From assembly GCF_030539555.1 (NCBI RefSeq), contig NZ_JAUNXX010000002.1, positions 36,408 to 100,407 on the forward strand: 64,000 nt of DNA, written 5' to 3'. The notes beneath the pieces were generated by a model. It ran no database searches. It saw nothing but the letters and a program-made list of their open reading frames with translations, and was not told the DNA's origin. This document shows, in pieces, positions 1 through 64,000 of this stretch; position 1 is the first letter of the stretch, and each line of letters starts with the position of its first letter. The DNA is from Methanobrevibacter sp. (lineage in GTDB: Archaea; Methanobacteriota; Methanobacteria; Methanobacteriales; Methanobacteriaceae). A program made the position numbers and the translations under genes.

Positions 1-1
1 T

Positions 2-268
2 GACGGTATCCAAAATAAAATTGACCCTGGAGAACCGATTGAAGCAGACATCTACAAAATGACTGAAGAAGAAAGAGAAAAAATGGGCATTAAAGTCCTG
101 CCATCAAGTTTATGGGAAGCTTACCATGCTCTTGAAGAAGACCCGCTCATATTGGGGGCTTTAGGTGACCACATTTCAGAAAAATTTCTTGAGCTCAAAT
201 ATCAGGAATGGGACGAATACCGTGTACAGGTATTCGGATACGAACAAAGAAAATATTTAGATATCTAA
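2..268 (+). CDS. glnA: Glutamine synthetase, C-terminal 88 residues (5' end outside window)
   Basis: Glutamine synthetase joins ammonia to glutamate using ATP. The open frame runs in from before the window (first codon at 2) and ends at 266-268. The visible part matches the C-terminal helical end of type I enzymes: a conserved [15 protein letters not shown] stretch, then a helix with [15 protein letters not shown] and a closing EW-YR-V--YE--YL pattern. Catalytic residues lie upstream and cannot be checked. The neighbour nrpR encodes the methanogen nitrogen repressor, so the pairing makes sense for nitrogen control. A T-rich stretch and a hairpin follow the stop. Confidence 0.9.
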
Positions 269-293
269 ATCTAAATATTATTTTTATTTTTTG

Positions 294-331
294 AATCTAA
301 TGATAACTAATGCGTTAATTATGATTAGATT
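294..331. promoter_or_regulatory. Long imperfect inverted repeat between glnA and nrpR
   Basis: Two 17-nt arms (294-310 and 315-331) separated by TGCG are complementary except at two positions; the outer eight bases, AATCTAAT and ATTAGATT, pair perfectly. It could be the glnA terminator (T-rich DNA precedes it) or an operator for nrpR, whose ATG is 21 nt further on. It does not match the GGAA-N6-TTCC operator known for NrpR. Confidence 0.5.
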
Positions 332-351
332 TAAAAAAGGGAGCTTTTTTT

Positions 352-2034
352 ATGTCAGAATCTGAACACAGAATGATTGAAATCTTAAGAATATTGAATG
401 CTCAAAACAAGCCAACAGGATCTAAATTAATTGCCGATGAACTAAAGAACAAAGGATTTAATTTAGGTGAACGTGCAGTTCGATATCATATGCAAATTTT
501 AGATGAAAAAGGATACACTGAGAGAATGGGATACTCAGGCAGACAAATTACTGACCTCGGTCGTGAAAAACTAGAAAAGGGACTGATATATGACCAGGTT
601 GATTTTATCCATTCAAAATTTGAAGAAATGATATATTTAACTGACTTTAACTATATCAACCAGAGCGGAAATGTTGTTGTAAATACTTCAACCATTTATA
701 ACGAAGAGTCAATTAATATACTTGAACATATTTTTGAAAGTGGTCTTTCTGTTAGTCCTTATGTTAATTTAAACAGAGTTGGAAACAAGGATGAAATTGA
801 AGTGACAACAATATGCGGAACAACAATAGACGGCATACTCTTAAATGAAGGAATACCTTCACAACTCCAATATGGAGGACTTCTGAAAGTTGAAGATTCA
901 AGACCTGTGAAATTCACAGAATTGATTTCATACAAGAAAACCTCCTTAACTCCACTGGATGCATTTGCAAACTCCAATTTAACATCAGTTCTGGACGTCA
1001 TAACCAAAGGTTCCGGAATCATTCCTGCAAACTTCAGATTAATACCTGGAGTCAGCCGTCAAAAAACTATTGAAATCCTAAATAACCTGGATAGAATTGG
1101 TATTGGAGGAATAATAGCCATTTCAGAAGAGGGAAAAGACATTTTAGGACTACCTGTTCCTGATGGAATGGTGGGCATAAGCATGATTGGAGGAATAACC
1201 CCATTTTGCGCACTTAAAGAATTAGGGCAAGAGATTGACATAAAAATAGCAGAAGAAATAAAAGATTTTAAATCATTATCTCCGATTACATCATCCATAA
1301 GCTCCACTTTAAATCCAATAAAAGAAATTAATGAACCCAAAGTACCATTTTTACTTTCAAAATCCTGGAATTTGATACAGCAAGTTAATTTTGATGTTGA
1401 AAAAAGAAAAGGAGACATAATTACAAATATATCATACATATCCAAAGATGACCAGGACAATGCGTTAGGCATTATGGAAGAGACATACAACAACAACCCT
1501 AAATTCATCAATCCCTATTATAAACTAATTGACCATCCCACAGATGATGAAAAAATCGGGATTGCAACAATATGCAGTTTAAGTATTGACGGACTGTTAA
1601 TAAACAATGGAATAATGAGTACACCAAAATACGGAGGGTTACTTGAGCTGACTGAACCGCCATTATTCATTGACCTGATATCCTACAACGGTACAACACT
1701 TGACCCCCATATAATATTCCTGTCCAAAAAAATGACATCAATCAGCAGAAATATCGGACCGAATAAGATTTTAGCCAGTGTAAAGGAAATTCCATACATT
1801 TCACGTGATTATGCAGTTCAATTATTGGACAGATTGAACAACATAGGATTCTCCATTTATAAAATCGGAAAACCAAGAGAACTGGTATACAATGCTAAAG
1901 TGGACAATTATAATTTCGGCATTGTCGCCGGGGGCGGACTTAACTCAATAGGTGCAATTAAAGAAAAAGGCGTAGATATAGAAGTTAAGGCTATTGAAAA
2001 ATTAATTCCTTTTGAGGATATGGATAGACTGTAA
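352..2034 (+). CDS. nrpR: Global nitrogen regulator NrpR (winged helix plus two NRD/DUF128 domains)
   Basis: NrpR represses nitrogen-assimilation genes of methanogens when nitrogen is plentiful and is released by 2-oxoglutarate. The 560-residue product has an N-terminal winged helix (about residues 1-70, with IADELKNKGFNLGERAVRYHM as recognition region) followed by two copies of the ligand-sensing domain (about 85-315 and 330-555). The copies are recognisable from repeated phrases such as TICGTTIDGILLNEGIP and TICSLSIDGLLINNGIM. This is the two-domain architecture of full-length NrpR. The start has a GGGAG ribosome site. It follows glnA, a likely target, and its stop directly abuts the convergent gene on the other strand. 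Confidence 0.93.
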   Translation: MSESEHRMIEILRILNAQNKPTGSKLIADELKNKGFNLGERAVRYHMQILDEKGYTERMGYSGRQITDLGREKLEKGLIYDQVDFIHSKFEEMIYLTDFNYINQSGNVVVNTSTIYNEESINILEHIFESGLSVSPYVNLNRVGNKDEIEVTTICGTTIDGILLNEGIPSQLQYGGLLKVEDSRPVKFTELISYKKTSLTPLDAFANSNLTSVLDVITKGSGIIPANFRLIPGVSRQKTIEILNNLDRIGIGGIIAISEEGKDILGLPVPDGMVGISMIGGITPFCALKELGQEIDIKIAEEIKDFKSLSPITSSISSTLNPIKEINEPKVPFLLSKSWNLIQQVNFDVEKRKGDIITNISYISKDDQDNALGIMEETYNNNPKFINPYYKLIDHPTDDEKIGIATICSLSIDGLLINNGIMSTPKYGGLLELTEPPLFIDLISYNGTTLDPHIIFLSKKMTSISRNIGPNKILASVKEIPYISRDYAVQLLDRLNNIGFSIYKIGKPRELVYNAKVDNYNFGIVAGGGLNSIGAIKEKGVDIEVKAIEKLIPFEDMDRL

Positions 2035-2325
2035 CTAAATTACAGTTACCTCCACATCTTCACCATCTTTAGGCTTATGAATAAACTCAATAATGTCTTC
2101 TTCTACCTCATAAATATCAATTTCGATTGTTCCACCCAAATCACTTTCATCAAGAGAAACCAATAATTTAAATCCTGGTTTTCCAAAATATTCTGAAAAA
2201 TCAACATTTAAAACTTCTCCTTCTGCAAAAATTCTATCGTAGGCAATTTCCAAAACATCATGAATTTTTACATTTTCTTTTAAGTAATTGATAGCTTCTT
2301 GTGTTGTTAACTCTAATTCTTTCAT
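2035..2325 (-). CDS. DUF2097-like small protein, copy A
   Basis: An acidic 96-residue protein of unknown function. The ATG at 2325 is chosen over an upstream in-frame start because GGAG lies just ahead of it and the length then equals that of its neighbour exactly. The product is a paralogue of the gene at 2449-2739: both begin with a short basic/acidic turn, then a -EA--Y---NV---D-LE--Y-RIFA-GEVL core and a -IEID--E-E-D--E closing part. The fold looks like a small alpha/beta domain. Members are known mainly from Methanobacteriales; no function can be inferred. It lies downstream of the fwd operon and may share its transcript. Confidence 0.75.
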   Translation of the reverse strand: MKELELTTQEAINYLKENVKIHDVLEIAYDRIFAEGEVLNVDFSEYFGKPGFKLLVSLDESDLGGTIEIDIYEVEEDIIEFIHKPKDGEDVEVTVI

Positions 2326-2448
2326 GTCAATCAACTCCGCAATAACTATAATTATATCCGCAAGCATATAAAAGTTTGTTTGTATACAATGAAACAAATA
2401 ATTTTTTCTATAAAAAATCAAATAAAATAATAAATATAAAAAAAGAGT

Positions 2449-2739
2449 TTAGATAACTTCGATGACGACTTCGTTACCATCATGAATATGGCGCATTTCC
2501 AATAAATCGTCTTCTATTTCTTTAAGGTCAATTTCAATAGACTGATTTAAGATTTCGCCTGTCAATTGCAAACCAATTCTTAGACCTTCACCAGTTACTT
2601 CATCTTCTTCAGTTATGCCCAATACTTCACCTGGAGCAAAAATACGATTATATGAGACTTCTAAAATGTCTGTTACATGAACATTATTTCTAACATATTC
2701 AACTGCTTCATCAAAGGTCATTTGAATTTCTTTAACCAT
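2449..2739 (-). CDS. DUF2097-like small protein, copy B
   Basis: Second 96-residue member of the tandem pair, clearly homologous along its whole length to the gene at 2035-2325 (shared NRIFAPGEVLG-like core). It starts 46 nt after the fwdC stop on the same strand, so it could be read through from the fwd operon, although the gap is A-rich and may carry its own promoter. No metal-binding cysteines, signal peptide or membrane segment is seen. Function unknown. Confidence 0.78.
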   Translation of the reverse strand: MVKEIQMTFDEAVEYVRNNVHVTDILEVSYNRIFAPGEVLGITEEDEVTGEGLRIGLQLTGEILNQSIEIDLKEIEDDLLEMRHIHDGNEVVIEVI

Positions 2740-2785
2740 TATATCGCCCTAATCATTATTAAAAAAAAAGAAAAGGAATTAGGAA

Positions 2786-3661
2786 TTATAAATTCCTATA
2801 TTCTCTAATTGAAGTATATTCGTCGTCAAGTTCGCCGTATGAAGATAATTTTTCTTTGTTTGCTTCAGCATCCAAGTATAAATTACCTTTACCGTTAAGA
2901 CCAATATCTCCAGTATATTTAATATATTTACCTTCGAAAGTAGTTCCTTCAACTTCAGGATCAACAACTATACCATCGAGAACAAATCCTTCGAGTAATC
3001 TTCCGAGGAATCCGTGGATAACAATGTTACCGTTTTTCATTTGTCCACCAGGCCAACGGTTTACGTTACCGTCGATTTCAATAATACCTTTGGTCATGTG
3101 AATACCAGCTAAGATATCACAGTTACCTTTAACGTGGATTCTACCACCGGTTAAACATTCACCACATTGTTTACCAGCGTTACCGCCGACAACAATTTGT
3201 CCTCCAGTCATACCTCTCCATTCACCAATGTAAGAAGCACCAGTGAATTCTTTGGTGTTTCCTTCAATTTCAAGGTAACCACCAGACATTTCTCTTCCAG
3301 CGTGAGCAGCTGCATCACCTTTAACGAGAATGGATCCGCCAGACATTTCAGCACCAACGTGTAAATCTACACTGCTGTTACATACGATGTTTCCACCACT
3401 CATTTTACAACCGATGTATTTTACTCTGTTCAAATCACCGTTGAGAATCATTTCAACTTCATCAGGTCCGTTAGCTTCTCCAACTACAGTAATTTTGAAG
3501 AAGTCAGTGATTGGGAATCTTGAATTTCCAATAGGAACTTGATATTTTGCGAAATCAGCTTCAGTCCATGAATAAATTTCATCAGGAATTAATTCATCAA
3601 ATTCTAAAGCGATTGAAGAAGTTTTTATTTGATCAAATGTAATAGTTTTCAAATTAAACAC
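2786..3661 (-). CDS. fwdC: Formylmethanofuran dehydrogenase subunit C
   Basis: Structural subunit of the molybdenum/tungsten enzyme that reduces CO2 onto methanofuran, the first step of methanogenesis. The 291-residue protein is dominated by glycine-rich repeats (about residues 75-250; phrases such as [53 protein letters not shown]) that build the right-handed beta-helix typical of FwdC and of the glutamate synthase alpha-subunit tail. It is the last enzyme gene of the operon, two bases after the fwdA stop. The length fits the family. Confidence 0.96.
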
Positions 3662-3663
3662 CC

Positions 3664-5376
3664 CTATTTACCTTCAACATCTATTCTAATTGGGTTAGAT
3701 ACATAGTGGTCGTGTACTGGATAGTTTTCCCATTTTACTGAGTAGTATTGAGTGAAGAACGGCATGATGTTGTCGATTACTTTTTGTTCTTCTCTTTCCC
3801 ATCCTTTTACGTTAACCCAAACATTTTGACTTTCTTTAACTTTAACGATTTCTTTATCTTTTACCAATATTTGACCATCTTTAATAGTGTATTCAGCTAC
3901 ATTGAAACCTTTTTCAATTTCATCAGCTTGTTTGGATGGATCAATATCATTAGGATTTATGTCATATACTGCAATGTCTGCTCTGTATCCAGGAGTAAGT
4001 GCACCTTTATCAGTGAATCCGTAGATTTTAGCTGGAGCAGCCCTAGTAATAGTTGCAATATCGTAGAAATCATATTCTCTTTCGAGAGTTGGGAGAAGAG
4101 TTCTTTTGTGTACCCATTTGTGAACTTCATTGTCACACATGTCTTGTCTTTTCTCATTACTCATCAACCAAGAGATAATTCTAGGATATCTAGTAAATGG
4201 TCCTGCGTTAGGGTGGTCAGTAGTTAAACATACTCTCCATGGGTCTTCGATTAAGAGGAATAATTCAAGACCGATAGCCCATTGTAATGTACTAACAGGA
4301 CTTTTCTTGGAGTAAATACAAGGAATGATACCTGCAGCAGTTTCACATTCAATATCCTTGTTGGTCCATTTAAGACCGGATAATTTGAATAAATCGTATT
4401 CCATAGGAGCGTCTGCAGTCATTGTAGTGGTTTCATCGAAGGTTACTTGACCGATATCACAAGTTATGTTGTCTTTTTTGTTGAAATGTTTAGCAACTTC
4501 TTCAGCACCGGAAGTTACATCTCTCCAGCTGTTACCTAAGTAAGAGTGGAACTGCAAGTGAGTCATGTGCATAACTTGGTCCCTGATTTCAGCTGCACCT
4601 TTACCTTTTTTAATGCCGTCCATAGCATCCATGGTTTCTAAGGTTGTAGGTACGTTACCTGGGTGTCCTAAGTCATTAGGGTGAATGTGTATAGAGTGAG
4701 GTAAGTTTAACATTTCGTTAGCTTTTGCTAAAGCGATAACAACTTCTTTTGAAGTTACGTCAAAGTATGGTGCTTTGTCGTTGAAACCGTGTACGTTCAT
4801 ACCCCATCCCCATGCTTCACTTCCACATGGGTTTACAATTTTTACACCGTAACCTTTGGAGATTTTTAACCATGCTGCAATGAATGCTGCAATGTCTTCA
4901 ATATTATTATCTTTTGCGTATTCCATTACAAACCAGTTGTTACCGAATAATGGTAAAGCTGGAATATCTAATTGAGGAATAGTTGCAATTTCTTCGTGAG
5001 TGTGTTTTGCTTCAAGAGGAGGCATAGCTGCTTCTACAACAGTACCGTAACCTAATCTTGAGTATCTGTAACCAGTTGCAGGACAACTTGGAATAGAGAA
5101 ACCAGATTCAGATCTTAATACGCTAGTTTTTTGAGTAACACCTCTTCTGGAATCTTCAGGTCTGTATAATCTTCCTACTACTAATTTAGGACCTGCAACG
5201 TGTGCGTGAGGGTCAATACCTGCTGGCATGACAATTTTATCGGTAACGTCTAAGACTTTAGCATCTGCAGATACGCTATCTACAATTTTGCCATCTTTGA
5301 ACATGACATCCATCTTTTCCCCGTTAACTTCGTTAGCTGGGTCGTAGACTATACCATTTTTAAGAATATATTCCAT
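3664..5376 (-). CDS. fwdA: Formylmethanofuran dehydrogenase subunit A (amidohydrolase)
   Basis: FwdA carries the binuclear metal site that condenses formate with methanofuran after the formate has crossed a tunnel from FwdB. The ATG at 5376 (AAAGGTGAT upstream) gives 570 residues; a longer frame from 5412 would overlap fwdB and lacks a ribosome site. Metal-site features of the amidohydrolase superfamily are visible: DPHAH at residues 55-59, later histidines in HSIHIHPND and HMTHLQFH, and the C-terminal aspartate in [10 protein letters not shown]. It overlaps neither neighbour and sits between fwdB and fwdC. Highly conserved. Confidence 0.97.
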
Positions 5377-5386
5377 TATATCACCT

Positions 5387-6763
5387 TTAGAGTGCGTTTG
5401 GATTTGGCACATATTTTGGAGCTACGTTTGGCTCTTCTCTGAGTTTCATTACTCTTTCTTTCAATTCACGGACAATCCATTCGTCATCACGACAGGTTTC
5501 TGGTTTGTCGATAGCTTTCTTCATGTAGATAGGAACTCCATCCATACGATAACTGGTACCGGCACATTCTACAGCAATGAATGAACCTGGCAATACTACA
5601 TCAGCGAGTTCTGTTGATGGACCCCAGTGAATATCGATTTGAATAACAGGAATGTTAGCTAAGTGTTGGTTTGCTCCATTAGGGAAGTGAGCACCTGGGT
5701 CAGCTGCAATAACCATGAAACAGTCAGGTTCTTTCCTTACTAATAAATCGATGGTGTTGGTTTCTCCCATCATATATCTTGGGTAACCTCTACAGTAGTC
5801 AACACCGAAAGCAAATCCACATTCGAATGCCATGAAAATGTTGAATCCGTTTACGTTAAAGTGACCTCTCATTGGAGTAAGACCCCATTTACTGTATTTG
5901 TTTAAGTCTTGTACCATTTTAATTGCAATATCAATGTTTCTTTGTTTTGATAAAGTGTGGGTTAAACCTAAACCGAAGAAGAGAACACCGAATTCAGCGT
6001 TTTTCATTTCTTCTGCTAATTCATAAATATCTTCTTTAGGAATTCCAGAAATTACGTCTTGGTATAATTCTTTTCCTCTGAGAACTGCTCTAATAGCATT
6101 GTAGAAACCGTAGTCTCCGTTTTGTTCAAATCCAATCCATTTGTCTGAACATTTTGCAGTATCTGAGAATTTTGGATCCATTGTTACAACAGTTCTGTCG
6201 AATCTTCCTCTTTGTCTGAAGTATCCACGACAGAATACAGCATATCTTGCCATGTGTCTTGGGTGAGAGTTCATAGCGTTACTTCCAGAGTAAACAACCA
6301 TGTCAGCTCTGTTTTGTACTTCACCTAAAGTTTGGATAGGGTAACCTGCGTTTTGTACAGCTTGCAGGGAAGGACCGTGACAGATAGTAGCTTGGTTATC
6401 CAATACAGCACCAATGTATTCACCTAATGCTACTCCTTCTTTCATACATTCGGTAGAAGTTTCAGACCAACCGTAAAATACCGGTCTGATGGAGTTAGCA
6501 ATGTATTCAGCAGCTTTATCTAAAGCAGTATCCCAATCTACTTCTTTAAGTTCTCCGTTTTCATCCCTAATCATTGGAACAATTAATCTTTGATCCATAT
6601 CTTCCATAATTTTACTTGCACCTAATCTGCATGCGTGTCTTACAGCAACAACATGATTGTTTTTAACTAAGTAATCTAAGTCGTCACAGTTACAACCACA
6701 GAAAGCACAGGTACAGTTTTCAACAATGTAATCATAATCAGTTACAGGTGGTTCATAAGTCAT
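5387..6763 (-). CDS. fwdB: Formylmethanofuran dehydrogenase subunit B (Mo/W-pterin catalytic subunit)
   Basis: FwdB reduces CO2 to formate at a bis-pterin tungsten or molybdenum site. From the ATG at 6763 (GGAGGAG upstream; an in-frame TTG at 6769 is less likely) it has 458 residues. The N-terminal [4Fe-4S] ligands are C19, C22, C26 and C45. The metal ligand is C128 in ATICHGPS, so this is the cysteine, not selenocysteine, form. The sequence alone does not decide between W and Mo. The start overlaps the fwdD stop by 11 nt, indicating translational coupling; the bis-pterin binding portion continues in FwdD. Confidence 0.96.
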
Positions 6764-7322
6764 GATCAATCAACTCCTCCCATTTACGTCCGTGATAAAC
6801 AGGTAATTCACCTAAAGATTCCATGTTTTCAACAACATCGTCATCTTCTTCATCAACGTATTTTTTGTATACCCATCTCATTAAGTCAGCCATGAGTAAT
6901 ACTTTTCTGTCTGTTTTTTCTACGGTACAGCGAATACCTTTGTAAGTAGGGTCAGAACAACAGTAAGTGTCGTGACTTACAATAGTGTTAGCCCATGGAC
7001 CTTTACAAATGAATACAGTACCTTCGTGAGGTGCATCTCTTGAAACTGCACAGTTTACAACTACTTCACCGAAATCGGTTTTAACAAGTACAGTATCCCA
7101 GTTGTTTACACCTAATTTTGCCATATCTCTAGGATCCATGTAACAAGTACCTGAAGCGTTTTTGTATTCTTGTTTTAAGGTGGATCCTCTTTTTTTACAA
7201 GCACCTTGGTAGATGTCAGATCCGGTGTTTAACATACATTTTAAAACATCGGTAGTTCCTTCACCAGTGATTTTTACATCAGGCACTACAGGTTTTTCTA
7301 AATAAGTATTAGCATAATGCAT
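6753..7322 (-). CDS. fwdD: Formylmethanofuran dehydrogenase subunit D
   Basis: FwdD supplies the molybdopterin-dinucleotide binding cap domain that sits over FwdB. The recognisable part (about residues 18-135) contains [20 protein letters not shown] and the [13 protein letters not shown] stretch found in this family. At 189 residues it is longer than the roughly 130 residues usual for FwdD. The extra part is a C-terminal tail from about residue 140 rich in charged residues and tryptophan, with an EEDDD run, whose role is unknown. Its end overlaps the start of fwdB. Confidence 0.93.
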
Positions 7323-7334
7323 ATAATAATCCCC

Positions 7335-7565
7335 CTATTCTAACCATATAGCATTTACTGGGCAAAACATTTGACATGTTCCACATTTTTCACATTTTTC
7401 AGGACTGAAAAGTTTAATAAATCCGTTTTCTACCATCATAATAACTTCTTCAGTCTTTGCACCATTACCACCAGCATTTTCCGGACTGATAGCTGCATTA
7501 ACAGGACAAGCAATTACACAAATCCCGCATCCTAAACAATTATCTTGTTCTACTTTAAGTTCCAT
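7335..7565 (-). CDS. fwdG: Formylmethanofuran dehydrogenase ferredoxin subunit G
   Basis: A 76-residue 2[4Fe-4S] ferredoxin passing electrons between the FwdF polyferredoxin and FwdB. Two classic cluster motifs are visible, CLGCGICVIACPVN and CEKCGTCQMFCPVN. The ATG at 7565 is preferred to an in-frame GTG at 7574 because AGGTGAT precedes it at good spacing. It lies tightly between fwdF (stop at 7575) and fwdD (12 nt gap) in the operon. Confidence 0.92.
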   Translation of the reverse strand: MELKVEQDNCLGCGICVIACPVNAAISPENAGGNGAKTEEVIMMVENGFIKLFSPEKCEKCGTCQMFCPVNAIWLE

Positions 7566-7574
7566 CCAAATCAC

Positions 7575-8672
7575 CTAGTCTTTAATAGCGTCTAAAGCTT
7601 CTTTCCAAGTAGCTGAGTTTATAGGAGTGTGATCAATTGCAGTTCTTTTAACTGTAATAGCACCGTTAGGACATGCATTTGCACATGCTTTACATTTAAT
7701 ACAGTAATCAGCATTAACAATAACATGTTCCATTCTGGAACCAGGACCGGTTGATACAGGGAATGCTAAAGCATTACAACTACAAATATCTACACAAGCA
7801 CCACAAGCTTGACATTTGTCTTGGTCTACTTCTATAGTTCCTTCAAATGGTTTTTTGTGTTTTGCTGCATCAGTAGGACATACTCCTTCACACCATCCGC
7901 AGTATACACATGCATCTGAATCAATAACAGAGTTTCCGGTAACTACTGCTTTTGCAGGGTCTAAGTCATATTCTCCGTAAGAACAAGCTCTACATAGTGC
8001 TTTGATAGCTTTAGTAGGACAAGATTTTTTACATACAAGACAATATACACATTTCTCTTTGTCTATGACAATAGATTCTTTTCCGGTTTCACTGTCAACA
8101 ACTATAGCTTCTGCAGGACATAATTCTTGGCATACACCACAGTAAATACAGTCATCTTCATTTACTTCAATTTCACCAGTTACTAAGTCTGCACGACTTG
8201 GTAAAACTCTTTCAATGACGATTGCATCACGAGGACATGCAACTTCACATCTTTTACAGTAAATACATTCATCATCATCAATTTCTGAGAAAGCATTATA
8301 ATGAGGATATGCTTCAATTTCGCGGATAGGAACATCATTAATGGTTAATACTAATGCATCAACAGGACATAATCCGCTGCACATACCGCACAATACACAT
8401 TTACTTTCGTCAATTTGAATTCTTTGAACATCAAAATCATCTTTGAAGTTTTGAGCAATCTTTTCATGACCACTGAAGTAAATGTCATTTGAAAGTCTGT
8501 GACGAGCATCGACAGCAATTGAATTTAATGTAATTGCTTCAACAGGACAAGTGGACTCACAAATTCCACAACCTAAACAGGTTTGGTCATTGAAAGTTAA
8601 TTTCCTTACTTCTTCAGCATCTCTTGTGATGTCAAAGTTATTGTCATTAACCTCTTTTAAATTTCTAATCAT
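7575..8672 (-). CDS. fwdF: Polyferredoxin subunit F of formylmethanofuran dehydrogenase
   Basis: FwdF is the polyferredoxin that wires the enzyme to its electron donor, in known systems the heterodisulfide reductase/hydrogenase or formate dehydrogenase complex. Eight CxxCxxCxxxC(P/S) motifs can be counted along 365 residues, beginning CLGCGICESTCP and ending CIKCKACANACP, so eight [4Fe-4S] clusters are expected; one further CRAC motif stands alone near residue 230. A GGAGATTT ribosome site precedes the ATG, one base after the stop of the upstream HTH-ferredoxin gene, so the two are probably coupled. Confidence 0.95.
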   Translation of the reverse strand: MIRNLKEVNDNNFDITRDAEEVRKLTFNDQTCLGCGICESTCPVEAITLNSIAVDARHRLSNDIYFSGHEKIAQNFKDDFDVQRIQIDESKCVLCGMCSGLCPVDALVLTINDVPIREIEAYPHYNAFSEIDDDECIYCKRCEVACPRDAIVIERVLPSRADLVTGEIEVNEDDCIYCGVCQELCPAEAIVVDSETGKESIVIDKEKCVYCLVCKKSCPTKAIKALCRACSYGEYDLDPAKAVVTGNSVIDSDACVYCGWCEGVCPTDAAKHKKPFEGTIEVDQDKCQACGACVDICSCNALAFPVSTGPGSRMEHVIVNADYCIKCKACANACPNGAITVKRTAIDHTPINSATWKEALDAIKD

Positions 8673-8673
8673 A

Positions 8674-9123
8674 TTAAATCTCCAAAATTTTTATAGAATC
8701 AGTTGGGCACTCATCTTCACAAAGCTGACAACCGCAACATTGTATGGAGTCTGCATGTGCTTGTAACGATTCTAATTGAATAGCTTTCATTGAACATGCA
8801 TTTACACATAATCCACAACCAATACAAGAATCTTTTATAGTTACTTCGAAATTTCTTTCTTGGCAAATATTCACAATTTTTCGACTCTGTTCTGGTTCAT
8901 CAAATATAACTTCAGCCATTTTCAAAAAATCCCTGGGATAAAGTTCCACTATAGTTCTTGCAACATCGATTGAGTTCCAGGATAAGTTGCTGCCATTCAA
9001 ATAGTGTGAAATGGTAGACCTGTCAACTCCCAACTCATTTGCAATCGCCTGGTGACTTTCACCGGCATCCTTTAACTTGACTGCCGCCAAATATTTCAAA
9101 CCAGATGCAATATGTTTTGGCAT
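8674..9123 (-). CDS. Helix-turn-helix / 2[4Fe-4S] ferredoxin fusion protein, candidate regulator of the fwd operon
   Basis: First gene of the operon, 149 residues from the ATG at 9123 (GGTGGT upstream; an in-frame ATG at 9135 would lie inside the palindrome). Residues about 14-42 form a helix-turn-helix (SHQAIANELGVDRSTISHYL), in the manner of XRE or resolvase-like binders. From about residue 95 come two [4Fe-4S] motifs, CIGCGLCVNACS and CCGCQLCEDECP. Operons of this enzyme in relatives begin with a small iron-sulfur gene sometimes called fwdH or fwdE, and this may be its counterpart; I cannot settle the symbol. The domain pairing suggests a DNA-binding protein that senses redox state or cluster supply. 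A perfect 19-bp palindrome lies 10 bp before its start. Confidence 0.8.
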   Translation of the reverse strand: MPKHIASGLKYLAAVKLKDAGESHQAIANELGVDRSTISHYLNGSNLSWNSIDVARTIVELYPRDFLKMAEVIFDEPEQSRKIVNICQERNFEVTIKDSCIGCGLCVNACSMKAIQLESLQAHADSIQCCGCQLCEDECPTDSIKILEI

Positions 9124-9133
9124 TTGAACCACC

Positions 9134-9152
9134 ATGTGTAATGATTACACAT
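9134..9152. promoter_or_regulatory. 19-bp perfect palindrome (operator 1) at the fwd operon promoter
   Basis: ATGTGTAATGATTACACAT: two 9-bp arms around one central base. On the minus strand a TATA-like TTTATATA lies at about 9162-9170, so the palindrome falls between the TATA box and the start codon, over the expected transcription start. That is a standard archaeal repressor position. It shares its outer seven bases, ATGTGTA/TACACAT, with the palindrome at 9458-9476. Confidence 0.8.
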
Positions 9153-9211
9153 ATGTTTACTTATATAAATATATTTGCCTAAAAGAATTAAGACACAATC
9201 TTTATATATAA

Positions 9212-9230
9212 CTGTGTGGATACTACAACA
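9212..9230. promoter_or_regulatory. Degenerate third copy of the 19-bp operator
   Basis: CTGTGTGGATACTACAACA matches the 9458-9476 palindrome at 13 of 19 positions, including TGTGT on the left and TACTACA on the right. It follows a TATA-like run (9201-9210). By itself it is weak; the spacing in the same intergenic region as two perfect copies is the reason for listing it. Confidence 0.35.
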
Positions 9231-9330
9231 AAAAAATTCAAATAAAAGTTATAAATCAATATATAAAACTATAAATCATTCAAATTATTTAATTAATAAA
9301 AATAAAAAATAATAAGCATTTATATTAAAA

Positions 9331-9355
9331 TTAAATATCGATTATCGATATTTAA
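9331..9355. promoter_or_regulatory. 25-bp perfect palindrome in the fwd/mobB intergenic region
   Basis: Arms TTAAATATCGAT (9331-9342) and ATCGATATTTAA (9344-9355) flank a single T. It differs in sequence from the 19-bp operator family, so a second regulator is implied. A half copy, TATATCGA, lies at 9363-9370. The region 9153-9536 otherwise holds only AT-rich promoter DNA; I see no small gene or RNA gene in it. Confidence 0.65.
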
Positions 9356-9457
9356 AATGGTTTATATCGAGTATTTTTTAATAAAAAATTATGAAAAAGT
9401 ATTAAAAAAATGAAAAAAAATCTCAGAAAGTGTCAATTTTTAGGCCATCCAAAATTA

Positions 9458-9476
9458 ATGTGTAGTTACTACACAT
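9458..9476. promoter_or_regulatory. 19-bp perfect palindrome (operator 2) upstream of mobB-moaA
   Basis: ATGTGTAGTTACTACACAT: two perfect 9-bp arms around one base, the same family as operator 1 at 9134-9152. It lies 60 bp before the mobB start codon, hence near the expected promoter of the divergent cofactor-synthesis operon. Confidence 0.78.
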
Positions 9477-9536
9477 CACATAAAAAATAGTATTATTAAT
9501 GTTGAAATACTAATAATATTATAGGGGGAAAATGAG

Positions 9537-10574
9537 ATGAAAATCGCATCTATTGTAGGTAAAAAGAATACCGGAAAAACTTCACTAACAGTGAAGGTAA
9601 TTAGTGAACTAACAAAAAGAGGTTATAATGTTGCTTCCATAAAACATTCCCACCATTCAATAGAGATGGATAAGGAAAACACAGACACATGGAAACATAA
9701 ACAGGCCGGAGCAAATTTGGTTGTCGGTGTGGGATCAACTACTTTTTTCAATGCGCGAAAAGAGCATGACCTCAATAGAATATTATACTTACTGAAACAT
9801 TTCGACAATTTTGATTATGTAATAATTGAAGGCTACAAAAGCTACAACTATCCGAAAATCATCACTTCCCCTGAAGTCAGAGACGAATACACAATAAAAG
9901 AAGTGGATTCATTCACAATAGATGATGAAGGCATTAGAGAACTTGCAGACTTAATAGAACAGAGAGGTCACGACATTGTGGACACCCTATTTGCAAACAA
10001 CTGCGGATACAACAATGGTGAAGTTATCGCAGGAGATATACGTAACGGAAACTTAAGTGTCGAAAATCTTGACGATGTCTGCTGCTACATGTCAATAGAC
10101 GATAAAGTTGTTGGACTGAACAGATTTGTCAGTGATTACTTAAAGCAAAATATTTTGGGAATCATTAACACATTAAATCTTGATGATTATGGTGTTGAGG
10201 ATGTTAAAAAGATTGAATTGATTGTGCCCGATTCACAGTCAAGGCCCAATAAAGCAAATAAAAGAACTACTGTTTTAATCAATGGCAAAAATCTTGTGAT
10301 AAATAAATTTACAATGGACATTGTAACAAATTCAATTGCTGCAATGGTTAACTCCCTTAAAACACAGGAGGATGTAAATTCAATAGATATCGAAATATCA
10401 GGTATAAGTGATGACAATCTGATTGATGCTGAAATTGTCCTTAAAACAAACGGTAATGATGTAAAAATCAATGAATTCACCAGAGGAATTTTAAAAGAAA
10501 CTATTTTTGCAATCATCAGTACTCTAAAAACAGATGACAAAATCAGCGATATAAAAATTAAGGTGGAAGAGTGA
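9537..10574 (+). CDS. mobB: MobB-type molybdopterin-guanine dinucleotide protein with three C-terminal repeats
   Basis: MobB is a P-loop GTPase that assists attachment of the guanine nucleotide to molybdopterin. Residues 1-150 are a clear MobB domain: P-loop [10 protein letters not shown] (8-17), KHSHH at 36-40, and the YVIIEGYK motif near 94-101. MobB proteins are usually about 170 residues, but this one has 345. The extension (about 183-344) consists of three related units of roughly 48 residues, each with a pattern N-F----(L/I)-----I--(I/M)---L----(V/I)--I-I-(V/I). The function of the repeats is unknown. The ATG follows AGGGGGAAAATGAG. moaA begins four bases after the stop. Confidence 0.87.
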
Positions 10575-10578
10575 TTGG

Positions 10579-11508
10579 ATGGTTGATGAATATGTAAAAG
10601 ATAACTTTGAAAGGCCAATAATATCACTCAGAATAACCATTACAAACAGATGCAATGAAAATTGCATTTATTGCCATCATGACGGCATGGTTTCTTCGAA
10701 AGATGAAATGACACCCGATGAAATTTACAAAATATGTCAAATAGCTAAAAAATTGGGAGTTAAAAAGATTAGGCTTTCAGGCGGTGACCCGCTGGTCAGA
10801 AAAGATATCGTGGAAATTGTTGAAAAAATCGGCAGTCTGGATTTCAAGGATATTTCTCTTACCACAAATGGCGTTCTGCTTGAAAAATATGCTGAAGGCT
10901 TAAAGAATGCCGGCCTCAACAGGGTAAACGTAAGTTTGGACACCCTCGATCATGATACCTACAAATTTGTTACAAAAAGAGATTATTTGGATAAAGCCAA
11001 AACAGGCATATTGAAAGCTGTTGAAGTTGGAATGAATCCTGTTAAAATCAACATGGTAGTAATGAAAGACCTCAATCAAAACGAAGTAAAAAATATGTTT
11101 AAATTCTGTAAAGATAATAACATGGTGCTTCAATTAATTGAATTGATTGAAAGTGAAAACTGTGATGACGATAAATTCAATGCCGAATACCACTACCCAT
11201 TAGATTCCATTGAAAAAAGATTAATTGATATGGCTGATAATGTGAGAGAACGTAAGTTTATGCAAGGCCGTAAAAAATATTACATAAACGGTGGAGAAAT
11301 CGAGGTAGTTAAACCTATGGACAACACTAAATTTTGCGCAAATTGCTCCAGATTAAGGATAACACCTGACGGGAAAATCAAACCCTGCCTGCTTAGAAAC
11401 GATAATCTTGTTGAGTTGATTTCACACATCAGAAATGGTGAAAGTGATGAACAGTTAGAAGAAGTTTTCATGAAAGGTATCGCCAACCGTGAGCCTTACA
11501 ATACCTGA
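10579..11508 (+). CDS. moaA: GTP 3',8-cyclase (radical SAM), molybdenum cofactor biosynthesis
   Basis: MoaA converts GTP to the cyclic precursor of molybdopterin. The 309-residue protein has the radical SAM motif CNENCIYC (about residues 26-33), the [10 protein letters not shown] motif near 70, and a second cysteine cluster at the C-terminus ([19 protein letters not shown]) that binds the substrate-contacting [4Fe-4S] cluster. The family's final GG is absent, as the protein ends REPYNT. It is co-transcribed with mobB and so belongs to the same regulatory unit opposite the fwd operon. moaC lies far away at 53.6-54.1 kb. Confidence 0.95.
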
Positions 11509-11589
11509 TTTATTTTATATTTTTTGACAGACTTATATAACAATGTTATTTATTATGGTTAAAAAAATAAAAAGGAAATAGGGTAAACC

Positions 11590-12795
11590 CTATAACCATT
11601 TAGCTTTGGATACGTGATCAGTGAATGGAAGTGGGTCGTCACTACCCATACCTGGGATGTATCCGTAGATTTCTCTTACTTTGTTGTTTACGGTACTCCA
11701 TACTTTAGCTACAGGAATTTCACATGGACATACTTCGGAACATTGACCACAGTTGGTACATGCGTCAACCATGTGCACTAAACGTGTTAAGTGGAAGAAT
11801 GGAGCTGCAGGAGTGTATCCACCAGGTACCCATTCAGGACCTTCAGCTTCAAGACAGCAGTCTTCACAGAAACATAATGGACATGCTTCACGACAACCGT
11901 AACATTTCATACATTTGGAGAATTCATCTTCGTATTGGTAGAATACATCAATGATGTCTCCAGTGGTACCTGCGTAGTCTACGTCTTTTTTAGCTTGAGA
12001 TTCTTTTAACATGAAGTTGTTAATGTTTTCTCTGATTTTGATACCTTTTTCGATTGGTTCAGCGGTTTCAATTAAACCTGCTTCAATAACTTTGTCTAAT
12101 ACTTCAGCACCAGTTTCTGAGAATACTTCTACGAAAGTAGCTTTACCAGCTAATTGACCGATAACTCCCCAGTTACCTAAAGCTAAGTCAGCGTTGGAAG
12201 GGATTTTGAGGTTACATCTTTGACAGTTTTCTCTTCTACCCATGCCTTGTTCTTCTAATTCATCGATTTTGAAACCTTTTTCACCATCAGCTGTTTCCAT
12301 GATGAGTTTTCCTTTTGAGATTTCTTCTTTGATAACATCTTTAGGATCTAATTCGTATACATCTCTAATCATGTTCATGGTAGGAACAGGTGACATAGTT
12401 CCTCCACAGTTTACTCCAATCATAATTACGTTATCTTCGATGATTTTACCTTTTTTCATTAATTCTCTGATGGTCATTGCGTCACAAGGTTTACATGCAA
12501 CAGCGAGTTTCATGTATCTTGCACCATCTAAGTATTTGGATACAAATTTAGCAATGTTTAATGTACCACAGTGAATTGAACCTGCAGTTTTGATTACATC
12601 AGCAGGATCAGTTACAAGGGTTGGTACACCATCATAAATATCGTGACCTTCGGTTACACCTACAACACCGTCAACGATACCTTCTTCTAATAAGTATTTC
12701 ATGATAGTAGTTACTACTCCACCATATTCTCCTTTTTCTTTGATATCTTCGATAGCAGAGTATGCGTAGTACATATCGTTAATTTTTGCGCTCAT
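11590..12795 (-). CDS. fdhB: F420-dependent formate dehydrogenase, beta subunit
   Basis: FdhB takes electrons from the catalytic subunit to coenzyme F420. The 401-residue protein belongs to the FrhB/FdhB family: the N-terminal [26 protein letters not shown] stretch and the conserved [12 protein letters not shown] motif are present. The C-terminal third has cysteine motifs [20 protein letters not shown] and [16 protein letters not shown] for [4Fe-4S] clusters. GAGGAG precedes the ATG, 17 nt after the fdhA stop. Last gene of the fdhC-fdhA-fdhB operon. Confidence 0.95.
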
Positions 12796-12812
12796 TTAAA
12801 TCTACTCCTCAT

Positions 12813-14978
12813 TTATTTTCCTACTTGTACGGTAGTAGTTGACATGTTTTCAGCTTTAATTTCAGTGTCAGTACCATCTTTGTAGACTTCTCCTTTCATT
12901 TCTAATACTTCAGGGAGTTTTTCTACTTGAATAGCACATGCTTTTAATTCAACCATTTTGGATTTAGGGTCGAAAGAATCGGAGTTGGTTAATACATTAG
13001 CTGCACATTCTACAAAGTGCATTGGAATGTTTACAATACCTTCTCTGATGTCATCGGTTACACGTGCAGGAATAGCGATTTCTCCTCTTCTGGAGAATGC
13101 TCTTACTACTTCACCGTTGAGAATTCCTCTAGCTTCAGCATCTTTGGTGTTGATTTCGATGAATCCAGTTTTAACTTCGTTGTTTAAGGTTTCACATCTT
13201 CTGGTCATTGCAGCGTGATAGTGGAATAAGATCCTTGTAGTAGTTAATAATAATGGGTATTCATCATCTACAGTTTCAACAGGTCCTTTGTGTTCTAATG
13301 CTTGGAAGACTCCTAAACCGTCAGGGTGTGCGAATTTTTCTTTGTGCATTAATGGTTGACATGGGTCATCTTCAGATGGGCAAGGCCAGTGAAGTGCTTC
13401 AGGAGTGTCTAATCTTTCACGGTTCATACCAGCCATGATAGGAGCACATTCTCTGATTTCATTGAAGATATCTTCAGAAGTTTCGTAGTGGAATAATTCT
13501 CTTGGAACTCCCATTCTGACTGCGATTTCTTCCATGATTTTCCAATCTAACCATGCGCCTTCAGGAGGTTCTTGAGCTTTGTGTAAGCATTGTACTCTTC
13601 TTTCACCACTGGTGAAGGTACCTTCTTGTTCACCCCAACCTGCTGCAGGAAGAACTACATCAGCACATTGTGCAGTATCGGTTAAGAAACATTCTTGAAC
13701 AACTAACATTTCTAAGTTTTCAAGTGCTTCTTTGGTGTGAGCTACGTCAGCATCAGAGAGAACTGGGTCTTCCCCGTGGATGTATAATACTTTTAAGTCA
13801 CCAGCGTGAGCAGCATTCATCATTTCTACTAAGGTTAAACCAGGAGTGGTTGGTAAGTTTACTTCATAACCGTATCCACTGTAGTAGTCGTTGAACCATG
13901 CAGTAGTTTCTGGGTCTTTAACTTTTCTGTATCCTACGTAATCGGAAGGTAATGCACCCATATCACAAGCACCTTGTACGTTGTTTTGTCCTCTTAATGG
14001 GTTTACACCAGTACCTTGTCTACCAATGTTACCAGTTAACATTGCGAGGTTTGCAGTGGACATAACGTTGTCTGCACCGTGGGAGTGTTCGGTAATACCT
14101 AATGAGTATACGATAGCTGCTTTGTCAGCAGATGCGTATTCTACAGCTAAGTGTTCGATTACTTCAGGTTTGATACCGGTAATTTCAGAAGCCATTTCTA
14201 AAGTGTATTTTTGAACGGTTTCTTTCATTTCTTCGTAACCTTTGGTTCTGTTTGCAATGAATTCGTCATCTTGTAAGTCTTTGTCGATGATAACTTTAAT
14301 CATTGCGTTCATTAAAGCTACGTCAGTACCGGTTTCGAATTGTACATATTCATCTGCGATTTTAGCAGTAGGAGTGAATCTTGGGTCTAATACAACTAAT
14401 TTAGCACCGTTTTGTTTAGCTTGGATCATTTTACGTCCAAATAATGGGTGTGCTTCCATGTTGTTTGAACCAATACAGAATATGTAGTCAGCTTCTTTGA
14501 TACTGTCGAATCCGTTGGTCATAGCACCTGATCCGAAAGTGTTAGCCAAACCTGCTACAGTAGGACCGTGACAGATACGTGCACAGTGGTCTACGTTTTG
14601 AGTTTGACAAGCTACTCTTGCTAATTTTTGAGTAATGTAAATGTTTTCGTTTGGTGAACGAGCACATGCGTAGAATCCAACTTTGTTAGGATCTTCGTCA
14701 GATACTTCTTTGAGTTTTTTAGCAACCATGTCGAGTGCTTCATCCCATGAAGCTTCTCTAAATTCGCCATTTTCTTTTATTAAAGGAGTAGTTAATCTGT
14801 CTTCCCTATTAATAAATTGATATCCAAAATTACCTTTTGGACATACTTTACCCTCATTTACAGGGTGTCTTTTTAAAGGTTCTACACCAACAATTTTTCC
14901 GTCTTTTACAACGAAGTTGAGACCACAACCAGTCCCACAGTACGGACAGATTGTTGGTACATATTTTATTTCAACCAT
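12813..14978 (-). CDS. fdhA: Formate dehydrogenase, Mo/W-pterin alpha subunit (cysteine form)
   Basis: FdhA oxidises formate to CO2, feeding F420H2 and, in some methanogens, heterodisulfide reductase. In the 721-residue product the N-terminal cluster is held by C11, C14, C18 and C46. The metal ligand is C136 followed by H137 in ARICHGPT, so selenocysteine is not used. The oxidoreductase core and the C-terminal dinucleotide-binding domain (from about 590) are complete. A tail of about 30 residues beyond the usual end is rich in Glu/Lys/Thr. RBS GGAGATT. A hairpin separates it from fdhC upstream. Confidence 0.96.
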
Positions 14979-15019
14979 TTTATAATCTCCAAAATATATT
15001 ATATGATAAAATAATTTAG

Positions 15020-15043
15020 AAAGAAGCTTTAAAAAGCTTCTTT
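15020..15043. terminator. 11-bp perfect hairpin between fdhC and fdhA
   Basis: AAAGAAGCTTT and AAAGCTTCTTT flank AA in the 84-nt space between fdhC and fdhA. In transcription order it follows the fdhC stop by about 19 nt. It could act as a partial terminator or RNA-processing site that sets the ratio of transporter to enzyme. Confidence 0.55.
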
Positions 15044-15062
15044 AAATTTAAAATTTACTAGC

Positions 15063-15857
15063 TTAGTCTTTGAGGTAAGTGTACCAGTATATACATGCTA
15101 CAAAGACTGCTCCACCGATGATGTTTCCGATTGTAACTGGAATTAAGTTGTTAATGATGATACTTCCCCAGTTTACACCTTCAGCACCTAAGAACATACC
15201 TAATGGTATGAAGAACATGTTTGCAACACTGTGCTCAAATCCGATACATACAAACGCCATGATTGGGAACCAGATACCAACGATTTTACCAATGATGTCG
15301 TCGGATGCGTTCGCTAACCATACAGCTAAACATACAAGCCAGTTACAACCAATACCTCTAATCATTGCTGTTACGAAGTCTAATTTAACTTTAGCTTCTG
15401 AAACTGCAATAGCTTTAGCAGTTATTGCGTTAGTTGGGTCAGCAGGAGCAATTCCTCCCATGAAAGCTAAAACGTAAGCAACAAATAATGCACCTACGAA
15501 GTTGAAAATCCAACTGAGTACCCAATTTTTAGCGAGACCTCCTACAGATGCATTACCATCTAATACACCTAGAGTCATGAACATTACGTTTCCTGTGAAT
15601 AATTCAGATCCGGCAAGTACAACAATAATCAAACCTACAGGGAACACTGCACCGAATACGAATTTTTCTAAACCCATTGGTGCACCTGCTTTTAACATAC
15701 CGGCACTTGCTACTACAGCTAATAAACCACCGAATGCAATATATGCTCCTGCTAAAAAGGAGAGTAATATTACATTTACAATATTTGCAGAGTCTTTTGC
15801 TCCAGCTGTTGCAGAAATTGCTTTTGCAGTTTCTACTGGACTTTTGAATGAACTCAT
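15063..15857 (-). CDS. fdhC: Formate transporter of the FNT family
   Basis: Imports formate for the dehydrogenase encoded downstream. The 264-residue protein has six hydrophobic spans and the FNT hallmarks: the [13 protein letters not shown] region in the first third, GSELFTGN near the middle, and a [15 protein letters not shown] motif in the fifth-span region. First gene of the fdh operon, with GAGGTTGAT before the ATG. A TATA-like run on the minus strand near 15952-15967 is the likely promoter. Confidence 0.95.
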
Positions 15858-16373
15858 TTTATCAACCTCTTTATCCCTTTTTTATAATTTATTATAATAC
15901 TAATGAATCCCAAATTAAAATAGTTCAAAGTATTATGAGTAATATTATATCTTTTAATATATAAAAAGGGTTTGTTATTAGACTCTAAAAGAAATATTTA
16001 AATAGGATAAACGAGTTATATATAATTGTAATAATAAATCATTATAAAAGTTCCATCATATCGGAAAAAAACTTTTTTTTAGAAGAATAATAACTCATAA
16101 CATTATTTAGAGAAATCAATTATTTTTAAACTCCAAATATTTAAAATTAATAGCAAATATCGTTTTTAAAGTTAAAATTAGATTTATTAGTATTTTATGT
16201 AATTTTCGAATTGAATAATATATCATGTCATATGTTTATATATACCTTGTATATCTACGTTGATAAAAATTTTATAAATCGGAGTGAAAAATAATAATAA
16301 TTGAATTAAATCTAAAAAAAATAATTGAAAAAATTTAACTTAAAAAATGAAAAATTTCGAGTCAAATGATAAT
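15858..16373. other. Long intergenic region upstream of the fdh operon
   Basis: No gene with a plausible ribosome site is visible on either strand in these 516 bases. The part near fdhC holds its probable promoter. Further away, 16051-16066 contains TTCC-N8-GGAA and includes CATATCGGA (16057-16065), a nonamer that recurs upstream of fdhD. The rest is AT-rich, with TATA-like runs at about 16238-16246 and no recognisable RNA. Confidence 0.5.
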
Positions 16374-16673
16374 TTAACCCGATACCATTACCAGTTCACC
16401 AGTGTTGGGATCCTGATAAACCTTACCGACCTCACTGTAACCGCTGTCTTCAAGTCCACCAGCATCAGTGTAATTCTGTGTGAACGTATCGGCAGTAGAA
16501 ACATCCTGTGTTGTAGAAGTATTGGAAATCATGTCCGGATTTGCAGACAAAGCCATGATTGCAAAAATTAAAAAACCTAACGCTAAAACAAGCATTGCAT
16601 CTGAAAGGTTATTTAATCCACTCATAGGGTCATCATCGGCAGATTCAGAAATTCTCCTTTTCTTTCTAAGCAT
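16374..16673 (-). CDS. DUF2149-like single-span membrane protein
   Basis: A 99-residue protein with a basic N-terminus (RKKRRISESADDDP), one membrane span (about residues 28-44, VLALGFLIFAIMALS) and an exterior tail rich in Thr/Asp. This resembles the ExbD/TolR-like partner DUF2149 found next to ExbB-type channels in methanogens. It is the last gene of a three-gene minus-strand cluster, starting 4 nt after the ExbB-like stop. Likely role: accessory stator or rotor partner of the neighbouring proton channel; the driven transporter is not established. Confidence 0.75.
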   Translation of the reverse strand: MLRKKRRISESADDDPMSGLNNLSDAMLVLALGFLIFAIMALSANPDMISNTSTTQDVSTADTFTQNYTDAGGLEDSGYSEVGKVYQDPNTGELVMVSG

Positions 16674-16677
16674 AATT

Positions 16678-17319
16678 TCACCATTTACTTATAGCTTCAA
16701 GTTCTGCTTCCGCTATTGTTTCTGTAACAATTAAATCAGACTCATACCATTGTTTCTTAAATCTGGAAATAACATAAGCAAGCGCACCTACAGACAGACC
16801 AGTGACAGTAGTGTCAAATGCAATGGTTAGAGATTGTGCCAGTGTTGAAATATCCCCAGTTCCCAAAGCGGCTAAACCAGGTCCTAACGGAATTAAAGTT
16901 CCTAAAAGACCCAAAATAGGTCCTACTTTAACAAGAATGTCTGTTTTGTTAGTGCTTTTAATTAATTTTGTTTCCTCATCTGAAATTAACTCACTGGCAA
17001 GGGCTTTTCTTGCCTCATTACCGATGTCATGATTATCTGCAATTCGACTAAGGACATTTTTTTGATAGTCGAACAGGCTGCTTTTGCCAATAACTTCCTT
17101 CATTTGAGATACATTATTTGAAAATGAAACGTTTCTAACTAATTCTTCCAATTCCTTAGAACTGATTGCCTTTCTTGAAATAAACTCATTAATTATACCA
17201 CCAAAAGCCAACAGAACGATAATCACTGAAATCACAAGCAGTATAATGACCGGTGTTAACAAGCTTTCAGATATAATATGAATCAATGAGGTTAAAGTTT
17301 GGGTTCCTTCAAGTATCAT
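16678..17319 (-). CDS. MotA/TolQ/ExbB-type proton channel protein
   Basis: 213 residues with three hydrophobic spans (about 20-42, 128-152 and 166-186) and the conserved GLLGTLIPLGPGLAALGTGD region with a following FDTTVTGLSVGAL motif, diagnostic of the TolQ/ExbB family. These proteins couple ion flow to work across the membrane. It overlaps the upstream membrane gene by 4 nt and is followed by the DUF2149-like partner. In other methanogens such trios accompany metal- or cofactor-related genes; here the next genes are FmdE and a FecCD-type importer. Confidence 0.88.
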   Translation of the reverse strand: MILEGTQTLTSLIHIISESLLTPVIILLVISVIIVLLAFGGIINEFISRKAISSKELEELVRNVSFSNNVSQMKEVIGKSSLFDYQKNVLSRIADNHDIGNEARKALASELISDEETKLIKSTNKTDILVKVGPILGLLGTLIPLGPGLAALGTGDISTLAQSLTIAFDTTVTGLSVGALAYVISRFKKQWYESDLIVTETIAEAELEAISKW

Positions 17320-17966
17320 AAACTTCCCCCTTTATTGTCATTATAAACTACACCAATTACCAAAACGACAATTATCCCTATAATAATATATATTAATTGA
17401 TATGTTGGAGTCAGAATTAAGAATGGGCTGAACATTGAATAAACAAGATGTCTTGTGGATTCATATGTCAAACCAAAAATAAACAGCAATAGTGAAAATA
17501 AACACATGTACTCTCCAATAATAACCGGGTAGTCTCTTTTTGCATGAATTAATAATTTTGTAAGTTGATAAACAGAAAATAATGTTAAAAAACTGAATAA
17601 AGAATATAATGAGAAATCGAATAATGATAGCTCGGATTGTGATGAAAGACATATCAGCGAAATAATAAATAGTATCATGACTGAAACAATTGAAAACCTT
17701 AAATTATTTTTTTTAAAATAGCATATGAATGTTAAAAATACAAATATGCACAGTATCATGAAAAAATAGCTATAATAATCAAGTAAAAAAGATAGAGTAT
17801 TTTCAAAATAGCCTGAAATATTCATTGAAACGAATGAAATGATTAAAATAGCAAATGATACTCCAATTAGTTTAAAATTATTAATTTTAAGATTTCCAAT
17901 CAATAAAGAAATATTGGCCGTGAACAAGATTAAAATTACTAATAAATATCCTCCAATTAAATCCAT
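17316..17966 (-). CDS. Polytopic membrane protein, DUF2162-like
   Basis: 216 residues, almost entirely hydrophobic, with about seven predicted spans and no soluble domain. Placement next to an ExbB-like and a DUF2149-like gene suggests the DUF2162 family of predicted transporters, which occur in such trios. The product is low in charged residues and rich in Phe/Ile/Leu/Ser. First gene of the module; its stop overlaps the ExbB-like start (ATGA). Function not known. Confidence 0.7.
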   Translation of the reverse strand: MDLIGGYLLVILILFTANISLLIGNLKINNFKLIGVSFAILIISFVSMNISGYFENTLSFLLDYYSYFFMILCIFVFLTFICYFKKNNLRFSIVSVMILFIISLICLSSQSELSLFDFSLYSLFSFLTLFSVYQLTKLLIHAKRDYPVIIGEYMCLFSLLLFIFGLTYESTRHLVYSMFSPFLILTPTYQLIYIIIGIIVVLVIGVVYNDNKGGSL

Positions 17967-18199
17967 ATCACTGCAACTCTCATATCTTTATTACTTTTAT
18001 TTTATCCATATAATTATTTAAACATATCGCAACGATAAATTTAAATAAAATAAAATTACTTAAAAATTTTTTAATAGATAAAATAAAGATTTAAACTAAA
18101 ATAATTGAAAAAATAAAAATAATAAGCAAATATTTAGCAAAATAAAAAAATATAAAGAAAAATTATAAAATCCAATTAAAGATTAAAACATATTGCTCA

Positions 18200-18769
18200 T
18201 CAATCTTCAATCAGTTCATAATATGATTCCTCTGCACAGGATTTGCACACGGGTTTTCCGCCTCTGAGCACGTGACGCCCATCAGATACTTTTTCACCGC
18301 AAACAGAACAGAATGTGGTTGTGTAAGGTTTGCCCGGCATGTCACCTAAAGACAATTCGATTTTAACCTTGTCAACTTTAAATAATTCTTCAGGAGGAGT
18401 CCTTCTAAAACGAGCGATCATCTCTTCTTTAGTTTCCTCATCCTTGAATTTTTTATTTGCATCCGCATCAGTTATCCTCAAAGCCTCTCCTGTATCCTGA
18501 TTATAAAATGTTGCTGCAAATTTGCCGTAATACATCTGTTTAAGTGTTCTTTTACCCATAGAACAGCCAGTAACAGATTGAACCGCATCGGACATGCACC
18601 GGTCGATTTCCAAAAATACAATCAGATTTTTATGCCTTTGATTTAACTCCATTCCCAATAGTTCAAGACCGTACATTGCCAGTTTTGTTCCAATAGCAAT
18701 ACCTCCGCAGATATGACCATGAAACTCAGCGGCTTTTGCAAGTTGTTCATCATAATCTTGTTCATTCAT
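18200..18769 (-). CDS. FmdE-family protein with C-terminal zinc ribbon
   Basis: 189 residues. The FmdE domain (about 10-150) is clear from FHGHICGGIAIGTKLAMYGLE, a conserved Cys/His metal site, and CMSDAVQSVTGCSMGKRTLK. A zinc-ribbon tail has CSVCG and CKSC pairs (about 153-180). FmdE co-occurs with molybdenum formylmethanofuran dehydrogenase but is not a catalytic subunit; a role in metal or pterin handling is likely. The gene starts 10 nt after the ABC ATPase stop, so it is in the importer operon. AAAGGTGAT ribosome site. Confidence 0.9.
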   Translation of the reverse strand: MNEQDYDEQLAKAAEFHGHICGGIAIGTKLAMYGLELLGMELNQRHKNLIVFLEIDRCMSDAVQSVTGCSMGKRTLKQMYYGKFAATFYNQDTGEALRITDADANKKFKDEETKEEMIARFRRTPPEELFKVDKVKIELSLGDMPGKPYTTTFCSVCGEKVSDGRHVLRGGKPVCKSCAEESYYELIED

Positions 18770-18779
18770 TTTATCACCT

Positions 18780-19583
18780 TTATAAATCTAATTTTAAGTT
18801 TGTCTTTAAAGGTACACATACCTTTCTTTCATTATCCAATTCTATTAATTTAACATCGATAGAATAAGCTTTTCTTAAATTTTCTTCAGTTACAACATCT
18901 TCCGGCGTTCCAAAATCAATGAATTGCTTATTTTTCATTATGGCAACTTTTGTTGAGCTTAAAAATGCGTGATCCGGGAAATGAGAAGACATTATAATCG
19001 AAAGACCGGATTTTGATAAATTATCGATAATTTCCAAAAGTTTGATTTGATTGCCGAAGTCCAAGTGAGATGTCGGTTCATCCAATATAAGAATATCTGG
19101 CTGCTGACATAAGACACGCGCCAAGAATACCAATTGTCTTTCACCGCCACTCAAATTCGTGTATTCCTTATCCTTCAAATGATCTATGCCTAATGTTTTT
19201 AAAGAATTGATGGCTATGTCAATGTCCTTTTCTTTTGGAGAATCTGTTAAATTTAAATATGGTGCCCTTCCCATCACAACAACATCCAAAACAGTGAACG
19301 GAAATGAGGGTACGTGAGATTGTGGGATATAACCAATGTGTTTTGAAATCTCGGCAAAGGATAAATTTTTAATGTTATCCCCATTAACCAGGATTTCACC
19401 GCTTGCAACATCATTCAATCCATTGAGACATTTTATCAAAGTGGTTTTTCCAGTCCCGTTCGGACCAAGAATGCACAATACGTCCCCTTTATCAATTGAA
19501 AAACTGATATTACTGAAAATTTCTTCACCGCCATAAGAAAATGAAATGTTTTTAACTTCAAATAGCTTATTATCTACGACCAT
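18780..19583 (-). CDS. FecE/BtuD-type ABC importer ATPase
   Basis: 267-residue ATP-binding subunit of a type II importer. Walker A GPNGTGKTT (about 39-47), Q-loop near YIPQSH, signature LSGGERQ (about 144-150) and Walker B ILILDEPTSHLD are intact. It overlaps the permease gene by 10 nt. The transporter class handles iron complexes, cobamides and, in the MolBCA branch, molybdate/tungstate; the neighbours favour the last, but substrate cannot be read from the ATPase. Confidence 0.92.
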   Translation of the reverse strand: MVVDNKLFEVKNISFSYGGEEIFSNISFSIDKGDVLCILGPNGTGKTTLIKCLNGLNDVASGEILVNGDNIKNLSFAEISKHIGYIPQSHVPSFPFTVLDVVVMGRAPYLNLTDSPKEKDIDIAINSLKTLGIDHLKDKEYTNLSGGERQLVFLARVLCQQPDILILDEPTSHLDFGNQIKLLEIIDNLSKSGLSIIMSSHFPDHAFLSSTKVAIMKNKQFIDFGTPEDVVTEENLRKAYSIDVKLIELDNERKVCVPLKTNLKLDL

Positions 19584-20587
19584 TCTGAATACCCCCTCTT
19601 AAGCAAGTATAAAAATATTGGAACGCCTATTACCGCTGTCAGAATACCAATTGGAATTTCGATTGAAATTACTGCACGTGAAATATTGTCCACAAGCAAT
19701 AAGAAACAAGCTCCCAAACTTAATGAAGCGGGGATTAAAATTTTATTGTCCGGACCTACAATCATCCTTGCCATATGTGGAATGATTAAACCAATCCAGC
19801 CTATAATACCGCTTATTGAAACGGCAGCGGATGTGAGTAAAGTACATCCGGCAATGATCAGTAATCTGACTCTAACAGGGTTAACACCTAATGATTGAGC
19901 TTCTTCATCACCCATGGCAAGCAAATTCATATGCCACCTAAGCAATAGCAATATGACCGCGCCGATTATCACAGGTATTGCAATCATCAGCAATTTCTCC
20001 ATTGTTACAGAAGCAAGACTGCCCATAAGCCAATAAACGATTTCGGGCAGTTTATCATCAGGGTCGGCTATGAATTTTATGGCTGAAATCAGTGCATTGA
20101 AAAATGCGGATATGGCGACACCGGATAAAACCAAAACTAGTATTCCTCCGGCTTTATAACTTCTTGAAATAATATACGTAAATGAAACGGAAATCAATCC
20201 GAAAATAAAAGCAAATATTTGAGTTACAACATTTGCCCCGCTGATTAAAATAGCCAGGGCCGCTCCAAAACCTGCCCCGTTAGAAACACCTAACAGATCT
20301 GATGAAACAAGAGGGTTTTTGAATATGCTTTGAAAAGCCGCACCAGCCATTGCAAGGCAAGCCCCGACAACCAATGCAGCGATGATTCTTGGAAGTCTTA
20401 TTTCAAAGACAATTGTGGTTATTGTAGATGAAACTTCCAACTGTGGAAAAATAGGAGATAGGATTGTACTAACTACATCAATCGGACTGATAGGATATCT
20501 TCCCATTAAAAATGAAGCGAAAAATAAAATAATTGGAAGGAAAACTAGAAGTACAAAACTAGCAATTTCCTTTGTTTCCTTATCCAT
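19574..20587 (-). CDS. FecCD-family ABC importer permease
   Basis: 337 residues with nine to ten membrane spans and the family landmarks PRIIAALVVGACLAMAGA, FKNPLVSSDLLGVSNGAGFG, and the GWIGLIIPHMARMIVG cytoplasmic motif that contacts the ATPase. Middle gene of the binding protein-permease-ATPase-FmdE operon. The translated start is preceded by AGGGGAATTTT. Confidence 0.92.
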   Translation of the reverse strand: MDKETKEIASFVLLVFLPIILFFASFLMGRYPISPIDVVSTILSPIFPQLEVSSTITTIVFEIRLPRIIAALVVGACLAMAGAAFQSIFKNPLVSSDLLGVSNGAGFGAALAILISGANVVTQIFAFIFGLISVSFTYIISRSYKAGGILVLVLSGVAISAFFNALISAIKFIADPDDKLPEIVYWLMGSLASVTMEKLLMIAIPVIIGAVILLLLRWHMNLLAMGDEEAQSLGVNPVRVRLLIIAGCTLLTSAAVSISGIIGWIGLIIPHMARMIVGPDNKILIPASLSLGACFLLLVDNISRAVISIEIPIGILTAVIGVPIFLYLLKRGYSEWS

Positions 20588-20596
20588 AAAATTCCC

Positions 20597-21703
20597 CTAC
20601 AAATTAGACTCCTTAAGACCTGAATCCAATAATATCTGCTTAGCATTATCGTCATTTAAGTCGAAATGATAGAAATTACTATAAAATTCTTTAGTGGTTG
20701 AAACCATGTCAATGTCCTTATAGTCATCCGGATAGATTACTTTTGCAGTCCATGGAACGCCAATAATCATGTTTGCTCCAACCGGCCTATCAAACCATTT
20801 AAATGGAGATTGTGGGGATAAATAAACTTCCTTATTTTTAACGGCATTTATTTGCGCCCAGTTAGAATCAGAATAAACTTTTGCATAAAATTCAGGGTCT
20901 GTAGTGATAATTACATCAGGATTCCAGCTGATTACCTGTTCAATGGATACCTGAATGCCTGTTGTTGTATTGGCCTGATTGGCTGAATCCGCAACATTTT
21001 TTCCGCCAACAAGATCAATCAACTGGCCGTGAGTGGAATGAGAAGGATTGGTTTGGAGTCCGTCATCACCTTGAGCATAATAAACTGTTTTTTTATCGCT
21101 GTCTGATAATTTTGAAGCTCTGTCCTTAACCATCTTTAAATACTTATCATTGAATTCATTGAGTTGACCGGCCTTATCCTGAGCGCCGACTACTTCTCCC
21201 ATAAATGTTATTGATTCACCGACAGTTTCAACATTGGTGGTGTCTTTAACTGCAACTACCGGCAGAGTACCGAATTTCTGTTGACGTTCCTGAACAGTGG
21301 AATTGTCACCGTCTCCACCTTCATCAATTGATTCTATGATGATTTCCGGTTCGGATGCAATGAACTCTTCATAACTGCCGTCCTGTGTACCATACCAGCC
21401 GCCAACAACCGGAAGATTAGCATATTGGCCCGGAACATATTTCAATTCATCATCAGTCCATTGAAAGTTAACAGCCTTTAATTTGTCCGGTGCTATCATA
21501 TACAATACTGTAGTCATAGGAGGGCTTGTAGCAACAACATTGTCAACGGAAGCAGGTATTTCCAAAGACCTTCCAATCATATCGGTTATATTTTTAGACC
21601 CTTTAGTCTCAACAGTTGAAGGGGTTAAAAATAAGTGGGTGGCAGCAGCCGCCACAACCAGAATAACCAATACAAGAATAACGATTTTACTTTTTTTATT
21701 CAT
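20597..21703 (-). CDS. Periplasmic-type metal or oxyanion-binding lipoprotein-like protein of the ABC importer
   Basis: Extracellular solute-binding protein, 368 residues from the ATG at 21703; an upstream start would precede the natural signal anchor. Residues 5-23 are a single hydrophobic anchor (SKIVILVLVILVVAAAATH). The remainder is the helical-hinge fold of class III binding proteins (DMIGRSLEIPASVDNVVA, EEFIASEPEIIIE, and later a WNPDVIITTDPE strand). The best-known relatives bind siderophores or cobalamin; MolA-type members bind molybdate. Its position among fdh, fmdE and fdhD genes supports Mo or W. Divergent from fdhD. Confidence 0.88.
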   Translation of the reverse strand: MNKKSKIVILVLVILVVAAAATHLFLTPSTVETKGSKNITDMIGRSLEIPASVDNVVATSPPMTTVLYMIAPDKLKAVNFQWTDDELKYVPGQYANLPVVGGWYGTQDGSYEEFIASEPEIIIESIDEGGDGDNSTVQERQQKFGTLPVVAVKDTTNVETVGESITFMGEVVGAQDKAGQLNEFNDKYLKMVKDRASKLSDSDKKTVYYAQGDDGLQTNPSHSTHGQLIDLVGGKNVADSANQANTTTGIQVSIEQVISWNPDVIITTDPEFYAKVYSDSNWAQINAVKNKEVYLSPQSPFKWFDRPVGANMIIGVPWTAKVIYPDDYKDIDMVSTTKEFYSNFYHFDLNDDNAKQILLDSGLKESNL

Positions 21704-21907
21704 AATAATCACATAGCTTTTTACGATAAGAATATATGTAAATAACATTTTAAATAATTTACTAAAAACAAATATTGATTTAAAGAAGTTTAAATTAAAA
21801 AAAATGATTTAAAATCTTCAAAATTGAAATAAAAGAATAAATTGATTGTAGATACTGTCATGAAAAATAATGATTAAAATTTATAATCCTCAGTGATAAT
21901 TATCAAC

Positions 21908-21938
21908 ATATCGGACTATTTATATACATATTCGATAT
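21908..21938. promoter_or_regulatory. Inverted ATATCG/CGATAT repeat around the fdhD TATA box
   Basis: ATATCG at 21908-21913 and CGATAT at 21933-21938 flank a TATA-like TATTTATATA (21917-21926) ahead of fdhD. The same hexamer arms make up the core of the 25-bp palindrome at 9331-9355. The left arm is part of CATATCGGA, also found upstream of fdhC at 16057-16065. Confidence 0.4.
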
Positions 21939-21962
21939 AATAACAAACAAAGGAGCCAAATC

Positions 21963-22709
21963 ATGAAAATTGAAGAAATAGATGCCATTAATTATAAAAA
22001 CGGCAAAGCAACCGAAGCAAAGGAAATGGTTGTTAAAGATGAAACAATTACATTAACAATTAACGGAACCATCAGCCGCAGTTTATCTGCAATCGAAGAC
22101 TCTCTTGAAGAATTTGCAGTAGGATATTTATTTAATGAGAATATGGTAAATTCAATGGATGCAATTAAAAAGATTGAAGTTGATGGAGTCCAAATTAATG
22201 CAGAAATTGATGACACTCTCTTAAAGACAAATGAAACAGTATTATGTTCCGATTCCGCTGGAGGATGGAGAAGTAAAATTAAAACTGTAAACCCCGTAGA
22301 ATCCGATTTTCAGGTTAAGGTCGAAGAACTGATTTCAAGAATTGAAGAGCTGAAGGACAATGCCGAAATCTGGCAAGCGACCGGGGGAACACACGTTGCA
22401 GGAATTGTTTATAAAGACCACTTTATCGTAAAAGAAGATGTGAGTCGCCACGTTGCTGTTGATAAAGTAATCGGATACGGATTACTGAATGATTTTGATT
22501 TGTCACATTCATATGTAATTTATAGTGGAAGAATGCCTGCTGACATGGTAATAAAAATGACTAGGGCAGGCGTACCGATATTAGCATCAAATGCTGCGCC
22601 TGCAAATTCAGGATACAACATTGCAAAAAAAGGAAATATCACATTAGTTGGCTTTTTAAGAGGTCAAAGATGCAATATCTATAATAATCAGAATAGAATA
22701 ATCTTTTGA
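21963..22709 (+). CDS. fdhD: Formate dehydrogenase accessory sulfurtransferase
   Basis: FdhD delivers sulfur from a cysteine desulfurase to the Mo/W pterin of formate dehydrogenase. Family motifs present in the 248 residues: EEFAVGYLFNE, GGTHVAGIV, DVSRHVAVDKVIG and the C-terminal GRMPADMVIKMTRAGVPILA with LVGFLRG. The active-site loop contains one cysteine (VLCSDSAGG) where bacterial proteins have CxxC. Strong AGGAG ribosome site. It is divergent from the binding-protein gene and its stop is immediately followed by the convergent hxlB stop. Confidence 0.95.
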   Translation: MKIEEIDAINYKNGKATEAKEMVVKDETITLTINGTISRSLSAIEDSLEEFAVGYLFNENMVNSMDAIKKIEVDGVQINAEIDDTLLKTNETVLCSDSAGGWRSKIKTVNPVESDFQVKVEELISRIEELKDNAEIWQATGGTHVAGIVYKDHFIVKEDVSRHVAVDKVIGYGLLNDFDLSHSYVIYSGRMPADMVIKMTRAGVPILASNAAPANSGYNIAKKGNITLVGFLRGQRCNIYNNQNRIIF

Positions 22710-23300
22710 TTATTCCAATACTGTGTGTCTTGCTTTCAAATCACTTTCTGTCTGTTCCATTTTTTCCATCAATTCTGATACGATGGCATCCAAGAACACC
22801 AAAGTGGTCAATTCAAAAGCGGTTCCCAGGGGAGTTAAAGAAGTGTAATTCCCATGAATTTGACGTTTCATATAATTTTCATCGTCAACTTCCTTTTTGG
22901 TTCTTCCTTTAACAAAAAGATAACCATCAGCCAATTGGCCTAAAGTTGATTCCGGATAAGATGTAACGGCCAATACCTTAGAACCCCTATTTTTAGCTAT
23001 TCTTGCTGCAGAAACAATCGTATTGGTTTCACCTGAACCGGAAATTGCTATTATGCAGTCATCCTCATTAATGGCCGGTGAAATTGTCTCGCCTACAACA
23101 TATGATCTCAAACCCAAATGCATTAATCTCATCGCAAACGCTTTAGCTGCAAGCCCGGATCTTCCCGCTCCAGTAACAAAAATATTATCGGCACCAATAA
23201 TAATATCTTCAAATTGGTCGATAGTATCCTCATCTAAAAATTCTTGAGCAGCCTCAATATTATCCAATATAGCCCTAATAGAAGTTTTCATTATATCCAT
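22710..23300 (-). CDS. hxlB: 6-phospho-3-hexuloisomerase
   Basis: Interconverts fructose 6-phosphate and hexulose 6-phosphate in the ribulose monophosphate route that archaea use to make pentoses. The ATG at 23300 (GAGG upstream) gives 196 residues; an in-frame TTG at 23315 is less likely. A single SIS domain is visible: VTGAGRSGLAAKAFAMRLMHLG near residue 40 and IAISGSGETNTI around 85, with the C-terminal NYTSLTPLGTAFE segment of the active site. Divergent from the ModE-like regulator. Confidence 0.94.
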   Translation of the reverse strand: MDIMKTSIRAILDNIEAAQEFLDEDTIDQFEDIIIGADNIFVTGAGRSGLAAKAFAMRLMHLGLRSYVVGETISPAINEDDCIIAISGSGETNTIVSAARIAKNRGSKVLAVTSYPESTLGQLADGYLFVKGRTKKEVDDENYMKRQIHGNYTSLTPLGTAFELTTLVFLDAIVSELMEKMEQTESDLKARHTVLE

Positions 23301-23402
23301 TTTATCTGTCCTCAAAGTTTGAACTTATTTTTAATATATGTAAACAATTTTATAAATAATTATTCATGTAAAAAATATAATTCAAAAATTATTTTTTATG
23401 CG

Positions 23403-23418
23403 TTCTATAAATATAGAA
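23403..23418. promoter_or_regulatory. 16-bp inverted repeat just before the ModE-like gene
   Basis: TTCTATAAATATAGAA has perfect 7-bp arms around AA and ends five bases before the ATG at 23424. It includes a TATA-like TATAAATA and could be a self-operator. Confidence 0.45.
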
Positions 23419-23423
23419 ATAGT

Positions 23424-24290
23424 ATGAATCTTAAAAGCAAAGGGCTGATAAGTCTGGATATTGATGGAAAGATATATGATTATAAATTGTTTGAAAGTTT
23501 AGAATCATTAGTTAGGACAAAATCCCAAAGAAAATCTGCAAAAGAGTTAAACATCTCACATACTGTTTTTAACAGAAGATTGCTTAAAGCCGAAGACAAA
23601 TTAGGTTTAAAGCTTACCGAAAAAGTTGGTAATGGCACCCGATTAACACAGGACGGTATTGACCTGCTTAATGAGTTTAGAAAATACGATATCCAAATTC
23701 AAAAAACATCAAACATCAATATTGCCGGAGGCCACATCAGTTCCGGGCTTTTGGAAAGCATTTCACATCCATTTAATGTCAATGTATACAGCAGCAGCGA
23801 CAGGGATGCATTTGATCTTGCAAAAAGAGGTGCTGTAGATATTTTAACCCTTGATGACCCTTTACTTGCCTATGAATTAAACATTGATTTTACACCAATT
23901 GCCTACGATTACCTTGTTTTGATTTCAAGCCCCGATGCTGAAGAGATTAAAAGCATTAATGATTTGGAAGGCCTTGAATTTGTAAATGTTGAAGGTTCAG
24001 CTCAAAGACTTGCCTGGAACAGTTTAGAACACTATGATATTGATTACAGCTTAAAATATACTGTAAATTCACAATTTGATGCCTTCAAACTAGTTAAAAA
24101 TTCCAATAATCTACATAGCTTCTTGAATGCCAGTTATTTTAAAGGAAATGAAATTTTAAAATTCGATACAAGACATGTTATCAGCATCATTAAAGTTAAC
24201 GAAGATAAGCCAAAAGTAGATGAATTCATTGAATTTTTATTGAATGACGGTCAAAAAAGCATTGAAAACCAAGGTTTTACATTAATGTAA
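23424..24290 (+). CDS. ModE/LysR-like transcription regulator with periplasmic-binding-protein-like sensor domain
   Basis: 288 residues from the ATG at 23424; the frame is open upstream, but the coding signal begins here. Residues 12-85 form a winged helix like the ModE N-terminal domain or LysR family (SAKELNISHTVFNRRLLKAEDKLG followed by GTRLTQDGIDLLNEF). The rest resembles a two-lobed anion-binding domain (SSGLLESISHPFN, RGAVDILTLDDPL, EEIKSINDLEGLEFVN). Such ModE-N plus binding-domain proteins are thought to sense molybdate or tungstate. Next to fdhD, fmdE and a FecCD importer, that is the best guess. No clear ribosome site; possibly leaderless. Confidence 0.8.
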   Translation: MNLKSKGLISLDIDGKIYDYKLFESLESLVRTKSQRKSAKELNISHTVFNRRLLKAEDKLGLKLTEKVGNGTRLTQDGIDLLNEFRKYDIQIQKTSNINIAGGHISSGLLESISHPFNVNVYSSSDRDAFDLAKRGAVDILTLDDPLLAYELNIDFTPIAYDYLVLISSPDAEEIKSINDLEGLEFVNVEGSAQRLAWNSLEHYDIDYSLKYTVNSQFDAFKLVKNSNNLHSFLNASYFKGNEILKFDTRHVISIIKVNEDKPKVDEFIEFLLNDGQKSIENQGFTLM

Positions 24291-24368
24291 TAGTTTTCAA
24301 ATGCTCTCAGAAAAAAGGGATTATATATTATATATAAAACTATCACTTACCCGTGGTGACTTTGTGCA

Positions 24369-24386
24369 AAATCATACATATGATTT
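24369..24386. promoter_or_regulatory. 18-bp inverted repeat upstream of the PfkB kinase gene
   Basis: AAATCAT and ATGATTT flank ACAT, 60 bases before the start codon and about 45 bases after a TATA-like run (about 24323-24336). Placement in the leader or promoter suggests an operator, but no regulator is known. Confidence 0.35.
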
Positions 24387-24446
24387 GTCAAAACATTAAA
24401 TAATGATAAGAACAAATATTAAAATGAAATATTAAAAGGCGATATT

Positions 24447-25361
24447 ATGGCAAAAAACAGAGATTTACTAGCAATTGGCCACTCTGCTCATGATTATATA
24501 ATAAGAGTGCCTGAATTTCCAAAAGCGAACTTTTCAGCTCCCATCACCAACATGAAAACATTTAATGGTGGAGCAGCTGCGAATGTAGCTTGTGTTGGAG
24601 CAAACTTAGGACTAAAAACTTCATTGGTATCCGCCGTTGGTGGAGACTTCAAAAAAACTGAATATTATGAACATATGCAAAATTTAGGCATCGACACCGA
24701 AAATCTAATTATTGTTCCAGGTGAAGCGACACCTACAGCATTCGTTTTAACCGATGATAATGAAGACCAGATTAGTTACTTTTATTGGGGAGCTGCCCGT
24801 GAATTTGCAGAAAGTAAAGTACCGATATCTGCAATAAAAAATGCTGAAGCAGTTCATTTGGCTACTGGAGACCCTAACTTTAACTGGAAATGCTCTGAAG
24901 AAGCTAAAAATGAAGACTTATTAGTTTCATTTGATCCTGGACAAGACCTTGGAATGTACGACACTAAAAAATTAAAAGACGTTATCGAAAATACTACAAT
25001 ACTTTTCGGAAACCATCATGAAATTGAAAGGATTTTGGATGCCCTTGAAATTGACCTTGACGGTTTAAGAGAATTAGGTCCGAAAATAATCGTCAAGACC
25101 TGCGGTGCAAACGGCAGTGAAATCTATTCAAGCGAAGAGAAAATCAAAATCGATGCAATAACTAGAGAAGCTGTTGACCCTACCGGTGCCGGAGACTCAT
25201 ACAGGGCAGGATTTTTATCAAGATTCTTGAATGGTGCATCTTTAGAAGAATCCGCCAAATTTGCATCTTCCGTTTCATCATTTATTGTAGAGCACCAAGG
25301 TTGCCAAACCAATATGCCTAGTTTTGATGATGCGTTTGAAAGAATGAATGAATTCTATTAA
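24447..25361 (+). CDS. PfkB-family carbohydrate or nucleoside kinase
   Basis: 304-residue ribokinase-fold enzyme. N-terminal sugar-binding motif FNGGAAANVACVGANLG (about 38-54) and C-terminal catalytic DPTGAGDSYRAGF (about 239-251, with the base Asp in GAGD) are intact. Archaeal members include nucleoside kinases and ADP/ATP-dependent sugar kinases; the sequence does not decide which. Single gene with its own promoter; the ribosome site is GGCGAT. A hairpin with a T-tract overlaps the end. Confidence 0.88.
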   Translation: MAKNRDLLAIGHSAHDYIIRVPEFPKANFSAPITNMKTFNGGAAANVACVGANLGLKTSLVSAVGGDFKKTEYYEHMQNLGIDTENLIIVPGEATPTAFVLTDDNEDQISYFYWGAAREFAESKVPISAIKNAEAVHLATGDPNFNWKCSEEAKNEDLLVSFDPGQDLGMYDTKKLKDVIENTTILFGNHHEIERILDALEIDLDGLRELGPKIIVKTCGANGSEIYSSEEKIKIDAITREAVDPTGAGDSYRAGFLSRFLNGASLEESAKFASSVSSFIVEHQGCQTNMPSFDDAFERMNEFY

Positions 25362-25370
25362 TTTCATTCT
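25341..25370 (+). terminator. Hairpin terminator of the PfkB kinase gene
   Basis: AGAATGAA (25341-25348) pairs with TTCATTCT (25363-25370), followed by TTTTTACTATTTTTT. The stem includes the last codons of the gene. Confidence 0.6.
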
Positions 25371-25606
25371 TTTTACTATTTTTTAAAGTACACTTTATTT
25401 TTCTCAATAGTGCTTTAATTTTAATATAAAAAATGAACCTAACTTATTTTCTAAAATAAACTTTATATATTTAAAATTATATAAAATTAAAAATAATCCT
25501 ATTAATTTAAATAGTATTAAATAAAAATAACAGATTATCAATTAGATATGAGAAAAAATTAAATTAAATTTGACTGTTATAAATCTTAATTGAGGGATGA
25601 TTTAAG

Positions 25607-26905
25607 ATGACACAAATTAGTGATGCAAAAAAAGGTATTTTAACCGATGAGATGAAACATGTAGCGGAAATAGAAAATGTTTCAGAAGATTTTATTTTAA
25701 GATCAGTGGCTGAAGGTACTATCGTAATACCTAGCAATGTAAACAGAGATATTGAAGCATCAGGTATTGGTGCAGGGCTCAGAACCAAAGTAAATGCAAC
25801 TGTAGGTACTTCAACTGATATTGTAAACTTTGATGAAGAAGTTTTAAAAGCACAAATTGCAATCGACAATGGTGCAGACTGTTTAATGGAATTAAGTATC
25901 GGCGGAGACTTAGACGTAATCAGAAACAGAGTTTTGGATATGTCTCCATTGCCAGTGGGTTCCGTGCCGGTTTATCAGGCAGCTATTGAAAGTATCAGAA
26001 GAGACGGTTCCGTAATTTACATGACTGAAGATGATTTATTTAACACCATCGAAAAGCAGGCAAAAGATGGTATTGACTTTATGGCAGTCCACAGTAGTAT
26101 CAACATTGAAACCTTAACAAGACTCAAAAGACAGGGCCGTGTAACCGGACTTGTTTCAAGAGGAGGTTCATTCATGTCAGGATGGATTGTCGAAAACGAA
26201 AAGGAAAATCCTTTGTATGCAAACTTCGATTACGTTTTAGAAATTGCCAAAGAACATGATGTTGTTCTTTCACTTGCAAACGGTATGAGAGCAGGATCTA
26301 TCGCAGACTCAACAGACAGGGCTCAAATACAAGAATTGATCATCTTAGGAGAATTAATTGATAGATCCCGTGAAGCCGGAGTACAATGTATGATTGAAGG
26401 GCCGGGACACATTCCAATCAACGAAATTCCAACAAACGTAATGATACAAAAGAAAATGTGTTCCAATGCTCCTTTCTACATGCTCGGACCTATTGTATGT
26501 GACGTGGCACCGGGTTATGACCACATCGTATCTGCAATCGGTGCAGCATCCTCTGCAAAAGCAGGAGCAGACTTCATCTGTTACGTAACTCCTGCAGAAC
26601 ACTTGGCTTTACCTAACCCTGATGATGTAAAAGAAGGTGTTATTGCAACCAAAATAGGGGCTTATGCTGGAGACCTTGCAAGCGGCCAAATTGACGGTTC
26701 ACAGGACTTGGCTATGGCTCAGGCAAGGAAAAATCTCGATTGGGAAGCACAATATGCATGTGCAATGTTCCCGGAAGCTGCACGTGCAAAAAGAGATCAA
26801 AGACCTCCTGAAGAAGAAGACACATGTACAATGTGCGGTAACTTCTGTGCAGTGAAAATCGTTAACGAATGGTTGGATCAATCCGATTCCGACCTGATTA
26901 AATAG
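25607..26905 (+). CDS. thiC: Phosphomethylpyrimidine synthase (radical SAM)
   Basis: Rearranges aminoimidazole ribotide into the thiamine pyrimidine. The 432-residue protein shows the ThiC core ([42 protein letters not shown]) and the C-terminal cluster motif CTMCGNFC for the radical-SAM [4Fe-4S] centre. Start follows GAGGGATGATT. The 245 bases upstream show no thiamine-pyrophosphate riboswitch that I can recognise. Confidence 0.96.
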
Positions 26906-26923
26906 ATACTCTTATCTATTTAA
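26898..26923 (+). terminator. Hairpin terminator of thiC
   Basis: Perfect 11-bp stem TTAAATAGATA / TATCTATTTAA with a CTCT loop, overlapping the stop codon and followed by T-runs from 26928. Confidence 0.75.
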
Positions 26924-26951
26924 CTTCTTTTTTTATTCTTTTTTTTCAATA

Positions 26952-26976
26952 CAATTTTTTAAAGTGGCAACAATTT
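26952..26976 (-). repeat. 25-bp dispersed element, copy 1, upstream of the PIN cluster
   Basis: Read on the minus strand it has AAATTG at both ends, 19 bp apart, with CACTTT in the middle. It matches the copy at 51513-51537 at 22 of 25 positions and the copy at 48781-48805 at 19 of 25. Two further CAATTTTACCA repeats (26971-26981, 26990-27000) continue the exact 19-bp spacing toward the gene. Confidence 0.45.
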
Positions 26977-27116
26977 TACCAAATGACTTCAATTTTACCA
27001 TAAAGTTGTAATATTAACTTATAATCCATATGCAACAACGTATGGTTCTTATTTTTCAAAATATTTATATATGATGTGAGTCATAATGATATCCAACCAA
27101 AATTAAGGTGAAAATT

Positions 27117-27635
27117 ATGTATAGCAATATTGATGCAAAACCGACCATTGTTTATGACCCAAAAATCTTAACTAAAATAAAAGAAATGATAACAGAAGGA
27201 TTTGAAAAACTTAAAACACTACTCAAATCAAAATCCAAATCTGATTTTGAAATTTATTATGAATTAGATAAAAATTTTAATAATATAGCATTAAAACTAG
27301 AAAAATATGAAATTTTACATGAGGAATTGGATTATTTCCTATTAACTTCAGACAAAATATTATATATTGTTTATAAAAATTGTGAAAACAATTCATTTGG
27401 TCATTATGAGTTCGCATTAGATTTATTCGACTTTTTCATCGATATATGGAATGCAAAACTCGATTTACTTAATAATTTTTCAACTTCAGAAATCGAAAAG
27501 CATGAAAAATTAAAAGAGGAATTTGACAAAAAATATTTTGAATTTAACAAAAAATTTCACACTGCAATTTATGAGCCTAGCGATAGCTACTGTGAAAAAG
27601 AAATTTATAAAATAATGAAATCAATGAGGAAATGA
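27117..27635 (+). CDS. Unknown protein, upstream partner of a PIN nuclease
   Basis: 172 residues from the ATG at 27117 (AAGGTG ribosome site); a GTG nine bases upstream is part of that site. No known domain. It is rich in Lys, Glu, Phe and Asp, looks largely helical, and has no membrane span or signal. It is a clear paralogue of the gene at 28325-28846: shared GFEKLK, FE-Y-EL---F--I-LKLE, a central SFGHYEFALDLFDFF block and a late IY-PS. The two copies flank a PIN-domain gene with 5-nt and 18-nt gaps, so all three form one operon. Candidate antitoxin, subunit or effector; not established. Confidence 0.8.
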   Translation: MYSNIDAKPTIVYDPKILTKIKEMITEGFEKLKTLLKSKSKSDFEIYYELDKNFNNIALKLEKYEILHEELDYFLLTSDKILYIVYKNCENNSFGHYEFALDLFDFFIDIWNAKLDLLNNFSTSEIEKHEKLKEEFDKKYFEFNKKFHTAIYEPSDSYCEKEIYKIMKSMRK

Positions 27636-27640
27636 TATAA

Positions 27641-28306
27641 ATGAGTTTTTTCATTGATACAAATATGGCCATTGGCTACAGTGTTGTACACGACAAATGG
27701 CACGATAATGCAGTTAAATTTATTTGTGAAACTGAAGAGGATATTTTTTGGTCGAATCTAGTTCAAAAGGAATATTGTAAAAAACTTGGAAAGATCATAT
27801 CTATTGTTGAAAGATTTTTAAAAAGGGCGAACCTCCTTTTAAAAAATAATGAAACTAGCTTTACTAATTACAAAGAATTTGAAAATTTCATTTTGAAAGA
27901 AACAAAAGACATTCCTCTTGATAAAAACAAAAAAATAACAATTTTAGAAAACTTCTGGTGGGAATTTGATTTTTGCTACGAAGTTCCTCAAATACTTTTT
28001 GAAAAATTTAATGATTATTATGATGGATTTCAAAATGTCTATTTCACACGGAACAGCAAATTAGAAAACATGATTAAACTTCATGATTGCGGCATAGATA
28101 ACTATTTAAGATATTTGGATTATGCAAACAAATTATTTGAATGGGGAATTCACTCTCCGGACTGTAAAATAGTCACTGATGCCCACGACTGTGGACTAAA
28201 ACACGACAAACTGGTTTTTGTTTCAACCGATGAGAAAATGATAAATAACATTTCAAGACACAACCATTCATTTTTAAGCATAATTGAATTTAGGTCTTGC
28301 AATTAA
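27641..28306 (+). CDS. PIN-domain protein, probable ribonuclease
   Basis: 221 residues. PIN nucleases use three or four acidic residues to hold Mg2+/Mn2+. Here D6 in FIDTN, E44 in VQKEYCKK, D180 in CKIVTDAHDCG and D197 in FVSTDEKM fit the order and spacing of the family. The middle (about 55-165) is an unusually long helical insert rich in Phe, Trp and Tyr, compared with 130-150 residues for typical VapC toxins. It lies between two paralogous genes in one operon. Its neighbours are not a VapB-type DNA-binding antitoxin. Confidence 0.78.
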   Translation: MSFFIDTNMAIGYSVVHDKWHDNAVKFICETEEDIFWSNLVQKEYCKKLGKIISIVERFLKRANLLLKNNETSFTNYKEFENFILKETKDIPLDKNKKITILENFWWEFDFCYEVPQILFEKFNDYYDGFQNVYFTRNSKLENMIKLHDCGIDNYLRYLDYANKLFEWGIHSPDCKIVTDAHDCGLKHDKLVFVSTDEKMINNISRHNHSFLSIIEFRSCN

Positions 28307-28324
28307 CTCCCTTTGGAGGGTTTT

Positions 28325-28846
28325 ATGGATTCAAACAACAATATCATCCTTGAATGCAACCGGCACAGAATTTCAGAAATTGAAGAATTGTCAAATGACG
28401 GATTTGAAAAACTTAAGTCAAGTATTGAAAAATCAAGCAGAACAACAGCCAATCCAAATTTTGAATTATATGGCGAATTAAATCAAACATTTTACGAAAT
28501 ATCACTCAAATTAAAAGAATTGAAATTATATAGTGAACATTACTATTTTGTTTCAATCAAAGATTACATATTATACATTGCTCGCCAAAATTCCGTTGAT
28601 TCAACATTTGGGCATTGTAATTTCGCTCTTGAATTATTGGACTTTTTCATGGAATTATTTAAGAGCAATTTAAAGTTCTATGACTCAAAAATAGAAACTT
28701 GTGATGAGTTTAAAAGATTGCAAAAAAAATTTAAAGAAAGATATTGGGACTATAGATGCATCTTTTATAGCGACATTTATCATCCTAGCGGGGATTTCAC
28801 TGAAGAAGAAATGTATGAACTCCATAAAAGTTTAAGGGATATATGA
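28325..28846 (+). CDS. Unknown protein, downstream partner of the PIN nuclease (paralogue of 27117-27635)
   Basis: 173 residues from the ATG at 28325, with a good GGAGG site; the frame is open from a TTG at 28313 that lies within that site. It shares a GFEKLKS segment, a FELYGELNQTFYEISLKLKEL helix pattern, STFGHCNFALELLDFFMELF and IYHPS with the first gene of the cluster, so duplication around the PIN gene is likely. No recognisable domain. Slightly more cysteine and histidine than the first copy. Confidence 0.8.
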   Translation: MDSNNNIILECNRHRISEIEELSNDGFEKLKSSIEKSSRTTANPNFELYGELNQTFYEISLKLKELKLYSEHYYFVSIKDYILYIARQNSVDSTFGHCNFALELLDFFMELFKSNLKFYDSKIETCDEFKRLQKKFKERYWDYRCIFYSDIYHPSGDFTEEEMYELHKSLRDI

Positions 28847-28968
28847 ATTACTTGATGATAACCTCCCCATGGGATACATTTTCTCCTATAATAAAAAATA
28901 GCATATAATCCAACTAACAGAATACATCATAATTAAAAATTAACGTTGTTAATGTTAGGGGGAATCAT

Positions 28969-30147
28969 ATGGAATCTCTAGATAATGCTTCAAAAGAGGA
29001 ATTACTTGAAACAATCGAATCATTAAAAGAGGAAAACTCAAAAATAGACGATTTGACTCAAAAACTAAGGGAACTTGAAGGTGAACAGCTGAAATCAAGC
29101 GTCAGCAATCGCCAGCTTGAAGGAAAAATAAAAGAGCTTAAAGGCGAAATCAACTCATTTAAAAAGACTCCTTTGGTTCTTGCAACCGTGACTGAAGTCT
29201 TTGACGACACCAAAATCGGAATCCAGGGCGCTGTGGGCCATGAGTTTCTTGTGACATGTCCAGGTTCAATCAACAGGGCCCTACTTGAACCGGGTGCCAG
29301 AGTGGCCCTGAATCAGAATAATCTGACAGTCGTCAATGTATTTCCTACAAAAAAGGACAAGAATGTCGCCGCAATGGAAATAGATGAAAAGCCTGAAACC
29401 ACATATGCAGACATCGGAGGGCTTGACCCGCAGATTACCGAAGTCAAGGAAACCGTTGAGCTTCCAATCAAAAATCCGGAGCTTTTCAAGGAAATCGGAA
29501 TCGACCCTCCAAAGGGAATTTTGCTTTACGGACCGCCGGGAACCGGAAAGACCCTGCTTGCAAAGGCTGTGGCAAATGAAACCAATGCAACATTCATTAA
29601 AATCGTAGCTTCCGAATTTGTAAACAAATACCTTGGAGAAGGTTCAAGAATAGTTCGTGATGTCTTTGACCTTGCAAAGGAAAAGACACCTGCAATAATA
29701 TTCATTGACGAAATCGATGCAATCGGAACAAAAAGGGTTGGAAGCAGCGAAGGTGCCGACAGGGAAGTTCAAAGAACCCTGATGCAGCTCCTGGCAGAGC
29801 TTGACGGATTCGATTCAAGAGGAGATGTTGGAATTATCGGAGCCACCAACAGACCGGACATTTTGGATGAAGCCCTTTTAAGACCAGGCAGATTTGATAG
29901 GACAATTGAAGTTCCGAATCCTGTAAAGGAAAGCAGGCAAAAAATCCTTGAAATACACACGTCCAAAATGAAGATTGACGAGGAAATCGACTTTGACACA
30001 ATTAGCGATTTGACAGAAGGTCTTTCAGGCGCTGATTTGAAGGCAGTATGTACCGAAGCCGGAATGTTTGCAATAAGGTCCGAGAGAAAGAAAGTCATCT
30101 CCAAAGATTTCCTTGATGCAATCGACAAAATAATGGACAACATTTAG
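28969..30147 (+). CDS. Proteasome-activating nucleotidase-like AAA ATPase lacking a C-terminal HbYX motif
   Basis: 392 residues with PAN order: coiled coil (about 5-60), OB domain (about 65-130), AAA module with Walker A GPPGTGKT (about 184-191), Walker B IIFIDEIDA, and arginine fingers in RPGRFDR. Such ATPases unfold proteins for the 20S proteasome, docking with a C-terminal hydrophobic-Tyr-X tail. This one ends IDKIMDNI, so the tail is missing. Base composition is also higher in G+C than its neighbours: 33 of 60 bases at 29521-29580, against 23 of 60 at 30301-30360 in lysS. It may be a second PAN-like copy or one acting apart from the 20S core. Confidence 0.88.
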   Translation: MESLDNASKEELLETIESLKEENSKIDDLTQKLRELEGEQLKSSVSNRQLEGKIKELKGEINSFKKTPLVLATVTEVFDDTKIGIQGAVGHEFLVTCPGSINRALLEPGARVALNQNNLTVVNVFPTKKDKNVAAMEIDEKPETTYADIGGLDPQITEVKETVELPIKNPELFKEIGIDPPKGILLYGPPGTGKTLLAKAVANETNATFIKIVASEFVNKYLGEGSRIVRDVFDLAKEKTPAIIFIDEIDAIGTKRVGSSEGADREVQRTLMQLLAELDGFDSRGDVGIIGATNRPDILDEALLRPGRFDRTIEVPNPVKESRQKILEIHTSKMKIDEEIDFDTISDLTEGLSGADLKAVCTEAGMFAIRSERKKVISKDFLDAIDKIMDNI

Positions 30148-30166
30148 ATTGGTTTTAAACCAATCT
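30146..30166 (+). terminator. Hairpin terminator of the PAN-like gene
   Basis: Perfect 10-bp stem AGATTGGTTT / AAACCAATCT with a one-base centre, immediately followed by a T-run to 30170; the stem begins inside the stop codon. Confidence 0.8.
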
Positions 30167-30240
30167 TTTTATATTAATAACAACAAAAATAATCCCATAC
30201 TTATTTTATGATAATTTTTTTATTAAAATGGTGAATATAG

Positions 30241-31824
30241 ATGACACACTGGATTGAAAACATAGCTAATGAATTAAGTAAAATGGATGTAGAAGAACAC
30301 ATCATTGCAAGTGGAACCTCCATTTCAGGTTCAATACACATTGGAAACTCATGTGACATATTTGTAGCTAACGGAATCGGAAAAAAATTAAGAGAAAAAG
30401 GAAAAAAAGCCAAAACAATATGGATTGCAGATGACCACGACCCATTAAGAAAAGTTCCATATCCATTGCCAGAATCCTACGACAAATACCTTGGAATGCC
30501 TTACTCAATGATCCCATGTCCTGACGGATGCTGCGCCAACTTCGTTGAGCACTTCGAAAAACCTTTACTTTCTGTTATGGACAACTACGGAATAGAAATG
30601 GAAACCAAATCCGGTTTTGAAATGTACAAATCCGGAGTTTATAACGATTACATCAGAACTTCACTTGAAAAAGTTGAAGAGATTAAAGAAATCTTCAACC
30701 AATACAGAAGAGAACCTTTGGCTGATGATTGGCTTCCTTACAACCCGATTTGTGATGAATGCGGACGTGTGAACACCACTTATGCTTACGATTACGATGG
30801 AGACATCATAAAATACAGATGTGAATGCGGCCACGAAGGTGAAATGGACATCAAATCCGGAAACGGTAAACTCACCTGGAGAGTGGAATGGGCTGCAAGA
30901 TGGAAAATATTCGGAACCACATGCGAACCTTTCGGAAAAGACCACGCAGCAAGCGGAGGATCATACGACGTAAGTAGCGTAATATCTGAGAAAATCTTTG
31001 ATTATCCTGCACCTTACCCAGTACCATACGAATGGATTACACTAGATGGCGAAGCAATGAGTAAATCCCATGGAGTGTTTTTCGCACCTGAAGAATGGCT
31101 GAAAATCGGACCTGCTGAAAGTCTCCACTATTACCTGTTCAGATCAAAACCAATGAAGGCAAAAGATTTCTCACCAAAAATGCCTTTCCTTGACTTTATT
31201 GACCAGTTCGATACTGTGGAAAAAGTGTTCTACGATGAAGTGGAAGCTCCATCTGAAAAAGAAGCTAGAAAATTCAAGGAAATCTATGAAATAGTTCAAA
31301 TCAATGAAGGCAGTCCTTTGCCTTTCAGACCGCCGTTCAGATTCCTGGTTAATGCTTATCAGATTGCTGGAGACGACCTTGAAAAAATATTTTCAATATT
31401 AAAGAAAAACTCACAATTAACCAAAAGCTTTAAAGACAAAGAATTCGGTGATTTGACTGATTTGGAAATGGCCCAATACCGTGAAAGGGTTGACAATGTA
31501 ATCTACTGGTTGGACACTTACGCCCCTAAATTCGTTAAATTCCAAGTACAAGAAAAGAATATTCCAAAATTACCATTAACCGACGATCAAACTAAATTCC
31601 TAGGTGATTTAGCTGATTTAATGGAAAACACTGAATTCACTGACGCAACAGAATTGCATGATGCGATGTATGAAATCCTGGAATCTCAAGGCTTGAAACC
31701 GCAGAAAGGTTTCCAAGCAATCTATAAAATGATTCTCGGTCAAAAACAAGGCCCTAGGGCAGCATCATTTTTATTAAGTCTTGATAAGGACTTTGTTGTA
31801 AAAAGATTAAGACAGGAAGCTTAA
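30241..31824 (+). CDS. lysS: Lysyl-tRNA synthetase, class I
   Basis: Charges tRNA-Lys. It is the archaeal class I type, unrelated to bacterial class II LysRS. The 527 residues show the HIGH-like SGSIHIGN (about 22-29), a zinc finger (CDECGR and CECGHEG, about 177-200) and the KMSKS-like AMSKSHG near 275. A helical anticodon-binding part follows. GGTGA ribosome site. Convergent with the acetyltransferase-like gene downstream. Confidence 0.96.
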
Positions 31825-31851
31825 TCTTTTAACTTTTTATTTTTTAAAAAA

Positions 31852-32229
31852 TTAAATTAAACTTTTAAACTCTTTTTTCATCAGCAAATCATCTACAAAA
31901 GAGTAGTCTAGTTTTTCAAATATTTCAACAAGAATATCTTCAGTTGAATCGAAACTAACATAAACATTTTTGAATTCATAATCAATAGCAATTTTTTCAA
32001 GTTGTCTTATTAACTTATAAGCTATTCTTTCACGGTCATCATAGGAATTTAAGAATAAAGTTGTAATCTCACAGGAATCTTCATCATATACTTTAAAACT
32101 GCTGCATCCTACAATTTTGCCAAAATTATCTAAAAGCAGTACTACCTGAGGTTCTTCGACTAAACAACCAAATGATTTGCAGAATTTTTTAAAACGTTCA
32201 TCTCGTTCATCAGTTACAATTATCTCCAT
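31852..32229 (-). CDS. GNAT-like small protein
   Basis: 125 residues with the alternation expected of an N-acetyltransferase core: a central strand KIVGCSSFKVYDEDSCEITTLFL, then a helix DRERIAYKLIRQLEKIA and strand FKNVYVSFD. The acetyl-CoA loop (normally Q/RxxGxG/A) is weak, so activity is doubtful. Its ATG overlaps the stop of the deaminase gene by one base, so the two are translationally coupled. Confidence 0.6.
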   Translation of the reverse strand: MEIIVTDERDERFKKFCKSFGCLVEEPQVVLLLDNFGKIVGCSSFKVYDEDSCEITTLFLNSYDDRERIAYKLIRQLEKIAIDYEFKNVYVSFDSTEDILVEIFEKLDYSFVDDLLMKKEFKSLI

Positions 32230-32699
32230 TATTTTACCTCCGTTGTGTTTCCAACTTTTTCAAGTTCTTTTTCCCAAACACTAGGATTGTTACAAGCAAA
32301 TTTTAAAAATAAATCCCTACATCTACTATCATTTAAAACAACAACTTCAACATCATTACATTTAAGCAAGTTTTCAGCTCCAAGTAATGTGGTATTCTCA
32401 CCAATCACAACACGAGGTATATTGTACAGTATCACTGCGCCAGAACACATCGGACATGGTGAAAGGGTAGTGTATAATGTGCATTTTATATAATCTTCAT
32501 AATTCAAGCGACCTGCATTTTCAATTGCATCCATTTCAGCATGCAAAACTACAGAGTCCTCCTGAATTAATCTATTGTGTCCTCTCGAAATTATTTCCCC
32601 ATCTTTAACCAGAACTGCTCCAATTGGAATTCCATCTTCCATTAAGGATTTTTCAGCTTCCCTAATAGCTTCATTCATAAAATAAGTATCGTCAGTCAT
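32229..32699 (-). CDS. Cytosine deaminase-like zinc deaminase
   Basis: 156-residue member of the cytidine/deoxycytidylate deaminase fold: HAE (about 53-55) with zinc ligands PCPMC (about 80-84). The details resemble the fungal FCY1 cytosine deaminase more than tRNA adenosine deaminase: GHN before the active site, LYTTLSPCPMCSGAVILYNIPRVVIGEN, and a C-terminal VVVLNDSRC--LF-KF---P-VW tail. Probable role in cytosine or related base salvage; guanine deaminase is an alternative. First gene of a two-gene unit. Confidence 0.8.
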   Translation of the reverse strand: MTDDTYFMNEAIREAEKSLMEDGIPIGAVLVKDGEIISRGHNRLIQEDSVVLHAEMDAIENAGRLNYEDYIKCTLYTTLSPCPMCSGAVILYNIPRVVIGENTTLLGAENLLKCNDVEVVVLNDSRCRDLFLKFACNNPSVWEKELEKVGNTTEVK

Positions 32700-32738
32700 T
32701 TTAAAAAAAAAGTAAAGTTAATAGATGAAATCAATCAT

Positions 32739-33758
32739 CTATTTAAATCTGTTGAATAATCCTTTATTGGATTCTTTTTCTAAAGCCTCTTCGAGTTTGG
32801 CTATTTGTTTTCTTAAATCAGAAATTGTTTTATTAGACTCATTAGCTAATTTGTCGTAGCTGCTTTCTTTAGCTTTCAGTTGAGCGCTAATTAAAGAGTT
32901 TTCTTCTTTAAGTTTAGCGATTGTATGTTTGTTTTTCCTATCAACTTCCTCTTTATAATCGCCAATTTCAATCAAGTCATTTCTTAAATCGATGATTTCA
33001 TCACTGAGCTTATTATTTTCATCTTTGGATTTATTTAATTTATCATTGACTTCTTTAAGCTCATTACGTAATTTCTGATTCATTTCTTTTAAATGATTAA
33101 GTTCAGATAGGTCAATTGAATCTATCTCTTTTTTCAAATCATCAATTTTAGCTTCGTAGTCTTCTTTAATAGTATCGAGTTCAGATTCTAATTTATCTGC
33201 TCTTACCTTATTAACTGCACTTTCAGCGCCGATTTTTCCGATTTTATTACTTAAATCTGCACTGATATCCAATTGATCAAAGTATTTTCTAGTACTTTTT
33301 TCTAAAGCATCAGTTAATTCCATCTTAATGCTTTTTAATTCTGAATTTTCCTTTTTAAGTCTTGGAATGACTTTATTAGTTAAGTAATTTAGTTCACTGG
33401 ATTGATTAGATAATTTCTCAGATTTTTCGGAAAGTTCTTTTTTCAAATTATCAACGATATTGTAATCGGTTGAAGCTTCAACATTTTCTTCAACAGACTT
33501 TTCGATTGTTTTAGGAACTTCCTCAACAACCTCTTCAGAAACATCCTCTTCAGCTTCCTCAACAGCAGGCTCAACAACCTCTTCAACAACTTCCTCAGAA
33601 GTGGTTTCTTCGATAGGAGCTTCCACAACAGGCTCATCTACTTTTTCAACAACAGGAACTTCTTCAGTTTCTTCTTTTTTAGATTTATTTTTAATTTTAT
33701 CGAGATTTAAACTCATTTTAGTACCATACATGGCATTAATTGGTTTTTTATCAGACAT
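32739..33758 (-). CDS. Coiled-coil protein of unknown function
   Basis: 339 residues. Residues 25-105 are a low-complexity acidic stretch of Glu/Val/Pro repeats (EEVVEE, VVEAPIEE). Residues 110-330 are a nearly unbroken coiled coil with heptads of Leu/Ile and many Lys/Glu/Asn/Ser. The N-terminus (KPINAMYGTKMSLNLDKIK) and C-terminus (KGLFNRFK) are short and basic. No membrane span. Possibly a structural or chromosome-associated protein; no family recognised. The GGTGATATGA ribosome site fixes the start. Confidence 0.72.
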   Translation of the reverse strand: MSDKKPINAMYGTKMSLNLDKIKNKSKKEETEEVPVVEKVDEPVVEAPIEETTSEEVVEEVVEPAVEEAEEDVSEEVVEEVPKTIEKSVEENVEASTDYNIVDNLKKELSEKSEKLSNQSSELNYLTNKVIPRLKKENSELKSIKMELTDALEKSTRKYFDQLDISADLSNKIGKIGAESAVNKVRADKLESELDTIKEDYEAKIDDLKKEIDSIDLSELNHLKEMNQKLRNELKEVNDKLNKSKDENNKLSDEIIDLRNDLIEIGDYKEEVDRKNKHTIAKLKEENSLISAQLKAKESSYDKLANESNKTISDLRKQIAKLEEALEKESNKGLFNRFK

Positions 33759-33961
33759 TCATATCACCAAAATAGCAATAAAAATATATAATTCAACAAC
33801 TAATTACTAAAATAAAACTTTCTTTTACAATCTATTTAAACATTATTAAAATTAATTTTCAACACTTACTTTGACTCATATTTTCACACTTGCAAATACT
33901 ATTAATATTATGAAAATCAATAGTAATATACTGAATTAATTTTATAATTTGTGGCGATAAA

Positions 33962-36900
33962 ATGGATTATTTTGACAGATTAGAAGCTGAAACCCATCAC
34001 CTATACGAAATAGCCAATGAAGCTAGATCAAAAGGATTAGATGTTGAAACAAAGACTGAAGTACCTCTTGCAAAGGATTTAGCTGAAAGAGTTGAAGGGC
34101 TTGTCGGTCCTGAAGGCGTGGCTCAGCGTATTAAAGAATTAGAACAGGACATTACCAGAGAAGAAGTTGCCTTTGAAATAGCTGCCGAGATTGCATCAGG
34201 AAAGTTTGAACTCAAAGGTGAGAAGGCAGACTACAATGAGGAGCAAAGATGCGACCAGGGTCTTAGAACCGCACTAGCGATTCTGACTGAAGGAGTTGTG
34301 GCAGCACCTCTTGAGGGAATTTCTGCAGTAAAAATCAAGAATAATTTTGACGGAACAAAATACATCGGAGTTTACTTTGCGGGACCTATCAGAAGTGCTG
34401 GAGGAACAGCCGCTGCACTTGCAGTTCTTTTAGGAGATAAAATCAGACAAGCTATCAACATCGATGCATTCAAGCCTATCGATGATGAAATTGAAAGATA
34501 CGTGGAGGAAGTTGAACTTTACGAATCTGAAGTTACAAACTTACAATACTCACCAACACCAGAAGAAGTGAGATTCGCTGCAAACAACATTCCTGTTGAA
34601 GTCACCGGAGAACAGACAGACAAAGTGGAAGTGTCACACAGAGATTTGGAGCGTGTCGAAACAAACAACATCCGTGGAGGAGCGCTTCTTGCGATGGTTG
34701 AAGGTGTAATCCAGAAATCAAAAAAGATTCATAAGATTTCCAAAAAATTAAATCTTAATTGGGAATGGCTTACAGAATACTCAAAACCCAAAAAGGATGA
34801 TTCCGGAAGCGATGATTCCGGTGATTCCGATATTGTCAGTGAACCAAAATACATTCAGGATATTATCGGTGGAAGGCCTATTTTAGGCTATCCTTCTGAA
34901 AAGGGAGGATTCAGACTAAGATACGGAAGAAGCAGAAATACCGGTCTTGCAACAATGGGAGTTCATCCGGCAACCATGGCGCTGCTTGAATTTTTGGCTG
35001 TTGGAACACAGCTTAAAATTGAATATCCAGGAAAGGGTAACTGCGTTGTTCCGGTTGACTCAATTGAAGGTCCTACAGTTAAACTTAAGAACGGTGACGT
35101 TGTAGCCATCAACAGTATTCGCCAAGCCCGTGAGCTTAAGAAGGACGTTGTTGAAATACTGTTTTTAGGAGATATGCTTGTAGCATTCGGAGAATTTTTA
35201 AGAAACAACCAACCTTTATATCCTTCAGGATGGTGCGAGGAATGGTGGATTCAGTTACTGACCAGAAGCGAAAACTTTGATGAAAACAATAACGACCTTG
35301 ACTTGCACAAGCTTGAATATGAATACCTGTCCTCAATAGAAGCATTCACATTATCTAAAAACTACAACATTCCACTTCATCCAAAATACACCTATTGCTA
35401 TAACGATGTGACAATTCAAGATTTAAATGCCTTAATTGACCTAATAAATGAATGTAAATCCAGTTATAATCCTGAAGAAGGAATCAAATTAGATTTATCC
35501 TATCAAAAAAGAACATTGGAAATAATCGGTGTTCCGCATATTGTTCGTGACGGAAAAATAATCATTGACAATGACCATTCATACGCATTGCTTATCACAC
35601 TATCCAAAAGACTGCCTCAAATGAAAACCACAATTGAGGCTGTAAATGCAGTGTCTCCAGTTGAAATTAAAAACAAAGCTCCGGCTTATATCGGTACCCG
35701 TGTAGGCAGGCCTGAAAAATCAAAAGAAAGACTTATGAAGCCAGCACCTCACGGATTGTTTCCGATTGGAAACTATGGAGGATCCAGAAGACTGGTGGCT
35801 ACTGCAGCCAAAAAAGGAAAGATTAAAGTCGAACTGTCCAGAAGAAGATGTACAAATCCCGAATGTGGAATCAGCTCATTTAATTCCCTTTGCCCTAAAT
35901 GTGGCCATCCAACTGAAATGAGCTCACCAAGTGCAAAAAATATTCCCCTTTCCAGCATGCTTAAAAAAGCATCCGATAATGTTAAAGTAAGAAGGGTTGA
36001 TGAGGTGAAAGGAGTTGTAGGAATGATTTCTGAAGCTAAATTACCTGAACCTCTTGAAAAAGGAATATTAAGAGCTAAAAATGAAGTATTCACTTTTAAA
36101 GACGGTACCATACGTCATGATTCAACCGATTTGCCGTTGACCCATTTTATTCCAAAAGAGATAGGAGTTACAGTTGAAAAGCTCCTTGATATGGGTTATG
36201 AAAAGGACTGTTATGGAAATCCTATCGAAAGTGAAGATCAGATTATAGAGCTTAGGGTTCAGGACATTGTGATTTCAGACAACTGTGGAGAATATCTGCT
36301 CAGGACCGCCCAATTTATTGACGACGAACTTACCAGATATTACGGCATGGATGCCTTCTACAATGTTAAGGAAAAAAGTGATTTGATAGGGCATCTGGTT
36401 GCAGGTCTCGCACCCCACACATCCGCAGGAGTGCTTGGAAGGATTGTCGGATTTACAAAAGCATTGGGATGTTATGCACACCCGTACTTCCACTCAGCAA
36501 AACGTAGAAACTGTGATAGTGATGAGGATGCAATAATGTTGCTTTTGGATGCATTGATTAACTTTTCAAAAACATACTTGCCGAATACAAGAGGAGGAAG
36601 TATGGATGCTCCTTTGGTTTTATCTTCAAGAATTGATCCCGAAGAGATAGACGATGAATCTCACAACCTGGACATATTCGAAAGATTCCCTGTTGAATTT
36701 TATGAAGAAACATATACTCCCCACAAGCCCGCAGAGGTTTTGGAATATATTGACAATGTGGAAATGCATTTGGGAACTCCAAAGCAATATGAAGGGCTGA
36801 TGTTTTCACACCACACCTCAAGCATTCATGCAGGGCCAACGGTGTGTTTGTACAAGAGATTGCCTTCAATGAAAGAAAAAGTCGAAGCCCAAATCAGTCT

Positions 36901-37261
36901 TGCTGAAACCATCCGGGCTGTTGACCAAAGGGGAGTTGTGGAGAAAGTATTGTCTTCACACTTTTTACCGGACATCATGGGTAACTCAAGGGCATTTTCC
37001 AAGCAAAAGGTCAGATGTACTAAATGCGGTGCAAAATATAGAAGAATGCCTCTTACCGGAAAATGTAAGTGTGGAGGCAATTTGATTTTATCCGTTTCAA
37101 AAGGATCTGTTACAAAGTATCTTGAAATTTCAAGGGATTTGGTTAACAGATATCCTGTTTCACATTATCTGGAGCAACGTTTGGAAATACAGGAATTTGG
37201 TATCAACTCGCTGTTTGAAAGTGATAAATCCAAACAAAGTTCTTTAGATATTTTCTTCTAA
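33962..37261 (+). CDS. polC: DNA polymerase D large subunit (DP2)
   Basis: Catalytic subunit of the replicative D-family polymerase of Euryarchaeota, 1099 residues with no intein. Recognisable parts include GVYFAGPIRSAGGTAAALAVLLGDK, RYGRSRNTGLATMGVHPATMALLEF, the catalytic-core region around NCDSDEDAIMLLLDALINFS, and two zinc-binding segments (CTNPECG with CPKCG; CTKCGAKYRRMPLTGKCKCGG). It ends QSSLDIFF, a good PCNA-interaction box (QxxLxxFF). The DP1 subunit is not in the window. Confidence 0.97.
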   Translation: MDYFDRLEAETHHLYEIANEARSKGLDVETKTEVPLAKDLAERVEGLVGPEGVAQRIKELEQDITREEVAFEIAAEIASGKFELKGEKADYNEEQRCDQGLRTALAILTEGVVAAPLEGISAVKIKNNFDGTKYIGVYFAGPIRSAGGTAAALAVLLGDKIRQAINIDAFKPIDDEIERYVEEVELYESEVTNLQYSPTPEEVRFAANNIPVEVTGEQTDKVEVSHRDLERVETNNIRGGALLAMVEGVIQKSKKIHKISKKLNLNWEWLTEYSKPKKDDSGSDDSGDSDIVSEPKYIQDIIGGRPILGYPSEKGGFRLRYGRSRNTGLATMGVHPATMALLEFLAVGTQLKIEYPGKGNCVVPVDSIEGPTVKLKNGDVVAINSIRQARELKKDVVEILFLGDMLVAFGEFLRNNQPLYPSGWCEEWWIQLLTRSENFDENNNDLDLHKLEYEYLSSIEAFTLSKNYNIPLHPKYTYCYNDVTIQDLNALIDLINECKSSYNPEEGIKLDLSYQKRTLEIIGVPHIVRDGKIIIDNDHSYALLITLSKRLPQMKTTIEAVNAVSPVEIKNKAPAYIGTRVGRPEKSKERLMKPAPHGLFPIGNYGGSRRLVATAAKKGKIKVELSRRRCTNPECGISSFNSLCPKCGHPTEMSSPSAKNIPLSSMLKKASDNVKVRRVDEVKGVVGMISEAKLPEPLEKGILRAKNEVFTFKDGTIRHDSTDLPLTHFIPKEIGVTVEKLLDMGYEKDCYGNPIESEDQIIELRVQDIVISDNCGEYLLRTAQFIDDELTRYYGMDAFYNVKEKSDLIGHLVAGLAPHTSAGVLGRIVGFTKALGCYAHPYFHSAKRRNCDSDEDAIMLLLDALINFSKTYLPNTRGGSMDAPLVLSSRIDPEEIDDESHNLDIFERFPVEFYEETYTPHKPAEVLEYIDNVEMHLGTPKQYEGLMFSHHTSSIHAGPTVCLYKRLPSMKEKVEAQISLAETIRAVDQRGVVEKVLSSHFLPDIMGNSRAFSKQKVRCTKCGAKYRRMPLTGKCKCGGNLILSVSKGSVTKYLEISRDLVNRYPVSHYLEQRLEIQEFGINSLFESDKSKQSSLDIFF

Positions 37262-37331
37262 AGAACACATTACTTTTCTTTTGCTCTCGGACTTTTGATT
37301 TATATATTAAAATATATATTAAATTTCAGAG

Positions 37332-37420
37332 CGAACAATAAATGTTCGGCTCAAGACGAACAATTTATATATCAAAAAAGATAAAACACTTAATTAGAAA
37401 AAGTTCGTATAAATACGAAC
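37332..37420. promoter_or_regulatory. CGAAC-type inverted repeats in the nrdD promoter
   Basis: Three related sites: CGAACA-N5-TGTTCG at 37332-37348; a half site CGAACAAT at 37357-37364 next to a TATA-like TTTATATA; and a perfect 18-bp palindrome GTTCGTATAAATACGAAC at 37403-37420 with a TATA-like core. CGAACAAT occurs three times in the region. The pattern suggests one repressor acting on the nrdD promoter. Confidence 0.6.
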
Positions 37421-37479
37421 AATAATTATACAATTAAGTTCAATAGTATATTAGACTACAAAATAAGGTGGATAATAAT

Positions 37480-39798
37480 ATGGAAAGAAGTTCAGAAATC
37501 GGACATAATTTAAATGAATCCGTTAAAATAAACGTAGAGAAGAATAACGGAATTACAGAAAGATTCAGTTATGAAAAGCTAGTTAAATCATTAGTAATGG
37601 TTGAAACACCATTTTTTGAATCTGATAAGATTGTGGCAACTGTTGTATCACAATTATACGACGGAATTACAACCAAAGAAATCAAAAAAATAGTTTACGA
37701 ATGCTTAGAAGACATTGATCCAGAAATCGCAAACAAATACTTGGCAAGCACCCAATTGAAAGTACGTACTTCCAGAGATACAATCGAAGCATTCGATTTA
37801 TCAAAAATTGCAAATACCTTGATGGAAGAAACCGGTGCAAGTCAAGAAACCGCTTTTGAAATCGCTACCGAAACCTGGAAAGAACTCAAAAAGTTAAATG
37901 TAGAATACTTAACCGCACCTATGATCAGGGAAATGGTTAACACAAAATTAATCGAATACGGATTGGAAGATTTAAGAAGCCGTTACACCCGTTTAGGTAT
38001 CCCTGTTTACAACATTACCTCCCTCATTGAAAATGGTAATAGAGATAACGCAAACATGATACACAACCCTGAAAGTATTCATAAACACGTAGCAGACGAA
38101 GCATTAAAACAATACGCATTATTAAAAATGCTCCCGGCACACTTGGCAGATGCACACATGGCCGGTGACATTCACATTCACGATTTAGAATTCTTCGCAG
38201 GAAGACCATTGAACTGTCTTCAACATGATATCAGAACTTTCATAAGATATGGACTTAAAGTAGACGGTACCGGTGACCACACTTCCATTGCAGGCGCACC
38301 AAATCACATGGAAACATTGATGAACCACACTGGTGAAATCATGCTTGCAGCACAACAGAACATGTCCGGAGGACAATCAATGTCCTTATGGAATGTGTTC
38401 GTTGCACCATTTGCAAGAGGAAGAAGCTATGAGGAAATCAAACAGGCTGTTCAAATGCTGGTTTACAACTTAAATATGGCTTATGCAGCACGTGGATCTC
38501 AAGTACCATTCACAAGTATGGCATTAGAATTCGGTGTCCCTGACTTCTTAAAAGATGAAACCGCATACGGACCAAAAGGTCAAGTAGTTGGAACCTATGC
38601 TGATTTTGAAGACGAAACCAGATTAATCCAAAGAGCATTCACTGAAACTTTACTTGAAGGAGACAATGAAGGCAAACCTCACTTATTCCCAAATACCATT
38701 TACACATTACGTAAAGAAACCATGACTAGCGAATATGAAGATGACCTTCGTTTAGTACATGAATTATCCGCAAAATACGGTTCATCTTACTTTGTAAACA
38801 TGTTCCCTAAATACAGGGGAAAAATGGCAAACTACATGGGATGCAGAACCTGTTTACAAGATACCTGGACAGGTGACTGGGATCAAGACTGTTTAAGAAC
38901 AGGTAACCTTGCATACGTTACCTTGAACTTCCCAAGAATCGGATACCAATCCAAAGACGAATCCCAAGTATTCGAATACTTGGATGAATACATGGATTTA
39001 GCAGTTGAAACCTTGATGCTAAGAAGAGAACAAGGACTAAAATGTTTAAACGATTTCCACATTTTACCATTCTTAAAACAAGACGTTGGTGGAGAATCCT
39101 ACTACAGAATTGAAAATTCAACTTTATCATTCGGTTTCGTTGGACTTAACGAAATGTTATTATCCTTATTCGGAGAAGGTATTGAAAACAAAGATGCAAA
39201 TAAATTTGGTGTAAAATGTCTTGAATATATTAACCAAAGAGCTGACGAATTGAAAAATGAAACTGGACTCAGATGGAGTGTTCTTCAAACTCCTGCAGAA
39301 TCTACTGCATACAGATTTGCAACTCTCGATAAAAAACTATTCGGCGATCAGGCAATCGTTCAGGGTGAAGGTAATGCAAACTACTACACTAACTCTTCAC
39401 ATGTGCCAGTAGATACCGGAGCTTCATTAATTGAAAAAATTAAAATTGAAGAAAAATACCACAGCTTGACTCCTGGTGGACACATCTTCCATGCATTCAT
39501 GGGAGAATCCTACTCAGATCCGGATTCATTAATGAGCTTAACCAATAAAATTGCTAAAAAATCCGATATCGGATTCTGGGCTTACAGCTCTGCATTAAGT
39601 TTCTGTCTTAAATGTAAAACCTTAATGAAAGGATTGAATACAACTTGCCCTACCTGTGGTGAAAAAGAAGATGTAGAATGGTATGACAGAATTACTGGAT
39701 ACGTACAACAAGTTGGACGTGCAAAATCCGCTTCCGGTGGATGGAACCCAGGTAAACGTCAAGAATTAATTGACAGAAGAAGATTTGAAGATAACTAA
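37480..39798 (+). CDS. nrdD: Anaerobic (class III) ribonucleoside-triphosphate reductase
   Basis: Makes deoxyribonucleotides in anaerobes through a glycyl radical. The ATG at 37480 is placed after AAGGTGGAT; it gives 772 residues. An ATP-cone domain (about 15-105) is followed by the barrel with QNMSGGQSMSLWN and YFVNMFPKYRGKMANYMGCRTCLQ. The C-terminal part has a zinc motif CLKCK with CPTCG (about 710-735) and the radical loop near GGWNPGKRQEL. No activase (nrdG) is adjacent. No intein. Confidence 0.95.
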   Translation: MERSSEIGHNLNESVKINVEKNNGITERFSYEKLVKSLVMVETPFFESDKIVATVVSQLYDGITTKEIKKIVYECLEDIDPEIANKYLASTQLKVRTSRDTIEAFDLSKIANTLMEETGASQETAFEIATETWKELKKLNVEYLTAPMIREMVNTKLIEYGLEDLRSRYTRLGIPVYNITSLIENGNRDNANMIHNPESIHKHVADEALKQYALLKMLPAHLADAHMAGDIHIHDLEFFAGRPLNCLQHDIRTFIRYGLKVDGTGDHTSIAGAPNHMETLMNHTGEIMLAAQQNMSGGQSMSLWNVFVAPFARGRSYEEIKQAVQMLVYNLNMAYAARGSQVPFTSMALEFGVPDFLKDETAYGPKGQVVGTYADFEDETRLIQRAFTETLLEGDNEGKPHLFPNTIYTLRKETMTSEYEDDLRLVHELSAKYGSSYFVNMFPKYRGKMANYMGCRTCLQDTWTGDWDQDCLRTGNLAYVTLNFPRIGYQSKDESQVFEYLDEYMDLAVETLMLRREQGLKCLNDFHILPFLKQDVGGESYYRIENSTLSFGFVGLNEMLLSLFGEGIENKDANKFGVKCLEYINQRADELKNETGLRWSVLQTPAESTAYRFATLDKKLFGDQAIVQGEGNANYYTNSSHVPVDTGASLIEKIKIEEKYHSLTPGGHIFHAFMGESYSDPDSLMSLTNKIAKKSDIGFWAYSSALSFCLKCKTLMKGLNTTCPTCGEKEDVEWYDRITGYVQQVGRAKSASGGWNPGKRQELIDRRRFEDN

Positions 39799-39813
39799 AT
39801 TTTTAGTTATCTT
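39788..39813 (+). terminator. Hairpin terminator of nrdD
   Basis: Perfect 12-bp stem AAGATAACTAAA / TTTAGTTATCTT spanning the stop codon; a T-run follows at about 39825. Confidence 0.75.
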
Positions 39814-39971
39814 ATCCCACCTTATTTTTTTACACCCCAACCATTTCACTAAAAAAAATTCAAAATTCCAAAAATTTTTAAAAATTGCTGAAAAACTAAA
39901 AGTATATTAATAACATTAAACTTAAATTATATTATTATCATATCACTGGTGATAATTTATTATTTTCACAT

Positions 39972-40025
39972 TCCATGTTACTAGTATTTATGGGCTTTTT
40001 AATACTAGGCAGCTGATAACATGGA
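39972..40025 (+). ncRNA. Bulged long hairpin in the L21e leader (candidate cis-acting RNA)
   Basis: A 17-nt 5' arm (39972-39988) pairs perfectly with two 3' segments, AATACTAG (40001-40008) and TAACATGGA (40017-40025). Between these an 8-nt bulge, GCAGCTGA, stands unpaired; the loop is 12 nt. It ends 36 nt before the L21e start codon. An additional 14-bp near-palindrome, TATCACTGGTGATA, lies at 39941-39954. The structure suggests a regulatory leader for the ribosomal operon. Confidence 0.5.
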
Positions 40026-40061
40026 TTTATACCCAGACTAGAACTGATTAGAGGTTATATA

Positions 40062-40352
40062 ATGCAAAGATCAAGAGGATTAAAAAGTAGATCAAGAAAA
40101 AAAATGACTAAAGTACAAAGGCCAGGTAGAACTAACCCGATTACAAACAGATTACAAAAATTTGAAGAAGGGGACTTAGTTCACATTACCATCAATCCAA
40201 GTATTCAAAAAGGGCAACCTGCTCCTAGATTCCATGGTAAAACTGGAAAAATCACTGGTCAAAAAGGAAAAGCTTACATCGTATCCTTAAAAGATGGAAA
40301 CAAAGCTAAAGAATTAATTGTTAGACCAGACCACTTAAAATTACAAAACTGA
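40062..40352 (+). CDS. rpl21e: Ribosomal protein L21e
   Basis: 96-residue archaeal/eukaryotic large-subunit protein with the basic N-terminus ([13 protein letters not shown]) and an SH3-like barrel ([38 protein letters not shown]). First gene of an L21e-rpoF-DUF655-ksgA-methyltransferase cluster, the usual archaeal order. GAGGTTATATA precedes the ATG. Confidence 0.96.
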
Positions 40353-40357
40353 TTTCT

Positions 40358-40705
40358 ATGATTGGAAAAGAAATAATTGAAAGTGAACCAATATCAAGCG
40401 CAGAAGTAAAAGAAATACTTGAAGAGTTTTCACAAGATAACGAGTTAAACTATGAACAGAACCTTACTTTAAACCATCTTTCAAGATTCAAAAAATACTC
40501 TGCAGAGGACAGCAAAGAAATTATGGAAAAACTTCATGAAACTTTTCCTAACTTAAGAACTAGAGTTATAGTTCACATAGTAGATTTAGTTCCTAAAGAT
40601 TTAGCAGACTTAAGATTAATTTTTGCTAAAGAACCTACACAATTAGATAAAGAAGAAATGGAACAAATTTTAGAAATTTTAGAACAGTACAATATTGAAG
40701 AATAG
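40358..40705 (+). CDS. rpoF: RNA polymerase subunit F (Rpb4)
   Basis: 115-residue stalk subunit of archaeal RNA polymerase, partner of RpoE. Helical, with ISSAEVKEILEEF and the KFPNLRTR-like THETFPNLRT region. It begins five nt after the L21e stop. A weak hairpin plus T-run (40699-40727) follows, possibly a partial terminator before DUF655. Confidence 0.92.
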   Translation: MIGKEIIESEPISSAEVKEILEEFSQDNELNYEQNLTLNHLSRFKKYSAEDSKEIMEKLHETFPNLRTRVIVHIVDLVPKDLADLRLIFAKEPTQLDKEEMEQILEILEQYNIEE

Positions 40706-40857
40706 TTCTAAAATTATTCTCTTTTTTTTATTTTTACATTTTTTACATTAATTGATAGCTTTTTTTAGATATGTTTATTACATTTAAAAATAAAATTTAA
40801 TAATAAGTTTATCTATTGTCAATTAGATAATGAAAAAAACAATAGTGAAGTGATAAC

Positions 40858-41502
40858 ATGGATAATAAAAACAAAAAAGAAAAAGCACCAGCAGCAAAAA
40901 AAGAAGAATATGCTGTTGTACTTGACTATTTAAGTCGAGGGTATGTGAAATCTGACATGTCCAAATTTGGTGGAAAAGCCATTGCTCAAGCTATTGGTAC
41001 AGAACAATTCACTTTACTAGAATTAGCTCCTAAGACTGGAGTGGATTTAGAAATCCAAGATACCGTATATATCGGAAAAGGTAAAAGAGACAAAGTATAT
41101 AGGGTTCTTGGAAGATTAGATTATGAAAACTTAACCGCAACCAGCAGAATTGAATTAGAATATGCTATTCGCGATATTGTCGAAGCACAAGAAGAAAGAT
41201 TTGTTGAATTTTTCAATAGTGCTGAAGCATTAAGTACCAGACTTCACACATTAGAGTTAATTCCTGGAATTGGTAAAAAATACATGTGGGAAATTATTGA
41301 AGCAAGAGAAGAAAAACCTTTTGAAAGTTTTAAAGAAATAACCGAAAGGCTTCCTACTTTAACTGACCCTGCAGGAATGATTGTGAAAAGAGTTCAACAA
41401 GAACTAGACACTTCAACCCCTAAGCGAGGAAAAAATAAATATAATATCTTTACTCAAGCTCCAAGAGCTCCAAGAGGCTCTCAGAGAAAACCAAGAAGAT
41501 AA
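40858..41502 (+). CDS. DUF655 RNA-binding-like protein
   Basis: 214 residues. A beta-rich domain (about 15-80, VLDYLSRGYVKSDMSKFGGKAIAQAIGTE) is followed by a helix-hairpin-helix LELIPGIGKKYMWEIIEARE near 137-156 and a basic tail (RAPRGSQRKPRR). This is the archaeal DUF655 family, conserved beside rpoF and ksgA and thought to act in RNA biology; the exact role is unknown. Confidence 0.9.
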   Translation: MDNKNKKEKAPAAKKEEYAVVLDYLSRGYVKSDMSKFGGKAIAQAIGTEQFTLLELAPKTGVDLEIQDTVYIGKGKRDKVYRVLGRLDYENLTATSRIELEYAIRDIVEAQEERFVEFFNSAEALSTRLHTLELIPGIGKKYMWEIIEAREEKPFESFKEITERLPTLTDPAGMIVKRVQQELDTSTPKRGKNKYNIFTQAPRAPRGSQRKPRR

Positions 41503-41510
41503 GTGATAAA

Positions 41511-42383
41511 TTGAATAGTGATACCACCCAATCTTTATCTAAAATAACTAAAAATATTTTAAATCAACACGGGATTACATTAAATAAAAACCTTGGTCAA
41601 AATTACTTAATTGATAGAAATAAAAGAGATCAAATTATTAATTTTGGAAATATTGATAAAAATGATGTTGTTTTGGAAATAGGAACTGGGATAGGTACAC
41701 TAACAATTGAACTTGCAAAAAAAGCTAAAAAAGTAATAGCAATCGAGCAGGATGAAGACATCTGTAAAATATTAGCCAAACGACTTAACGATGAAAAAAT
41801 AGATAATGTAGAGTTAATAAATGATGATGCACTAAAAGTTGATTTTCCCAAATTCAATAAGATCATTTCAAACCTACCTTATCAAATTTCCTCACCCATC
41901 ACATTTAAATTTTTAAATTATGATTTTGACTTGGCCATTCTAATGTATCAAAAGGAGTTTGCAGAGCGTATGAATGGTGAAGTCGGAAGCAAAAACTATT
42001 CCAGACTTTCAGCAATGTTATATTTCAAATGTGATGTTGAAACATTGACTGATGTAAGTTCCGAAAGCTTTATTCCAAAACCGAAAATCGACTCTATTGT
42101 TGTTAAACTTACACCGAAAGAGAATAAGATTACTGATATTGATTTTAAAACATATTCCAATTTTACAAAAGCACTATTTCAACATAGAAACAAGAAAATC
42201 AGAAATGCTCTGATTGATTCAAGACATATCATAAGCAATATTGATAAAAAAGTTCTAAAAGACAGATTGAACAGAATTGAATCTGATGAACTTAACGATT
42301 ATCTCTCAAAAAGAGTAATTACGTTAAAGCCTGAAGAAATATTATTCTTATCAAAGGAATTGAACCCTATTTTTAATGAGTAG
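41511..42383 (+). CDS. ksgA: 16S rRNA dimethyladenosine transferase
   Basis: Dimethylates two adjacent adenosines near the 3' end of 16S rRNA. 290 residues; the start is a TTG at 41511 shortly after AAGTGAT, since no ATG fits. SAM motif VLEIGTGIGTLTIELAKKA and catalytic NLPYQIS are intact, as is the C-terminal helical domain with FQHRNKKIRNAL. It begins 8 nt after DUF655. Confidence 0.95.
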   Translation: MNSDTTQSLSKITKNILNQHGITLNKNLGQNYLIDRNKRDQIINFGNIDKNDVVLEIGTGIGTLTIELAKKAKKVIAIEQDEDICKILAKRLNDEKIDNVELINDDALKVDFPKFNKIISNLPYQISSPITFKFLNYDFDLAILMYQKEFAERMNGEVGSKNYSRLSAMLYFKCDVETLTDVSSESFIPKPKIDSIVVKLTPKENKITDIDFKTYSNFTKALFQHRNKKIRNALIDSRHIISNIDKKVLKDRLNRIESDELNDYLSKRVITLKPEEILFLSKELNPIFNE

Positions 42384-42388
42384 ATACC

Positions 42389-42973
42389 ATGCCGGATTTT
42401 ATAATCAATACAGATGACAATGTTTACATTCCTGCGGAAGATAGCTATCTGCTTGCAGACAATTTGCTGATAAAAGAAAATCAAAGTGTTTTGGAGATAG
42501 GAACAGGATCAGGAATAGTCGCAATGTATGCATCTAAGTTAACGGATGAAATCACAGTAACAGATATCAATTTTGATGCCTGCCAACTTGCAGAGAAAAA
42601 TTTCAAAGAAAATAACATTGAAAATATAGAAATATTATGGGGAAATCTATTTGAACCTGTAAAAAATAGAAAGTTTGATGTAATTTTATTTAATACTCCA
42701 TATCTACCTACTGAAGATGACGAAGTTTTAGATGACACTATAAATTATGCATTCGACGGTGGATTAAATGGAAGGAAAGTTATAGAATTATTCTTAAATG
42801 AAGTGGGAAATCACTTAAATGATGGTGGGATTGTCCAACTGATTCAGTCTTCACTTTCCGGAAATGAAGAAACCCTAAACAAACTCGATGAGATGGGATT
42901 CATAGCTGAAATTGCGGCAAAAGAACATTTCTTTTTTGAGGATATCACATTAATTAATGCTTACAAAATTTAA
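42389..42973 (+). CDS. HemK/Mtq2-like release-factor methyltransferase
   Basis: 194-residue class I SAM methyltransferase: YIPAEDSYLLADNL before VLEIGTGSGIVAMYASKL, and an NTPYLP motif in place of NPPY. This order matches Mtq2/HemK2 enzymes that methylate glutamine in the archaeal release factor. Five nt after ksgA; conserved neighbour in archaea. Confidence 0.9.
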   Translation: MPDFIINTDDNVYIPAEDSYLLADNLLIKENQSVLEIGTGSGIVAMYASKLTDEITVTDINFDACQLAEKNFKENNIENIEILWGNLFEPVKNRKFDVILFNTPYLPTEDDEVLDDTINYAFDGGLNGRKVIELFLNEVGNHLNDGGIVQLIQSSLSGNEETLNKLDEMGFIAEIAAKEHFFFEDITLINAYKI

Positions 42974-42986
42974 AAAGGTGAAAAAA

Positions 42987-43145
42987 ATGGAACAATGGAA
43001 AATGTCAATTTTAACAGGAGTAGCACTCATAGTTCTTGGAATAATATTCATGATACTTAGAAACCACATAAGCATTTGGTTAGTAATAGTGGTCGTATTG
43101 GGTATAATTGATATTATACTGGGAATAGTTAGAAAAAATAGATAA
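42987..43145 (+). CDS. Small two-span membrane protein
   Basis: 52 residues from the ATG at 42987 (AAGGTG upstream). Two hydrophobic spans, about 8-24 and 29-46 (WLVIVVVLGIIDIILGIV), with basic ends. The start lies 14 nt after the methyltransferase stop, in the same operon. Function unknown. Confidence 0.7.
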   Translation: MEQWKMSILTGVALIVLGIIFMILRNHISIWLVIVVVLGIIDIILGIVRKNR

Positions 43146-43154
43146 TAAGGAGAA

Positions 43155-44015
43155 TTAGTATTCTCCATCAAAAACAAGCTCTGCCGGACCTTCCATGAAG
43201 GCTCCAAGAGCATCTTCTTTTTCATAAACAGTGAATTTTAAGTCACCACCGGGCAAGTGAAGCAATATATCATCATCAAATAAGCCTAGTTTAAAGCCGG
43301 AAATGGCAGTAGATGTTGCTCCGGTTCCGCATGCAAGAGTTACTCCTGCACCCCTTTCCCAGGTAATCATTTTGCCCTCATTTTTAGAAATCACTTCAAC
43401 AAAGTGCACATTGATCTTTTCAGGAAAGACTTCATGAGCTTCAATAGCAGGACCATACTTGTCAATGTCTATTTCATCAACATCATCAACAAAGATAATT
43501 GCATGAGGATTTCCAACACTGATAGCAGTCAAGTTGAATTTTGTATCCAATACATCCAGCTCACCATCTAAAAATTCTTCTTTATCACAAGTCATTGGAA
43601 TTTCAGGAGTTTTAAATGTTGATAAGCCCATATCCACTTTAAATAGCACAGGTTCATCATTTTCCAATGTAATTTCTATTGTTTTAATCCCTGCCCTAGT
43701 TTCAACAGTCATTTTTTCCTGCTTTAAAATGCCTTTTCTGTATACGAAATCTCCAAAGCATCTTATACCATTACCACACATTTCAGCTTCGCTTCCATCC
43801 GGATTGAACATTCTATACCCTATGTCAGCGACTTCAGATGGTTCTACAAATAATACTCCATCCCCACCTACTCCAAAGTTTCTGTGGCATAATATTCTAC
43901 ATGCTTCAGGTTTATCGGCTTCAGGAATTACTTCTCCTTTACTTTCATCGATTATAGGGAAGTCATTTCCGATTCCATGCATTTTTGAAAATTTTAATCC
44001 TTTTAAATCTACCAT
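43155..44015 (-). CDS. dapF: Diaminopimelate epimerase
   Basis: Converts LL- to meso-diaminopimelate on the path to lysine. 286 residues from the ATG at 44015. Both catalytic cysteines are present, in AEMCGNGIRCFG (about 77) and LACGTGATS (about 222), with the N-terminal KMHGIGNDFP motif. It lies 10 nt after lysA, forming a lysA-dapF operon. Confidence 0.95.
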   Translation of the reverse strand: MVDLKGLKFSKMHGIGNDFPIIDESKGEVIPEADKPEACRILCHRNFGVGGDGVLFVEPSEVADIGYRMFNPDGSEAEMCGNGIRCFGDFVYRKGILKQEKMTVETRAGIKTIEITLENDEPVLFKVDMGLSTFKTPEIPMTCDKEEFLDGELDVLDTKFNLTAISVGNPHAIIFVDDVDEIDIDKYGPAIEAHEVFPEKINVHFVEVISKNEGKMITWERGAGVTLACGTGATSTAISGFKLGLFDDDILLHLPGGDLKFTVYEKEDALGAFMEGPAELVFDGEY

Positions 44016-44025
44016 ATCAATCAAC

Positions 44026-45309
44026 TTATTTTAGGTGTGGTGGAACTCTTTGTTTTGCGTATAAATCTTCGAAAGTTTCTTTTTCACGGACCAGATTGCA
44101 TTTGCCGTCAGTTACCAATACTTCAGAAGCTAAAGGCCTTGAGTTGTAATTTGAAGACATTGTAAATCCATATGCTCCGGCATTTAATATGCCCAAAACA
44201 TCCCCTTCTTCCACATCAGGCATAGGTCTGTCACGTGCAAACAAGTCTCCGGATTCGCATACATTTCCTGCGATATCCACTTCCTGAGTGTTTTCCGCAT
44301 CCATTCTGCTTGCATCAACAATATGATGGTATGAATCATACATTGCCGGTCTGAGTAGTGTGTGGAAACCTGCATCAACACCTATGAATTTTCTGTAACT
44401 TTGTTTTATGCTGTTGACAGTTACAAGAAGTACGCTTGCGTCCCCAACAAGATATCTTCCAGGTTCCAAATACATTGTAGGATTTCCCATTCCGTATTGC
44501 TCTAATTTCTCTTTGAATAATCCGATGTTAACTTCTGCAAATTTATCCAAATCAACGATATTTTCTTCAGGAGTGTATGGAATACCAACACCTCCACCAA
44601 AGTCAACAAATTCAAAGTCGATTCCAGCTTCCTGGTGAACTTTTCCTGCAATATCCATTGTGGATTCAATAGCCAATTTGAATGGTTCAGGGTCCAAAAT
44701 TCCAGACCCTATGTGGGAGTGCATACCGACAGGATTGAAACCTAATTCTTTAGCTAATGTATAAACTTCAACTGCTTCATTATCCATTATACCGAATTTA
44801 CTCATCACCCCACCAGTAATGCAGTGATCATGATGTCCTGCACCGACCATTGGGTTTACTCTAAATGATATTTTTAAACCTTCCGGATCAACTACACTGG
44901 CCAGTCTTTTTAAAGCGGAAACGGAGTCTATGTTTAATACCGCACCTTCATCATGGACAAATTTTAACTCATCATTTGTGATGTTGTTTCCTGTAAAAAG
45001 GATTCTGTCACCAGAAAATCCAATCATTTTGGATATGTGAACTTCACCGGGAGACACTGCATCAATGCAGCATCCTTCAGATTCTAAAATTTTCATTACA
45101 GCAAGGTTAGTGTTGGCTTTACATGCATAGAATACTTTGAAATCAGGATAGTATTTTGTGAATGCTGAGTAAAATCTATTATAATTATCTCTTATTCTAT
45201 TTTCATCAATTACATAGGTTGGAGTTCCGAATTCTTCTGCAATATCGATTGCATCTGCTCCACCAATATCCAAGTGGTTTTTTTCATTGACTTTAATATT
45301 TAAATCCAT
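44026..45309 (-). CDS. lysA: Diaminopimelate decarboxylase
   Basis: Last step of lysine synthesis, PLP dependent. 427 residues with the PLP lysine in FYACKANTN (about 60), [26 protein letters not shown] and the substrate-site [11 protein letters not shown]. First gene of lysA-dapF. The ATG follows GGAGTTTTAATT. Confidence 0.96.
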
Positions 45310-45438
45310 AATTAAAACTCCTAAAAAAGTTACATTATGTGTTTACATATTAACTTGATAATATTTATAATTAGTGAAGGAAGGGATTTTTCCGATTAAA
45401 TTAATTAATATTAAAAAAATAACTAATATTGTGATAAA

Positions 45439-45843
45439 ATGGACATACCATACGGACTTACTGTAAGAGGAATAATTAAAAACGAAAATGGCGAAATTCT
45501 GATCGTGAAAAGACATCCAAAATCAAGAACCGACCCTGAAATGTGGGAACTTCCAGGAGGCAAGGTGGAAAAAGGAGAATTTTTTGTTGATGCTTTAATC
45601 CGGGAAATAAAAGAGGAAACCAATTTGGATGCTGAAGTTGGAGACTTTGCTGAAGCCATCCAAAACGATTACATGCACAAAAGGACTGTGCAAATAATAA
45701 TGTATTTAAAAGACATGACCGGCAACGTTGAAATAAGTGATGAACATACGGACTGGATGTGGGTGGATTTAGAAAAAATTAAAACATTGAATCTATCAAG
45801 TACACTGAAAAAAGTATTAGAAAAAAGAAAATGGAAGATTTAG
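45439..45843 (+). CDS. NUDIX hydrolase (MutT-like)
   Basis: 134 residues with a perfect Nudix box from GGKVEKGEFF through REIKEETNLD. The remainder is the standard barrel with no extra domain, so the substrate (nucleotide or sugar-nucleotide diphosphate) is open. Its end overlaps the convergent zinc-ribbon gene by four bases. Confidence 0.88.
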   Translation: MDIPYGLTVRGIIKNENGEILIVKRHPKSRTDPEMWELPGGKVEKGEFFVDALIREIKEETNLDAEVGDFAEAIQNDYMHKRTVQIIMYLKDMTGNVEISDEHTDWMWVDLEKIKTLNLSSTLKKVLEKRKWKI

Positions 45844-46541
45844 TCAACCATCATGTGACTTACAATGGTTAAACTATCTCTTCTGCAGCTTGGGCAGGTT
45901 GAATTTTGATTAAGGTAATAAACTTCTTCACCGCAATCCGGACATATATCAAAATCACGGCGAATGAATATTGTTAAATCATTGGTGTGTTCATTGAGAA
46001 TTTCTTTGATTTCAGAATCCGATAAATCTGCTTTATTTTCTGTGATAACAAATTTATTAATTTGTTTTTTACATTTTGAGCAGAAGTATCCATGATAGAC
46101 CCCTGCAAATTTAAATGCCTCACCATTTGAGAAGTCATAATCGTCCTCACCAATATGGAATTCACCATCTATATCCAGTGCAAATGAATAGTCCGCTTTG
46201 GAAGGCAATTCCCCTCCACAGTTTAAACATTTTTGAAATGCATCATCAAATTGAATGATTTTTGAATTTTCACTGGACTGTTCGAGTAATTGAATTATTT
46301 CCCCATCCTCCATTTCGGAAGACTTTTTATAGATAATGAATTTATCTACGAATTTTTGACATTCATAACAGAAATATTTTGCAAAAAATCCCTTAACAGA
46401 AGCATTGGCACTTTCAGCAGATGTGGACATTACCAACGGTTTAATAATAACCTCACCTTTATCATCAATCCAAAATATTTTATCTATGGAAGTGTAAGTA
46501 TATCCGCAGGTATTGCATAAGTATTCAACTTGTCTTGCCAT
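45840..46541 (-). CDS. Zinc-ribbon protein of unknown function
   Basis: 233 residues from MARQVE at 46541, where GGAGGT stands nine bases upstream. Four cysteine-pair modules are visible: CNTCG with CYEC, CLNCGG, CSKC, and a C-terminal CPDCGEEVYYLNQNSTCPSC. The first two thirds look like a duplication: each half has a cysteine pair, an acidic middle, F--KY/HGYFC--C and a KFVI strand. No catalytic family recognised; likely nucleic-acid or protein binding. Confidence 0.7.
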   Translation of the reverse strand: MARQVEYLCNTCGYTYTSIDKIFWIDDKGEVIIKPLVMSTSAESANASVKGFFAKYFCYECQKFVDKFIIYKKSSEMEDGEIIQLLEQSSENSKIIQFDDAFQKCLNCGGELPSKADYSFALDIDGEFHIGEDDYDFSNGEAFKFAGVYHGYFCSKCKKQINKFVITENKADLSDSEIKEILNEHTNDLTIFIRRDFDICPDCGEEVYYLNQNSTCPSCRRDSLTIVSHMMVD

Positions 46542-46568
46542 AAAAAGACCTCCAAATTGATTGTTCAA

Positions 46569-47729
46569 TTATAAAATTTCATCCAAAGCTTTTACAAATT
46601 CGTCTATGTCTTCTTTTGTAATTATTAATGGAGGTACAAATCTTAAAACATTTCCAGCAGTGCAATTAATTAAAAATCCTGCTTCACGAAGTTTATCGAC
46701 ATATTCCGCACCCGGTTTGGTTAACTCCAAGCCCACCATCAAACCTTTACCTCTTACATCGGCAATGATGTCCTTATCTAATTTTTTTAGCTCGTCAATG
46801 AAGTATTGGCCGACTTCATTAACATTATCCAAGATGTTTTCTTCATCAAAGGTATCTAAAATAGCGTTTGCCGCTGCACATACTAAAGGACCACCACCAA
46901 ATGTGGTTCCATGATCACCAGGCACAAAAGCGCTAGCTACTTTTTCTGTTGCGAGAATTCCACCCATTGGAACTCCCCCACCAATTCCTTTAGCCATTGT
47001 CATGATGTCAGGTTTAACATCAAACAGTTCGTGAGCAAAAAGTGTTCCACATCTTCCAAAACCTGTTTGAACTTCATCTACGATAAATACAATATCTTTT
47101 TCATGGCAAAGCTCTTCAACTTGCTTGAGATAGTCAATATCCGGAACGTTCACTCCACCTTCACCCTGGATAGGTTCAACGATGATTGCAGCAGTATTTT
47201 CTGTAATTGCCTCTTTAATGGCATCAATATCATTATATGGAACGTTTATGAATCCCTGTGGCATCACCTGCTTGAATGGTTCGTGATATTCCTCATGACC
47301 GGTAGCTGCCAAAGTCATTATTGTTCTTCCGTGGAATGAATCCACAGTGGAAATTACTTCACTTTTACCTGTGTATTTTACAGCAAGCTTAATAGCTCCT
47401 TCATTTGCCTCAGCCCCGCTGTTTGCATAAAATATTCTGTCAAAATTGGTTTTATCAATTAATTTTTTAGCATAAATCAAAGCAGGTTCATTGTAATAAA
47501 TGCTTGAAACGTGAATCAGCTTTTCAGCCTGATTTTGAATAGCCTTTACAAGTTTTGGGTGATTGTGACCTAATGCATTTACAGCTATTCCCGCAAACAT
47601 GTCCAAGTACTCATTTCCATCGATATCTGTAACTCTTACCCCATTACCATGATCCAAAACCACAGGTTGTCTTGTAAAAGTGTTAATGAAATAATCATCT
47701 TCAATCTTAATCAATTCTTCAGTATTCAT
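46569..47729 (-). CDS. argD: Acetylornithine aminotransferase
   Basis: PLP enzyme of arginine (and possibly lysine) synthesis, 386 residues. Class III aminotransferase features: YANSGAEANEGAIKLA, VDEVQTGFGRCGTLFA, and the PLP lysine in MAKGIGGGVPMGG. Single gene with AGGTTTAA before the ATG. Confidence 0.95.
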   Translation of the reverse strand: MNTEELIKIEDDYFINTFTRQPVVLDHGNGVRVTDIDGNEYLDMFAGIAVNALGHNHPKLVKAIQNQAEKLIHVSSIYYNEPALIYAKKLIDKTNFDRIFYANSGAEANEGAIKLAVKYTGKSEVISTVDSFHGRTIMTLAATGHEEYHEPFKQVMPQGFINVPYNDIDAIKEAITENTAAIIVEPIQGEGGVNVPDIDYLKQVEELCHEKDIVFIVDEVQTGFGRCGTLFAHELFDVKPDIMTMAKGIGGGVPMGGILATEKVASAFVPGDHGTTFGGGPLVCAAANAILDTFDEENILDNVNEVGQYFIDELKKLDKDIIADVRGKGLMVGLELTKPGAEYVDKLREAGFLINCTAGNVLRFVPPLIITKEDIDEFVKALDEIL

Positions 47730-47869
47730 ATTAAACCTCCATACATTATTTAATCATTAGTATTTTAAGATTTCATCTATTATAAATACTTCTACGAATT
47801 ATCCAAATATCTAAAAAACAGCTAAGTTTCAAGCATTATTTAAAAAAAGAAAAAAATAGGATTTGTATT

Positions 47870-48100
47870 CTATTCACCGTTGACGGTTTTGACTTGTTTG
47901 TAAGTTGCATACAAGGAATAAATCCAAACAATGGAGACAAGCATTCCAAAGATTTGGTTTACCAAATATAACAATACATAACCGATTACAGCCAAGACAG
48001 CCAGAATGATACCTCTGTTTGTGTCTTCGGCATAGATTAAACCTAATCCTGACCATATGAATGAAAGAATCAATGCAATTATCATATTCTTATTAGCCAT
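47870..48100 (-). CDS. TM2-like small membrane protein
   Basis: 76 residues with two to three hydrophobic spans. The N-terminal ALILSFIWSGLGLIYAEDTNRGI pattern resembles TM2/DUF5683-type small proteins (SxxxpGlGqxY--...-G). Monocistronic; function unknown. Confidence 0.72.
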   Translation of the reverse strand: MANKNMIIALILSFIWSGLGLIYAEDTNRGIILAVLAVIGYVLLYLVNQIFGMLVSIVWIYSLYATYKQVKTVNGE

Positions 48101-48312
48101 TGTAATTACCTCTTATAGTATTTAAATAAGTCATATTATTTAAAAATTAATATAAAGTGCAATAATATTTTTACATTACTTGAAATAGCATCTAACACAT
48201 TTGCAATTTCCACAAAAAATTAGACCCAAAGCCAAAATATTTTCAAACACTGAAAACATATTTAACATAGAAGTAAATAATAGATTAAACTATATAATAA
48301 TTAGGTGATAAA

Positions 48313-48744
48313 ATGAAAGTCGCAATAATCGAAACTGACAAGGGAAACATTGAACTCGAACTGTTCCCAAATGAAGCACCTGGAACTGTAGCAAACTTTG
48401 AAAAATTAGCCAATGAAGGCTTTTACGATGGATTAACTTTCCACAGAGTAATCCCTAACTTCGTAATTCAAGGAGGATGCCCTATCGGTAACGGAACCGG
48501 AGGACCGGGTTACACCATCAAATGTGAAACCGAAGGAAACCCTCACAAACACGGTACTGGTGCATTATCCATGGCACATGCCGGTAAAGACACCGGAGGA
48601 AGCCAATTCTTCATTACCCACTCACCACAACCGCACCTGGATGGTGTTCACACCGTATTCGGTCAGGTTATCAAAGGCCAGGATGTTGTGAATGCAATCC
48701 GCCAAGGTGACAAAATGAATAAGGTCACCGTTGAAGAAAGATAA
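48313..48744 (+). CDS. ppiB: Cyclophilin-type peptidyl-prolyl isomerase
   Basis: 143-residue cyclophilin with [36 protein letters not shown] and the active-site arginine in FHR. Assists proline isomerisation during folding. Slightly short, like other cytosolic archaeal and bacterial forms. GGTGATAA precedes the ATG. Confidence 0.96.
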
Positions 48745-48757
48745 GTATTTATCTTTC
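48736..48757 (+). terminator. Hairpin terminator of ppiB
   Basis: Perfect 9-bp stem GAAAGATAA / TTATCTTTC with a GTAT loop around the stop codon, followed by CTTATTTTTTTATTTT. Confidence 0.8.
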
Positions 48758-48780
48758 CTTATTTTTTTATTTTTATTTCA

Positions 48781-48805
48781 AAATTGCTTTTACTTTGTAA
48801 AATTG
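48781..48805 (+). repeat. 25-bp dispersed element, copy 2, upstream of the interrupted small gene
   Basis: AAATTG at both ends, 19 bp apart, with ACTTT in the middle; 22 of 25 positions equal those of 51513-51537. It sits about 20 bp before a TATA-like ATTATAAATA (48824-48833). It also overlaps the left arm of a 9-bp inverted repeat, TTTTACTTT (48788-48796) with AAAGTAAAA (48816-48824). Confidence 0.45.
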
Positions 48806-48886
48806 ACCTCATAATAAAGTAAAATTATAAATAGAGCCTCCAATATAATTGAAATTAAATTAAAAAGAAATTCTGGAGGCAAAATT

Positions 48887-49258
48887 ATGAAACTTGTTAT
48901 GTCTCAAAAATTGGAAATGCAAATTCCATAGGAAAATGCATACACCGGATTGACAACTATGGTAAATGACACTAATTTTGATAAATTAATAAAGAATTTT
49001 ATTGGAAAACACAGTGAAATTATTGACTATATCCATGAAATTACACCATTACTCAACAATTACTTCCCAGATTATCCAAAAATTATTGAATTTTGTGAGG
49101 ATTCCAAAACCAATAATTTAGATTTCATAATGATTTACATTAAAGGTTCTGTTTTTAATGAAGACTACAAAACATTGAAAAAATTTAAAAGAGAAGCATT
49201 GTATAGGTCAAAATATTCAAAAAACATTAACGGATCAGTGTGCGTGGAGTTATGGTAG
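48887..49258 (+). pseudogene. Small gene interrupted by an in-frame amber codon
   Basis: An ATG at 48887 sits behind a strong GGAGG, and its frame continues to 49258 except for a single TAG at 48929-48931 (codon 15). Without the stop the product would be 122 residues. After it, translation could restart at the ATG at 48959 and give 99 residues, but no ribosome site is visible there. The product is helical, with Lys/Asn/Ile-rich composition and no recognised domain. Simplest reading: a recent nonsense mutation; readthrough or restart are alternatives. Confidence 0.55.
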
Positions 49259-49306
49259 TTATGGCTTAATTTTAATTTAAAAAATTAAATATTGCTGGTA
49301 AAAATC

Positions 49307-50674
49307 TTAAACTCCATCATTAGATTTAATCCCCACAAGAGAAGCGAATACAGACGCTATGCATAACACCACACAGATAATGCAGGTTATCTGACAGCTG
49401 CTTATCAGTAGAGGATAGTACTGCTCCACAATAGGAACATCACCCATCACGAATGCAAACACCAGTGTCAAAAGTCCCAAACTCATCGCCTGGCCAACCG
49501 TACGCATTGTTGCAACGGACGCTGATGCCACCGATGTGTCCTTTGGCGGAACTGAGCTCATTATGACATTCGTATTAGGCGGTGAAAACAGCCCGAATCC
49601 GATACCATAGATTATCATGGAAACGATTAAAAATTCAAGAGATGTTGCCTCATTTAAAAAGGAGAATAGGAATAATGATATTGTTCCAAGTCCCATTCCA
49701 ATGGCTGCCAGGACCTGCGGAACATGCTTATCTGATAATCTGCCTGCAATCGGAGCAAGGATTACCTGACATAACGGTGCTGCAAGCAGGATTATTCCTG
49801 CAGTCTGTGAATCGTATCCTTTGACATACTGCAGATGGTAATTCAGGATTGTGGTAACTGCAAATGTGGCCAGATATGCACACAATGACGCGAAATTTGA
49901 TGAAAGGAATTTACGATTTTTGAAAAACCTGATATCGAATACCGGATGAGTTTGCCTCAATTCTATTACTCCAAAAATCAGCAAAACAACTATACCCAAA
50001 ACTGTCAATATCACTCCCAACGGCTGATTCAGTATTGTAAAACCATACATGAACAATACCATCCCAATACCGTATGTCAGTGCCCCCTTTGCATCGAGAG
50101 GCACGTTTTCAAATGTAATCCACTCTTCATCAACCTTGGTTAAAAGTAACACCAGAATGACAAGAAGGAATGGAACACCGAATAAAACTACAGATCTCCA
50201 GCCCAACTGATAATTCAGAACCCCCCCAAGAACCGGTGAAAGGGACAATGCAATATATACTCCAGTAATGGTTACTCCCAATGCCTTTCCCCTCTCTTCA
50301 GGGTCAAATACTGTTACAACCATTGCCATTGAAGTGACGTTGAAAAACGCCAGGGAAATCCCCAATACCAGACGGCACAATAAAAACTGCTCGGAAGAAG
50401 TTACAAGAATATTGAAAATGGATATGATAATAAACAATACGACACTTATGATTGTGACTTTTTTAAGACCATATTTTCCGGAAATCTGGCCTGCCGGAAC
50501 GGACAATACTGCCACAACCAATAAAAAGATAATTACAGCCCAGTTCTGAACAATATTGCTCATGTGGAATTCTGCCGCTATTGACGGAATTACAACCATG
50601 ACTGCATTTACGGCAAATACAGCGAAAAACGACAATACTGTACAGATTAAAAGGATTAAATTTTTCTTTTCCAT
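49307..50674 (-). CDS. MFS drug/solute exporter, DHA2-like
   Basis: 455 residues with about fourteen hydrophobic spans. Motif A is seen as GKYGLKKVTII after the second span and motif C-like GVYIALSLSPVLGGVLNYQLGWR in the fifth, placing it with EmrB/QacA-type proton antiporters. Substrate unknown. Monocistronic on the minus strand. The gene is moderately richer in G+C than its surroundings, and it borders a mobile-element relic, so it could have been acquired. Confidence 0.88.
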   Translation of the reverse strand: MEKKNLILLICTVLSFFAVFAVNAVMVVIPSIAAEFHMSNIVQNWAVIIFLLVVAVLSVPAGQISGKYGLKKVTIISVVLFIIISIFNILVTSSEQFLLCRLVLGISLAFFNVTSMAMVVTVFDPEERGKALGVTITGVYIALSLSPVLGGVLNYQLGWRSVVLFGVPFLLVILVLLLTKVDEEWITFENVPLDAKGALTYGIGMVLFMYGFTILNQPLGVILTVLGIVVLLIFGVIELRQTHPVFDIRFFKNRKFLSSNFASLCAYLATFAVTTILNYHLQYVKGYDSQTAGIILLAAPLCQVILAPIAGRLSDKHVPQVLAAIGMGLGTISLFLFSFLNEATSLEFLIVSMIIYGIGFGLFSPPNTNVIMSSVPPKDTSVASASVATMRTVGQAMSLGLLTLVFAFVMGDVPIVEQYYPLLISSCQITCIICVVLCIASVFASLVGIKSNDGV

Positions 50675-50707
50675 TGTATGAATATTTGGCGTTTATAGAA
50701 TATAAGA

Positions 50708-50794
50708 TTATTTTTCTGTGTGTTGGACTAAAACAATATTGATTCCATTTGGATTAATGAATCTTGCCATATAACCTACCTGTGTTTTATTGAA
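50708..50794 (-). pseudogene. C-terminal fragment of a glyoxalase/VOC-family gene
   Basis: 28 codons and a stop, reading FNKTQVGYMARFINPNGINI then VLVQHTEK. The GYMARFINPNGINIVLVQ pattern is the closing strand of VOC-superfamily proteins (glyoxalase-like). The frame is preceded directly by a TAG that also ends the IS-like open frame. The rest of the gene is gone, so an insertion or deletion at the mobile-element border removed it. Confidence 0.6.
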
Positions 50795-50989
50795 CTACCT
50801 CGACGTGTAGACGTCGAGGATTCTTACTTCACGAGCTGTAGATACTAATGTACCTAGATTTACCGTGCTATCGCCCCTGTTCCAGAGGTTCTTTATCATA
50901 TTTTTTTTATAAAGATATTTGAGTCGTTGCCATTGACGATTGCATTTTTGAATGGGAAATCTGTTTTTGAAAAGTCTTTGATATATCAT
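50795..50989 (-). mobile_element. IS200/IS605-like relic (possible tnpB C-terminal end)
   Basis: A 64-codon frame whose last part, LWNRGDSTVNLGTLVSTARE, looks like the tail of a TnpB-family protein; the N-terminal half is low-complexity and may be out of frame. Its end overlaps the hairpin at 50798-50819, as TnpB genes overlap the right end in IS200/IS605 elements. No TnpA, no complete TnpB and no left end can be seen. Confidence 0.45.
50798..50819. repeat. 9-bp perfect hairpin, probable IS200/IS605-type right end
   Basis: CCTCGACGT and ACGTCGAGG flank GTAG. The GC-rich stem stands out in AT-rich DNA. Subterminal hairpins of this kind are what TnpA of IS200/IS605 elements recognises; here it marks the junction with the VOC fragment. 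Confidence 0.55.
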
Positions 50990-51132
50990 CGTTTAAAATC
51001 TTATTTGATTTTCTAAAAGCTGTCCGTTAATGTGAAATCGGCTAAATTAAAATTATAATTATGAAATTTATTTTGTTTAAATCTATGCTGATGTTAATTA
51101 TTCTATAGGCAAAAAAAATACTTTACTTACAA

Positions 51133-51261
51133 TTAAAATATTGACAGTACCAACAGGCATACACCCATCACAATATTCAAGTATTCCTTGATCTTATATC
51201 CCAAGAAAATTACTGTTAAACATAATATAATTTGAATTAACATTATCACTAGCTTTAACAT
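51133..51261 (-). CDS. 42-residue hydrophobic peptide, second gene of a tiny-protein operon
   Basis: Reads MLKLVIMLIQIILCLTVIFL, a polar KIKEYLN linker, then a second hydrophobic stretch VMGVCLLVLSIF; two short membrane segments. Its ATG follows the TAA of the 58-residue gene with no gap, and GGGGGGTTATTAA lies just upstream as a ribosome site. No homologue recognised. Possible roles are toxin-like membrane peptide, holin or regulator; none is demonstrated. Confidence 0.6.
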   Translation of the reverse strand: MLKLVIMLIQIILCLTVIFLGYKIKEYLNIVMGVCLLVLSIF

Positions 51262-51438
51262 TTAATAACCCCCCAAAAAAAGTTTTTTAATAAATGTAGG
51301 AAGTATTAATACTATCGAACTAGAAAAATATGAGTAAGTATTATGGGAAATTAATCCCCTAATATATCTCAGCAGGTTAAGTAATGCAGTAATCAACATT
51401 ATGACTGCTGAGATGAATCTCATTTTTTCTTTGTCCAT
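51262..51438 (-). CDS. 58-residue small membrane protein behind a perfect Shine-Dalgarno sequence
   Basis: Begins MDKEKMRFISAVIMLITALL and has one clear membrane segment (about 9-26), then a second moderately hydrophobic part (SSSIVLILPTFIKKLFL). AGGAGGTGAT, fully complementary to the 16S rRNA tail, stands just upstream of the ATG. Such a site and the tightly joined second gene argue for a real operon. A TATA-like TTTATATATAAGG (minus strand) is about 50 bases upstream, preceded by copy 3 of the 25-bp element. Confidence 0.65.
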   Translation of the reverse strand: MDKEKMRFISAVIMLITALLNLLRYIRGLISHNTYSYFSSSIVLILPTFIKKLFLGGY

Positions 51439-51512
51439 AGCAGCATCACCTCCTACGAAATACTTGTTTTATTTGTCCTTATATATAAATTTCAAGCAAT
51501 ATTATGCCTTAA

Positions 51513-51537
51513 AAATTGTTTTCACTTTGAAAAATTG
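51513..51537 (+). repeat. 25-bp dispersed element, copy 3, upstream of the tiny-protein operon
   Basis: AAATTG at both ends, 19 bp apart, with CACTTT in the middle. It matches the other two copies (26952-26976 and 48781-48805) at 22 of 25 positions each. It lies upstream of the TATA-like box of the minus-strand operon that starts at 51438. The 120 or so bases to either side are AT-rich with no gene. Confidence 0.45.
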
Positions 51538-51633
51538 CTTTGAAAAAACCATACTATTTAAATGTTTGCTTAAATTTAAAAATAAGATTAAAAAAAGATT
51601 CTTTTTAAAAGTTTAAAATAAGTTAATTTACAA

Positions 51634-52542
51634 TTATTTTTTCAGTTTGCTCATCAATCCGGACATTCTCGCATAATGAAACATGTAGAGTTGAACATAA
51701 CCTGCATTATCGCCGAACTCATCCATTCCAAACTCACGAACCTTTGAAACAGGAATATCCTTACCGTCAAAGTAGAGATGAGAAACAATACGTTTTATCC
51801 AAACATCTGAAGGAAACGCCTCCCTAAAGTTAAAACCGTAAAGCAAAATGCAGTCTGCAACCTTCGGACCGACACCCGGAACCTTTAAAATGGTCTCGAA
51901 TGCTTCGTCATAAGACATTTTAGGAATTTCCGAAAGGTCCATTTCAAGTGTAAATATTTCTGAAGCCTTTTTCATATAGGGTGCTCTGTAACCAACCCCA
52001 CATGATTTCAAGTTATTTCCAATACATTTTCCGCAAATCAACGATTCTTCATCGTCATCCTCATACAGATCCTGAATTATGGACTTGTCCGGAAAAGTAT
52101 AGAAATCATCAAAATAGTTGTTTCCCCATTTACATTTCATATCGCTGATTGACTTTGTCCAGCGTTTGATGGAATTGTTGGCAGAACAAATCGATGATAT
52201 GATGCATTCAAATTCATCCTTTGCTAAAAAAAGTCTCAAACCGCTGCAGAACTCGGACATCTCACAAAGCTCCGCCTGGTTGGACAAATACTTATAAAAT
52301 TTATTTAAATCAAAATCCAAATCATAAATATACTTTAAACTAGAAACAGATTCCTTTTTAGAAACGTCCCCAGTAAAATCAAAATCAAGGTACTCTCTTG
52401 ATTGTCTTACATCAAAAAGAACCGGCTTTTCATTGACGAATACGACTTCCCTAAATGAATCGTTAACTTGTCTCCAGGGAGGCTGTGAAGTCTGACCTGA
52501 CAGTTGGGTCAATTCCAAATCGATTGGAGCTTTGATAATCAT
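51634..52542 (-). CDS. ogg: 8-oxoguanine DNA glycosylase/AP lyase (Ogg1-like)
   Basis: Removes 8-oxoguanine. 302 residues; the HhH-GPD core has [20 protein letters not shown] with the catalytic lysine after GVGP, and the catalytic aspartate in FPSDVWIKR. An N-terminal TATA-binding-like domain (about 1-100) is present, as in Ogg1 rather than the short Ogg2/AGOG. It overlaps hisF by four bases (ATGA) and is read from the same strand. Confidence 0.9.
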
Positions 52543-53363
52543 AAGCGAACAGCCACATTATTGTCTTTTAAGTACTCCTTAACGGTACCGATTGAATATT
52601 GGTTAAAATGAAAGATACTTGCTGCAAGGGCCGCTGAAACGTCAGTCTTTTCAAAAACTTCCAAAATATGTTTTGGCTCTCCAACACCGCCGCTGGCTAT
52701 AACCGGAATGTCAACAGCATCATTGATTGTTTTATTAAGCTCAATGTCATACCCGTTTCGGGTTCCGTCACCATCCATACTGGTCAAGAGAATCTCACCT
52801 GCACCCAAATCCTGGCATTTCTGAGCCCATTTGATTGCATCAATTCCTGTAAATTCACGTCCGCCGTAAATGCTTGTATCAAACCAGCAATATCCCTTAT
52901 CGGTTTCAATAACAATTTTGTCAGGTTCATCATCTGGATGTTCAACATATCTTCTTTTGGCATCTATTCCAATGACGACGGCCTGTGATCCGACGACTTT
53001 TGAAGCTTCAGTAAGCAATTCCGGGTTTTTAATGGCCGCAGTGTTTGTGGAACACTTGTCGGCACCTGCCTTAAGCATTTTGATGTAATCGTCAACCTTT
53101 CTTATTCCACCGCCGACACATATAGGCATGAAAACGTTTTCTGTAAGCCTGTCTATAACGTCAGCCATTGTCGCACGTCTTTCATGTGATGCTGTGATGT
53201 CCAATACAACAACTTCATCTGCTCCTTCCTCATAGTAACGGGTTGCCAGGTCTACAGGGTTTCCTGCATATTTAATCTGTTTAAATTCAACACCTTTTAC
53301 AACCCTTCCCTCAGGAACCTGTAAATCACAATCTAGACATGGAATAATTCTTTTGGTCAACAT
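52539..53363 (-). CDS. hisF: Imidazole glycerol phosphate synthase cyclase subunit
   Basis: Cyclises PRFAR to imidazole glycerol phosphate in histidine synthesis. The ATG at 53363 gives 274 residues beginning [13 protein letters not shown]; the upstream open frame is AT-rich and not coding. Catalytic aspartates are in IPCLDCD and in VVIGIDAKR; phosphate loops [11 protein letters not shown] and [11 protein letters not shown] are intact. No clear ribosome site, so it may be leaderless. Confidence 0.95.
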
Positions 53364-53416
53364 AATATCTAATATAATAAAAAAAAGTAGTATTGTTTTT
53401 TGAAAAAACAATAATT

Positions 53417-53578
53417 TTAAGCAGAATATCTTAAAACGAAACAAAGTATTGCTAAAATGATTGTAGCAACAATAACATGTTCAGGAGAAAGTTTTGGGCC
53501 TACACTTTCTTCATCAAAATATCTTACTAAACCTGCACCTGTTTGAGGCATAGAAATCTTATTATCTTTTTTTGCCAT
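53417..53578 (-). CDS. secG: Preprotein translocase Sec61 beta (SecG) subunit
   Basis: 53-residue tail-anchored subunit of the archaeal SecYE-beta channel. It has the diagnostic soluble part [20 protein letters not shown] and one C-terminal membrane span ([15 protein letters not shown]). GGGAGATTACT precedes the ATG. It was found by reading the gap between hisF and moaC. Confidence 0.9.
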
Positions 53579-53648
53579 AGTAATCTCCCTTTAAATTAAT
53601 TCATAAAAATAACTATTATATAACTTTTATTTTCATGATATATAAACT

Positions 53649-54116
53649 TTATATTTTTTCCTTTTTGATAACTTGAATATCACTTATTCTTGTATCAGGA
53701 TACTGTCCGTTCTCATCTTTCTCAACAGCTTTCACCATATCCCAGACTGTCAATAACGCAACGCTGACACCGGTGATAGCTTCCATTTCAACTCCGGTTT
53801 TGCCTAATGTATTGACTGCACAGGTAGCAATTATTTCTGTGTCTTTAACTTCAAAATCAAGTTCTATACCTGTCAAAGCCAAAGGATGGCAAAGGGGAAT
53901 TATTGAAGAGGTGTTCTTGACTGCCTGTATTCCTGCAATTTGAGCAGTAGTCAAAACATTTCCTTTTTTTATTTCTTCATTTTGAATTAATTTGATTGTA
54001 TTTTTATCTAAACATATTTTTCCGCTTGCAATTGCTCTTCTTTTCTGATCCGGTTTTGCGCCCACTTCAACCATGTGCACACCGCTATCTGTTAAATGTG
54101 TAAATTCATCTGCCAT
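53649..54116 (-). CDS. moaC: Cyclic pyranopterin monophosphate synthase
   Basis: Second step of molybdopterin synthesis, acting on the MoaA product. 155 residues with [36 protein letters not shown] and the N-terminal DVG-like [16 protein letters not shown]. It is separated from moaA by 42 kb and sits behind pus10 (gap 5 nt) in another operon. Confidence 0.96.
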
Positions 54117-54121
54117 ATTAT

Positions 54122-55330
54122 CTACTTCTCACTTACTTCAATTACATCCAATTGTATGCATTTTGCCTTGACGCCTAAAATATCGCTGACGTTAGGCTGG
54201 CTTCTGCCGTCATCGCCTGAAATCAATTCTTTAATATAAAGACCGCCTTCAGTTTTAAGAGTCATTGAAAATCTTTTATCATCAATTATTTCATATGATG
54301 TGTTCAAAACGCTTTTTACACGAATCATGTCAGTTCTTCTTCTTAAAACTCTTTGGGGGGTTTGCTGGTTAATTTCACCAAGATTCAACAATTCCTTTAA
54401 TTTATCTTCATCGTAATTATCTTCACATTCCACCAGTGCCTTATAGACTTTATAGGCATCAGGTGAAGATTGTTTAATTATTGCTTTTCTGCTTCTCTTG
54501 CAAACCTGCAGATTATGATAAGAAGTTTTACCCTCATTGATTTTATTAATTTTATCTTCAACAGATTTTAAATCCAGTTTCCTGATTTTCGGCTCTTTTA
54601 TTTCAAGGACAAATTGTCTTCCTGAACCAAGCATCAAAACATCAATGTCTTCACGGCCGGCACCATGGAATTTGGCTTCTCTGCCTTTGGTTAACTTTAA
54701 AAAATGCTCAGAAATTAATTCTTCAACTGATTCAGGGTATTGTTTTCCTGTATAGTTGCACTCTTCACATCCCCGACCCTTACATTTGCTGCATGGCCAT
54801 TTTGTCTGGGGAATGCCACGTTTGAATTTGTTGTATTTGCCTTCAATATACAGCGGATTGATTTGAATTCTTACTTTAGGCTCATCAATCAAATCAATGT
54901 TGAAAACAATATCTTGGCTTTCAAACTCAGCATCTTTATCAAAACGTTGCCAAATTCCAAGGCCAATTAACCTGTTAACTTCCTTTTTTATAGTCTCAAC
55001 ACTTAAATTAAATTGTGACGATAATTCTTCATCCCTTTTCTGGATATCCTTGCTGATTTTGGAACCTACCAGAAATGTGTCAAATTCAATGCCCAGTTTA
55101 CTGATTTTTTCATCGATTTTTTCATATAGATTTTCATCGAGCTTATCAAATAGATTATCACAGATAACGCAACCTGCATCATCCAAATCAATATTCAGCT
55201 CCCCACATACTTTTTCGGCACGTTCAATATTGTTTGACCCGTCAATTGTTTTAGACAACTTACGGCCAAGACAATTTTTACAAATCTTACCATCAGTTGC
55301 ATCCAAAATCTGTTTAGCTAAATCATACAT
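54122..55330 (-). CDS. pus10: tRNA pseudouridine synthase Pus10
   Basis: Makes pseudouridine 54 and 55 in archaeal tRNA. 402 residues. An N-terminal THUMP-like/zinc domain has CKNCLGR and CVICDN, plus a second [12 protein letters not shown]. The catalytic domain shows [17 protein letters not shown] with the nucleophilic aspartate and the closing [19 protein letters not shown] segment. It follows srp54 by one base. Confidence 0.94.
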
Positions 55331-55331
55331 G

Positions 55332-56681
55332 TTATCTGTTCATGAATTGTCCCATCATACGGTTCATTGCTCCGCCGCCCAAACGACCACCACGTCTTCC
55401 GATGCCCTTCATAGTCTTTTTAGTATTGTTATAATATTTTAAAAGCTCTTTAACCTCACTTTCATCGACCCCAGACCCTCTGGCTATTCTCTGAACACGG
55501 GATTGTTTAATGATTTTCGGATTCAGCATTTCTTCTTCAGTCATTGAGGACATCATAATCTTATATGACTCAATCTTTTCTTCAGTCATTTTGGAAGCTT
55601 CTTTAGGGATTTTGTTTCCCATACCCGGTATCATGTTCAATACCTGTTGCATAGGACCCATCTTGTTCATCATTTCGAACTGGTTTTTCATGTCCATTAA
55701 TGTGAATTTACCGGTCAGCATGTTATTCATGGTTTTCTCAGCAATATCCTCATCAATATTTTCCTCAGCCTTTTCTATGAGGCTTTGAAGGTCACCCATA
55801 CCGAGCAATCTTGAAATAAATCTTTGAGGGTCAAATAATTCAAAGTCATCCACTCTTTCACCTGTACCGATGAATTTGATTGGAGCACCGGTTTCGGCTA
55901 CAGCTGACATTGCTCCACCACCTTTAGCAGAACCGTCCAATTTTGTAATGATGATTGACCCGATGTCGGTTGCCTGTGAAAATGCTCTTGCCTGTTCACC
56001 AGCCTGTTGACCGATTGTTCCATCAATTACCAGAATGGCTTCAGTCGGATTGATGATGTTATCCAATTCATCCATTTCAGCAATTAAATCTTCTTCCTGC
56101 TTATGTCTACCTGCAGTATCGAAGATGATAACTTTTCTGTTTTTGAATTCCTGCAAACCTTTTTGAGCCAAATCAAGAGCATCCTTATTATTCGGATCAC
56201 CATATAACGGAACATCCATCTCCTCTGTAAGCTGCCTTAATTGTTCATATGCAGCCGGCCTCCATGTGTCTGTACAAACAACCGCCGGATTGAAACCTTT
56301 TTTCTGCAGATATCTGCATAACTTACCAATGGTAGTTGTCTTACCACTACCCTGCAGACCCAGGAATAAGATTTTATAAGGCTTTTGGTTAATGTCCAGA
56401 CCTGCAGCCTCACTGCCTAAAAGATTTACCATTTCCTCATAGATAATTGTTATTACATGTTCTCTTGGAGTAATACCTTTTGGCGGTTCCTCTTCAAGAG
56501 CCCTGTTTTCAATTTTTTTTGATAAATCTAAAACTAATTTAATATTAACGTCAGATTGAATTAAAGCACGTTGTATATCTTTTACAACTTCTTTTATTGT
56601 CTTTTTATCAATAACAGACATTCCCACTAATTTTTTCATAGTATTAGTAAGATTTTCTCCTAAACTTCCAAGCATTGCCAT
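55332..56681 (-). CDS. srp54: Signal recognition particle 54-kDa protein
   Basis: GTPase that targets nascent membrane proteins. 449 residues from [11 protein letters not shown] at 56681 (GTGATTACA upstream). NG domain: [37 protein letters not shown]. The methionine-rich M domain runs from about residue 300 to the glycine/arginine/methionine tail. First gene of the srp54-pus10-moaC unit. Confidence 0.96.
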
Positions 56682-56778
56682 TGTAATCACTTTAATAATA
56701 ATTCATTTTAGCAAAATTATATAATTGTATTAAATTATATTTATATTTAATAAGTTTTTATAATTTGTGTGTGATACC

Positions 56779-57348
56779 ATGTTAGAAGAAGTAAAGAAAT
56801 CATTGGAAGCGTCCCCTATTGTGAAGAAAGGAGATTATAATTACTTTGTAAATCCTATAAGTGACGGAGTTCCTGCAATGGATCCTAAAATGCTTAGGGA
56901 ATTATCCCTAGCAGTTTATAAACATGCCGATTTAAACATTGACAAGATTGTTGCTGTCGAAGCCATGGGAATACATTTGGCTACTGCACTATCTCTTGCA
57001 ACAGACATTCCGTTTGTCGTAATCCGTAAAAGACAATATGGCCTCGAAGGAGAAAAAGAAGTATATCAGAAGACAGGCTACGGCTCATCAGACCTCTATA
57101 TTAATGACTTACATCCAGGCGAAAGGATATTGCTCATCGATGATGTGGTAAGTACCGGAGGAACATTCATCGCATTGCTCAACACCTTAAAGGATTTAGG
57201 TCTGGAAATCAAATCCGCTGTTGCCGTGATTGAAAAGGGCGACGGGAAAAAGAAAGTTGAAGAGGAAACCGGCGTGGAAATATTGTCCATCGTTAAACTG
57301 GACGTCATCGACGGAAAAGTAGTAATTGAAAAGACAATCGAAGATTAA
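56779..57348 (+). CDS. hpt: Hypoxanthine/guanine phosphoribosyltransferase
   Basis: Purine salvage. 189 residues from the ATG at 56779, after TGTGATACC; an in-frame GTG at 56767 is less likely. The PRPP loop [14 protein letters not shown] is clear, as is the N-terminal region of the archaeal Hpt/APRT-like family ([18 protein letters not shown]). dph2 begins two bases after the stop codon begins its neighbour gap, so the two are probably co-transcribed. Confidence 0.92.
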
Positions 57349-57349
57349 A

Positions 57350-58354
57350 ATGTCAATGTATAATATGGATTTGGACAAGGTAATCCGCAAGATTAATTCC
57401 AAAAACGCAGAAACCGTTGGCCTGCAGTTTCCCGAAGGATTGAAAATGCAGGCGGTGAAGATTGCCCGTGCAATCGAAAGTGAAACCGAAGCCACCGTCA
57501 TAATATCAGGAGACCCCTGCTTCGGAGCGTGCGATGTTAGCGACTACAAGATGAAAGGTTCCGTTGACCTGATTGTCCACTACGGACACACGCCGCTTCC
57601 CCTAAAGTATGAGGTTCCCACAATTTTCATTGAAGCATTTTCAAACATTGACATCAAAAAGGATTTGGAGAAGTCACTGGATGTTCTGAAGGATTACTCG
57701 AAAATAGCATTAGTGACTACAACACAACATCTGCATCTTTTAAATGAAATAAAGGATTTTTTAGAAGATAATGGAAAAGAAGTGGTTCTTGGATCTTCAA
57801 AATCAACCAGGAAAGGACAAGTGCTTGGATGCAACTTCTCATCAATCAAGAATCTGGATGCTGAAATATTTCTATTCATAGGCAGTGGAAATTTCCACCC
57901 ATTAGGAATTAATCTATTTACAAACACTCCTGTTTTAGCTCTTGATCCGTACAATAGTGAAATTAGAAGAATGGATGAATATGCAGACAGAATCCTGAGA
58001 ATAAGGTTTGCCAGAATAACAAAGGCAAGAAGCGCTAAAAAATGGGGAATTATCGTATCATCGAAGGAAGGACAATACAGAATGGCTCTTGCAAAAGAAA
58101 TTAAAAAAACTCTTGAAGAAAAAGGAATGGAAGCTTATATAATATTGGCAGATAATGTAAATCCAGATATACTCCTACCCTATTTGGAATTAGAAGCGTT
58201 TGTTGTAAGCGCTTGTCCAAGAATCGCTATTGATGATTCGCAGATGTATAAAAAACCATTATTAACACCCCAAGAGTTAGAAATTGTATTGGACAAAAGA
58301 GAATGGAAAAACTATCAACTTGACGAAATATTATTCCATGAGAGATACAAATAA
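57350..58354 (+). CDS. dph2: Diphthamide synthase, 3-amino-3-carboxypropyl transferase
   Basis: First step of diphthamide formation on elongation factor 2. It is a non-canonical radical-SAM enzyme whose cluster is held by three cysteines spread through the chain. Candidates here are in CFGACDV (about 57-61), VLGCNF and VSACPRI. 334 residues from the ATG at 57350. The start lies one base after the hpt stop. Confidence 0.93.
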
Positions 58355-58412
58355 TTTAAATAGTAATATAAATAAAATTATTTTATTAAATCTTTATTTT
58401 GGTGATTTTAAT

Positions 58413-58979
58413 ATGAGTATAGAAGAAGAACAAATTGTAATGCCTGGAGATAAACTTGGAATCGTAGAACAATATCTTCCGGGAGAAGGTACTTATGATG
58501 ATAATGGTGAAATAAAATCATCAGTACTTGGTAATGTTAAAATTAATCAAAAAATGAAGGTTATATCTGTTGATTCAGATGCCAAACCAGCTTTATTAAA
58601 AGTTGGAGACATTGTTTATGGACAAATTACTGATATTAAACCTCAAAGAGCTAATGTAAATATTGAATGTATAAAAGACAATGCAAGACCTTTAGCATTA
58701 CCATATATGGGAGCTATCCACATATCACAAGCAAAAAAAGATTACTTGGAAAAATTATCTGATGCATTTAGAATAGGAGACATCGTTCAAGCAAAAGTAG
58801 TTAAAATTACTGGAGATAATGTTGATTTAGGTACTGTAGATGATGATTGTGGAGTTCTGAAAGCCATGTGTACTCGTTGTAGAGATTTCATGCACACAAC
58901 CAAAAAGCAAAATGAACTTCAATGTAATACATGCAATAAAAAAGAAAAAAGAAAAGTTTCTAAAAACTACATTGATTAA
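58413..58979 (+). CDS. csl4: Exosome RNA-binding subunit Csl4
   Basis: Cap subunit of the archaeal exosome. 188 residues from the ATG at 58413, with GGTGATTT upstream. N-terminal strand domain (MPGDKLGIVEQYLPGEGTYD), S1 domain (VGDIVYGQITDIKPQRANVNI) and C-terminal zinc ribbon (CTRCRDF and CNTC). rpoL follows after 14 nt. Confidence 0.94.
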   Translation: MSIEEEQIVMPGDKLGIVEQYLPGEGTYDDNGEIKSSVLGNVKINQKMKVISVDSDAKPALLKVGDIVYGQITDIKPQRANVNIECIKDNARPLALPYMGAIHISQAKKDYLEKLSDAFRIGDIVQAKVVKITGDNVDLGTVDDDCGVLKAMCTRCRDFMHTTKKQNELQCNTCNKKEKRKVSKNYID

Positions 58980-58993
58980 TTAAGGTTGATATA

Positions 58994-59275
58994 ATGGATG
59001 AGAATTTTAAAATTATTGAAGAAAAAACATTAGAATTAACATTTAGAGTAGAAGATGAAAGTCATGGCGTTTTTAATGCACTTAGACACATTTTAATGCA
59101 AAACCCTGATGTTGAATATGCTGTTTATAATATTGATCACCCTCTTACTGGAAAACCAGAAATGACCATCAAAACAAAAAGAGGAAAAAGGCCAAGAATA
59201 GTATTAAAACAAGCTGCAGAAGAACTTCAAAAAGAAAGTTCTGAATTTAAAAAACTTATTGACGAAGCTTTATAG
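58994..59275 (+). CDS. rpoL: RNA polymerase subunit L (Rpb11)
   Basis: 93-residue assembly subunit that pairs with RpoD. The alpha-like motif FRVEDESHGVFNALRHILMQNPDVEYAVYNIDHPL is diagnostic. In an operon with csl4 upstream and a NUDIX gene downstream. Confidence 0.95.
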   Translation: MDENFKIIEEKTLELTFRVEDESHGVFNALRHILMQNPDVEYAVYNIDHPLTGKPEMTIKTKRGKRPRIVLKQAAEELQKESSEFKKLIDEAL

Positions 59276-59303
59276 CTTCATTATTCATTTTTTAAGTGGT
59301 TAA

Positions 59304-59726
59304 ATGAGCGAATATAAAATTCCTTCAATCACTACTGATATATTTATTTTTGATGATGATTTTAATTTTATTTTAATTAAAAGAAAAAACAATCCTTTTA
59401 AAAATCAGTGGGCAATACCTGGAGGATACGTCGAATATGGGGAAACTGTAGAAAATGCAGCCATAAGAGAAGCAAAAGAAGAGACTAACATCGATGTTGA
59501 ACTTATAGACTTGGTGGGAGTATATTCCAAACCGAATAGAGACCCAAGAGGTCACTCTATAACAATAGCTTATACAGCAAGAGGAAATTTTAAAGATATG
59601 AAAGCAGATAGTGATGCAAAAGAAATAGCCATATTTTCATTTGAAAAATTAGATGAAATTGAACTTGCATTCGACCATGAAATAATTATCAAAGATTGTT
59701 TAAATAAAGCTAAAACTACTTTTTAA
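59304..59726 (+). CDS. NUDIX hydrolase, ADP-ribose pyrophosphatase-like
   Basis: 140 residues with Nudix box GGYVEYGET-------REAKEETNID and the downstream GVYSKPNRDPRGH segment found in archaeal ADP-ribose pyrophosphatases. It likely cleans up ADP-ribose; substrate not certain. Eighteen percent of residues are acidic, as in neighbours. Follows rpoL by 28 nt. Confidence 0.87.
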   Translation: MSEYKIPSITTDIFIFDDDFNFILIKRKNNPFKNQWAIPGGYVEYGETVENAAIREAKEETNIDVELIDLVGVYSKPNRDPRGHSITIAYTARGNFKDMKADSDAKEIAIFSFEKLDEIELAFDHEIIIKDCLNKAKTTF

Positions 59727-59800
59727 GGTATATATTTAAATATATTAAAAAAAAGATTACATAGATAAGAGGGATTAATAAGTTATAGAGGAGGAGTTAA

Positions 59801-60112
59801 ATGGAATTTTGTCCAGAATGTGGAGCAATGATGCTTCCTAACAATGGCATTTTAAAATGTAATTCATGCGGATATTCTAATGAACTTGACAATACCGAAG
59901 AATATAAAGTTTCAGAAGAAATTGAAGAACATGAGAATGTTAAAATGCTTGGTGAAGTTGATGATATGCGTTCAACCATAAAAGAAACCTGTCCTGAATG
60001 TGGGCATGATGAAGCTTATTATGAATTAAAGCAAACCCGTAGTGCCGATGAAGCACCTACACGTATTTTTACATGTGCCAAATGTAAACATACCTGGAGA
60101 GCCTATCACTGA
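59801..60112 (+). CDS. tfs: Transcription factor S (TFIIS/Rpb9-like)
   Basis: Cleavage-stimulating factor that rescues stalled RNA polymerase. 103 residues with two zinc ribbons (CPECG with CNSCG; CPECG with CAKC) and the catalytic acidic pair in RSADEAPTRIF. GGAGGAG ribosome site. The next gene starts 9 nt later. Confidence 0.95.
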   Translation: MEFCPECGAMMLPNNGILKCNSCGYSNELDNTEEYKVSEEIEEHENVKMLGEVDDMRSTIKETCPECGHDEAYYELKQTRSADEAPTRIFTCAKCKHTWRAYH

Positions 60113-60121
60113 GGTCTTTTT

Positions 60122-61099
60122 ATGAAAGATTCTAAAGAAAAAGAGCATAGGATTTCTAATCTCAAAGAAATGATTAATTCTGTTAAAGATGAAGATATCA
60201 GCAATATTGAAGATATTGAAGAAGATAGTGAATTAATTAATTATTTAAATGAGAATCACGACTATGGCGATTTAGAAATTGATGATGAATTTATTTATCG
60301 CCCTGACGACAATGAAGACTATGCAGTTAATTTGGAAGAAAACCCAATTGATGAAGAGTTTCTTATTAAAACACCTAATGAAAGTGAAAATTCTGAAGAG
60401 AATTCTGAAATGGACGATGTCGGCGATGCCATTACCGGAGAAATAAGTGAAAGCTTCGATAACATAATGAATGCTAAAATTGGCAGAACCCCCGTTTTAG
60501 GAGTTGTAAGCACTATTTTAGGATTAATCTTTATCGTTTTAGCTGCAATAACTTTCAATTCCCGCAGTGATAAAATTGTAGACAATGTTATTTCAGGAGA
60601 AAACAGTTTTATTGTTGTAATATTCATCATACTTGGTTTATTACTTTTAATTTATGGATTATACAGAGTTATCGGATTTAAAAATCCTCTGTCAAATATT
60701 TCAAATAGTATTGACTCCATTGAAAATGAAGATCAAAACGAAAGCGAAAAAATGGAAAATGATGAAAATATAATTCCAAAAAGCAACATTCCATTGGACA
60801 AGGAATCCTACAAAATAGGTGAATTCGATTTCGATGATTTAAAAAATAATCTTAAAAAACCAAAAACTGTTTTTAAAACCAAAACCGCACCAATTGAAGA
60901 AAATATTGAGGACATTCCTCCGGCACGTGAAAAACCTAAAGAGAAAAAAGGTTTGACTGCTGAAGAAATAGAAGAAATAGAATATGAACAGGTAATACTT
61001 GAAAACGAATCTATTGACGATATTTTCGCTGAAGTTGAAGACATTGAAGATATTCCCATAATTTCCATCGATTCCAAAGAAGGTAAAAATGAGGAATAA
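60122..61099 (+). CDS. Acidic two-span membrane protein of unknown function
   Basis: 325 residues. Residues 1-115 and 190-325 are very acidic and low in complexity (runs of Asp, Glu, Asn, Ile). Two membrane spans lie in the middle (about 125-143 and 161-182), joined by a short polar loop. The N-terminal and C-terminal soluble parts would face the same side. The arrangement suggests a scaffolding or envelope-linked protein; no family recognised. Same operon as tfs. Confidence 0.7.
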   Translation: MKDSKEKEHRISNLKEMINSVKDEDISNIEDIEEDSELINYLNENHDYGDLEIDDEFIYRPDDNEDYAVNLEENPIDEEFLIKTPNESENSEENSEMDDVGDAITGEISESFDNIMNAKIGRTPVLGVVSTILGLIFIVLAAITFNSRSDKIVDNVISGENSFIVVIFIILGLLLLIYGLYRVIGFKNPLSNISNSIDSIENEDQNESEKMENDENIIPKSNIPLDKESYKIGEFDFDDLKNNLKKPKTVFKTKTAPIEENIEDIPPAREKPKEKKGLTAEEIEEIEYEQVILENESIDDIFAEVEDIEDIPIISIDSKEGKNEE

Positions 61100-61120
61100 C
61101 TTTTATTATTTTTATTTTAT

Positions 61121-61194
61121 GGGCCTGTAGTCTAGTCAGGAATGACGCAGGACTTCGGATCCTGAGATCGGGGGTTCAAATCCCTCCAGGTCCG
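61121..61194 (+). tRNA. tRNA-Arg (anticodon TCG)
   Basis: 74 bases folding as a cloverleaf. The acceptor stem GGGCCTG pairs with CAGGTCC (one G-U), with discriminator G. The D stem is GTC/GAC. The anticodon stem CAGGA/TCCTG closes the loop CTTCGGA with anticodon TCG. The T arm has GTTCAAAT. No intron, and CCA is not encoded. The 3' end touches the stop codon of the convergent helicase gene. Confidence 0.93.
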
Positions 61195-63024
61195 CTAATT
61201 TTTAATCCTAACTACCGCTTCTTTGAAAAAGTCAGGTATTAGAGATCTGTACATTGGGCTTTTGAATAGCATATTAATATCACTATCAATAATATAGGTG
61301 TAACATGAATCATCTTCTGCCCTCATTCCACGGCCGTAGGCCTGCATAAGAGTCATTACAGTTTTATAAGCATACCATTTTTTATCCCGTTTCATTCGCA
61401 TATTTACTTGCTTATCGCCAAGATATGGGAAAGGTATTTTATAGATAACCTGAAATCTGCATTTATCATACGGTAAATCCACACCTTCACTCATTGAAGG
61501 CGAAACTAAAACTAGAGGATTCTCGTCTTTTTCAAATAAATTCAATATCTGCTCCCTGTTTTGTGGTGTGTGAGATATTAAACGTGAATTGTACAAATTA
61601 TTGGTAATATACCTTTGGCATTTGTAACTATGTGTGTGAATTAATCCTTTGTCTCCCTCATGCTTTTTTAATATTTCTTGCAGAATAGGTATTGTTTTAG
61701 GAGCAGTATTTTTAATCCTATTTGCAGACATCTTGCCGGCCAGATTGAGAATTATAGGCCGTTTTTCTTTTGTAAATGGACTATCTACCTTAATATGATA
61801 AACTTCAGCGGGATTTAACCCTAACCATTTGGAAAACATTTTATGAGAAAGGATTGTTGCACTCATAAAAATAACAACATCCCCGTACTTCAATAAATTA
61901 TTTTTAGCATAATGATGAACTCTTAACGGTTTAAATGTGACTCCAAATTCATCACTATCAATGACCCAATTTCCAGGTTCTTTTTCAAGATTGTCCCTAA
62001 GAGTTTTTAGTCTTGAAATTGTTGATTTAATCCTGTCTGCTTTATTTTTAGTTACATTTTTTAAATCAATATCCCCATAACTCTCCCCAATAGCTTCTAT
62101 TTCCATTTTCCAATCTTCAAGTTCACCATCTTTTAATGTTTGTGGAGAAATTGCCTTATTAATATCTTTTTCAAGAGTCCTATTGTATAGAGTAACTTCC
62201 ATAGTTGCCATCAATTTGTTTTCAATATTGTGTGCTTCGTCTAAAATCAATAAAGAACGAGTCCCAAAATGCTTAACGTAATTTAATTCCACTATGGCAT
62301 AATCATAGTTCATTAATGTAATGGGAGAGTTTATTGCATTAGCTTTTTGATTCCAGTAATGACAGTGGCTACCAGATTGATAAAAAATAGTTCCGCCAAA
62401 TGAATCCTCAAAAGCTAATTCTGCATCCAAAGTTGGATTTTTAGCAACACCATATTGGCAGAAAAAATTGCTTGATGTAGGTGTTGTTTTGCAGGTACCC
62501 ATGTCACAGGTAGTTTCCAAATTATCATTCAAACAGGCAAAATTGCCTCTGCCTTTTACTAATGGAAAATCAAATTCATCAGAGTATTGTGACTGCAATT
62601 GCTTTGTCATTGTTAAAATATATGCGGATTCATACATTTTAGCCAAAGTTGTAGCTATTGCGGATTTGCCTGTACCTGTGCCCGCTTCCAATATGATATA
62701 CTTATACCCTTTTCTGATAGCATCATTAATATCCTGAATGATATCCAACTGTCCCACTCTGGGACGTTCAAACGGAAAATTTTCAATAATCTCATCATCA
62801 ATATTTGGGTAGATTTCTTTTAGATATGCGATTGTACCTTCATCTAACTTATGGTCATCCACGGAATACACTTCAGGAATCTCATCATCTAAAATTGAAG
62901 AAGTAATTTTTTTAGAAAAACTAAATAAATTAGTTGGACCTTTAGTTTTCTTTTTACCGCTTGTTTTACAAGTACAATTACTTTTAAGCATACCACAATT
63001 TGGACAAAAAATAGAATTAGACAT
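61195..63024 (-). CDS. XPD/Rad3-like iron-sulfur DNA helicase (DinG family)
   Basis: Superfamily 2 helicase, 609 residues. N-terminal zinc ribbon CPNCGMLKSNCTC; Walker A EAGTGTGKSA (about 113-122); a four-cysteine [4Fe-4S] insertion starting GNFACLND and including CDMGTC and FFCQYG (about 160-190); DEAH box in ILDEAHNIE; and C-terminal motifs VSPSMSEGVDLP and QAYGRGMRAEDD. It probably acts in repair or in resolving DNA structures. Its stop codon abuts the tRNA-Arg 3' end with no spacer. Confidence 0.92.
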   Translation of the reverse strand: MSNSIFCPNCGMLKSNCTCKTSGKKKTKGPTNLFSFSKKITSSILDDEIPEVYSVDDHKLDEGTIAYLKEIYPNIDDEIIENFPFERPRVGQLDIIQDINDAIRKGYKYIILEAGTGTGKSAIATTLAKMYESAYILTMTKQLQSQYSDEFDFPLVKGRGNFACLNDNLETTCDMGTCKTTPTSSNFFCQYGVAKNPTLDAELAFEDSFGGTIFYQSGSHCHYWNQKANAINSPITLMNYDYAIVELNYVKHFGTRSLLILDEAHNIENKLMATMEVTLYNRTLEKDINKAISPQTLKDGELEDWKMEIEAIGESYGDIDLKNVTKNKADRIKSTISRLKTLRDNLEKEPGNWVIDSDEFGVTFKPLRVHHYAKNNLLKYGDVVIFMSATILSHKMFSKWLGLNPAEVYHIKVDSPFTKEKRPIILNLAGKMSANRIKNTAPKTIPILQEILKKHEGDKGLIHTHSYKCQRYITNNLYNSRLISHTPQNREQILNLFEKDENPLVLVSPSMSEGVDLPYDKCRFQVIYKIPFPYLGDKQVNMRMKRDKKWYAYKTVMTLMQAYGRGMRAEDDSCYTYIIDSDINMLFKSPMYRSLIPDFFKEAVVRIKN

Positions 63025-63119
63025 TAAGATTATATTAGTTAATATACTATAAATAAATTATAGAAAGAGCATTTGAAAAATAATTATCAAATTAAATAAT
63101 TCTTAAATAAAGTGATTAT

Positions 63120-63824
63120 ATGGAAAAAAAAGGAAAACTGATAGGAATTGGTGTTGGACCTGGAGATACAGAACTACTTACTTTAAAAGCGGCTAATGTT
63201 TTAAAAACTGTACCCGTCATTTTCTCACCGAAATCCTCAAAAGAAAAAGAAAGCATTGCATTATCTATTGTAAGACCAATACTTGAAGAAAGAAAAGATT
63301 ACAAAAGATTAATGATTGTGGCACCAATATTCCCAATGATTGAAGATAAAGAGGAACTTGAAAAAGTTTGGACAAGCGCATCAGAAATGATTGCCCAATA
63401 CTTAGACAGCGGAAGGGATGTGGCATTTATAACTCTTGGAGACAGTTCAATATTCAGTACATATTCATATGTGCAAAAAAGATTAGCTGGAAGATACGAA
63501 ATTGAAACAATCCCTGGAATCACATCATTTACTGCCTGTGCTGCCGCTAAAAACGAAGCACTTGTTGAACAAAATGACATCTTGACTATCGTTCCTAAAA
63601 TTGATGAACGATTATCAGAAGTATTGGAATATAGTGATTCTGTTGTATTAATGAAAGCTTCCAGAAATACAACTGACCTGGAAAAAACCATCGAAGAAAA
63701 AAATAGGCCTAAAGAAATTTATTCCGTGCAAAACTGCACTAGAGAAGATGAAAAGATTATTAAAGGATTTTCTAATGAAAAACCTTATCTTACAACAACA
63801 ATTATAAAATTTAATGATGATTAG
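63120..63824 (+). CDS. cbiL: Cobalt-precorrin-2 C20-methyltransferase
   Basis: Methylates C20 of the corrin precursor in the anaerobic cobamide pathway needed for methyl-transfer in methanogens. 234 residues of the class III (tetrapyrrole) methyltransferase fold: GIGVGPGDTELLTLKAANVL at the start, GDSSIFSTYSYV in the middle and IPGITSFTACAAA later. The stop overlaps that of the convergent V4R gene. Confidence 0.94.
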   Translation: MEKKGKLIGIGVGPGDTELLTLKAANVLKTVPVIFSPKSSKEKESIALSIVRPILEERKDYKRLMIVAPIFPMIEDKEELEKVWTSASEMIAQYLDSGRDVAFITLGDSSIFSTYSYVQKRLAGRYEIETIPGITSFTACAAAKNEALVEQNDILTIVPKIDERLSEVLEYSDSVVLMKASRNTTDLEKTIEEKNRPKEIYSVQNCTREDEKIIKGFSNEKPYLTTTIIKFNDD

Positions 63825-64000
63825 TAATTTTTGATAGGCAGAGGCTCTACCTCAAAAACACACTTTTCATCACCCATAGTGTAACATTGAGTTTCAATTA
63901 CACTGACTGGTAACTTGAAGTATTGTGAAAATAATGCTTCAAAAATTCCAGTATCTAAAAAACATGCAGGCTTACCAGTCTTCGGAAGCAGTTCACATTC
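63821..64000 (-). CDS. V4R-domain protein, C-terminal 59 residues (5' end outside window)
   Basis: Frame open to the window end; stop at 63821-63823. The visible tail, with GKPACFLDTGIFEALFSQYF and VIETQCYTMGDEKCVFEV, is the closing part of a 4-vinyl reductase (V4R) small-molecule-binding domain with its conserved cysteines. Such domains occur in regulators and in bacteriochlorophyll enzymes; in methanogens they are thought to sense hydrocarbons or cofactors. The full architecture is not visible. Confidence 0.75.
   Translation of the reverse strand, partial: ECELLPKTGKPACFLDTGIFEALFSQYFKLPVSVIETQCYTMGDEKCVFEVEPLPIKNY

What the first reader, a model, noticed from the sequence alone, without database searches (positions are those of the whole stretch)
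9134..9476. Two matching 19-bp palindromes link the fwd operon to mobB-moaA
ATGTGTAATGATTACACAT (9134-9152) and ATGTGTAGTTACTACACAT (9458-9476) are both perfect palindromes with the same outer seven bases, one at each end of the divergent region. A degenerate copy lies at 9212-9230. The first sits between TATA box and start codon of the fwd operon. One regulator probably controls both the first enzyme of methanogenesis and its pterin cofactor pathway. The obvious candidate is the HTH-ferredoxin protein made by the first fwd gene, so the circuit would be self-regulating.
Basis: partly seen in the sequence, partly recalled or inferred. Interest (0 to 1): 0.82.

Follow-up and report, generated by a model that had tools for sequence, protein, structure and literature searches.

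The report
Self-regulating switch of methane's first enzyme
Upstream of the genes for the enzyme that starts methane formation, an order of methane-making archaea keeps the same DNA palindromes at fixed positions and only rarely elsewhere in the genome, and the predicted iron-sulphur DNA-binding protein made by the first gene of that operon likely binds them to control its own operon, which would let the cell's redox state set the entry into methane production.

Summary
In detail: two perfect 19-bp palindromes plus a degenerate copy flank the divergent fwd/mobB promoters of a Methanobrevibacter-like genome. Full-length fwdH is in 110 of 149 Methanobacteriales genomes; in 103 anchored loci the motif recurs at fixed places: site B beside a TATA box (103), site C over the leader (89; B-C 77-80 bp) and distal site A (73); no locus lacks both A and C. 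B- and C-like sites occur in an outgroup of the class. A relaxed pattern hit 11 sites in 20 genomes, all at fwdH. Genus g3 (Methanosphaera-like, 20 genomes) lacks fwdH and has fewer sites than the control. So the operator is nearly private to this locus, and FwdH (Cro/C1-like HTH plus two [4Fe-4S] motifs) is the likely binder and autorepressor; binding is untested. Site A belongs to fwd as well as mobB: it stays near fwdH in 17 of 19 genomes where divergent mobB has moved away, and mobB has its own site in 13.

The parts
9134..9152 (.). Site C: 19-bp palindrome over the predicted start/leader of fwdH, ending at the GGTG ribosome-binding motif
   Evidence: score >=8 of 12 in 89 of 103 relatives, 77-80 bp from site B
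9212..9230 (.). Site B: degenerate copy (17-mer 9213-9229), one base from the first TATA-like box; scores >=8 of 12 in all 103 anchored relatives, 12 of 12 in 16
9458..9476 (.). Site A: 19-bp palindrome, centre 344 bp upstream of the fwdH start, 60 bp between its end and the mobB start; tracks fwdH as well as mobB
9346..9369 (.). ModE-type box CGNTAT-N12-ATANCG, between sites A and B
   Evidence: only exact match in own genome, reversed control 2; offset -246 to -248 in 13 loci; E. coli ModE consensus from passages of PMC545781
9200..9210 (-). First TATA-like box (TATATATAAAG), next to site B; its TATATA core is at least 80% conserved per position in 103 loci
   Evidence: promoter role inferred
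9160..9170 (-). Second TATA-like box (ATTTATATAAG), upstream of site C
   Evidence: promoter role inferred
9130..9133 (-). GGTG, likely ribosome-binding motif for the ATG at 9123-9121
8674..9123 (-). fwdH: HTH (Cro/C1-like) plus two [4Fe-4S] motifs, 149 aa; predicted autoregulator
7575..8672 (-). fwdF polyferredoxin
   Evidence: NF042909 over cut-off
7335..7574 (-). fwdG-like small ferredoxin (79 aa)
   Evidence: name by operon position and Cys motifs read in the sequence
6753..7322 (-). fwdD-like, molybdopterin dinucleotide binding domain
   Evidence: PF01568
5387..6769 (-). fwdB
   Evidence: TIGR03129 over cut-off
3664..5412 (-). fwdA-like amidohydrolase
   Evidence: PF07969
2786..3661 (-). 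fwdC-like, weak GXGXG match under cut-off
   Evidence: PF01493
9537..10574 (+). mobB
   Evidence: TIGR00176 over cut-off
10579..11508 (+). moaA
   Evidence: TIGR02668 over cut-off

Best explanation
The palindromes are conserved, operator-like sites of the fwd operon that FwdH, the predicted HTH/2[4Fe-4S] protein of the operon's first gene, likely binds as a dimer to repress its own operon. Shown: the sites are palindromic, sit at fixed positions upstream of fwdH across the order, with similar sites in one outgroup, and are rare elsewhere. Inferred: site B lies against the first TATA box and would block TBP/TFB; site C lies over the second promoter's start region and would block RNA polymerase; a second occupied site (C close by, or A about 245-280 bp away by looping) would stabilise the complex. 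Inferred: the two [4Fe-4S] clusters gate DNA binding, so that redox or Fe-S status sets how much Fwd is made. In Methanobrevibacter-like genomes the distal site, or a further copy, lies next to mobB, so the same regulator would also control mobB-moaA. Inferred: a ModE-type box between A and B adds a molybdate/tungstate signal in some species of two genera.
For: Fixed architecture in 103 anchored loci: B in 103, C in 89, A in 73; 59 have all three, 14 A+B, 30 B+C, none lacks both A and C; B-C 77-80 bp in 89 of 89, with shuffle control, while the sequence between A and B is poorly conserved in g1 and partly in g4. Half-sites change together: mostly TGTGTA in family f1, TGTGTG on both sides of site C in 7 of 8 f2 loci. 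Outgroup G149 keeps B- and C-like sites (9 of 12 each) 79 bp apart. Rare elsewhere: 11 of 11 relaxed sites in 20 genomes are at fwdH, reversed control 0; exact sites in 149 genomes sum to 152 against 25 for the reversed control (rows added by me); the 104 fetched loci hold 105 exact sites within 430 bp upstream of fwdH and 11 more further up, on the mobB side. Co-absence: 0 of 20 g3 genomes has fwdH and they hold 2 exact sites against 9 for the reversed control, though fwdA is present in the 4 tested. FwdH occurs in 111 of 151 genomes, once in 109 and twice in two; HTH_3 matched by 31 of 31 members; R35 S36 T37 S39 H40 Y41 in the predicted recognition helix and all eight cluster cysteines invariant in 30 of 30 chosen orthologues; confident model with an HTH and a ferredoxin part.
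Confidence: 0.68

Rival explanations
1. The palindromes are operators, but of another regulator that shares FwdH's distribution, most plausibly the ModE-like molybdate/tungstate sensor.
For: A ModE-type HTH is found in 11 of 12 genomes and is absent in the one g3 genome tested; fwd and mobB-moaA are molybdopterin genes.
Against: A separate box matching the core of the E. coli ModE consensus lies between A and B. No palindrome scoring 10 or more lies within about 1.5 kb of modE in the 11 loci read. The relaxed operator pattern had no site away from fwdH in 20 genomes.
Confidence: 0.13
2. FwdH binds, but as an activator: site B just upstream of BRE/TATA recruits TBP/TFB, and C is a weak or unrelated site.
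For: B is the universal site and sits next to the most conserved TATA-like box; C is below threshold in 14 of 103 loci.
Against: C overlaps the predicted start region in 89 of 103 loci at a constant spacing from B, which fits repression better; this is inference from position only.
Confidence: 0.13
3. The palindromes act as RNA: C as a leader hairpin next to the ribosome-binding motif, A as a terminator-like hairpin followed by T residues.
For: The window C leader folds with a 9-bp stem (-10.5 kcal/mol, z -1.42), and a Methanothermobacter-like leader folds similarly (-10.1, z -1.78); A is the one terminator-like match in 9100-9560, shuffles mean 0.0. In g4, and where a polyferredoxin gene lies between mobB and fwdH, a gene does run toward A.
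Against: The same half-sites form B, upstream of the TATA-like box; the hairpin is lost in L055 (-2.6 kcal/mol) and C is below threshold in 14 of 103 loci; no Rfam match in 8600-9700; in the window arrangement mobB runs away from A.
Confidence: 0.04
4. The repeats are conserved by descent or are leftovers of a mobile element, without function.
For: Many loci are close relatives: 54 of the 104 are from one genus.
Against: Sites persist while much of the DNA between A and B has diverged, half-sites change symmetrically, and B and C are kept in other families and, in weaker form, in an outgroup.
Confidence: 0.02

Closest known systems
Tfx on the fmdECB operon of Methanothermobacter (passages read in PMC3087415)
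   Same: DNA-binding protein encoded next to a formylmethanofuran dehydrogenase operon and binding near its promoter; tied to molybdate/tungstate
   Different: Tfx concerns fmd, not fwd; the passages list fwd as formed constitutively and FwdH as part of the enzyme, and give FwdH no regulator role; Tfx is a separate gene and the passages mention no ferredoxin domain for it
Cro/C1-type (XRE, Pfam HTH_3) autorepressors
   Same: Small HTH protein, palindromic sites next to its own promoter, several sites with fixed spacing
   Different: Effector part is a 2[4Fe-4S] ferredoxin domain; archaeal promoter; a core energy-metabolism operon
Fe-S cluster transcription factors such as IscR, FNR and NsrR (recalled)
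   Same: DNA binding gated by a cluster (predicted here)
   Different: Different fold: dicluster ferredoxin domain, nearly private operator
ModE and its operator (passages read in PMC545781)
   Same: The box at 9346-9369 fits the core of ATCGNTATATA-N6-TATATANCGAT
   Different: It is not the ATGTGTA palindrome; the archaeal ModE-type matches are over the family cut-off in only 1 of 12 genomes

Membership tests
Cro/C1-type HTH regulators (PF01381 HTH_3) | match to the HTH_3 profile | tested here: met
   31 of 31 members at E <= 0.01, best 3.3e-10; the window member scores 19.4 bits, under the curated cut-off of 23
Cro/C1-type HTH regulators (PF01381 HTH_3) | lambda-repressor-like fold | tested here: inconclusive
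2[4Fe-4S] ferredoxin domain | two CxxCxxCxxxC motifs | tested here: met
   C100, C103, C106, C110, C129, C132, C135, C139 invariant in 30 of 30; Fer4 over cut-off
Autoregulatory one-component transcription factor | binds and controls its own promoter | not testable with these tools
   operator-like sites at its own promoter; binding unmeasured
ModE operator (box 9346-9369) | CGNTAT-N12-ATANCG core of the E. coli consensus | tested here: met
   10 of 10 letters; consensus read in passages of PMC545781
ModE regulator in these genomes | ModE N-terminal domain (TIGR00637) over its cut-off | tested here: inconclusive
   11 of 12 genomes match, 1 of 12 over the cut-off; own genome 65.5 bits against 98.5, at a contig end with two in-frame TGA
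NikR operator | GTGTTAC-N13/14-GTAACAC | tested here: not met
   sites A, B and C have half-site TGTGTA with 5 bp between; consensus read in passages of PMC545781
Tfx | Tfx family homology | not tested
   no Tfx profile among the Pfam or the 25 of 50 NCBIfam matches listed for FwdH, but no dedicated comparison

The most novel reading that the evidence does not exclude
FwdH, filed until now as a ferredoxin or a subunit of the enzyme, is an order-wide redox sensor in which a dicluster ferredoxin is wired directly to a DNA-binding head: it reads the same low-potential ferredoxin pool that feeds CO2 reduction and sets the supply of the first enzyme of methanogenesis, and in Methanobrevibacter of its cofactor pathway, through a private multi-site operator that also takes a ModE metal signal.
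Probability: 0.4. Interest if true: 0.87.

Novelty: new variant of a known kind. Interest (0 to 1): 0.74.

Why it matters
How methanogens of the order Methanobacteriales, which include the main rumen and gut methanogens (recalled), control the entry step of CO2 reduction is little known. This names a specific protein, three sites and their geometry, all testable in vitro at once. It would also give FwdH a role: database names for its family run from ferredoxin to helix-turn-helix protein to plain misnomers. My searches of the open library showed no report of FwdH as a regulator or of this operator; I read only passages of the papers named here, and papers outside that library were not seen.

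Tried and rejected
Site A as a mobB-only site: rejected, it stays near fwdH in 17 of 19 genomes with divergent but distant mobB and exists in tandem-arranged g4. A dispersed regulon: not found; two-mismatch matches in the own genome (13) are near the control level (10). A FwdF-like polyferredoxin in genomes that lack fwdH: of the five such loci that I read, four have no site scoring 10 and one (L122) a 10-of-12 match inside a coding region. Rfam element: none in 8600-9700. Covariation of FwdH residue 34 with the sixth half-site base of site C: N34 goes with G in 12 of 12 and D34 with A in 73 of 77, but 11 of the 12 N34 loci have one type of site (G on both sides) and other columns score higher, so I do not use it. 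Helical phasing of A and B (50 loci at 244-248 bp, 2 at 250, 11 at 254-260, 10 at 280-282): suggestive at most, since loci are related. PDB sequence search: the best 60 of 162 matches cover only the ferredoxin part. PDB fold searches: the whole model finds mainly ferredoxin-type proteins, the HTH-only model generic HTH proteins. The search for related loci in named genomes returned 8 full-length relatives among the 80 loci kept; the others match only part of the protein, mostly the ferredoxin part. Paper searches were mostly off target.

Full report
What is there. Both 19-bp palindromes are at the stated coordinates and are perfect apart from the central base. They are the only two exact ATGTGTA-N5-TACACAT in the draft genome. 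A third, degenerate copy lies at 9212-9230. Read on the minus strand toward the operon the order is: site A (9476-9458), a ModE-type box (9369-9346), site B (9230-9212), TATA-like box 1 (9210-9200), TATA-like box 2 (9170-9160), site C (9152-9134), GGTG (9133-9130), ATG (9123-9121).

The genes. The operon runs fwdH, fwdF, a small ferredoxin, fwdD, fwdB, fwdA, fwdC (fwdF and fwdB by NCBIfam models over cut-off; the others by weaker or generic domains and order). mobB and moaA are divergent. fwdH encodes an N-terminal HTH and two [4Fe-4S] motifs; a model with mean pLDDT 93.4 shows six helices followed by a ferredoxin-type part. All eight cysteines and the core of the predicted recognition helix are invariant in 30 orthologues chosen from 103 for diversity. 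HTH_3 (Cro/C1) matches 31 of 31 HTH domains at E <= 0.01, though the window member itself is under the curated cut-off. None of the 60 PDB sequences shown (of 162 matched) covers the HTH part.

Conservation. Full-length fwdH was found in 110 of 149 Methanobacteriales genomes (my count of the rows; 111 of 151's set). I fetched 104 loci, one per genome, 54 of them from the window's genus, and anchored 103. Counting letters that fit the two half-sites TGTGTA (12 at most): site B scores 8 or more in 103 of 103, C 8 or more in 89, A 10 or more in 73; 59 loci have all three, 14 A and B, 30 B and C. One of the loci without A (L072) has too little upstream sequence to tell. B to C is 77 bp in 19, 78 in 64, 79 in 4 and 80 in 2. 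A to B is 244-260 bp in 63 and 280-282 bp in 10. At score 10 or more, B has 84 of 103 against 6 of 2060 shuffles and C 70 of 103 against 0 of 2060. The DNA between A and B is poorly conserved in g1 (18 loci aligned); in g4 (9 loci) stretches near A are conserved, the rest is not. In Methanothermobacter-like f2 site C is TGTGTGATTAACACACA in 7 of 8 loci: both halves differ from TGTGTA in the same way. In G149, of the same class but outside the order, GTTGTAGTAACTACATA and ATTGTAGTAAAAACACA (9 of 12 each) lie at -106 and -27, 79 bp apart. The loci are related, so these counts are not independent events; the families and the outgroup are the better measure of depth.

How private the operator is. 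Exact TGTGTA-N5-TACACA occurs in 91 of 149 genomes; the forward column adds up to 152 sites, the reversed control to 25 (my sums). The 104 fetched loci hold 105 exact sites within 430 bp upstream of fwdH, in 75 loci, and 11 more further up, on the mobB side. Of the 75 distinct sites that fit's listing 71 are at the fwdH/mobB locus by my count; two of these, in G137, lie on a contig without fwdH and are assigned by likeness to G099. In 27 genomes chosen mostly for extra or odd sites 21 of 56 were elsewhere: 8 of the 21 are the same 17-mer, which in the two that I read lies upstream of a VWA-domain gene, and five are in genomes in which no fwdH was found. A relaxed pattern that also admits the f2 form, TGTGTR-NTNAN-YACACA, found 11 sites in 10 of 20 genomes, all 11 at fwdH, control 0; the other 10 are 3 g3 genomes and 7 genomes whose sites at fwdH do not fit it. 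Genus g3 (20 genomes) has no full-length fwdH and 2 exact sites against 9 for the reversed control; 4 of 4 tested keep fwdA but have only ferredoxin-level matches to FwdF. Of the other 19 genomes without fwdH, 14 have no fwdA match, 1 a weak one, 3 a partial one and 1 a full one that begins 114 bases into its contig, so gaps in the assemblies are the likely cause and they are not informative. An operator concentrated at one locus, that locus encoding an HTH protein that is absent along with it, points to FwdH as the binder. That step is inference. ModE is also missing in the one g3 genome tested, so the joint absence alone does not decide.

Site A and mobB. Counting sites of 11 or 12 letters: where mobB is divergent and near (38 loci), A is present in 35. 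Where mobB is divergent but more than 500 bp away (19 genomes after removing four repeats), A stays 351-364 bp from the fwdH start in 17, and mobB has a site of its own within 260 bp in 13. In several of these a second polyferredoxin gene lies between. Where mobB-moaA lie upstream in the same direction (9 genomes after removing two repeats), A is kept in 3, all g4, as a pair of sites; the other six have none. So A serves fwd, and in Methanobrevibacter-like genomes mobB as well. In the window one site would do both.

The ModE-type box. CGATATTTAAAATGGTTTATATCG (9346-9369) fits CGNTAT-N12-ATANCG, the core of the E. coli ModE consensus read in passages of PMC545781, and is the only exact match in the own genome (reversed control 2). 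Among 103 loci scanned over 700 bp, all 18 matches of 9 or 10 of 10 letters lie at a few offsets: -246 to -248 in 13 of 54 g1 loci, -326 to -329 in 4 of 10 g4 loci and -303 in one more; four further g4 loci score 8 at -326 to -328, one has none, and scores of 8 elsewhere are scattered. In other genomes the pattern also precedes a formate dehydrogenase-like gene (L323) and a polyferredoxin gene (L322), named by eye, but also unrelated genes. Of 15 genomes searched 7 have an exact match, and in several the reversed control has as many or more, so the pattern alone is weak; the fixed offset is the evidence. A ModE-type domain is in 11 of 12 genomes, over the cut-off in 1.

Mechanism. B abuts TATA-like box 1 and C covers the region where a start from TATA-like box 2 would fall, so occupancy would block both: an autorepressor is the simplest reading. 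The rule 'B plus A or C' suggests that two occupied sites are needed, C nearby or A through a loop. The ferredoxin domain would be the sensor. Direction of control, signal, promoters and binding are all inferred. Activation through B is the main mechanistic rival; ModE as the binder is the main rival on identity. RNA hairpins are unlikely as the whole story because B lies upstream of the TATA-like box, the leader hairpin is lost in L055, and Rfam finds nothing; yet site A is the one terminator-like match of the region, and in g4 and in genomes with the extra polyferredoxin gene a gene runs toward it, so a second use of A there is not excluded.

Known or not. Passages of PMC3087415 list FwdH with the enzyme, call Fwd constitutive, and describe Tfx for fmdECB. 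Proteins of this family bear names such as 4Fe-4S ferredoxin, helix-turn-helix domain-containing protein, and misnomers. Searches of the open library showed no report of FwdH as a regulator. I rate it a new variant of a known kind: an autoregulatory HTH factor with an unusual dicluster-ferredoxin sensor.

Noticed in passing
window 9378-9405: Degenerate form of an inverted repeat (GTAATAC-N15-GTATTAC type) that recurs about 60 bp downstream of site A in g1 relatives; it resembles the NikR consensus GTGTTAC-N13/14-GTAACAC read in passages of PMC545781.
   Followed up: no
window 9333-9353: A 21-bp palindrome AAATATCGATTATCGATATTT overlaps the ModE-type box.
   Followed up: partly
L182 1558, L184 1484: TGTGTATAACTTACACA, the same 17-mer in 8 of the 27 genomes; in the two that I read it lies upstream of a VWA-domain gene (named by eye). 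Its centre is not symmetric, so it may not be the same operator.
   Followed up: partly
L175-L181: A second FwdF-like polyferredoxin gene (about 338 aa) lies between mobB and fwdH in several Methanobrevibacter-like genomes, with operator copies on both sides; elsewhere it sits away from fwd.
   Followed up: partly
L322 1501: In G024 a ModE-type box lies about 237 bp upstream of the same kind of polyferredoxin gene; in G025 (L323) a perfect CGTTATTTATA-CA-TATAAATAACG precedes a formate dehydrogenase-like gene.
   Followed up: no
L313 1501-1719: The own genome's ModE-type gene is cut by a contig end and has two in-frame TGA where relatives have glycine codons; possibly an assembly error.
   Followed up: partly
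window 352-2034: NrpR-type nitrogen regulator (NRD1_2 and HTH_12) lies beyond the far end of the fwd operon.
   Followed up: no
L111 and L191: In G048 the distal site is an array of three copies spaced 23 bp apart (scores 11, 11, 10); nine other g4 loci have two copies 24 bp apart, and site C is decayed in g4.
   Followed up: partly
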